Part shown: positions 1 to 25,941 of the stretch, in pieces | How the letters are laid out: the number at the start of each line of letters is the position of its first letter | Numbering within the stretch: position 1 is the stretch's first letter | Virus record (IMG/VR): IMGVR_UViG_3300045135_001024 | Span: 1 to 25,941 of that record | DNA: 25,941 nt | Source of the DNA: a virus | Reading direction: 5' to 3' (one strand) | The notes under the pieces: generated by a model | Databases searched by the model: none | Seen by the model: the letters and a program-made list of their open reading frames with translations, nothing else | Told to the model about the DNA's origin: nothing | Program-made: the position numbers and the translations under genes

Positions 1-1
1 C

Positions 2-1375
2 GCAGAACAGGTTGCTTTGGCTACGAATTACATTACAAACTTTGATTTCTTAAATCAGTATTTACCTGATACATATGAAAAGGAGTTTGAGCGATATGGA
101 AATCGCACAGTTGCATCTTTCTTACGTTTAGTAGGAGCTGAGATGCCATCTAACTCTGACCTTATCAAGTGGGCAGAGCAAGGAAGACTACACACTAAAT
201 ATACTAATTGTGCTTCAGGAGCAGCTGCTGCTGCTGATACAGCTACAATCACAGTAAATGATACATTAGTACCAGGTTCTGGAAGTATTGCTATTCGTGT
301 AGGACAGACTGTTGTTATCTCTGATAACGCAGGCGCTGGATTAAATAAAGGTATTGTTACTGCGGTTAACACAGGAGCATCTACTTTTGATGTGGCTTAT
401 TATGAAGCTGGTGGACAAGTTGGTGGTGCTGGACTTACAAGAACAGTATTTATCTATGGTTCTGAATTTAGAAAAGGAGCTAACGGAATGTCAGGTTCAT
501 TAGAAGCTGATGATGAAATCTTTGACAACTCTCCAATTATCATTAAAGACAAATATGCCGTTAATGGTTCTGACATGGCTCAGATTGGATGGGTTGAAGT
601 TACTACAGAGAATGGAGCTTCTGGATACTTATGGTATTTAAAATCAGAGCACGAAACAAGACTTCGTTTTGACGACTATCTTGAGACTTCAATGATTGAA
701 GCTGTACCAGCTGAAGTTGGTTCTGGAGCTATTGCTACTACAGGTGATGTAGGAAACAAAGGTTCTGAAGGTATTTTCTATGTTGTAGAAAATAGAGGAA
801 ATGTTTGGGCAGGTGGTAACCCATCTACTCTTGCAGACTTTGATGCTGTTATCTCTCGTTTAGATAAGCAAGGAGCTATCGAAGAAAACGTAATCTTTGT
901 TGACAGAGATTTCGGATTCGATATTGATGATATGTTAGCTTCTCAGAACTCTTACGGAGCTGGTGGTACTTCTTATGGTTTATTTGACAATGACAAAGAC
1001 ATGGCATTAAACCTTGGATTTACTGGATTCCGTAGAGGATATGACTTCTACAAGTCTGACTGGAAATACTTAAATGACCCAACTATGCGTGGTGGTTTAC
1101 CAACTGGTGCTGGTTCTGGCCGTGTGAACGGACTATTAGTTCCTGCTGGTTCTACTACTGTGTACGACCAAATTTTAGGTAAAAACGCGAAGCGACCATT
1201 CCTTCATGTGCGTTATAGAGCTTCTGAAACAGAAGACAGAAGATACAAAACTTGGATTACTGGTTCTGCTGGTGGTGCTGCTACATCGGATTTAGATGCG
1301 ATGGAAGTACACTTCTTGTCAGAAAGAGCTGTATGTACTTTAGGTGCAAACAACTTCTTCTTATTCCAAGAGTAG
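2..1375 (+). CDS. Major capsid protein (5' end outside window)
   Basis: Probable major capsid protein, the subunit of the phage head. About 457 codons are visible, and the frame is open to the left edge (A-E-Q-V-A-L-A before the TTG at 17), so the real start lies upstream and that TTG is probably not a start. The N-terminal part (NFDFLNQYLPDTYEKEFERYG, then FLRLVGAEMP and KWAEQGRLHTKY) matches, from memory, the capsid proteins of marine and Bacteroidota-infecting phages, which adopt the HK97 fold. Roughly residues 70-150 form an Ala/Gly/Thr-rich beta segment (AAAAADTATITV, then VGQTVVISDN), possibly a surface insertion. The C-terminal third is Gly/Ser-rich with RPFLHVRYRASETED. A strong terminator follows immediately, as expected for a gene transcribed at high level. 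Family assignment is by recognition of sequence style; no search was run. Confidence 0.8.
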   Translation, partial: AEQVALATNYITNFDFLNQYLPDTYEKEFERYGNRTVASFLRLVGAEMPSNSDLIKWAEQGRLHTKYTNCASGAAAAADTATITVNDTLVPGSGSIAIRVGQTVVISDNAGAGLNKGIVTAVNTGASTFDVAYYEAGGQVGGAGLTRTVFIYGSEFRKGANGMSGSLEADDEIFDNSPIIIKDKYAVNGSDMAQIGWVEVTTENGASGYLWYLKSEHETRLRFDDYLETSMIEAVPAEVGSGAIATTGDVGNKGSEGIFYVVENRGNVWAGGNPSTLADFDAVISRLDKQGAIEENVIFVDRDFGFDIDDMLASQNSYGAGGTSYGLFDNDKDMALNLGFTGFRRGYDFYKSDWKYLNDPTMRGGLPTGAGSGRVNGLLVPAGSTTVYDQILGKNAKRPFLHVRYRASETEDRRYKTWITGSAGGAATSDLDAMEVHFLSERAVCTLGANNFFLFQE

Positions 1376-1385
1376 TATATTTATT

Positions 1386-1414
1386 AAGGGAGGTTTAACC
1401 GCCTCCCTTTTTTT
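1386..1414 (+). terminator. Intrinsic terminator after the capsid gene
   Basis: A perfect 8-bp stem AAGGGAGG / CCTCCCTT with an 8-nt loop (TTTAACCG) is followed by an uninterrupted T tract. It lies 10 nt after the capsid stop codon, so capsid mRNA would largely end here. Confidence 0.9.
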
Positions 1415-1436
1415 AATTTTAATTAAATCTTATATA

Positions 1437-2186
1437 ATGAAAAAAAATACAACAACTGTAGATAAAGTCTACAAGCTTACAAGAGAAGCCGCTCCACTTT
1501 CTCTTTATATACCTTCGAGCGGTTCAAGAAGAAAACCATTACTTTGGTTTGACGAATCAAAAGGAGTAAACAGAGTTTTAAGATATTCACCTAATCAAAA
1601 GTCCCCATTTGAAGATGAGCAGGATGAAAATGTTGTTCGTGTTCCTATTGAGTTTGAAGATGGATTTCTAAGAGTTCCAAAAACTAATCCTGTATTACAG
1701 CAGTTCTTATATTATCACCCACTAAATGGTAAAAGATTTGTGGAAGTTGATAATGAAAAAGATGCTTCTATGGAATTAAACCAAATGAATATAGAAGCCG
1801 ATGCTCTTATTGAGGCCAGAAACTTAACTATAGACCAATTAGAGACTATGGGCAGGGTTCTACTTGGTGTAAATCCAGAGCATATGAGCACTGCTGAATT
1901 AAAGCGAGATGTTCTTATATACGTTAAAAGATATCCTGAAGAGTTTTTGAAAAAAATAAATGACCCATTATTAAAACTAGAATCAAATGTTCAGTTGTTT
2001 TTTGATAAAGGATTATTGTCTTTTAGAAACAAGCAAAAGGAGGTTTGGTATAACACTAGCTCTAATAAAACCAAAATGTTAAATGTACCATTTGGAGAAG
2101 ACCCAATGTATATTGTGTCGTCATTTTTACAGAGCGATGATGGTATAGAGTCATTAAAAATGCTAGAGTCTATGCTTGAAGATTAA
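1437..2186 (+). CDS. Conserved phage structural-region protein of unknown function
   Basis: A 249-residue protein starting at the ATG that gives MKKNTTTVDKVYKL. The frame is also open upstream from a GTG at 1344, but that start would lie inside the capsid gene and in front of the terminator, so the ATG is preferred. Recognisable segments are LLWFDESKGVNRVLRYSPNQ, the acidic stretch FEDEQDENVV, YHPLNGKRFVEVDNEKDA, and a helical middle with MSTAELKRDVL. From memory, very similar proteins sit just after the capsid gene in many uncultured marine phages, but I know of no assigned role. A head accessory protein or an early assembly factor is possible. The gene is isolated between two terminators, so it forms a separate transcription unit or is reached only by read-through. 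No promoter was recognised in the short AT-rich gap before it. Confidence 0.75.
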   Translation: MKKNTTTVDKVYKLTREAAPLSLYIPSSGSRRKPLLWFDESKGVNRVLRYSPNQKSPFEDEQDENVVRVPIEFEDGFLRVPKTNPVLQQFLYYHPLNGKRFVEVDNEKDASMELNQMNIEADALIEARNLTIDQLETMGRVLLGVNPEHMSTAELKRDVLIYVKRYPEEFLKKINDPLLKLESNVQLFFDKGLLSFRNKQKEVWYNTSSNKTKMLNVPFGEDPMYIVSSFLQSDDGIESLKMLESMLED

Positions 2187-2207
2187 GCATAACTGTTTGA
2201 TTTGAGG

Positions 2208-2239
2208 AGAGGTCGAAAATAATTGACCTCTTTTTTTTT
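2208..2239 (+). terminator. Intrinsic terminator
   Basis: Stem AGAGGTC (2208-2214) pairs with GACCTCT (2225-2231) across a 10-nt AT-rich loop and runs into nine Ts. It closes the single-gene unit 1437-2186. Confidence 0.88.
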
Positions 2240-2250
2240 GCTTATCTTTG
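2223..2250 (+). promoter_or_regulatory. Bacteroidota-type promoter for the neck/tail operon
   Basis: TATCTTTG at 2243-2250 matches the Bacteroidota -7 consensus TAnnTTTG exactly. A TTG at 2223-2225 lies 17 bp upstream, in reasonable position for the -33 element, although it falls inside the terminator stem. Transcription would start about 7 bp after the element, just before the ATG at 2265, giving a very short leader. Confidence 0.7.
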
Positions 2251-2264
2251 TAGAAAAGAAAGCG

Positions 2265-3224
2265 ATGATAAATTCTGTTAGAAATACAGTTCTTGCTATC
2301 CTTAATAAGAATAATTACGGCTACATATCTCCATCGGATTTTAACTTGTTTGCCAAACAAGCTCAGCTAGATATTTTTGATGAGTATTTTATTGGATATA
2401 ACAATCAAATAAACAAGGAGAATGGAAGAGTGTCAGGAACTGGTTATGCAGATATTAAAAAGGGATATGAAGAAGTAATAGACTTTTTTTCCGTTACTGC
2501 AAGTTTATCTCAAAGCTCAAGCAATATCTATACTGTTCCTACAGCTGCTACTACTGGTTCAGATTATTATTTACTAAATAAAGTTTTAGTATACAGCGAG
2601 GTTACTTCATCTGGAACTACCACTTCAACAGGAGGAGGAAATACAGCGCTTATTGATTCAAGCGCAACTTTTCAAACAGATGGTGTAGCAGTAGGCGATA
2701 GAGTGTCAATTGTAATTAGTAACTCAGTAGTAACTAATTTAACAGTACAGTCAATAACAAGCGAGACAGAGCTTATTGTAAATGTAGCTCAACTTACTTC
2801 TTCAGGATTAAGCTATTCAATATACAAACACGCTAATCTAAAAAACGAAGCGGAGCAGGTGAGCCAAAGTAAAATTACAATGCTCACTAAGTCTATGCTT
2901 ACCGCTCCTAATATTACATTCCCTGCATATACTCAAGAGGGGAATTTACTAACTCTATATCCGAATACAATAGATGATATAGGCAGAGCGGTTTGTCAAT
3001 ATATAAGATACCCCAAAGACCCTAAATGGACTTATGTATCATTGACGGGAGGCGAGCCAATCTTTGACCAATCTCAATCTGATTATCAAGATTTTGAGCT
3101 ACCTGAAGATGATGTAAATAATTTAGTGGCAAGAATATTACAGTACGCTGGAATGTCAATAAGAGAGATTGCTACAGTTCAATTTGGACAAGCAATAGAA
3201 CAATCAGAAAACCAAGAACAATAA
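2265..3224 (+). CDS. Ring/adaptor-type neck protein
   Basis: A 319-residue protein beginning MINSVRNTVLAILNKNNYGY. A frame opening at a TTG at 2223 would start inside the terminator, whereas the ATG at 2265 sits directly behind the promoter. The N-terminal helical part (ISPSDFNLFAKQAQLDIFDEYF, YNNQINKENGR) is, from memory, shared with proteins of crAss-like and marine flavophages lying between capsid and tail genes, which form rings under the portal or act as head-tail adaptors. Residues about 105-200 are a Ser/Thr/Gly-rich beta insertion with DSSATFQTDGVAVGDRV, a pattern seen in many phage proteins as a small decorating domain. The C-terminal half (LLTLYPNTIDDIGRAVCQYIRYPKDPKW) resumes the core. 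It lies one base before the next neck gene. The exact ring position is not deducible from sequence. Confidence 0.65.
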   Translation: MINSVRNTVLAILNKNNYGYISPSDFNLFAKQAQLDIFDEYFIGYNNQINKENGRVSGTGYADIKKGYEEVIDFFSVTASLSQSSSNIYTVPTAATTGSDYYLLNKVLVYSEVTSSGTTTSTGGGNTALIDSSATFQTDGVAVGDRVSIVISNSVVTNLTVQSITSETELIVNVAQLTSSGLSYSIYKHANLKNEAEQVSQSKITMLTKSMLTAPNITFPAYTQEGNLLTLYPNTIDDIGRAVCQYIRYPKDPKWTYVSLTGGEPIFDQSQSDYQDFELPEDDVNNLVARILQYAGMSIREIATVQFGQAIEQSENQEQ

Positions 3225-3225
3225 G

Positions 3226-4137
3226 ATGGCTTATATAAATCAGAAAAAATATTATACAAATGATGGAACAGCTCCTACTAATGAGAATTGGGGTTCTTAT
3301 CAATATGTAAGTCTTGAAGATATTGTAAACAATTTCCAGCTAATGTATAGCGGCAATCATTCTTTAGTTAATAACGAAGAAAGGTATAAGATATTGTTTC
3401 ATGCTAAAAGAGGTATTCAGGAATTAAATTATGATGCCTTTAACAATGTAAAAGCATTAGAGCTTACTGTATATGATGATTTAAAATTCATCTTACCGCC
3501 AGACTATGTTAACTGGGTAAGAATATCTCTCTATAAAGATGGATGGATTAGACCACTTACAGAAAACATTCAGGTTAATTCAGCTACTTCTTATCAGCAG
3601 ACATCTAGCACGCCTAATTTTTCAGGCAATGATGTAATTACAGAGCAATCACAGCTTGATACAGATAGACTTGATGGTAATCAAAAAAGCATTTATTTAA
3701 ACCAAGTAAACGCAGAAAACCAAATACCTCAAGATACGCAAGCAAATTGGTACGCTGATTACACCATAGGAGCTCGGTATGGTCTTAATACAGAGACAGC
3801 CAACATAAATCCTACTTTTAGAATAGATAAGGCAGCAGGAGTCATTAATTTTGATTCTACAATGGCTAATGAAAATTGCATATTAGAGTACTTATCAGAT
3901 GGTATGGAAAACGGAGATGATTCTAAGGTGCAATTAAATAAGCTTTTTGAAGATTATATATATGCATACATAGAATACGCAATATTAAATAGTAAGTTCA
4001 ATGTACAGGAGTACATCATTAATAGAGCTAGAAAAAGAAAAACAGCTTTACTAAGAAACGCAAAAATTAGACTAAGCAATATTCACCCTGGTAGATTACT
4101 AATGAATCTAAGAGGAGAGAGTAAGTGGATTAAGTAA
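3226..4137 (+). CDS. Neck/tail ring protein (T7 gp11-like adaptor type)
   Basis: A 303-residue protein. The central motif FHAKRGIQELNYDAFNNVKALELTV followed by LPPDYVNWVRISLYKDGWIRPL is, from memory, a hallmark of a ring/adaptor protein found in crAss-like and other Bacteroidota podoviruses next to the muzzle gene, and is comparable in role to T7 gp11. Residues about 105-150 are a polar Ser/Thr/Gln-rich segment. The C-terminus (YIYAYIEYAILNSKFNVQEYIINRARKRKTALLRNAKIRL) is a basic helical tail, as expected for packing against the neighbouring ring or DNA channel. Its TAA stop overlaps the ATG of the next gene by one base, implying translational coupling with the large tail protein. Confidence 0.7.
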   Translation: MAYINQKKYYTNDGTAPTNENWGSYQYVSLEDIVNNFQLMYSGNHSLVNNEERYKILFHAKRGIQELNYDAFNNVKALELTVYDDLKFILPPDYVNWVRISLYKDGWIRPLTENIQVNSATSYQQTSSTPNFSGNDVITEQSQLDTDRLDGNQKSIYLNQVNAENQIPQDTQANWYADYTIGARYGLNTETANINPTFRIDKAAGVINFDSTMANENCILEYLSDGMENGDDSKVQLNKLFEDYIYAYIEYAILNSKFNVQEYIINRARKRKTALLRNAKIRLSNIHPGRLLMNLRGESKWIK

Positions 4138-7100
4138 TGGCAAATATTCAAAGAAATTTTATAAGAGGCCGTATGAACAAAAGCCTTGATGAAAGGCTTT
4201 TACCAAATGGTGAATATATTGACGCATTAAATGTAAGACTTGGTTCTACCGAGGACTCTGAATATGGTTCGGTAGAAAATGCAAAAGGTAACACTGGGCT
4301 AACAACTATTATGTTTGATGGAGTTGAGCTTAGTAATAACGCTAGATGTATAGGTGCTTATGAAGATGGGGCTAATGAAACCATTTACTGGTTTATACAC
4401 GACCCAGCTTTTACTTTGGGAAACACAAGCAAGCTTGACCTAATTGTTTCTTATAATACCACCAATAACTCTACAACCTACCATGTAATAAGTCTTGACG
4501 ATGGCGGTGGTATAAATACTACTTTAAACTTTAGCCCATATCACTTAATTACTGGAGTTAATCTTATTGATAACTCTCTTTTGTTTTTTACGGATAACCT
4601 TAATCCACCAAGAGTAATAAATGTAAATAGAAGATACGGAGCTCCTACCAACAACCTTGATGGGTTTACTGCGGAATCATTGATGGTTATAAAAAGACCA
4701 CCGGTTGCCGCTCCGACAATTCAAACTTTTAATGTAGTAGGGCAGGAGGATGATTACTTAGAGGAGCGGTTTATTGCTTTTGCGTATAGATATAAGTATG
4801 CAGACAATCAATATTCAGCTACTTCTCAGTTTAGTGAATATGCTTTTAATCCTTCAACTTTTTCATTTAGCTATAATAGTTATTTGAATGAAGGAATGAA
4901 GAATACCAAAAATGCGGCGATTATAACTTTCAATTCAGGAGGTTCGCTCGTAGAGGGTATCCAGTTGCTTTTCAAAGAATCTACCACAAACAATATTAAA
5001 GTCATAGAGTATTTAGATAAATCTAATTTAGGATACTCTAATGACACAGATTACACTTATACGTTTGATAACAGTAAGATATTTACCTTACTTCCAGACT
5101 CAGAGCTTTTAAGATTATATGACAATGTACCTATCATAGCTAAAGCCCAAACTATAATGGGCAATAGAGTTGTCTATGGAAACTATAAAGAGGGCTATGA
5201 TTTAAAAGACAAGTTTGGTAATGATATAAAATTAGAGTTTGAGGCAGATTTAAATAGCACTCAAATTGCTACTTCTGAGCTTGTAGATACTACAGGAGCG
5301 GGATACTATACCATAGGGCCAACGCCAGTTAATGTAAATAATGCTATAATATACTTTGATTTATCAAATCAAAACGGAACAACCTTAGAACTTACTGCTG
5401 GCTCAACTATTTCTTTAGATTTCACTATTGCTCATAGTCAGTTTACTGATAACACGCCATCAGCTACAACTTCACAGACCAGTATATTATTTGAATATAT
5501 ACTTCCTGTAGACTTTAATAATGTATATTCATTAGCTACAAGCACAGATTTTATTGAAAAGGTTGGTACTGCATCAAACATACAGCCAGTGTCAACTGCT
5601 TGCGATGGAGCTACACTAACAGATATAATAAATTGTGCGCTTCCTTCTACGTTAGGAACATACACAAAAACTGCAAGTGGTATTACTGCAACAGGGCAGC
5701 CTATTGAAATTATATCGTCTCCAGCAAGCAATACTATTGGACTTCAGCTTACAGCTATGCAGTATGTAGATGGAGTTAATAATGCTTATGAGTTTTACGA
5801 GGTTCAAACAGCTACAGCATTTTTTAGCAATCTTGATAATCCAAGAAGCTTACATAGTAATAGAGGATATGAAGTAGGTATAGTTTATATGGATAGTTTC
5901 GGGCGCTCATCTACCGCTCTTGTAAGTCCAGATAATACTGTAGAAATACCATGTCAAAACTCTATTGATAAAAATGAAATAAGAGTAACAATACCAACTC
6001 AGCAGTTAGCTCCAAGTTGGGCAACAAGATATAAGTTCGTATTAAAACCATACGAATCTACATATGACACAATATACACTAGCATATATTTTCAAGACCC
6101 TGATAGCAATGCCACATACTTTTTATTAGAAGGTGAAAACGCTAATAAGGTAGAAGAGGGAGATAGATACTTTGTAAAGTCTGATAGCTCAGGACCAGTG
6201 CTAAGATGTGTTGAAGCTACTGTATTAGAAAAAGAAACTAAAGCAGCAGACTTTATTACTCCAGTAAGTGGAGCGGCAGTTCCGTCAGGGACATATATGA
6301 AAATTAATCCAAATAATTTTTCTACTACTAGAGAGGACAATGCTATTGTAAGTCCAGGCGTATTAGATGACCAAACCAGTTCTGGAGGAGATTTTCCATT
6401 TGTTAAATATCCACTTAATCTTGACCCCGTAAGTCCTAGCACAACATATACAGATTATTCAGTCCCTTCTGGAAGTAGAGTTGTTATATCTATAAGACAA
6501 GAAAGATTAGGTACTGGGGATGGAGATAGAAATTGTGAAAGAAGGATAAATACTATTGACCTAGAGCTTATATCTTCACAGGATTATAATAATATTTCTG
6601 ATTTCTTTTATGGTGATAATGTGTCTACTGTATTTACAGAAAGAGCTGTAACTGAAGTAGGAGGTGATGGCGACCCTATTGTCAACACATGGCAATCAGC
6701 TATATCAGGAGCTTCAGACCCTACTATAAGTGATATAAACACTTCAGAAACCACCAACTACTATAGAACTTACAGAAACACAACAAGCAATCAGTTGTTT
6801 TTATTAGCTACTGGAACTGAAATGTGTAGTGGGGTTATTAATGCAAACAAAAGACGTTCAAGTGTAAGTGTAGAAATTCAAGTTTACAGAACAGATTCTG
6901 TTATAACATTTGAAACACAGCCTACTGATGCACTATCAAATGTTTGGTATGAAAACCACTTATCTTTTCCTATTGATACAGATGGTATGCACAGTGGTAA
7001 TGTGCAAAATCAAACCTCTGGTCAATCAGCGATTATTGATACAGAGTTCTCAAACTGTTACACTTTTGGAAATGGTGTAGAGAGCTACAAGATGTTAGAC

Positions 7101-9728
7101 TCTATAACAGGTAAAACATTAAATCTTGGAGAGCGTGTTACATCTACATCTAATATGGACTATAAGCAGGAGCATAGATTTGCTGATTTGACTTATAGTG
7201 GTGTATATAACGATGAGACGAACGTAAATAAACTAAATGAGTTCAACCTAGGGCTGGCTAATTTTAAGCCATTAGAAGAGTCCTATGGGCCTGTACAGTT
7301 ATTAGATGGTAGAAAAACAGATATTCTTACCCTACAAGAAGATAAAATATCTTATGTTTTAGCAGGTAAAAATTTACTTAGTGATGCAACTGGTGGCGGA
7401 GCGGTCACATCTGTCCCTGAAGTATTGGGAACGCAGATAGCTAGACTAGAAGAATATGGTATTAGTGAAAACCCTGAGAGTTATGCATCCTATGGCCCTA
7501 ATAGATATTTTACCGATGCCAAGCGCGGAGCGGTAATAAATCTAATTGGTGGTGCGTATAATAACGAGCAGCTTCAAGTTATATCAGAGGCTGGAATGCG
7601 CTCATGGTTTAGAGATTTATTTATAGATACTTTCCAAACGCAAAAGCTAGGAGGATTTGACCCTTACATGAATGAATATGTACTACATTCAAATGTACAG
7701 TTGCCTCCAACAGATGATGAATGTTTGCCTTGTGATACAACAAAAAGCATCGTAATAGAGCCTAATACAACATTTACATATTGCGTGGATGTTGGCGATT
7801 TATTAGGGCTGGTTGATATTGATTATGAAATACCTTTTGATGGGTTCGCCAATGTAGTTACTGAAACAAATTCAAATGTAATAACGGAAGCGTTTTCTGA
7901 TGAAATAGTTCTTGAGGCACAAACAAGCTCAACTTATTATACAATAACAGCAACATACAATGGAGTATCTCACAGCACTGGCCCAGTAAATCAGAGCGGC
8001 ACATTAACATTTAATAAAAACAGTGTTAATACCACCACAGTTGAAATTACTGTTACTCAAGATAGCACTACTTCAGACACCATTGATATAACAACTGGAT
8101 GTCCACAAGCACAAGAAATAACAATTTACAATGTAGCTGTTACAAGTAATTCAGACGCTGGAGAGTTTATTACTAATCAGTACAGATGGACTGACGGAAC
8201 ATTTACATCTCCGCTACATTCAGAAAGAATACAGTTTTCTTCAAGCAATACAAACCCAATAGTATCTCAGTACAATTTTGTAGCTGGATTCCAAGGCGCA
8301 GGAGTTATACCTGGAGATGCATCTATAGTATCAATAATAAGTAGAAAACAAAGTTTTGACAATTTTGTTTTTGATGCATCTAAAAATAAATTAAAATACC
8401 TAAGAACAAATACTTTCTATGGTAATAATGGAAGTGATATAAATAGTTTGTTGGCAGCAGCAGCTGATACGACAGTTGTAAGTGAAACCAATCCAAATCA
8501 ATTTAGCGGTAGCTTTACATTGCCATCAGGCGGACAGTTCTTGTATTTAATATGGGATTACAGAAAACCATCTAGTGCAAACTTATGTTTTTCTACTACA
8601 AGTACATCAGATGCTTGTACTGGATGCACATTCCCAACACCTACCCCTACACCAACTCCGACACCAGCTCCTGTATCTTACAGATGGTTGATTGAGTCTG
8701 GTACTGGTAGCGCAACAAGTCCATCTACTTGTCCATTTGCAGCTACACCTATTTATAGTGCATCTAGTTCATTTGCTACAACAACAACTGGCAGCACATT
8801 ATTCTATACAGATGCCTCCTTAACAACATTATTCCAAGGAGGAGATAACTACTATGGTGTAAGAGAGCCTAATAAAGGATATGGTATTTGTGAAGGGATA
8901 TTTAGAATGACAGATATAGGTACAGTTTCTAATATTGATACTGCTGGTGTGTGTAATGTTACACCAACTCCGACTCCAACTCCGACTCCAACTCCGACTC
9001 CAACTCCGACTCCAACACCGACACCTACTCCTACTCCTACTCCAACGCCGACTCCAACACCGACTCCAACACCGACACCTACGCCTACACCTAGTCCTGC
9101 TGCTGTTTGGCAAATAAATTATCAATCTGGTGCTGGTGGAGGATGGAGCACTATATCTCAATCTTGTGGTCAAAATACATTTGGAGATACATATGTTGAG
9201 TTAGTAGGCTCAACCACTGGATATTTAGATACTCAAGCTAAATTAGATACGGCTTATGCTGGAGGGGAAACAGTGTATGTATACAACTCCGATTTAAGTC
9301 AGTTTGTAGGAGGCAACTCATATTATGGAATTGCTATAAGTGTTGACGTGCTTGGAACAGCTCCTGGAATAACAGTACAAATTGATTCAGTAGGAAGATT
9401 AGTTGATTTAGGAACTTCATTCTACTCAAGCTGTTTGCAAGAATTTACAATGACAGCTCTAAATACTTATTGGAGTACTTACTTAGATGCTTGTAACAAT
9501 GGACCTTCTGCTGCAACTCAAACATATTATCACGATGGTTCTTCTTTATGTTTAGCTGCTTCTGATGTTGTATATATGGATAGCACAAAGAAAGAAACGA
9601 TAGCCGATGCTATAGCTACTACTGGTAAAATTTGGTATCAAGGCTCTTCATGTGGAACTGGCGGTGCTGGTCAAGCATTAGAATTTGATAGCTCAGGCGG
9701 ATATGTAAATGGAATAGGAAATTGTTAA
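4137..9728 (+). CDS. Giant muzzle/tail-stabilisation-type protein with Pro-Thr linkers and C-terminal fibre modules
   Basis: An 1863-residue virion protein. It opens with [27 protein letters not shown], a signature I associate with the muzzle (stabilisation) protein of crAss-like and related phages, which closes the distal tail. The core ends near residue 1190 with [41 protein letters not shown] and [14 protein letters not shown], all typical of that family. Residues about 1195-1490 look like Ig-like or beta-sandwich material ([29 protein letters not shown]). After a Cys pair (CTGC) comes a 13-residue Pro-Thr linker (1500-1512), a beta module to 1607, a 45-residue P(TP)22-type linker (1610-1654, one Ser), a second related module to Cys1766, and a final module ending in Cys1863. 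The C-terminal additions are probably surface-exposed fibre or adhesin elements. The next gene encodes the same kind of modules 9 bp downstream. Confidence 0.72.
8634..8672 (+). repeat. Short Pro-Thr linker repeat
   Basis: Thirteen codons alternate Pro and Thr (ending Pro-Ala-Pro) and separate the CTGC end of the muzzle core from the first C-terminal module. All four Pro codons are used, so the amino-acid pattern is kept despite DNA divergence. Confidence 0.9.
8964..9098 (+). repeat. Long Pro-Thr linker with exact 12-bp tandem repeats
   Basis: Forty-five codons encode strictly alternating Pro and Thr (one Ser). The first 48 bp (8964-9011) are four exact copies of CCAACTCCGACT; the remainder is a degenerate 6-bp pattern. 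Local GC is clearly higher than in the neighbouring AT-rich sequence. Unit lengths are multiples of 6, so gain or loss of units keeps the reading frame. Confidence 0.95.
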
Positions 9729-9737
9729 AAATAAAAA

Positions 9738-10547
9738 ATGGCAACACTAGGAACATATTATTTTGATACTGCAAGCTTTGCAAATGCAACTACTGTTTAT
9801 GACGATGCGAATTTAACTACAGTATCAGCTAATGGGTGGTATTCAGACTCGTCTATAGTTAGAAAGCAGGTATCAGGGGTATTATTGGCAGCTCAAAGTT
9901 GTGCTGTGCCTACTCCAACTCCTACACCTACACCCACGCCTACTCCCACACCTAGTCCAACGCCTACACCTAGTCCCAGTCCAACGCCTACACCAAGTCC
10001 AAGCCCTACGCCTAGTCCAACGCCAGGGCCTACGCCTAGTCCTAGTCCAACTCCGAGCCCTAGTCCAACTCCTAGTCCAGCTCCGACTTATGACTATTTA
10101 TTACAACAATGTTCAACTGGACAGCAATACAATGTTTCATTACCACAACAAGTAAGCTATGGAACTTCTGTAGAATATGCGGGTCAATGTTGGGAGGTAT
10201 ATGGTCCAAATACAGGAACGCCACAAGCGATATCTCCTCAAGGATACTATTCAAACTGTACAGCTTGTGCAGGAACGCCTAGTCCTAGTCCAACACCTAG
10301 CCCTTCACCTAGTCCTACACCGACACCTAGCCCAACTTGCTATGCTATTTATTTACAAAAAAGTACTTCTGTTTGCTCGGGAACTTATAATTCTTATTTC
10401 TTTGACACCTCTTCTTTAAGCACAGCTACAATTGCTTTTGCTAACAGTGGATGTAGCACATATGCAACGCCAGGGTATTATACGCAAGGTGCTTCATATA
10501 GATATTGGAATGGCTCAAGTTTCACTTTATCAGGAAGTTGCTATTAA
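9738..10547 (+). CDS. Modular Pro-Thr/Pro-Ser fibre protein
   Basis: A 269-residue probable virion surface protein, not assignable to a named family. Three small beta-type modules are joined by two Pro-rich linkers. Residues 1-57 ([23 protein letters not shown], ending in Cys) form the first module, followed by a 59-residue PT/PS linker (58-116). The second module, residues 117-180, carries LLQQC...GQCWEVYG...NCTAC. Then come a 19-residue PS/PT linker (181-199) and a C-terminal module ending GSCY. The second module is clearly related to the N-terminus of the 610-residue protein at 13510 (RLQSC...GNCWKVYG...GCTLC). Modules tend to begin or end at Cys, suggesting intramodule disulfides or metal sites. 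It lies 9 bp after the muzzle-type gene and just before the hydroxylase, so it is a plausible substrate for the modifying enzymes. Confidence 0.7.
9909..10085 (+). repeat. Pro-Thr/Pro-Ser linker repeat
   Basis: Fifty-nine codons with Pro at nearly every second position and Thr or Ser between, one Gly and one Ala. The DNA is an irregular mix of CCTAGTCCAACG-like 12-mers. Ser codons here are AGT/AGC, which cannot arise from ACN by wobble changes, so the Ser content reflects separate units. Confidence 0.92.
10278..10334 (+). repeat. Pro-Ser/Pro-Thr linker repeat
   Basis: Nineteen codons of alternating Pro with Ser or Thr separate the CWEVYG module from the C-terminal module of the same protein. 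It shares CCTAGTCCTAGT-type units with the longer linker upstream. Confidence 0.9.
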
Positions 10548-10569
10548 TTTGTATCTTTATACAAATTAA
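10544..10569 (+). promoter_or_regulatory. Perfect 11-bp palindrome with degenerate promoter element before the oxygenase gene
   Basis: TTAATTTGTAT and ATACAAATTAA form a perfect inverted repeat around the loop CTTT, 5 bp before the ATG at 10575, and the left arm includes the stop codon of the preceding gene. Inside it, TATCTTTA (10552-10559) differs from the Bacteroidota -7 element TAnnTTTG only at the last base. No well-placed TTG was found upstream. It could be an operator over a weak promoter or an mRNA hairpin affecting expression of the enzyme genes. No T tract follows, so a classical terminator is unlikely. Confidence 0.55.
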
Positions 10570-10574
10570 ATCTA

Positions 10575-11720
10575 ATGGTTGAAATACAGAATTTTCTCAC
10601 TCAAGATGAGTGCAGTGGACTAATTCAAATTATAGAGAAAAACCACCAACCTTCTACAGTGGTTTCGGGTTCTGGAGGAACTTCTATAGATGACAAAAGT
10701 CGAACGTCAAGCACTTGTAATTTAAGTCACACCGACCCCTTAGTAAAAAGTGTTTTCTCAAAAATAGCAAACCATCTAGGTTTGGATGAAAAGAGAGGTG
10801 AAAACATTCAAGGTCAGCTCTATGAGGTAGGTCAATACTTTAGACCTCATCACGATTTTTTTAGTGGTCCTGCTTATAATGAGCATTGTTTGCATAGCGG
10901 AAACAGAACGCACACCTTGATGATTTATTTAAATGATGACTTTGAGGGTGGTGGAACTAACTTTCCAAAGCTTAATACCATAACTCAGCCAGAGACAGGG
11001 AAAGCTGTAACTTGGGAGAATATGATAGATGGCCAAACTCAAGAGGACACTATGCACGAGGGTATGCCAGTAACGTCAGGGAAAAAATATATTATTACAT
11101 CGTGGTGGAGAGAGCGCGAATGGGGAGCGGCTAAGCCTGCTCCGCTCAAAGTAGTTCCTAATATACCTAAGCTTACTGATATTGGTTTTGATGTTGTAAA
11201 AGTGCCAGACCATATATGGGGTATTATTCAGGATTCATACCATATATTAAAAGACAGAACTGTAGAAGAAGACTTTCCAGGTAAAGAAACATTCATACAA
11301 GGAGGTAGTCAACTGATGTCGTATGATAATATACCACACATAAGAGGCATGATACACAATCAGCTTTTGCCGATACACCGAGAGTTTGCAGGAGTTGATA
11401 TAGAGCCTACATTTGTGTATGGTATAAGGTCGTACCTAAGAGGAGCAACGCTTGCTATGCACACAGACAGAATAGAAACTCATCATGTTTCATCTATAAT
11501 TATAGTTGATAAAGATTTAAAGTGTGGATGTCAAAGCAGAGAGTTTGGAGACGATTGGCCGCTAGATATCAAAGGGCATGATGGCAACTCTTATAAGGTT
11601 TATGCAGAGCCTGGAGATATGATACTTTATGAATCTGCATTATGCGAGCACGGAAGAACAGAGCCTTTTCAAGGGACTTTTTATAGAAACTTTTTTATGC
11701 ACTATAAAATTGTTCAGTGA
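10575..11720 (+). CDS. Two-domain 2-oxoglutarate/Fe(II) oxygenase, prolyl 4-hydroxylase type
   Basis: A 381-residue enzyme predicted to hydroxylate its substrate using O2, 2-oxoglutarate and Fe(II). The N-terminal domain (about 1-182) has the full prolyl 4-hydroxylase pattern: YEVGQYFRPHHDFF with iron ligands His92 and Asp94, RTHTLMIYLNDDFEGGGTNFP, the distal ligand His161 in HEGMPV, and the 2-oxoglutarate-binding Lys171 ten residues later in SGKKYI. The C-terminal domain (about 195-381) looks like a second, different 2OG oxygenase: YGIRSYLRGATLAMHTDRIETHH with His296 and Asp298, then GDMILYESALCEHGR with His359, and Arg361 or Arg371 as candidate 2-oxoglutarate contact. Both sites appear intact. 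It is flanked by proteins with Pro-Thr linkers, overlaps the radical SAM gene by 4 bp (GTGA), and precedes a hydroxyproline-type glycosyltransferase, so Pro in the linkers is the natural candidate substrate (inference). Confidence 0.87.
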   Translation: MVEIQNFLTQDECSGLIQIIEKNHQPSTVVSGSGGTSIDDKSRTSSTCNLSHTDPLVKSVFSKIANHLGLDEKRGENIQGQLYEVGQYFRPHHDFFSGPAYNEHCLHSGNRTHTLMIYLNDDFEGGGTNFPKLNTITQPETGKAVTWENMIDGQTQEDTMHEGMPVTSGKKYIITSWWREREWGAAKPAPLKVVPNIPKLTDIGFDVVKVPDHIWGIIQDSYHILKDRTVEEDFPGKETFIQGGSQLMSYDNIPHIRGMIHNQLLPIHREFAGVDIEPTFVYGIRSYLRGATLAMHTDRIETHHVSSIIIVDKDLKCGCQSREFGDDWPLDIKGHDGNSYKVYAEPGDMILYESALCEHGRTEPFQGTFYRNFFMHYKIVQ

Positions 11721-12625
11721 TAAATTTTATACAAATAGACCCTAATGGTTTGTGCAACGCAGGATGTTGGTTTTGCCCAGTTTCAATTCACGGGAATCCT
11801 AGCGAGCATAGAAGTCAAATGCCACCAGAGCTTTATGAATCTATTATAAAGCAAATAGTAGAATTAAAAGGCGAGCTTGTAAATCCAAGGCTGCATTTTG
11901 TATATGCCTCTCATTATAATGAGGTGTTATTGTACAGGCATTTTGAGGAAATGTTACAGATACTACAAAAGTATAATCTTACATTATGCTTGCTAACTAA
12001 TGGTGTTCCCTTGACTCCAAATAAAATAGACCTTATAAATAAATATCCTGGAGTGGTTTCTCAAATAGCAATCAACGCACCAGTATACCAAAGGGAGTTG
12101 TTTGAAAAAAGAACAGGTATGCGTGAGAAGTTATTTGAAACACTAATCAATAACATTTATTATGCTCAAAACAATCTCATAAATAAAAATATATTGTTGT
12201 TGCAAATCAATGGTATTGACAACAGGTCTAATATTATCAAGCTAAAAAACTTTCCAGAGCTGCAACCGAACGAACTGGAAACGCAAACTAGAATAGCAAA
12301 GCAATTATTCCCAGGAATAAGCGTTACGACTCAATGGAATCTTATTGACAGAGCTGGATTATTGCAAGATGTTATGGGGAATCCTCTACCTGAAGGCAAG
12401 GTTATAGGATGTTCTTCTAAAAGAGATACAGAGTGGCTTCATGTTACACCAAAAGGTGAAGTGTTTTTATGTTGTAATGATTACAATATGGACTATGTAT
12501 TTGGAGATTTGAATAAACAAACTTTAAAAGAAATCTGGACAGGGCAAAAGCGACAAGAGGTTATGCAAAAAGCTTTTGGAGAAATATGTACATCTTGTTC
12601 AGTTGCAATTTTTAATCATGAATGA
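11717..12625 (+). CDS. Radical SAM enzyme with SPASM-like C-terminus
   Basis: A 302-residue enzyme of the radical S-adenosylmethionine superfamily. The N-terminus holds the cluster motif C13-x3-C17-x2-C20 (NGLCNAGCWFCPV). The C-terminal part has a SPASM-type arrangement: Cys232, then LHVTPKGEVFLCCND with Cys252/253, FGDLNKQTLKEIW, and Cys291/Cys294 (ICTSC), which probably bind an auxiliary Fe-S cluster. SPASM enzymes commonly modify peptides or proteins, but some act on sugars or cofactors, and the substrate cannot be read from sequence. The start is GTG at 11717, overlapping the oxygenase stop as GTGA, which fixes the start just before the cluster motif and suggests coupled translation. The end overlaps the glycosyltransferase by 8 bp. 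The tight order argues that all three enzymes act on one target. Confidence 0.85.
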   Translation: MINFIQIDPNGLCNAGCWFCPVSIHGNPSEHRSQMPPELYESIIKQIVELKGELVNPRLHFVYASHYNEVLLYRHFEEMLQILQKYNLTLCLLTNGVPLTPNKIDLINKYPGVVSQIAINAPVYQRELFEKRTGMREKLFETLINNIYYAQNNLINKNILLLQINGIDNRSNIIKLKNFPELQPNELETQTRIAKQLFPGISVTTQWNLIDRAGLLQDVMGNPLPEGKVIGCSSKRDTEWLHVTPKGEVFLCCNDYNMDYVFGDLNKQTLKEIWTGQKRQEVMQKAFGEICTSCSVAIFNHE

Positions 12626-13487
12626 AAGTATATTTGTTAATATAGCATCGTATAAGGATAGTGATTTAATACCAACCATAGACGATTTATATACAAGAGC
12701 CGCTCAGCCAGAAAGAGTTTTTGTTGGCGTTTTTTTACAAGACACACCTCAAGCAACAATAGATGTGCTAAGTATATTGAAGGGGCATCCTTACAGAAAC
12801 AATATGTTCTTACAGACTATTGATGCTAATAAAGCTAAAGGTTGTGGATGGGCAAGAAATGTAATATCAAAACATCTATATGGTGGGCAGGATTACTTTA
12901 TGTGTGTTGATTCGCACTCAAGGTTTTTAAATAATTGGGATACCACTTATATAGACATATATAAAAACGCTCCAGAGAATGCAGTAATAAGTGTGTTTCC
13001 ACAATCTTTTGATTTTAATCAGTCATACGAGCAGTATACCAAAAGAAATATAGCTACTATATACACGCCTCACGAACTTCCTTGGACATCTGCTTTTAAT
13101 AAACCACACTGTCAAAGACATCCTAAGATGGCCTATGAAAGAGTAAATCAAATATCTGGAGGTAATATTTTTGGAGATAAGAGATTGGCAAAAGCTATAA
13201 CATTAGACGATTATACATTTAAACATAATCAAGAACAAGAGATATACTCACTACTTATATATCTACATGGTTTAGATTTATATGCAATACCACAAAATAT
13301 AGTGTGGCATAAATACATAACTACAGATACTTACAGGGAATTATTTCAACCTAAAGACATAGAATATCGTTTGAATTTTCTACACGATTTAGAGTACAAA
13401 CAAAAAGACAGAACTATAAAAGACTGGGTCGCTTTGATACAAGCTGATTGTGATGACTGTAAAAAGACAAAGCAATTAAATTCGTAA
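12618..13487 (+). CDS. GT60-like (GNT1/Skp1-type) glycosyltransferase
   Basis: A 289-residue glycosyltransferase. The frame is open from an upstream ATG at 12576, but ATG 12618 gives MNESIFVNIASYKD, where the domain begins, and a short overlap with the previous gene. Family features, from memory of the GlcNAc/GNT1 family (CAZy GT60): IFVNIASYKDSDLIPTIDDL at the start, PERVFVGVFLQ (residues 31-41), GCGWARN (75-81), the DxD-like Asp98-Ser-His100 in CVDSHSRF followed by NNWD, QISGGNIFGD, and LYAIPQNIVWHKY near the end. Characterised members transfer alpha-GlcNAc from UDP-GlcNAc to hydroxyproline of Dictyostelium Skp1 or to Thr of Trypanosoma mucins. No signal peptide or membrane segment is seen, so it is cytosolic. 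Neighbouring Pro-Thr linkers offer both acceptor types. Donor and acceptor specificity are inferred. Confidence 0.78.
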   Translation: MNESIFVNIASYKDSDLIPTIDDLYTRAAQPERVFVGVFLQDTPQATIDVLSILKGHPYRNNMFLQTIDANKAKGCGWARNVISKHLYGGQDYFMCVDSHSRFLNNWDTTYIDIYKNAPENAVISVFPQSFDFNQSYEQYTKRNIATIYTPHELPWTSAFNKPHCQRHPKMAYERVNQISGGNIFGDKRLAKAITLDDYTFKHNQEQEIYSLLIYLHGLDLYAIPQNIVWHKYITTDTYRELFQPKDIEYRLNFLHDLEYKQKDRTIKDWVALIQADCDDCKKTKQLNS

Positions 13488-13492
13488 ATTTG
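13485..13492 (+). promoter_or_regulatory. Bacteroidota -7 promoter element
   Basis: TAAATTTG matches TAnnTTTG and is followed by TAGTTAAAT, the same flank as at 15349. It overlaps the glycosyltransferase stop and lies 18 bp before the ATG at 13510. No TTG was found at a proper -33 distance, so strength is uncertain. Confidence 0.5.
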
Positions 13493-13509
13493 TAGTTAAA
13501 TAATAACCT

Positions 13510-15342
13510 ATGTCGTTTTACTATAGGCTACAAAGCTGCGATAATTCAAGTGTTTTTGTTGATGCGTCTTTTACCACGCAACAATCCATCAACCATACTT
13601 ACCAAATATATGGTCTTGCCCCTGGACAAGGAGTTGGTAATTGTTGGAAAGTATATGGTATCGCCTCATCAGGACAATTTATAACTATAGCAGCAGACTA
13701 TGGTATTAATGGGTGTACGCTTTGTAACACTCCCACCCCTACACCTACACCAGTTACTTCATATGCTTGGCAGTTTAATGCGGTACAGGGTAATGGTTCG
13801 TTTGTTAAGCCAACCTCCTGCGTAAACTGTCCTGTAACAGTATACTCTGACGTAAATTCGTATAGTGGTGTAACCTGTGGAACACAGCACTTTTGGGTAG
13901 ACGCTAATCTTACTACACCATTTAATGGTAGTAATCAATTTTATATAGCCACCCCAGGTTCGTCTCCAGCAACAGGAACGGGAATGTTGCTTATTGAGCC
14001 TGACGGAACTGTAACTAATAAGTACGACTGTAGTGGAACGAATATATGCGGAGGAGTTCCTACACCTACACCCACGCCTACACCCACGCCTACACCCACC
14101 CCGACACCTACACCCACACCTACACCGATTCCTGTAACTCCTGACTATTGTCTGAGCGGCACGAATGCCACAACAATTCAGGCTATTGGTTCGGGCAATG
14201 TATTTGTCTTTGGCGGTAATTATGGTATATATGGTACAGGAACTGGTATATTTGTTTTAACTGGTGTCCCATCGGCGCATCCTATTGCTATCCAAAACTT
14301 TGGCAAAACAAGTTTGATAGAATATGATGGACAGTATAGCGCAGGAACTAAGACAGGATTAGACGGAAATGTATATGAATATTTTTATGGAGATGTAACT
14401 ATCACAGTTACTGGCAATTATGGCACACTAAGTTATGAGTGTTATAACCATGGATATATGGGGGGTCAGAACAACTTGATGTTTGATAATGCCACTTGTC
14501 CTAACTTACAGCCTCCTATCATACCTCCTCAAGGAGACCCTACTTTGCTTTATACTCTTACTTATAGTGACAGTGTAAAAGGATGGCCTTCATTCTACTC
14601 TTACTATCCAGACTGGACAATAGGTATGAATAATTATTTCTACAGCTTCAAGGGTGGTAATTTATACAGACACAATACCAACGAGGTTAGAAATAATTTT
14701 TACAATGTACAGCACAACTCCACTATAACAAGTGTATTTAATGAGCAGCCACTAGAGAATAAGTTATTTAAAACCATAAACTTAGAATCAGACAGCTCAT
14801 GGTCTGTTACATTAGACAGTGATATACAAACAGGAGCTACCATAGATAGTACTTGGTTTGAGAAGAAAGAGGGAGCTTGGTTTGCATATATAAGAAACAA
14901 CGGAACACAGCCAGCAGGTTCTGATGAATATTCGATGCGCTCTGTGAATGGTATCGGTAGAAGTTCTTCGGTAAGTATTGTAGGCACAAGTACTATAATA
15001 AACTTTGCAACCAATCCATTAATAGAGATAGGAAGTGATATAGCGGTAGGAGATATAGTTTATTACGCTCCGCCTCCTTACACTTCTATAGAGATGGCGG
15101 GGCAAGTAATAGCTATAAATATAGACTTGCAGAACGCCACTAACAATATAGTTATAGACAACTCAATCTCTGGAGCGGTAACTATACCAATTCAAGATGG
15201 GTTTATAATGTACATTAAAAATCAGCAGGCTGAATCTAACGGAGTGTTAGGTCATTACTGCCAATTTACAATAACAAATACAGATACTACAGCTACTGAG
15301 TTATTCGCAGTAGAGTCGGAAGTAATGAAAAGCTATCCCTAA
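13510..15342 (+). CDS. Modular tail/fibre protein with Pro-Thr linkers and a cupredoxin-like domain
   Basis: A 610-residue probable virion protein. Residues 1-73 repeat the CWxVYG module of the 269-residue protein (RLQSC, GNCWKVYG, GCTLC). A 7-residue PT linker (75-81) leads to a module (82-183) related to those in the 1863-residue protein (FWVDANLTTPFNG). A 25-residue PT linker (184-208) precedes a beta domain, about 211-330, with His257 and the motif YEC311YNH314GYM317GG. That is the His...Cys-x2-His-x2-Met ligand set of type 1 copper (plastocyanin-like) sites. The C-terminal half (YSDSVKGWPSFYSYYPDW, NNYFYSFKGGNLYRHN, NKLFKTINLESDSSW, FEKKEGAWFAYIRN) resembles a domain common in large tail structural proteins of marine and Bacteroidota phages, so the protein is very likely virion-associated. 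It has its own putative promoter and sits directly after the glycosyltransferase. Confidence 0.75.
   Translation: MSFYYRLQSCDNSSVFVDASFTTQQSINHTYQIYGLAPGQGVGNCWKVYGIASSGQFITIAADYGINGCTLCNTPTPTPTPVTSYAWQFNAVQGNGSFVKPTSCVNCPVTVYSDVNSYSGVTCGTQHFWVDANLTTPFNGSNQFYIATPGSSPATGTGMLLIEPDGTVTNKYDCSGTNICGGVPTPTPTPTPTPTPTPTPTPTPTPIPVTPDYCLSGTNATTIQAIGSGNVFVFGGNYGIYGTGTGIFVLTGVPSAHPIAIQNFGKTSLIEYDGQYSAGTKTGLDGNVYEYFYGDVTITVTGNYGTLSYECYNHGYMGGQNNLMFDNATCPNLQPPIIPPQGDPTLLYTLTYSDSVKGWPSFYSYYPDWTIGMNNYFYSFKGGNLYRHNTNEVRNNFYNVQHNSTITSVFNEQPLENKLFKTINLESDSSWSVTLDSDIQTGATIDSTWFEKKEGAWFAYIRNNGTQPAGSDEYSMRSVNGIGRSSSVSIVGTSTIINFATNPLIEIGSDIAVGDIVYYAPPPYTSIEMAGQVIAINIDLQNATNNIVIDNSISGAVTIPIQDGFIMYIKNQQAESNGVLGHYCQFTITNTDTTATELFAVESEVMKSYP
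13732..13752 (+). repeat. Short Pro-Thr linker
   Basis: Seven codons of alternating Pro and Thr join the Cys-rich first module to the second module of the 610-residue protein. Confidence 0.85.
14059..14133 (+). repeat. Pro-Thr linker repeat
   Basis: Twenty-five codons of alternating Pro and Thr (one Ile near the end). The DNA is built largely from CCTACACCCACG-like 12-mers, a different unit from the CCAACTCCGACT unit of the 1863-residue gene, so the two arrays expanded separately or have diverged. Confidence 0.92.
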
Positions 15343-15348
15343 AATTAG

Positions 15349-15356
15349 TATCTTTG
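15349..15356 (+). promoter_or_regulatory. Bacteroidota -7 promoter element before the acetyltransferase
   Basis: TATCTTTG matches TAnnTTTG exactly and is followed by TAGTTAAATG, whose last three bases are the start codon at 15364. No clear -33 TTG was found. It would drive the acetyltransferase and the three internal-protein genes with an almost leaderless mRNA. Confidence 0.6.
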
Positions 15357-15363
15357 TAGTTAA

Positions 15364-15774
15364 ATGAAATTAAATATTAGACCACTTGAAGAGTCTGACT
15401 ATGAGCAGATTTTAGTAGGTTGGTGGAAAGATTGGAAATGGGAACCTCCTTTAAAAGATTTTCTGCCAGACGATGCTAAGAGTGGACTGATAGTTTATGA
15501 TGATAATACCCCTGTTTGCGCAGGATTTATATATATGACAAATTCAAAAGTAGCTTGGGTGGATTGGATTATATCTAATAAAAATTACACTGATAAAACA
15601 GGAAGAAAGGCGTCTTTGTCTTTATTAATAGAGACTCTTACTAATGCAGCAAAAAATGCTGGAAGTAAATTCACTTATGCCCTAATAAAGCATGATGGTT
15701 TAATTAAAACATATGAAGAGCTGGGATATATACAAGGGGATAGTTATAACAAGGAAATGATAAAAGTATTATAG
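15364..15774 (+). CDS. GNAT-family N-acetyltransferase
   Basis: A 136-residue protein with GNAT layout: N-terminal MKLNIRPLEESDYEQIL, a WWKDWKWEPP segment, strand GLIVYDDNTPVCAGFIYM, strand WVDWIISNKNY, a basic acetyl-CoA-loop region DKTGRKASLSLLIETL (about 77-91) and the terminal YEELGYIQGD. From memory, near-identical short acetyltransferases recur in the virion operons of uncultured marine phages beside internal proteins. The substrate is unknown; virion proteins, host proteins or small molecules are all possible. It begins a putative transcription unit (promoter element 7 bp upstream) and ends one base before the next ATG. Confidence 0.75.
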   Translation: MKLNIRPLEESDYEQILVGWWKDWKWEPPLKDFLPDDAKSGLIVYDDNTPVCAGFIYMTNSKVAWVDWIISNKNYTDKTGRKASLSLLIETLTNAAKNAGSKFTYALIKHDGLIKTYEELGYIQGDSYNKEMIKVL

Positions 15775-15775
15775 T

Positions 15776-16546
15776 ATGGCAGCATTTACAACGATTGCTA
15801 CGGCAGCGGGATTAGCTATATCAGCAGGAACAGCTGGGGCTTCATTTGCACAAGCTAGTAAACAAAAAAAGATGCAACAGAAAGCCGAAAGAGAGGCCGA
15901 CAAAGCTCTTGCTGATGCAAGAAAAAGATTAGATGTAAATTATTATGAAGGATTGTCTTTGCAAAAAGAACCTTATGAAAGAGCTAGAGAAGCTATTTTA
16001 GCATCACAACAACAAGCCGTACAAGCAGCTCAAGAGGCTGAAACAAGAGGCTTGGCTGCAACAGCTGGAAGAGCTGTAATGGCTGGACAAGAAGCTCAAA
16101 GAGGTGTTGCTGGGGCTCAAGCAGAAAGATTGCTAAGCCTTGAAAAATTAGCTGCTGGAGAAGAGTCTAGGCTTGGAGGTTTACAAGCAGAAATTTCCTT
16201 AGAAGAGGTTGCTGGAAAACAACTTCAAGCTAGAGAAGCTGAACAAAGACGACAAATGGCCACACAACAAGCATTAGCATCGGTTGGAACGATGGTCCAG
16301 CAAGGAGCGGCTTTAGCTCCATTGTTTGGTGCAGGAGGAAGTACATTTGACCCTTCACAAGCAACATTTCAAGAAACACAAATGACATTCAATCCCGAGT
16401 TAGCAGCTATGCAGACAACTTTAGACCCATCAGGTAGAATTAGCCCCGGTGTTGTTATTCCTAAAGCTCAATTTGGACTAGAATCTGTTGGAATGATACA
16501 GCCAACACTACCTCAAGCTAATCCATTTGTAATACCACCAAGATAA
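15776..16546 (+). CDS. Ala/Gln-rich internal virion protein (T7 gp14-like position)
   Basis: A 256-residue protein. Residues about 5-27 are a small-residue hydrophobic segment (TTIATAAGLAISAGTAGASF). They are followed by a long Ala/Glu/Gln-rich helical region, about 28-165 (KKMQQKAEREADKALADARK, QQQAVQAAQEAETRG), likely coiled coil. The tail from about 175 is a Pro/Phe/Thr-containing low-complexity stretch ending NPFVIPPR. This composition and the position in front of two larger proteins resemble T7 gp14, which is ejected into the host and inserts in the outer membrane. The assignment rests on architecture and gene order, not on direct similarity. The stop is one base before the next ATG. Confidence 0.6.
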   Translation: MAAFTTIATAAGLAISAGTAGASFAQASKQKKMQQKAEREADKALADARKRLDVNYYEGLSLQKEPYERAREAILASQQQAVQAAQEAETRGLAATAGRAVMAGQEAQRGVAGAQAERLLSLEKLAAGEESRLGGLQAEISLEEVAGKQLQAREAEQRRQMATQQALASVGTMVQQGAALAPLFGAGGSTFDPSQATFQETQMTFNPELAAMQTTLDPSGRISPGVVIPKAQFGLESVGMIQPTLPQANPFVIPPR

Positions 16547-16547
16547 T

Positions 16548-18575
16548 ATGGCAACTGGTTACAAATACGCTGAAAGAAATGCGGCTAATCAAGTAGATTG
16601 GTCCGCTATTGGTAAATCAATTACAGATACTTTATCTGATGAAGTAAAAAGAAGAGAGAAGGCAAAACAAGATATTGAGGATGCCTCCAACCAATATGCT
16701 GAAACATTGGCAAATGCGCCAATGGGAGAATCAAAAAACTTTAATGATTGGACACTAGACTTTGCCAGTAATGCGCAAGAGTTTAGATTGATGCAAGACA
16801 GAATGCTTCGTAGTGGTAGATTAAAACTTAGAGATTATAATATGGCCAGACAAAATTTAAAGTCTGGAACAGAGCAAGCATTTAATCTGGCAAAAGAATA
16901 TAATGCAGAATATGCTGATAAGATGAAGCGTCTTCAAGACGGACAATCTCAAGACCTTGAAGGATTTTTAATGGGCACTGCGGAAGGCTTTTCTAACTTT
17001 ACAAAGTCTGGATTGTATATAGACCCTAACACAGGTAAGGTTGCTATAGCAAATAAAGTTGAAAAAACTTTACCAGACGGCACAGTAATATATGAGATGA
17101 GCCAAAATCCAAACGACTTCACTTCGATTAACAGTCTTAGGAATAGAATAACATCTAAGTACAACAAGTTTGATGTGTCTAAAAGTTTACAGCCTGGAGT
17201 ATCTGATTTAGGTAAACGCATCGAGGTTATCATGGCTGATGGTGTCAGGACTAGAGAAGACGCAAAGAAAACTGAAGGATATACAACAGCAAGAGATACG
17301 TTTATAGATTCTTTTATAGATACCAATCCAGATAATGTAACCTCTATTCTCACAGACACATTAGCTCAAGTGGTTGATGAAAAAGGAAATGGAACTGGGC
17401 AAGAGTTTGAATTTACGTTTGACCCAGAGGAAGCTAAGACTTCAGAGAAATATATTCTTCTCAGAGAAAATCCACAAACTGGAAGAGTTGAGGGAGACTT
17501 TGACACAGCAAATGGTAAGAAGCAAAAGGAAATGGCAAGAAAGTTTCTTAAAACCAAGTTTGATACTATGGTTGATGTTGTGGAAACAGCTATGCCTATT
17601 CAAAGGCCTACAGCTTATGAGCAACGAAGTGAAACGCAAAGAAAAATTGACGAACAAAATGCTACGTCTTGGGGTCAGCTTTATTATGGAGCTCCAGAGA
17701 TTCAGAAACAAGCAGCTGATAGATTATTAGCTTCGCCAATAGCTAGGAAAGAAGACTTGATAGATATTGATGTAAGGACTGAGCCTGGCAAGGTTATATT
17801 AAGATATAAGGATTCTACAAAAGACAGAAAGATAGACATACTTGATGATGCTGGTAATCCAATACCATATGCTGATTTTGTTTCATTAGGAAATGAACTT
17901 CATGGTATTGATGATTATGGAAGAGCATTAGAGCTGAGCGGCAGACAAGATGCTACATATAATATAGACAGAAAAGGAAGAGCTACAAGAGCAGGCAAGG
18001 CTAACCTCTATAGTGACCCAGAGACTGTAGTTGTTTTTGAGGGACAAAGAAACATTACACCAAAAAGTATAATTCAAGATATTGATGACGAGGCAGATGA
18101 GGATGCTGCTAAAACAGTTTTAGATGTTTTTAGTTTGCTTAATCTGCCAAAGCCCACCATAACAACAAAAGAAGGTGGAGAGCAACTTAGAGCTGCTGAA
18201 ACAAAAACAACAGCAAGAGGCACTCCTCTTGTGGTTAGTCCAGCTGTGATTGCAGCACCTTCTTTAGAAATAAAATTTGCAGACTTATCTCCAATTAATA
18301 TACCTGAAGGAGAAAATTTTCAAGATACGCTAGACAAAGTAATAGAAGTTTTGGATTCTTCATTTAAATCTAATGCGAAGGTTTCGGTTGATGAGATAAA
18401 AGCTGCCTTTCCTACTGTGGAGATGTTTGAGCTTTACAATCCAGGATTTACAACAGAAGCCACAACTACGGAAGAAACAACACCAGAAGGCCCAACCAAA
18501 AGAGGTGTCAATCAAATTATGAAGGAGGATGGGGTGAGTAGAGTCGAGGCTATAAAAATATTTAAAGCACAATAG
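16548..18575 (+). CDS. Internal virion/ejection-type protein, 675 residues
   Basis: Function not recognised directly. The N-terminal 130 residues are charged and helical (SDEVKRREKAKQDIEDASNQY, FRLMQDRMLRSGRLKLRDYN). The middle is mixed alpha/beta (DPNTGKVAIANKVEKTLPDG), and after about residue 540 there is a Pro/Thr/Glu-rich, probably disordered region. The C-terminus is a short helix-turn-like tail (GVNQIMKEDGVSRVEAIKIF). Length and place between the 256- and 1876-residue proteins parallel T7 gp15 (747 residues) between gp14 and gp16, so an inner-core or ejection role is inferred. Its TAG stop is directly followed by the ATG of the next gene with no spacer. Confidence 0.55.
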   Translation: MATGYKYAERNAANQVDWSAIGKSITDTLSDEVKRREKAKQDIEDASNQYAETLANAPMGESKNFNDWTLDFASNAQEFRLMQDRMLRSGRLKLRDYNMARQNLKSGTEQAFNLAKEYNAEYADKMKRLQDGQSQDLEGFLMGTAEGFSNFTKSGLYIDPNTGKVAIANKVEKTLPDGTVIYEMSQNPNDFTSINSLRNRITSKYNKFDVSKSLQPGVSDLGKRIEVIMADGVRTREDAKKTEGYTTARDTFIDSFIDTNPDNVTSILTDTLAQVVDEKGNGTGQEFEFTFDPEEAKTSEKYILLRENPQTGRVEGDFDTANGKKQKEMARKFLKTKFDTMVDVVETAMPIQRPTAYEQRSETQRKIDEQNATSWGQLYYGAPEIQKQAADRLLASPIARKEDLIDIDVRTEPGKVILRYKDSTKDRKIDILDDAGNPIPYADFVSLGNELHGIDDYGRALELSGRQDATYNIDRKGRATRAGKANLYSDPETVVVFEGQRNITPKSIIQDIDDEADEDAAKTVLDVFSLLNLPKPTITTKEGGEQLRAAETKTTARGTPLVVSPAVIAAPSLEIKFADLSPINIPEGENFQDTLDKVIEVLDSSFKSNAKVSVDEIKAAFPTVEMFELYNPGFTTEATTTEETTPEGPTKRGVNQIMKEDGVSRVEAIKIFKAQ

Positions 18576-21500
18576 ATGTTTGAGATAGAAGAATTGTTTG
18601 ACTTGACAATCGAAGGAGCGTTTGAAAGTCCTGAAGATTTCAATGCTTTTGCTACACAAGCTACCCCTGAAGAATTGTACTCTGTAATGATTGAAGGCGC
18701 TTTTGAAAGCCCTGAAGAACTAGAGGCATCTTTTAAAAAAAAAGACGAGACCGATATGGTTTCCGAATCGGGGGCTGGTTTTTCGGTTTTACCCGCTGGA
18801 GAGAAGGACACTTGGCTTGAGCGAACTTTTGGTAAAAACCATGTAACAGATTTTTTTGGGGATATGTATCGTTCAAGCGTTCAGGGATTAGCCCAGGGTG
18901 CTACTGTAGATGATGCATTAAAAATATTTTACTCGGGTAAGGATGTAGATGAGGAAGACCTAAGAGACTACATAATTGCCGTTCAGAACATGGAAAGCTT
19001 TCAGCCTTCAGATGAGATGAAAGAGTTCGATGAGATATACCAAAAAGAAGGCGGTGGTATTATGGGTTTTATTAAAGGAGTAGCAGCAAACCCTAGTGTT
19101 GTTCCACAAATCTTTACATCCTCTATGTTTGCTATGGCTAACAAAGGTTCTCTTGCTACTGGTCTTGGAACAGGAGCAGCAGCTGGATTAGCTACTGGAG
19201 GTATAGCGGCTATTCCTGGAGCTATATTTGGATTATCGGGAGCGCTAGAAACAGGCGTGTCTTTTACTGAGTTCTTAAAAGAAGAGCTTGGAGACAAAGC
19301 TTTTACTGAAGAAAACATTAAAGAAGTACTAGAAGACCAAGACGCTTTAAATAAGATAAGAAGAAGAGCGGGAGCTAGAGGTATTTCTATTGCTAGTATT
19401 GATGCTTTAACCGCTGGTGTAGCTGGCAAAGTTGGAGCAAGCGTGGCTAAGGCTGCTGGTAAAGCAGCAGCTGGTGCAACTAGAGGTGTAGTAGAAGCAG
19501 CTGGTGGCGGCGTAGGAGAGATAGCGGCCAGAGGTTTAGCTGGTCAAGAGATGGATGTTGCTGAGATAGGTTTTGAGGCAATAGGAGGAACGGCAACCGC
19601 TCCGGTTACCATAGGAGGCAGGGTGGTCGAAACTGGAATGGCTTATTATAAATTACCTAAATATAAAGTACAAAATATAGATGTTACTAGGGAGGAATTT
19701 ATAAAACAGATTGAATCAGCTACTCCAGAGGAGATACTTTCAATGCAGGCCAGTGTAAAAAATGATACTGAAGTATCTGATATAATGAATACAGCATATC
19801 AAGATGCTAATATCAAGATAAAAAACAAAGAAGCTTTACCCGGCATAACTAATGAAGAACTTGACAAGATTGTGTCTTTAACCAAAGAACAGGAAAAGTT
19901 AAAAGAAAACGGAAGTGTTGGCGCTAAAGCCAGATTAAAAAGTATAGATAAACAAATAAATCAGATAACAGATGCCATTCAAAAGCGAAGCGCAGAGGAG
20001 GTGGATGTACAAAAACCTACCGAAGACAGCGCAGAAGTGGGAGTCAGAGACACCTCCAGGGAAGCTGCCAGAGAGGCTGCACCAGAAGAAGTTGAAGCTG
20101 CCGAAGTTCCAGAAGAAGAAGTTGCCGAGCCTGTTGAGGAGCAGGAGGTCGCGTTAGAGGAGCCGGAAAGACCTGAGACTAAAAGAGTAAAGATTACTGA
20201 GCCTTTTACAGTTGGAAGGTCTCGTGTTACATTTAATGAAGACGGCAGTATAAAGACTGTCGTTAATGTAAAAACAGGTAAGGAAGTTACGCCAGGTACT
20301 CGAAGCAAGGTTGAAAAGATAATACTTGAAAAGGTTATAGATGTTGATGCTGGCAAGAAAGCCCCACAAGTTGAAGGAATTACAGAGGCAGATATAGCTG
20401 GATATATTGCAAAGAACAGTGAAAATGTAAGAGAGGTTGCTGAAGCAATAAGAATAGAAAAGCAGAGAATTAAAGATGCTGAACAGAGAGCTGATAAGAT
20501 AAAAACACAGGATTTAGGCAAAGAGGCATTAGCTGATACAGCTTTCACAAGGGAGAGTTGGGAGTCTGTTACTGGAAATCCGCCAAGTGAAAATATAAGC
20601 AACTACTGGATAAGGTCAAAAGAAAAAGGAGGTCGTAACCTTAAAGACGGAGCTAAAGGGTTTGAAGCTGACGAAATAGTTAAATTTATTTTTGATTATC
20701 CAAACGCAGAGGCGTTAAAAGTTCTTAGAGGAGAGCCTTTAGATAGGAATGATTTGATTGATTTGGAGAATAAATTTAAACAATTAACCGGAACAAATCC
20801 AACAGAATCAAACTTACAAACAGTTATAGATATTGAAGAGGGTAGGACTCCAGTTGAAGTGTTAAAAATACTAGAGCAAGAACAGCTTCAGCGTGAAGCT
20901 GCTGAGCCTGGTATGTTTGGTAGAAAGAGAGGTCCAGCTGCTGAAAAGATAGTGGCAGAGCCTAAAAAAGAAATTACAGTTGACGAAGCAAAAGCATTAA
21001 AAGACCAAATAAAACTAGAAGTAAGAGCGGCAAGAGAAGCTAAGGCAGACCAAACACAAAGAAGACGAGCGCTTTCTTCCGCCATTACAAATCTAGTTGG
21101 TCAGGGCCTTATAAAAAGAGCTAAAGCAAATCAGTTAATAAAACAAATATCTAGTGTTGACCTTAATAAAGCGGTAAATGTAGAGCGCGTATTAGCGTAT
21201 GTAGAAAAAACATTTAAAGAGGCTGACTATGCTGCTAAAATAAAACAAGCAGAAGCATTAAGAAAAAGAATAAAGAAACTTGCAAAAAGCAAAAAAATTG
21301 AAATAAGCTCTGCTGAAACTGCTGAGAGCTTTGTCGATATCGACCCTGTTTTGGTTGAAGATATAAATGCTTATATAGAGCAAGCGATTAAAGTTAGGGA
21401 TGGCGTTACTCCAAGCACTAGAGAAAAAGTTATGCCTGCGTTGGATATTGCTCAAACAAAAGAATATATAGATGCTCAAAGAGCAAGGCAAGAAGAAATA

Positions 21501-24206
21501 GAGCTTACTGCTCAAAAAGAATTGTTTGAAGATTTAACTGGTCTCTCTCCAGAAGAACTTAGTTTTCAAGAAATGAGAGAGATAGTATATGGTGTAGAGC
21601 AGGAACAAACAGAAAAAGAGAGAGCTACTGAGCTTCAAAGAAAAGCAAAAGCAAAAGCTGAAATAGTTAGAAAAGGACTTAACAAAGCATTCGATACTTT
21701 GTCTACAGTAGTAAATCAGTTGATTGAAACTGAAGTCGACCCGTTTACTGGAGAAAAATTTACTCTTACTGACGCTCAGAAAAAATTAGTAAAAGACTTT
21801 ATTAATATAGACATAAATAAGCTAAGCGAACAAGATGCTATTATCGCTTTAGATTCACTTATAAACTTTGCTACCAATAAAAATACAGGCGGCATGGGTG
21901 CAATTGTAAGTAGAAATGAGGGTATTATTAATACAGATACAGCTAAAAGCATTAATCTAATAGCTAAACCATTGGCCGCGATTGTAAAGGGTGACCCAGG
22001 CATTTCAAGGCTATGGAATAGATATATAGCTTCTTTGCCTTTAATGTTGGAGGTTATGTTCAAGGGCCAATCAAAAGCATTGCAGTTTGAAAAACTATCT
22101 GGAATTAAAGAAATAGTTAATGGTGTGGCGGAATCTGAATCATATGCCAAAAAAATAACAGACCAGTATTACGAGAAGTTTATAAAGCTTCCTTTTGCTG
22201 ATGCATTATTCGGAAGAACTAAAACCAATCCTAATGGCGAGGTTTTTAATTCAGCGCTCAATGACATAGAGAGAGGAATGTTTGCTTTTATGAGAAGAAG
22301 TATTCCGGGAGAAGAGCAGGTGGAGTTTGACAGAAGAAAATCTTTAATAGAACAATCAATTGAAAGACTGTCTAAACAAGGTGGTGTTGACGCTAAAAAA
22401 GCAGAGGTATATAAGGAGGTTTATGAGAAAATATTAAAAGACGCTAACAATGTGGCTGAGGTAGAAGCTAACGTAGATGCAATTAATGTTGAAGCGGTAG
22501 AATGGATGACTGATATATGGTCTCAAAATTACGATGCTCTTAGCGATGTAAACCTTAACATATATAATAAAATACTAGGAAAAGATATAAACTATACTCC
22601 AGATTCTTTTACAACCTTAGAAGATTCAAAAGTAGTAGCAGAAATAGGAGAGCCAATATTTGACTTTGGTTCTAAAAAAATATCTGATAAAAAATCAGGC
22701 GTTTTAATGGAGGTACAAAGACCGACTAATCTTCCTAAAAACAGGATAGTGAACTTGGGATTTGATGCGCAAAACATATCTAATTTAGAAAGAGCGAGAA
22801 TAGATGTGAATACAGCGGCAGCTATACAAAAAGCAAAAGGTTTCTTTGAGTCAAGTAATTTTGAAGATATAGTTCCAAACAAAGCTGATAGAGATTTGCT
22901 TGCACAAAGAGTCCGTGATTATGTAGAAGCAAAGCGAGGTAGACAATACATTAATAAAGACGCTCAGAAATTTTTAAAAGCAATCAACCTATACTCCGGG
23001 TATGCTGTATCAAGAACCTTGGGTGGTGTTACTCAAATGTTTAAGCAAACCATACCGGTTCTTGTTAACACACTGGTAAACGCAGGGGCTGAAAACATTG
23101 GAATCATGGGAGACTTAGTTTCTGACACTAACTTAGCTAAGTTTTTAGAGAACTCTGGATATCCTATAGTAAATAGAGGTTTACAATCTAGTACAACCCT
23201 TGAATCCAATAATACAAAGATTGAAAACGCAGCTAAAGGTGGTGTAAATAAGTTTATAAGGGGAGTAAGAGATGTTCAAAATTTCTGGCTTCAACAGTTT
23301 TTAGTAAACCCAGACCGATACATTGCACAGGCATCTTGGATGATGTACTATATGAAAAGCCTTAAAGAGCAAGGAGTAGACACTACTAATATAGATTGGG
23401 CGAATCATGAGGTAAATAAAAAAGCTGGAGACTATGCTCAACAGCAAGTGGACAGACAGCAGAACATTACAGATGTTGACCTACAAGGAGAGGTATTTAG
23501 AAGTAAAAACCCAGGGGTTCAAATATTGAGAAGAGTATTGTTGCCTTTTGCTAATTTCTTATTAAATCAAAAAACAAGAATGTATTCTGATGTTACTTCT
23601 GTTTTAAGTAAATCATCTGATGTAAAAGATAAAGTCGCGGCTGGAAGGTCTTTATTAGGTCTAGTAGCAGAAACAATAGTCTTTAATGGATTAGGTCTTG
23701 TGTTGACACAAGCTCTATCAGCTATGTCAGCAGAGTCAGAAGATGATAAAAAAGCTAAAGAAAAAAGACTTAGCAACAGGATTAAAGGAAGAGCTGGTCA
23801 GGCAATAAAAGATATTGTATCTCCGCTTCCGCTCGCTCAATTTGATGGCCCATTAATAAGCGGTATAAACGCCTTGATTGCAGCAGCATCAGAATCAGAC
23901 GACCCATATCAATTCTTTGAGTTACAACCTGAAGATGCTTGGGAGAGATTGGGAGTGTTAAGTATACCTGGTGAAAGATTTGCTGAGTGGAATCAAATGA
24001 GAAAAATGGCCTTTACAGGAGAGTATGAGCAGAAGCTGCCTTTTGGAAAAACTGTTACAAGAAAATTAAAACGTAAAGGTAGAGATGAAATGTTGGCTAA
24101 CTGGATTTCTTACACCTTATATAGCGCAGGTCTAGCTCCTTCAGAGGTTGGAACAATTGCTAGATACAACATGAAAAAAATAATGGAAGATAAAACTAGA
24201 AGATGA
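18576..24206 (+). CDS. Giant internal virion/ejection protein, 1876 residues (T7 gp16-like position)
   Basis: The last gene of the + strand operon. Residues about 8-52 contain two copies of an IEGAFESPE motif (LTIEGAFESPEDFNAFA, then VMIEGAFESPEELEASF). Residues about 190-226 and 280-325 are Gly/Ala-rich hydrophobic segments able to insert in a membrane (GLGTGAAAGLATGGIAAIPG). Residues about 465-530 form an acidic Glu/Ala/Val/Pro linker. Long charged helices follow (about 790-1010), and near 1692-1720 a third hydrophobic stretch (LVAETIVFNGLGLVLTQALS) lies before a basic C-terminus. I found no lytic transglycosylase or peptidase motif, which T7 gp16 does have. Size, membrane-active segments and position after the 256- and 675-residue proteins suggest a protein packaged in the capsid and ejected with DNA. 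A nested frame encodes another likely protein at 19972-20157. Confidence 0.6.
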   Translation: MFEIEELFDLTIEGAFESPEDFNAFATQATPEELYSVMIEGAFESPEELEASFKKKDETDMVSESGAGFSVLPAGEKDTWLERTFGKNHVTDFFGDMYRSSVQGLAQGATVDDALKIFYSGKDVDEEDLRDYIIAVQNMESFQPSDEMKEFDEIYQKEGGGIMGFIKGVAANPSVVPQIFTSSMFAMANKGSLATGLGTGAAAGLATGGIAAIPGAIFGLSGALETGVSFTEFLKEELGDKAFTEENIKEVLEDQDALNKIRRRAGARGISIASIDALTAGVAGKVGASVAKAAGKAAAGATRGVVEAAGGGVGEIAARGLAGQEMDVAEIGFEAIGGTATAPVTIGGRVVETGMAYYKLPKYKVQNIDVTREEFIKQIESATPEEILSMQASVKNDTEVSDIMNTAYQDANIKIKNKEALPGITNEELDKIVSLTKEQEKLKENGSVGAKARLKSIDKQINQITDAIQKRSAEEVDVQKPTEDSAEVGVRDTSREAAREAAPEEVEAAEVPEEEVAEPVEEQEVALEEPERPETKRVKITEPFTVGRSRVTFNEDGSIKTVVNVKTGKEVTPGTRSKVEKIILEKVIDVDAGKKAPQVEGITEADIAGYIAKNSENVREVAEAIRIEKQRIKDAEQRADKIKTQDLGKEALADTAFTRESWESVTGNPPSENISNYWIRSKEKGGRNLKDGAKGFEADEIVKFIFDYPNAEALKVLRGEPLDRNDLIDLENKFKQLTGTNPTESNLQTVIDIEEGRTPVEVLKILEQEQLQREAAEPGMFGRKRGPAAEKIVAEPKKEITVDEAKALKDQIKLEVRAAREAKADQTQRRRALSSAITNLVGQGLIKRAKANQLIKQISSVDLNKAVNVERVLAYVEKTFKEADYAAKIKQAEALRKRIKKLAKSKKIEISSAETAESFVDIDPVLVEDINAYIEQAIKVRDGVTPSTREKVMPALDIAQTKEYIDAQRARQEEIELTAQKELFEDLTGLSPEELSFQEMREIVYGVEQEQTEKERATELQRKAKAKAEIVRKGLNKAFDTLSTVVNQLIETEVDPFTGEKFTLTDAQKKLVKDFINIDINKLSEQDAIIALDSLINFATNKNTGGMGAIVSRNEGIINTDTAKSINLIAKPLAAIVKGDPGISRLWNRYIASLPLMLEVMFKGQSKALQFEKLSGIKEIVNGVAESESYAKKITDQYYEKFIKLPFADALFGRTKTNPNGEVFNSALNDIERGMFAFMRRSIPGEEQVEFDRRKSLIEQSIERLSKQGGVDAKKAEVYKEVYEKILKDANNVAEVEANVDAINVEAVEWMTDIWSQNYDALSDVNLNIYNKILGKDINYTPDSFTTLEDSKVVAEIGEPIFDFGSKKISDKKSGVLMEVQRPTNLPKNRIVNLGFDAQNISNLERARIDVNTAAAIQKAKGFFESSNFEDIVPNKADRDLLAQRVRDYVEAKRGRQYINKDAQKFLKAINLYSGYAVSRTLGGVTQMFKQTIPVLVNTLVNAGAENIGIMGDLVSDTNLAKFLENSGYPIVNRGLQSSTTLESNNTKIENAAKGGVNKFIRGVRDVQNFWLQQFLVNPDRYIAQASWMMYYMKSLKEQGVDTTNIDWANHEVNKKAGDYAQQQVDRQQNITDVDLQGEVFRSKNPGVQILRRVLLPFANFLLNQKTRMYSDVTSVLSKSSDVKDKVAAGRSLLGLVAETIVFNGLGLVLTQALSAMSAESEDDKKAKEKRLSNRIKGRAGQAIKDIVSPLPLAQFDGPLISGINALIAAASESDDPYQFFELQPEDAWERLGVLSIPGERFAEWNQMRKMAFTGEYEQKLPFGKTVTRKLKRKGRDEMLANWISYTLYSAGLAPSEVGTIARYNMKKIMEDKTRR
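19972..20157 (+). CDS. Nested small phage protein (KSEAQRRWM motif) in an alternate frame
   Basis: A 61-codon ORF lies inside the 1876-residue gene, in the +1 frame. Its first 35 residues begin MPFKSEAQRRWMYKN, followed by LPKTAQKWESETPPGKLPE. From memory this is the core of a widespread family of 50-80-residue phage proteins (K-S-x-A-Q-R-R-x-M/L, then P-x-x-A-x-x-W, then T-P). I checked the codons directly from the sequence. Such a patterned match is unlikely as a chance shadow, and the overlapping frame there is low-complexity acidic linker that tolerates overprinting. The C-terminal 25 residues are Lys/Arg/Leu-rich, the mirror of the acidic frame, and may be less constrained. No Shine-Dalgarno is seen, which is normal for Bacteroidota. 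Function unknown; expression unproven. Confidence 0.6.
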   Translation: MPFKSEAQRRWMYKNLPKTAQKWESETPPGKLPERLHQKKLKLPKFQKKKLPSLLRSRRSR

Positions 24207-24212
24207 TTTTGT

Positions 24213-24252
24213 ATAGCAGATAACACAGTATTGTGTTTAATATTATTGCTAT
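24213..24252. other. Two-part hairpin at the convergent gene junction
   Basis: ATAGCA (24213-24218) pairs with TGCTAT (24247-24252), enclosing a perfect inner hairpin AACACA-GTAT-TGTGTT (24222-24237). It lies in the 59-bp gap between two convergent genes and could slow or terminate transcription from both sides, but neither side has a T tract. The rest of the gap shows nothing recognisable. Confidence 0.45.
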
Positions 24253-24265
24253 CATAAAGTTTATT

Positions 24266-24646
24266 CTAGGGTCTGACATACTTGAATAGTTTTTTATCAT
24301 CAAAGGATAGTATCAGCTCGCCTTCTTCTGACCACAAAGCTCTACCCACCAACCCTTCAATGGGCAGGTAATATATACCATCTATACATGACCAAATCAT
24401 TACAGCGTGCAGGCGCTTGTCTCTAAGCTTGATAATCTTTCGAGCTTTAACTGTCAATGGAAATGAATGTTTCATTTCAGTATCGAGTACCTTAACTTCT
24501 GCGTACCCTATAACCGATTTGTTTTCACCCAGTATTCTAAAGTCTACATCATCAGGGCTAAGCTTCTTATAGCTACCTCCCAGTCTTCTCAGGTAAAGCT
24601 CTATAGCTTGCTTCTCTTTAGTTATATCTTGGTCTTGTTCAAACAT
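24266..24646 (-). CDS. PD-(D/E)XK nuclease-like protein
   Basis: A 126-residue protein with the pattern of a minimal PD-(D/E)XK nuclease: a helix with Glu16 (QAIELYLRRLGG), acidic Asp33/Asp35 in DDVDFRI, then a strand carrying Glu50-x-Lys52 in GYAEVKVL, followed by a beta/alpha region (HAVMIWSCIDGIYYLP). Spacing between the Asp and the ExK is about 15 residues, as in small Holliday-junction-resolvase or VRR-NUC-type folds. It probably cuts or processes phage DNA. The ATG overlaps the stop of the metallophosphoesterase by one base (TAATG), so the two are co-translated. The exact subfamily is not recognised. Confidence 0.6.
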   Translation of the reverse strand: MFEQDQDITKEKQAIELYLRRLGGSYKKLSPDDVDFRILGENKSVIGYAEVKVLDTEMKHSFPLTVKARKIIKLRDKRLHAVMIWSCIDGIYYLPIEGLVGRALWSEEGELILSFDDKKLFKYVRP

Positions 24647-25362
24647 TATAGCTCCATCAAACAGTTAATAGCTGTGTGTCCTCCAAGGACAACACCACAC
24701 CCTATAGCTTGCTTCTTGAAATGTTTTGCGTATGCCGCAGCATAAGAGCTGCCATCAATACCACAACCTACCTGCATACCAAAGATACGGAAGTTTCTAC
24801 CCACCATCCACTCAGTATACGCTTGAGTGTGTATATGGCCCTGGACAGTAGACATCATATCGTTCTTGGCTTTTGTTCGGGCCGTTCCGCCTTCCCCGTG
24901 AATGTACTGGACATTATCATACACAACACGCTCAACCCAATTCCACTGAGTACCAAGCACATCGTTATAAGATTTAATCCACATACTAGGAATGTCGGAG
25001 GTCTGTGCTTTACGCATTATCATTCTATCGTGGTTTCCAATGACTACATCTGCAACTGGAAAAGCTTCTTTCCATTTAGACACAACCTCAATCGCGTGAT
25101 ACAACTCATCCGCTCCACCCATACCATCGCTTGATGTTTCGTGGTAACTGGTGTAGTGATTGTCAATTATATCACCAATAAATACTACTTGATTGCATAG
25201 ATGTTTAGCGTAGGTATGCTGACAGAACTCTAAATACCCTTCTAGTTCAAACGGAGCATGGATATCCCCGATGACTAAGATTCGCCTTTCGTCTGTTGTC
25301 AGATTATCGTAGGCTATTTTCTTGTCTCCTTTAAGCCTAGGTCTGAAGTCTTTATAACTCAT
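24646..25362 (-). CDS. Calcineurin-like metallophosphoesterase
   Basis: A 238-residue hydrolase with the complete dinuclear metal signature: GDIHAP (Asp33, His35), GDIIDN (Asp64), GNHD (Asn110, His111), then His155 in YIHGEGG and GHIH (His176, His178). It would hydrolyse phosphodiesters or phosphomonoesters. Phage members of this superfamily lie in DNA-metabolism clusters and act on nucleotides, nucleic acid ends or phosphoproteins. The substrate here is unknown. The partner PD-(D/E)XK gene follows with a 1-base overlap, suggesting joint action on DNA. The start overlaps the preceding small gene by 11 bp. Confidence 0.82.
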   Translation of the reverse strand: MSYKDFRPRLKGDKKIAYDNLTTDERRILVIGDIHAPFELEGYLEFCQHTYAKHLCNQVVFIGDIIDNHYTSYHETSSDGMGGADELYHAIEVVSKWKEAFPVADVVIGNHDRMIMRKAQTSDIPSMWIKSYNDVLGTQWNWVERVVYDNVQYIHGEGGTARTKAKNDMMSTVQGHIHTQAYTEWMVGRNFRIFGMQVGCGIDGSSYAAAYAKHFKKQAIGCGVVLGGHTAINCLMEL

Positions 25363-25534
25363 CTTGAACTGATTCTAAAATAGATTTAAGTTTTTTTATT
25401 AGCGACTGAACCTCTACTTTAAGAGAGTCAAAGTCCTTGTCCACTAAAAATTCGTAGATTGAGTTAGATGAATCATGAACATCATCCATTATAAAGTTGA
25501 TGTTCTGGATTCTTTTATTCTCCAGAGATTTCAT
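25352..25534 (-). CDS. Small helical hypothetical protein, 60 residues
   Basis: Not recognised. A short, charged, probably all-helical protein (DFDSLKVEVQSLIKKLKSILESVQDEL) with heptad-like spacing of Leu/Ile at the C-terminus, so possibly a coiled coil. The case for a gene is positional: it sits 10 bp after the upstream small gene and overlaps the metallophosphoesterase start by 11 bp, leaving no gap in the minus-strand cluster. Confidence 0.55.
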   Translation of the reverse strand: MKSLENKRIQNINFIMDDVHDSSNSIYEFLVDKDFDSLKVEVQSLIKKLKSILESVQDEL

Positions 25535-25544
25535 TCGCCATAGT

Positions 25545-25775
25545 TTAGTCCATCGCTTGAATTAGCTTTTCACCTAATTCAGGATTAATTTTCTTAATGG
25601 CGTAATAAATTTTCCTAGAGTTACTTTTTATTTTTTTTCTGTATGTCTTTGGTGTTTCGATTCCCATATTGGTATACATATTTGCATCCATTTCTAAAAG
25701 TCTATCCACTTTTTTCTTCGGTGTGCAGTTAGTACATTCAACAATATTAGGAATATTTTCAATACTAAATTCCAT
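25545..25775 (-). CDS. Small basic hypothetical protein, 76 residues
   Basis: Not recognised. The N-terminus has a single C-x2-C pair (VECTNCTPKKK) and the C-terminal half is basic and helical (KTYRKKIKSNSRKIYYAIKKINPELGEKLIQ). A DNA- or RNA-binding role is possible but not shown. The upstream 41-bp gap contains TAACTTTA, one base away from the Bacteroidota -7 element TAnnTTTG on this strand, which may be a weak promoter. Confidence 0.55.
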   Translation of the reverse strand: MEFSIENIPNIVECTNCTPKKKVDRLLEMDANMYTNMGIETPKTYRKKIKSNSRKIYYAIKKINPELGEKLIQAMD

Positions 25776-25816
25776 AACATATCTTTTAATAGTTTCATAA
25801 AGTTATAAAAAAATTT

Positions 25817-25941
25817 TTATATGGTATTGACATCTAGTAATTTAAATGTTTTTGACTTGTTCAAATCATACCCTACATCATTCAAATATTTTTTATGAGC
25901 GTTTAATGATTTTCTAAATTTGTTCAACCTTTCGAGTATTT
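25817..25941 (-). CDS. C-terminal end of a truncated minus-strand gene
   Basis: An open frame enters from the right edge on the minus strand and ends at a TAA at 25819-25817, giving 40 residues that begin ILERLNKFRKSLNAHKKY and end TFKLLDVNTI. No start is visible. The composition (Lys/Asn/Leu, helical) and the short 41-bp distance to the next gene on the same strand fit the last codons of another member of this cluster. Function cannot be judged from this fragment. Confidence 0.5.
   Translation of the reverse strand, partial: ILERLNKFRKSLNAHKKYLNDVGYDLNKSKTFKLLDVNTI

Follow-up and report, generated by a model that had tools for sequence, protein, structure and literature searches.

Candidate phage-encoded modification of X-Pro repeat linkers in tail-tip proteins

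What do three enzymes modify whose genes lie among phage tail genes that themselves encode long Pro-Thr and Pro-Ser repeats? We addressed this question for the virus record IMGVR_UViG_3300045135_001024, and all coordinates refer to the window, i.e. the whole stretch of 25,941 nt that was analyzed. Judged from sequence comparison, the cassette is quite likely a phage-encoded protein modification system whose substrates are the X-Pro repeat linkers in the phage's own tail-tip proteins, and sugars resembling those of plants or mucins are probably put onto the tail by the phage itself.

Layout of the locus and its tail proteins

A domain search of the open reading frames places a tandem 2OG oxygenase, a radical SAM enzyme and a PF11397/GT60 glycosyltransferase between the linker-encoding tail genes (Table 1). 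The oxygenase and radical SAM genes overlap by 4 bp, the radical SAM and glycosyltransferase genes by 8 bp (ATG of the latter at 12618, stop codon of the former at 12625). The prolyl 4-hydroxylase (P4H) and GT60 genes are encoded together as an operon, an arrangement that is repeated in relatives. Since a second contig shows the same layout at 95-97% identity and many relatives share it as well, it is not a one-off. The first-pass annotation of this DNA had described three proteins with Pro-rich linkers (1863, 269 and 610 residues) around the enzyme set and both gene overlaps, and all of these reading frames, linkers and overlaps were found as described.

Table 1. Features of the tail locus (positions in the window)
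Feature	Position	Strand	Basis or remark
Large tail/virion protein, 1863 aa (STAB)	4137..9728	+	phrog_14478, E=1.3e-233
(PT)n linker 1	8613..8693	+	in 1863-aa protein
(PT)n linker 2, longest, ~23 dipeptides	8943..9119	+	in 1863-aa protein
Small linker-dominated protein, 269 aa	9738..10547	+	phrog_15511, E=5e-16
(PT/PS)n linker 3	9888..10106	+	in 269-aa protein
(PS/PT)n linker 4	10257..10355	+	in 269-aa protein
Tandem 2OG-Fe(II) oxygenase	10575..11720	+	PF13640, E=5.5e-16
Radical SAM enzyme with C-terminal SPASM/twitch-like domain	11717..12625	+	Radical_SAM and SPASM, E ~1e-13
PF11397/GT60-type glycosyltransferase, GT-A fold	12618..13487	+	PF11397 "GlcNAc", E=1.6e-36; start taken as ATG 12618
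Muzzle-type tail protein with linker, 610 aa	13510..15342	+	PF25729, E=5.2e-19; phrog_38031, E=1e-93
(PT)n linker 5	14038..14160	+	in 610-aa protein
crAss muzzle C-terminal domain, aa 393-464 of 610-aa protein	14686..14901	+	PF25729

The N-terminal part of STAB (approximately 1480 residues) corresponds to phrog_14478 (virion structural) and its C-terminal tail consists of linkers and small modules; STAB relatives in Cellulophaga and Flavobacterium phages carry the annotation "structural protein". Because of the matches to phrog_14478 and PF25729, the 1863-aa and 610-aa proteins are probably tail-tip proteins, so that the earlier label "tail fibre" gives way to proteins of the tail-tip or muzzle region. 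The PF25729 match (E=5e-19) and the homologues in Cellulophaga phages represent a single Crassvirales feature and not a placement in that order. An acetyltransferase gene at 15364 was rejected as a cassette member, since it also occurs in relatives without the cassette. We also rejected a function of the three enzymes in defence or metabolism, since in close relatives the genes always lie inside the tail module.

Proline is constant across the surveyed linkers and the alternate residue X is Thr, Ser, Val or Ala; in the window, the fraction of Thr plus Ser is 0.96 and that of Val 0.00. AP, SP, TP and VP dipeptides are typical of AGP glycomodules. A collagen-like substrate was rejected, since the linkers are built of X-Pro dipeptides and not of G-X-Y.

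The enzymes and the exchangeable slot

Two 2OG domains make up the oxygenase, and the H-x-D...H triad is complete in each. Domain 1 (aa 2-183) is of the prolyl 4-hydroxylase type, and its iron triad (H92, D94, H161) and the lysine for 2OG (K171) are invariant in 35 aligned sequences, whereas domain 2 (aa 198-380) is a second 2OG fold with H296, D298 and H359. The best sequence matches in the PDB are prolyl 4-hydroxylases (E down to 7e-24), and the top PDB match of the predicted structure is 3gze, an algal P4H with a (Ser-Pro)5 peptide (TMt 0.76). Structure prediction and HMM search, which the first-pass annotation had proposed as a check, bear out the P4H assignment (PF13640, 3gze) by family and fold; what had been called one P4H-type oxygenase turned out to be two tandem domains, of which the first is of the P4H type. 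In the bacterial genomes searched, the tandem oxygenase was not found and only single-domain relatives were present. Prolyl-hydroxylase-like 2OG oxygenases are described as widespread in marine phages in passages of a 2026 phage-annotation paper (PMC12774648), and those passages contain no proposal of a linker-modification pathway.

In the radical SAM enzyme, both the Radical_SAM and the SPASM match exceed the Pfam cut-off, and the cysteines C13-x3-C17-x2-C20 as well as the auxiliary C232, C252, C253, C291 and C294 are invariant in 6 aligned sequences, which confirms the initial assignment as radical SAM/SPASM enzyme; no NCBIfam function scored above cut-off. The glycosyltransferase matches PF11397 with 127 bits (cut-off 21) and carries the motif D98-S-H100-x-R-F, in which D98 and H100 are invariant in 32 aligned sequences. 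A search of solved structures with its sequence gave no useful match. Its GT-A fold model (pLDDT 92.9) finds mucin-type polypeptide GalNAc-transferases as top structural matches, and together with PF11397 it supports the original GT60-like designation.

Across relatives, the gene 3' of the oxygenase usually encodes a glycosyltransferase or a radical SAM enzyme, most often with a 4-bp overlap, and this slot holds either the radical SAM enzyme plus GT60, an HPAT-like enzyme, GT32 or an O-fucosyltransferase (O-FucT). HPAT is the hydroxyproline O-arabinosyltransferase of plants. The HPAT-like gene at locus L079 (13122-13952) matches PF23452 with E=5.5e-8 (33 bits, cut-off 23.9); since only three of eight diverse HPAT-like members match PF23452 at 0.01, the relationship to HPAT is distant. 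The FUC profile also caught GT60 proteins through GT60/O-FucT fusions, so that we disregarded any FUC label of a GT60 protein.

Enzymes and linkers across relatives

The survey covered 443 loci that form 240 non-redundant groups. A scan with the single GT60 sequence yielded one near-identical contig, and relatives were recovered by alignment scans. Lineage counts are approximate, since single-linkage clustering merged most contigs via shared genes.

All 44 groups that possess both tail genes (STAB and muzzle) and the oxygenase have linkers, as compared to 2 of 60 groups with the same tail region but without the oxygenase, both of which are GT60 carriers. A scan with the muzzle only, which is blind to enzymes and linkers, found both in 11 groups (nine with P4H, glycosyltransferase and linkers, two with glycosyltransferase only and linkers) and neither in 52. 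One could assume that the linkers are ordinary flexible spacers which co-occur with the enzymes by chance or low-complexity bias, as secreted proteins of bacteria often contain PT-rich linkers. However, relatives without the cassette are essentially devoid of tail linkers (all 52 groups of the muzzle scan), and this highly improbable reading is already largely excluded by the survey and the muzzle scan.

Among loci with a radical SAM gene, linkers are present in 23 of 29 with P4H and in 0 of 25 without P4H, even beside GT60; the linkers therefore track P4H rather than glycosyltransferase clusters. This is the opposite of a trio that is widespread in linker-less phages, which had been named in advance as refuting an action on the linkers. 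Likewise, in a second phage group linkers occur in 12 of 14 cases with P4H and glycosyltransferase and in none of eight without P4H, though relatives of that kind carry the radical SAM enzyme and GT60. The same enzymes also adjoin linkers in phages without STAB and muzzle genes, and the cultured cyanophage S-SCSM1 encodes a domain-2 homologue beside an O-FucT and has X-Pro runs in QFG06275.1 and QFG06481.1, two products with a virion protein annotation. Thirteen P4H groups have no linker in the sequence examined.

Shared ancestry and co-transfer limit these statistics. For the STAB/muzzle phages, the tree shows no more than about 2-4 changes of these traits and the tree test is not significant, so that the 44/44 table counts relatives; moreover, since the linkers flank the cassette, enzymes and linkers may be transferred as one DNA block.

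The composition of the linkers was compared between close relatives. Out of 13 independent pairs, the GT60 phage has more Thr/Ser than its close relative in 12 (p=0.003), and the phage with the radical SAM enzyme does so in seven of seven (p=0.016), for a trait that was picked after data inspection and with several cassette types tested; a stricter binary version gives p about 0.06-0.07. For muzzle-embedded linkers alone, the GT60 effect is 9:1 (p=0.02) and free of GC bias, and for linkers of the large tail protein alone it is weak (7:3). The radical SAM effect is not significant in either linker class taken singly. Overall, these data support that the alternate residue follows the transferase and proline stays constant.

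A different target, like a host surface polysaccharide (for superinfection exclusion), the capsule or a host protein, would reduce the adjacency to block exchange of a variable tail region. The low number of independent gains seen on the muzzle tree fits such a scenario, and other phages frequently have GT60 genes with neither P4H nor linkers. In addition, glycosyltransferase clusters of jumbo phages and cyanophages have been interpreted as capsule-modifying (PMC7824862), and a bacterial P4H met in the structure comparison of the oxygenase model modifies EF-Tu according to its PDB title (5v7y). We nevertheless consider another target unlikely, given the lack of linkers at the 25 radical SAM loci without P4H, the muzzle-embedded linker composition that tracks the transferase between close relatives, and the same neighborhood in phages without STAB and muzzle genes. 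The proposal of the first-pass annotation that linkers of the phage itself serve as substrate of the enzymes is well supported at the level of sequence by presence and absence, slot replacement by an HPAT-like enzyme and composition.

Acceptor residues and relation to known systems

In the proposed pathway, the P4H-type first domain of the oxygenase would hydroxylate proline in the alternating X-Pro repeats and the glycosyltransferase of the slot would then add a sugar. In this phage, this would be a GT60-type HexNAc transfer, most likely to Thr/Ser of the hydroxylated linker, perhaps to hydroxyproline, or to both. The radical SAM enzyme might conceivably alter linker or sugar further. The small tail-tip modules would thereby be separated by glycosylated spacers that are stiff and resist proteases. 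Relatives in which Thr/Ser-poor linkers go together with an HPAT-like or O-fucosyl-type enzyme point to hydroxyproline as acceptor. We lean slightly towards a modular hydroxyproline/threonine O-glycosylation in phages, where one P4H cooperates with interchangeable GT60, HPAT-like, GT32 or O-FucT enzymes on tail X-Pro repeats, whose sequence becomes adapted to the transferase during evolution.

Two sub-cases of linker modification differ in the acceptor. The GT60 family comprises an enzyme of Trypanosoma cruzi that attaches GlcNAc to Thr (PMC6939170, PMC3769586) as well as Gnt1, which requires hydroxyproline and is paired with a P4H on Skp1 of Dictyostelium and Toxoplasma (PMC6939170). Proline hydroxylation might only stiffen polyproline-II linkers, with a direct glycosylation of Thr/Ser by GT60 like that of T. 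cruzi mucins and no sugar on hydroxyproline. The chances of such parallel modifications, with Thr/Ser as sole acceptor, fall just short of even: GT60 and radical SAM phages, including the one studied here, own the most Thr/Ser-rich linkers, and the clade L123/L188/L206 combines GT60 and (TP)n linkers with no oxygenase match in the two, possibly incomplete, contigs checked. The requirement of Gnt1 speaks against it, as do Ala-rich linkers beside GT60 and P4H without the radical SAM enzyme (L057 and L309, T+S 0.38-0.43).

Conversely, GT60 might add HexNAc solely to the hydroxyproline made by the oxygenase. The enzyme pair matches that of the Skp1 pathway, the slot elsewhere holds a member of the HPAT-like hydroxyproline transferase family, and GT60 occurs with linkers of as little as 23-43% Thr/Ser (L046, L053, L057). 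However, Thr/Ser is enriched wherever GT60 replaces another transferase, the clade just mentioned has GT60 and linkers without a detected oxygenase, and the O-FucT domains that L053 and L057 carry besides GT60 could explain hydroxyproline use there, which makes this chain rather doubtful. Thr/Ser, or both residues, is the more likely GT60 acceptor compared to hydroxyproline alone, because of the Thr/Ser-rich linkers of GT60 phages, the oxygenase-less clade and the T. cruzi enzymes. Of the analogies drawn initially, the joint encoding of P4H and GT60 holds, whereas the GlcNAc-on-hydroxyproline half is weakened by the Thr/Ser-rich linkers and this clade.

To our knowledge, hydroxyproline-linked glycosylation is known only from eukaryotes, and the open-access literature searched yielded no such pathway in phages. 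If the proposed modification is true, viruses of bacteria would possess a hydroxyproline O-glycosylation pathway that is the counterpart of extensin/AGP glycosylation in plants and of Skp1/mucin glycosylation in protists, and a glycosylated tail-tip structure would be revealed. The occurrence of such enzyme pairs, an HPAT-like member included, as exchangeable cassette of numerous environmental phages would inform on the origins of these enzymes. The role of marine-phage 2OG oxygenase genes, which are abundant and unexplained, becomes testable for at least a part of them. The cassette would also offer small soluble enzymes that may write hydroxyproline/Thr glycans onto simple repeat peptides in bacteria.

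The Skp1 pathway shares the P4H-type oxygenase and the GT60-family transferase, but modifies a single Skp1 proline, whereas the present system is phage-encoded, would act on tandem X-Pro repeats of virion proteins, possibly at Thr/Ser, includes a radical SAM enzyme and has an exchangeable transferase slot. Mucin initiation in T. cruzi (UDP-GlcNAc:polypeptide alpha-GlcNAc-transferase) resembles it in GT60 and Thr/Pro-rich acceptors; there, a Golgi enzyme acts on secreted mucins and we know of no P4H, whereas here oxygenase and radical SAM enzyme are coupled and the acceptors would be phage tail proteins. Plant extensin/AGP hydroxyproline O-glycosylation shares the P4H, and relatives of the phage have the same slot occupied by an HPAT-like gene; the carrier of the cassette, in contrast, is a prokaryotic virus and the window itself contains no HPAT. 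Enzymes of later glycan extension were identified only in O-FucT/carbamoyltransferase loci. In the reported virion glycosylation of mycobacteriophages, a phage transferase likewise acts on its own virion proteins; the transferases differ, and we know of no hydroxylase or Pro-rich repeat substrate there. The vCPH of chlorella virus PBCV-1 (PDB 5c5t), named a collagen prolyl hydroxylase, comes from a eukaryotic virus, has a single domain and no coupled transferase shown, but it is a virus-encoded P4H that our oxygenase matches by both sequence and fold.

Gene content of the window and its enzymes

The window, a virus record of 25.9 kb, encodes in this order a capsid protein, small tail/head proteins, the 1863-aa tail protein STAB, a 269-aa linker protein, the 2OG oxygenase, a radical SAM enzyme (RSAM), a PF11397 glycosyltransferase (GT60), the 610-aa muzzle-type protein MUZ, an acetyltransferase-like gene and large internal proteins. 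The first-pass annotation had placed the enzyme set between tail genes with Pro-rich linkers, which was confirmed, and its coordinates, lengths and gene overlaps were all correct on re-check. Linkers of alternating Pro and Thr/Ser occur at five sites. The nearest annotated phages are MW202828 (a spring-water podovirus) and phages of Cellulophaga and Flavobacterium, which makes a bacterium of the Bacteroidota the probable host. A different set of phages (L130-L161) shares the internal MUZ domain listed in the table at ~50% identity; for this domain Pfam gave no match and PDB no convincing one. Its pattern SAHPIAIQ ... YECYNHGYMGG is reminiscent of the copper-binding His-Cys-His-Met set of cupredoxins.

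Coordinates of features in the window and in surveyed viral contig loci (L-numbers)
Sequence	Positions	Strand	Feature
Window	4137-9728		STAB, 1863 aa, phrog_14478 (E=1e-233)
Window	10575-11720		Tandem 2OG oxygenase
Window	11717-12625		RSAM
Window	12618-13487		GT60 (PF11397)
Window	13510-15342		MUZ, 610 aa; C-terminal end is the crAss muzzle C-terminal domain
Window	14125-14520		MUZ domain (aa ~206-337)
Window	24266-24646	minus	Small gene without assigned function, opposite to virion module
Window	24646-25362	minus	Metallophosphoesterase, phrog_221 (E=1e-49), opposite to virion module
L053	3214-5775		Single-ORF fusion, O-fucosyltransferase+carbamoyltransferase
L057	8317-10248		Single-ORF fusion, O-fucosyltransferase+GT60
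L267	from 6942		349-aa protein, ~177 Pro-rich residues, near-perfect (SPVP)n repeats

The oxygenase consists of two 2OG domains, the first of which resembles prolyl 4-hydroxylases (P4H) in sequence, with H92, D94, H161 and K171 invariant among 35 aligned sequences. The top match of the predicted structure is PDB 3gze, the structure of an algal P4H together with the peptide (Ser-Pro)5, an alternating X-Pro repeat as in the phage linkers. The model has a pLDDT of 90 but a pTM of 0.51, so that the relative placement of the two domains is uncertain. Domain 2 retains H296, D298 and H359, and its best match among annotated phages (38% identity) is a stand-alone gene of cyanophage S-SCSM1, adjoining a GDP-fucose protein O-fucosyltransferase gene. 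RSAM carries a CxxxCxxC motif and conserved auxiliary cysteines; BtrN was the sole PDB relative found by sequence, and NCBIfam gave no function at or above its cut-off. The glycosyltransferase is confidently assigned to PF11397, and its predicted GT-A fold is nearest to mucin-type polypeptide GalNAc-transferases.

Co-occurrence of linkers and oxygenase

Viral contigs were scanned with the oxygenase, the muzzle protein, the glycosyltransferase, RSAM and an HPAT-like relative as queries, giving 443 loci or, once near-identical DNA was removed, 240 groups (window and named phages included). The layout in relatives is STAB, linker protein, tandem oxygenase, a variable enzyme slot and MUZ. The slot is occupied by RSAM+GT60, a protein of 277 aa that matches PF23452 (HPAT, hydroxyproline O-arabinosyltransferase), a GT32 (PF04488), a GT34-like protein or an O-fucosyltransferase (O-FucT, PF10250), the last at times with carbamoyltransferase and GDP-sugar enzymes, fusions included. 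A slot enzyme follows in 84 of 99 distinct tandem oxygenases (three contig ends, 12 other), most commonly with a 4-bp overlap.

All 44 STAB+MUZ groups with oxygenase have Pro-rich linkers, whereas among the 60 without it tail-protein linkers occur in L188 and L206 only, both of which have GT60; three further oxygenase-less groups have PA/PK-rich segments confined to a downstream protein. The muzzle-only scan, a selection blind to enzymes and linkers alike, returned 52 groups with neither, nine with oxygenase, glycosyltransferase and linkers, and two with glycosyltransferase and linkers. In a second phage group, linkers are present in 12/14 with oxygenase and glycosyltransferase versus 0/8 without oxygenase. 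Among the RSAM loci of the survey, 23/29 with oxygenase have linkers versus 0/25 without. Linkers therefore track the oxygenase, not GT60 or RSAM in themselves. L123, L188 and L206, close relatives with GT60, tandem GT32-type domains and long (TP)n linkers, are an informative exception to the P4H rule; no 2OG match was found in the two contigs of this set that were searched. PF11397/GT60 genes are also widespread, often in tandem, in other phage contigs (L315-L368), mostly without nearby P4H or linkers.

The large tables count relatives, because the muzzle tree shows no more than about two to four changes in the oxygenase and linker traits, and linkers and enzymes, being neighbours, could be transferred jointly as one block. 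Better evidence comes from phages that have neither STAB nor MUZ and in which the cassette again lies next to linkers (L026, L261, L266, L267, L276, L298, L396-L415). The (SPVP)n protein of L267 adjoins an HPAT-like gene and single-domain P4H genes.

Linker composition and candidate acceptor residues

Loci with the oxygenase show a Pro-Pro distance of two in 5550 of 7867 cases. The residue that alternates with Pro is usually T, V, S or A and varies with the cassette: linkers are Thr/Ser-rich with Val nearly absent in RSAM+GT60 loci, accept much Val in HPAT and GT34-like loci and are Val/Ala-rich in O-FucT loci. In muzzle-tree pairs on non-overlapping paths (median over random pairings), the Thr/Ser fraction is greater in the GT60 partner in 12/13 pairs (p=0.003) and in the RSAM partner in 7/7 (p=0.016). 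The GT60 effect is not a GC effect; it persists when only linkers within the muzzle gene are taken (9:1, p=0.02) and is smaller in those of the large tail protein (7:3), while the RSAM effect is non-significant in both subsets. A binary form of the test (treekit) gave p about 0.06-0.07. Since the trait was picked after the table was seen and five cassette types were tested, the co-variation is strong but not conclusive.

This pattern points to the linkers as the substrate and suggests a Thr/Ser requirement of GT60; for Val/Ala-rich linkers, hydroxyproline is the plausible acceptor. GT60 includes the enzyme that modifies hydroxyproline of Skp1 as well as the T. cruzi enzyme that modifies Thr (PMC6939170, PMC3769586). 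The proposal of the first-pass annotation that the enzymes act on the linkers is well supported by comparison, and the linkers are quite probably the substrate of the cassette; hydroxyproline as the sole acceptor of GT60 is not favoured, Thr/Ser being more likely.

The cultured cyanophage S-SCSM1, other phages and an apparent hydroxylase array

S-SCSM1 possesses many 2OG genes, an O-FucT with a 2OG gene on each side, carbamoyltransferase and GDP-fucose genes, and long X-Pro runs in two proteins annotated as virion proteins. This association is weaker than in the relatives of the window, because it is genome-wide and not side by side. Five other phages matched via one 2OG gene showed no such X-Pro runs and, within the stretch read, no glycosyltransferase adjoining that gene. 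XacN1 has a GT60 and no P4H match; a large ORF of this phage contains one short PT run. L420, L427 and L429 combine an RSAM homologue with five to seven consecutive P4H-like genes, which in L420 adjoin a protein with (PPFF)n-type repeats; this resembles an expanded array of hydroxylases whose repeat substrate is another one.

What the first reader, a model, noticed from the sequence alone, without database searches (positions are those of the whole stretch)
12618..13487. Eukaryote-like GT60 glycosyltransferase in a phage virion operon
The protein carries IFVNIASYKD at the start, GCGWARN, a DSH motif in place of DxD (residues 98-100), NNWD, and a terminal WHKY. This set is what I recall of the GNT1/GlcNAc family, best characterised in protists. 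A short cytosolic 289-residue form without membrane anchor would be a minimal version of the fold.
Basis: partly seen in the sequence, partly recalled or inferred. Interest (0 to 1): 0.7.

Follow-up and report, generated by a model that had tools for sequence, protein, structure and literature searches.

The report
Phage prolyl-hydroxylase plus GT60 virion-glycosylation cassette
A marine phage carries, between its tail genes, a prolyl hydroxylase and a GlcNAc-transferase-like enzyme next to virion proteins with long Pro-Thr repeats, so it probably builds a plant-like sugar-coated proline-rich stalk on its own particle, a system not seen in the literature searched here.

Summary
ORF 12618-13487 (289 aa) matches PF11397/GT60 at E=1.4e-36, with the motifs where stated, except that WHKY is internal (230-233). 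'Eukaryote-like' is not supported: GT60 is common in phages and bacteria, and the nearest relatives are other phages and a marine Bacteroidetes single-cell contig. The larger finding is the context. GT60 is the last gene of an overlapping trio, prolyl 4-hydroxylase (tandem 2OG domains), radical SAM-SPASM and GT60, set among crAss-like tail genes whose proteins carry long Pro-Thr/Ser repeats. Homologous hydroxylases (148 viral ORFs, 70 after removing near-copies) have a glycosyltransferase within 3 kb downstream in 60 of 64 loci, drawn from four interchangeable families (GT60, GT32, O-FucT, and a GT8-like one unknown to Pfam). Pro-X repeats lie nearby in 39 of 51 loci, against 3 of 101 relatives lacking the hydroxylase. 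The coupling recurs in unrelated phage types. Best explanation: the repeats are hydroxylated and then glycosylated, like Skp1 (P4H then GT60 Gnt1) or plant hydroxyproline-rich glycoproteins. Whether the sugar sits on Hyp or Thr/Ser is open. No activity has been shown, and the correlation rests on few independent gains.

The parts
12618..13487 (+). GT60 (PF11397) glycosyltransferase, 289 aa; D98-x-H100 and H231 invariant
   Evidence: Pfam E=1.4e-36; viral alignment; tree
10575..11720 (+). 'P4H2': tandem 2OG-Fe(II) oxygenase, 381 aa; N-domain is a prolyl 4-hydroxylase, C-domain a second apparent 2OG domain with its own HxD..H
   Evidence: PF13640 5.5e-16; profile of the family hits only prolyl hydroxylases in the PDB, best 2e-36; fold search; metal residues conserved in 98-100% of 76 homologues
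11717..12625 (+). radical SAM-SPASM protein, 302 aa; in every rSAM-positive P4H2 locus seen, GT60 is also present
   Evidence: PF04055 and PF13186; alignment; 10 of 10 rSAM loci also have GT60
9738..10547 (+). 269-aa Pro-Thr/Pro-Ser repeat protein directly upstream of the hydroxylase; candidate substrate (40 Pro-X units)
9909..10088 (+). Pro-X run, 30 units
10278..10337 (+). Pro-X run, 10 units
4137..9728 (+). large virion structural protein (phrog_14478) with C-terminal PT runs (8634-8675, 8964-9101); candidate substrate
   Evidence: phrog_14478 1e-233; runs
8964..9101 (+). Pro-X run, 23 units, in the large structural protein
13510..15342 (+). structural protein with crAss muzzle C-terminal domain and PT linkers (13732-13755, 14059-14136); candidate substrate
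   Evidence: PF25729 5e-19; runs

Best explanation
The gene is the sugar-transfer step of a phage-encoded pathway that modifies the phage's own virion proteins. (1) The N-terminal prolyl 4-hydroxylase domain of the 10575-11720 protein hydroxylates prolines in the (Pro-Thr/Ser)n linkers of the proteins at 4137-9728, 9738-10547 and 13510-15342. (2) The GT60 at 12618-13487 transfers a sugar, probably an alpha-linked HexNAc from a UDP-sugar, onto the hydroxylated repeat, most likely on hydroxyproline as Skp1 Gnt1 does and alternatively on the neighbouring Thr/Ser. (3) The radical SAM-SPASM protein probably makes or alters the sugar or the peptide specifically for this GT60. The product would be a rigid, polyproline-II-like, sugar-coated stalk or sheath on the tail or muzzle that shields the particle or tunes adsorption. 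In related phages the glycosyltransferase is exchanged while the hydroxylase is kept, which would change the coat. Shown here: gene identities, conserved catalytic residues, linkage, swapping, and co-occurrence with the repeats. Inferred: all enzyme activities, substrates, sugar and biological role.
For: GT60 identity. Hydroxylase identity: all ten PDB sequences matched by the family profile are prolyl hydroxylases, including the algal enzyme crystallised with (Ser-Pro)5; the residues expected to bind iron and 2-oxoglutarate (H92, D94, H161, K171) are invariant in 76 homologues. Genes overlap: GTGA between P4H2 and rSAM, 8 nt between rSAM and GT60. After removing near-copies, 60 of 64 P4H2 loci have a GT of four families within 3 kb downstream, and 39 of 51 have a Pro-X run of at least 5 units nearby. 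Relatives without P4H2: Pro-X 1/43 and 2/58, any of these GTs 0/43 and 0/58. The coupling recurs in other phage types: tape-measure-bearing phages and phages with a different major-capsid-like gene. Window and L088/L089 are close relatives (structural gene 90% identical) but carry different GT slots. Over all P4H2 loci X varies (T, V, A, S), and long Pro-Val runs without hydroxyl side chains occur. Window repeats use mixed synonymous codons, so they are not a plain microsatellite. P4H-linked GT60s cluster on the tree. Precedent: Gnt1 is GT60 and needs PhyA hydroxylation (PMC6939170); Ala/Ser/Thr-Hyp dipeptide repeats are plant AG glycomodules (PMC7769824).
Against: No activity, product or glycan has been measured. 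The Pro-X/P4H2 association within crAss-like phages needs only 2 changes of P4H2 state on the tree, so the very small Fisher p (4.5e-22) overstates independence; the independent-pairs test has only 1-2 pairs. Twelve of 51 P4H2 loci show no Pro-X run of 5 or more, though several of them have Pro-rich stretches of other periodicity. In the eight rSAM-GT60 loci scored, X is 78-94% Thr/Ser, which also fits direct Thr/Ser glycosylation. 79 other viral GT60 loci have no such hydroxylase nearby, so GT60 as a family is not tied to Hyp.
Confidence: 0.55

Rival explanations
1. Mucin-type: GT60 puts alpha-GlcNAc directly on Thr/Ser of the PT/PS repeats, as the Trypanosoma cruzi GT60 enzyme does, and prolyl hydroxylation is a separate modification that only stiffens the repeat.
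For: GT60 includes a polypeptide alpha-GlcNAc transferase of mucin-type glycosylation (PMC6939170). Repeats in all eight rSAM-GT60 loci scored are 78-94% Thr/Ser, while those in O-FucT-only loci are 12-60%. GT60s without a nearby hydroxylase are common in viruses.
Against: In P4H2 loci as a whole X varies and long PV runs occur. Near relative L088 has Thr/Ser-rich repeats but a different GT, so composition may be inherited rather than matched to the enzyme. P4H-linked GT60s form their own clades.
Confidence: 0.22
2. The enzymes act on the host: GT60 modifies a host surface glycan or protein (for example to block superinfection) and the hydroxylase hits a host protein such as EF-Tu, the position beside tail genes being incidental.
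For: Phages often carry GTs that alter the host surface (general knowledge). PDB entries among the fold matches include prolyl hydroxylases that modify EF-Tu.
Against: Conserved position inside the structural block between the large structural gene and the muzzle gene in many phages, and next to tail genes in other types. Strong co-occurrence with Pro-X virion repeats, nearly absent from relatives without P4H2.
Confidence: 0.13
3. The cassette is carried-over host cargo (a Bacteroidetes surface-glycoprotein locus) without function for the virion.
For: A marine Bacteroidetes single-cell contig (L247) has a P4H2 homologue followed by a 1533-aa protein with O-FucT and two GT60 regions, and an SPTV-repeat protein on the same stretch.
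Against: Catalytic residues conserved across divergent phage copies, repeated retention with swapping of the GT, and presence in several phage types.
Confidence: 0.05

Closest known systems
Skp1 prolyl-hydroxylation/glycosylation pathway (PhyA + Gnt1, GT60; Dictyostelium, Toxoplasma)
   Same: A prolyl 4-hydroxylase is paired with a GT60; further GTs of that pathway include GT32 (Glt1), and a GT32-like domain is fused to GT60 in phage locus L128.
   Different: Here: phage operon, tandem-domain hydroxylase, rSAM partner, repeat-rich virion proteins as likely targets rather than one proline of Skp1.
[quoted passage not shown]
   Same: Same family; acts on Thr/Ser of Thr/Pro-rich proteins (PMC6939170 and general knowledge).
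   Different: Golgi pathway without a required hydroxylase; here a P4H is in the operon.
Plant and algal hydroxyproline-rich glycoproteins (AGPs, extensins, mastigonemes)
   Same: Dipeptide AP/SP/TP repeats hydroxylated by P4H then O-glycosylated (PMC7769824, PMC11015965).
   Different: Different GT families and secretory route; here cytosolic phage proteins.
Mimivirus collagen lysyl hydroxylase and glucosyltransferases; chlorovirus PBCV-1 P4H and capsid GT
   Same: Virus-encoded hydroxylase and/or GTs for virus-encoded structural proteins (PMC9546862 title and abstract; PDB 5c5t and 2p6w).
   Different: Eukaryotic giant viruses; hydroxylysine/collagen or other capsid glycans; not a P4H-GT60 pair on Pro-X repeats.
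Phage XacN1 / Stenotrophomonas phage GT60-like genes
   Same: Same family, 25-27% identical.
   Different: Not beside annotated structural genes in the stretches read; none of 79 other viral GT60 loci has the hydroxylase nearby.

Membership tests
CAZy GT60 / Pfam PF11397 | Score above the curated profile cut-off | tested here: met
   127.1 bits vs 21
CAZy GT60 / Pfam PF11397 | Conserved DxH metal motif (DSH) and a downstream His | tested here: met
   D98, S99, H100 and H231 invariant in 15 viral members; the metal role of H231 is inferred from GT27
CAZy GT60 / Pfam PF11397 | Retaining transfer of alpha-GlcNAc from UDP-GlcNAc to Hyp or Thr/Ser | not testable with these tools
   needs enzyme assay
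Eukaryotic GT60 (Gnt1) lineage | Branches with eukaryotic members rather than bacterial/phage ones | tested here: inconclusive
   Nearest sequences are phage and Bacteroidetes; no eukaryotic sequences were available for the tree
Prolyl 4-hydroxylase (N-domain of 10575-11720) | Profile match to proven P4Hs | tested here: met
   10 of 10 PDB hits are prolyl hydroxylases, best E=2e-36
Prolyl 4-hydroxylase (N-domain of 10575-11720) | HxD...H iron triad and Lys for 2-oxoglutarate | tested here: met
   H92, D94, H161, K171 100% conserved in 76 homologues
Prolyl 4-hydroxylase (N-domain of 10575-11720) | Makes 4-hydroxyproline | not testable with these tools
   needs assay
Skp1 modification pathway | P4H acts before GT60 on the same target | not testable with these tools
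   Only gene linkage shown
Skp1 modification pathway | Target is Skp1 | not tested
   Skp1 is a eukaryotic protein; no search made
Hydroxyproline-rich glycoprotein (AGP-like) | Clustered AP/SP/TP/VP dipeptide repeats | tested here: met
   87 Pro-X units in the window, X = 61 T, 18 S, 3 A, 3 V, 1 G, 1 I
Hydroxyproline-rich glycoprotein (AGP-like) | Sugar attached to Hyp | not testable with these tools
   needs mass spectrometry
crAss-like phage | crAss muzzle protein domain and syntenic structural block | tested here: met
   PF25729 5e-19; synteny with MW202828
crAss-like phage | crAss-type terminase/portal/capsid genes | not tested
   not searched for in the window

The most novel reading that the evidence does not exclude
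A widespread phage system, modular in its sugar, that turns Pro-X repeats of virion proteins into hydroxyproline-linked glycoprotein stalks: one conserved tandem 2OG hydroxylase with exchangeable glycosyltransferases (GT60, GT32, O-FucT, a GT8-like family new to Pfam) and sugar-nucleotide genes. It would be hydroxyproline glycosylation in the bacterial/phage world, and a way to vary the coat by swapping one gene.
Probability: 0.42. Interest if true: 0.88.

Novelty: new variant of a known kind. Interest (0 to 1): 0.72.

Why it matters
Hydroxyproline O-glycosylation is known chiefly from plants, algae and protists. A phage-encoded P4H-plus-GT cassette tied to virion repeats would extend it to bacterial viruses, give a concrete function to phage 2OG oxygenases now labelled auxiliary metabolic genes, suggest a mechanism of rapid coat variation, and offer small soluble enzymes for making Hyp-glycoproteins in bacteria. 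It gives a direct test: one co-expression and one mass spectrum.

Tried and rejected
Sequence search of the PDB with the GT60 gave no significant match. The 276-aa slot protein has no Pfam or NCBIfam hit; I suspected a plant HPAT (GT95) relationship by eye but could not test it; its predicted fold is GT-A/GT8-like (glycogenin Z 16.0, LgtC 15.5, Skp1 Gat1 6mw5 14.5), which neither shows nor excludes HPAT. The C-terminal 2OG domain has no significant PDB sequence or Pfam match for the window copy (the L247 copy weakly hits PF13640). A general GT60-P4H link was rejected: 0 of 79 other viral GT60 loci, and only 6 of 80 bacterial loci. The literature searches listed no paper that I recognised as describing phage Hyp glycosylation, but only open-licence PMC papers are searched and most listed papers were seen as title and abstract only.

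Full report
What is there. ORF 12618-13487 is a complete 289-aa protein and a clear PF11397/GT60 member (127 bits, E=1.4e-36). Across 15 viral members D98, S99, H100, R102, F103, W107, D108, H231 and Y233 are invariant. A 59-kb contig carries the same cassette at 97% identity.

Context. The window is a 25.9-kb virus contig whose structural block matches crAss-like podophages: phrog_14478 and the crAss muzzle C-terminal domain, with homologues in Cellulophaga and Flavobacterium phages, so a Bacteroidota host is likely (inference). Order on the + strand: large structural protein (4137-9728), 269-aa PT/PS-repeat protein (9738-10547), tandem 2OG oxygenase 'P4H2' (10575-11720), radical SAM-SPASM (11717-12625), GT60 (12618-13487), muzzle-domain protein (13510-15342), and a 136-aa protein with a weak acetyltransferase match. 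P4H2/rSAM overlap by 4 nt and rSAM/GT60 by 8 nt. The syntenic phage MW202828 has a 'putative glycosidase' and no cassette at this place.

The hydroxylase. A profile of 31 homologues matches ten PDB sequences, all prolyl hydroxylases (Bacillus anthracis P4H 2e-36, Chlamydomonas P4H including 3gze with (Ser-Pro)5, chlorovirus vCPH); a predicted model gives the same top folds. H92, D94, H161 and K171 are invariant in 76 homologues, and the C-terminal half keeps a second H296xD298...H359 set with R361 (98-100%). That second domain has no clear PDB or Pfam relative, so its target is unknown.

The repeats. Three virion-block proteins carry 87 Pro-X units (runs of four or more), X = 61 Thr, 18 Ser, 3 Ala, 3 Val, 1 Gly, 1 Ile. 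Codons are mixed and the longest perfect 6-nt tandem is 20 nt of a 138-nt run, so the protein pattern, not a DNA microsatellite, appears to be maintained.

Comparative test. A scan for the hydroxylase found relatives in 113 viral stretches (80 kept); with later scans 148 viral P4H2 ORFs were held, 70 after removing copies of at least 90% identity. Of 64 with enough downstream sequence, 60 have a GT of one of four families within 3 kb: the 276-aa GT8-like family, GT60 with or without O-FucT, GT32, or O-FucT. Epimerases, carbamoyltransferases or a DegT aminotransferase with an acetyltransferase often accompany them. Of 51 with enough flanking sequence, 39 have a Pro-X run of at least 5 units in a same-strand ORF, often the ORF directly upstream. 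Controls fetched by neighbouring genes and lacking P4H2: crAss-like loci 1/43 with Pro-X and 0/43 with these GTs; siphophage-type tail loci 2/58 and 0/58. Fisher p is 4.5e-22, but this treats relatives as independent: on the crAss-like tree P4H2 changes only twice, and 40 of 44 positives against 1 of 33 negatives carry Pro-X. Independence comes mainly from other phage types: phages with a tape-measure-like gene (L106, L107, L112, L118, L160) and phages with a different major-capsid-like gene (L154-L156), which carry hydroxylase plus GT; in L156 two PT-rich proteins lie nearby.

Swapping. The nearest relatives of the window by a structural gene (L088/L089, 90% identical) keep the hydroxylase but carry the 276-aa GT, a DegT aminotransferase and an acetyltransferase-like gene instead of rSAM+GT60. 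The hydroxylase is thus the constant part and the sugar step the variable part. Radical SAM occurs only with GT60 (10 of 10 rSAM loci), so it probably serves that sugar or that step.

Which residue carries the sugar? Over all P4H2 loci Pro is fixed by the search pattern and X varies (T 1648, V 639, A 531, S 507); PV-only stretches have no side-chain hydroxyl, so there Hyp would have to be the acceptor if the repeat is glycosylated. But in the eight rSAM-GT60 loci scored X is 78-94% Thr/Ser, and in the eight O-FucT-only loci only 12-60%. GT60 enzymes of both kinds are known: Gnt1 on Hyp after PhyA, and the T. cruzi enzyme on polypeptide in mucin-type glycosylation (PMC6939170). Both readings stay open; I favour Hyp because the operon pairs the GT60 with a P4H and because P4H-linked GT60s cluster on the tree (30 phage rows need 6 changes against 27.6 in shuffles; window in a 13-row P4H-linked clade, SH-aLRT 99).

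Origin. 'Eukaryote-like' is not supported. GT60 is widespread in bacteria. Most of these have no hydroxylase nearby, but six of 80 do. L247, on a contig assigned to a marine Bacteroidetes single cell, encodes a P4H2 homologue with both domains, then a 1533-aa protein with O-FucT and two GT60 regions, and an SPTV-repeat protein. Such a locus could be the source of, or a relative of, the phage cassettes; I could not tell whether that contig is bacterial or viral.

Known or new. Working principle: like the Skp1 pathway or plant hydroxyproline-rich glycoproteins (PMC7769824; PMC11015965). Precedents of virus-encoded hydroxylase/GT pairs are in giant viruses (PMC9546862). I found no description of it in phages, within the open-licence library searched. 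I file the gene as a GT60 member by sequence and the system as a new variant of prolyl-hydroxylation-dependent glycosylation, unproven biochemically.

Noticed in passing
L247 (CACLQQ010000020.1), 33-512, 5075-6058, 6831-8117, 8114-12715: Contig of a marine Bacteroidetes single-cell genome with a tandem-domain P4H2 homologue, a 1533-aa protein with O-FucT and two GT60 regions, an epimerase and an SPTV-repeat protein with an arginine-rich N-terminal stretch: a possible cellular counterpart.
   Followed up: partly
L109:1129-1959 and 22 other P4H2 loci: 276-aa GT8-like glycosyltransferase family with no Pfam or NCBIfam match; predicted fold pLDDT 90, glycogenin Z 16, also close to Skp1 Gat1 and the PBCV-1 capsid GT. 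May be related to plant hydroxyproline arabinosyltransferases; untested.
   Followed up: partly
window 11160-11717: C-terminal half of the hydroxylase is a second apparent 2OG-Fe(II) domain with intact HxD..H and a CGC motif, without a significant PDB or Pfam match.
   Followed up: partly
L325 (Burkholderia dolosa), L294 (Nocardia takedensis), L319, L316 (Polaribacter aquimarinus), L266: Bacterial loci with a P4H close to a GT60; in L266 a radical-SAM-like and a peptidase-ABC-type protein suggest a peptide natural-product locus.
   Followed up: partly
L128:5573-6988; L137:8317-10251; L126:2476-5040: Fusions in the slot: GT60-GT32, O-FucT-GT60, O-FucT-carbamoyltransferase.
   Followed up: partly
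L407-L424, L470, L472, L475: P4H2 plus GT60 or O-FucT genes beside a helicase-like gene in freshwater or other phages, with no Pro-X repeat in the stretch held; the substrate may lie elsewhere in the genome.
   Followed up: no
window 24646-25362 (-) and 24266-24646 (-): Metallophosphatase-like protein (PF00149) and a small protein without a Pfam match on the opposite strand.
   Followed up: no
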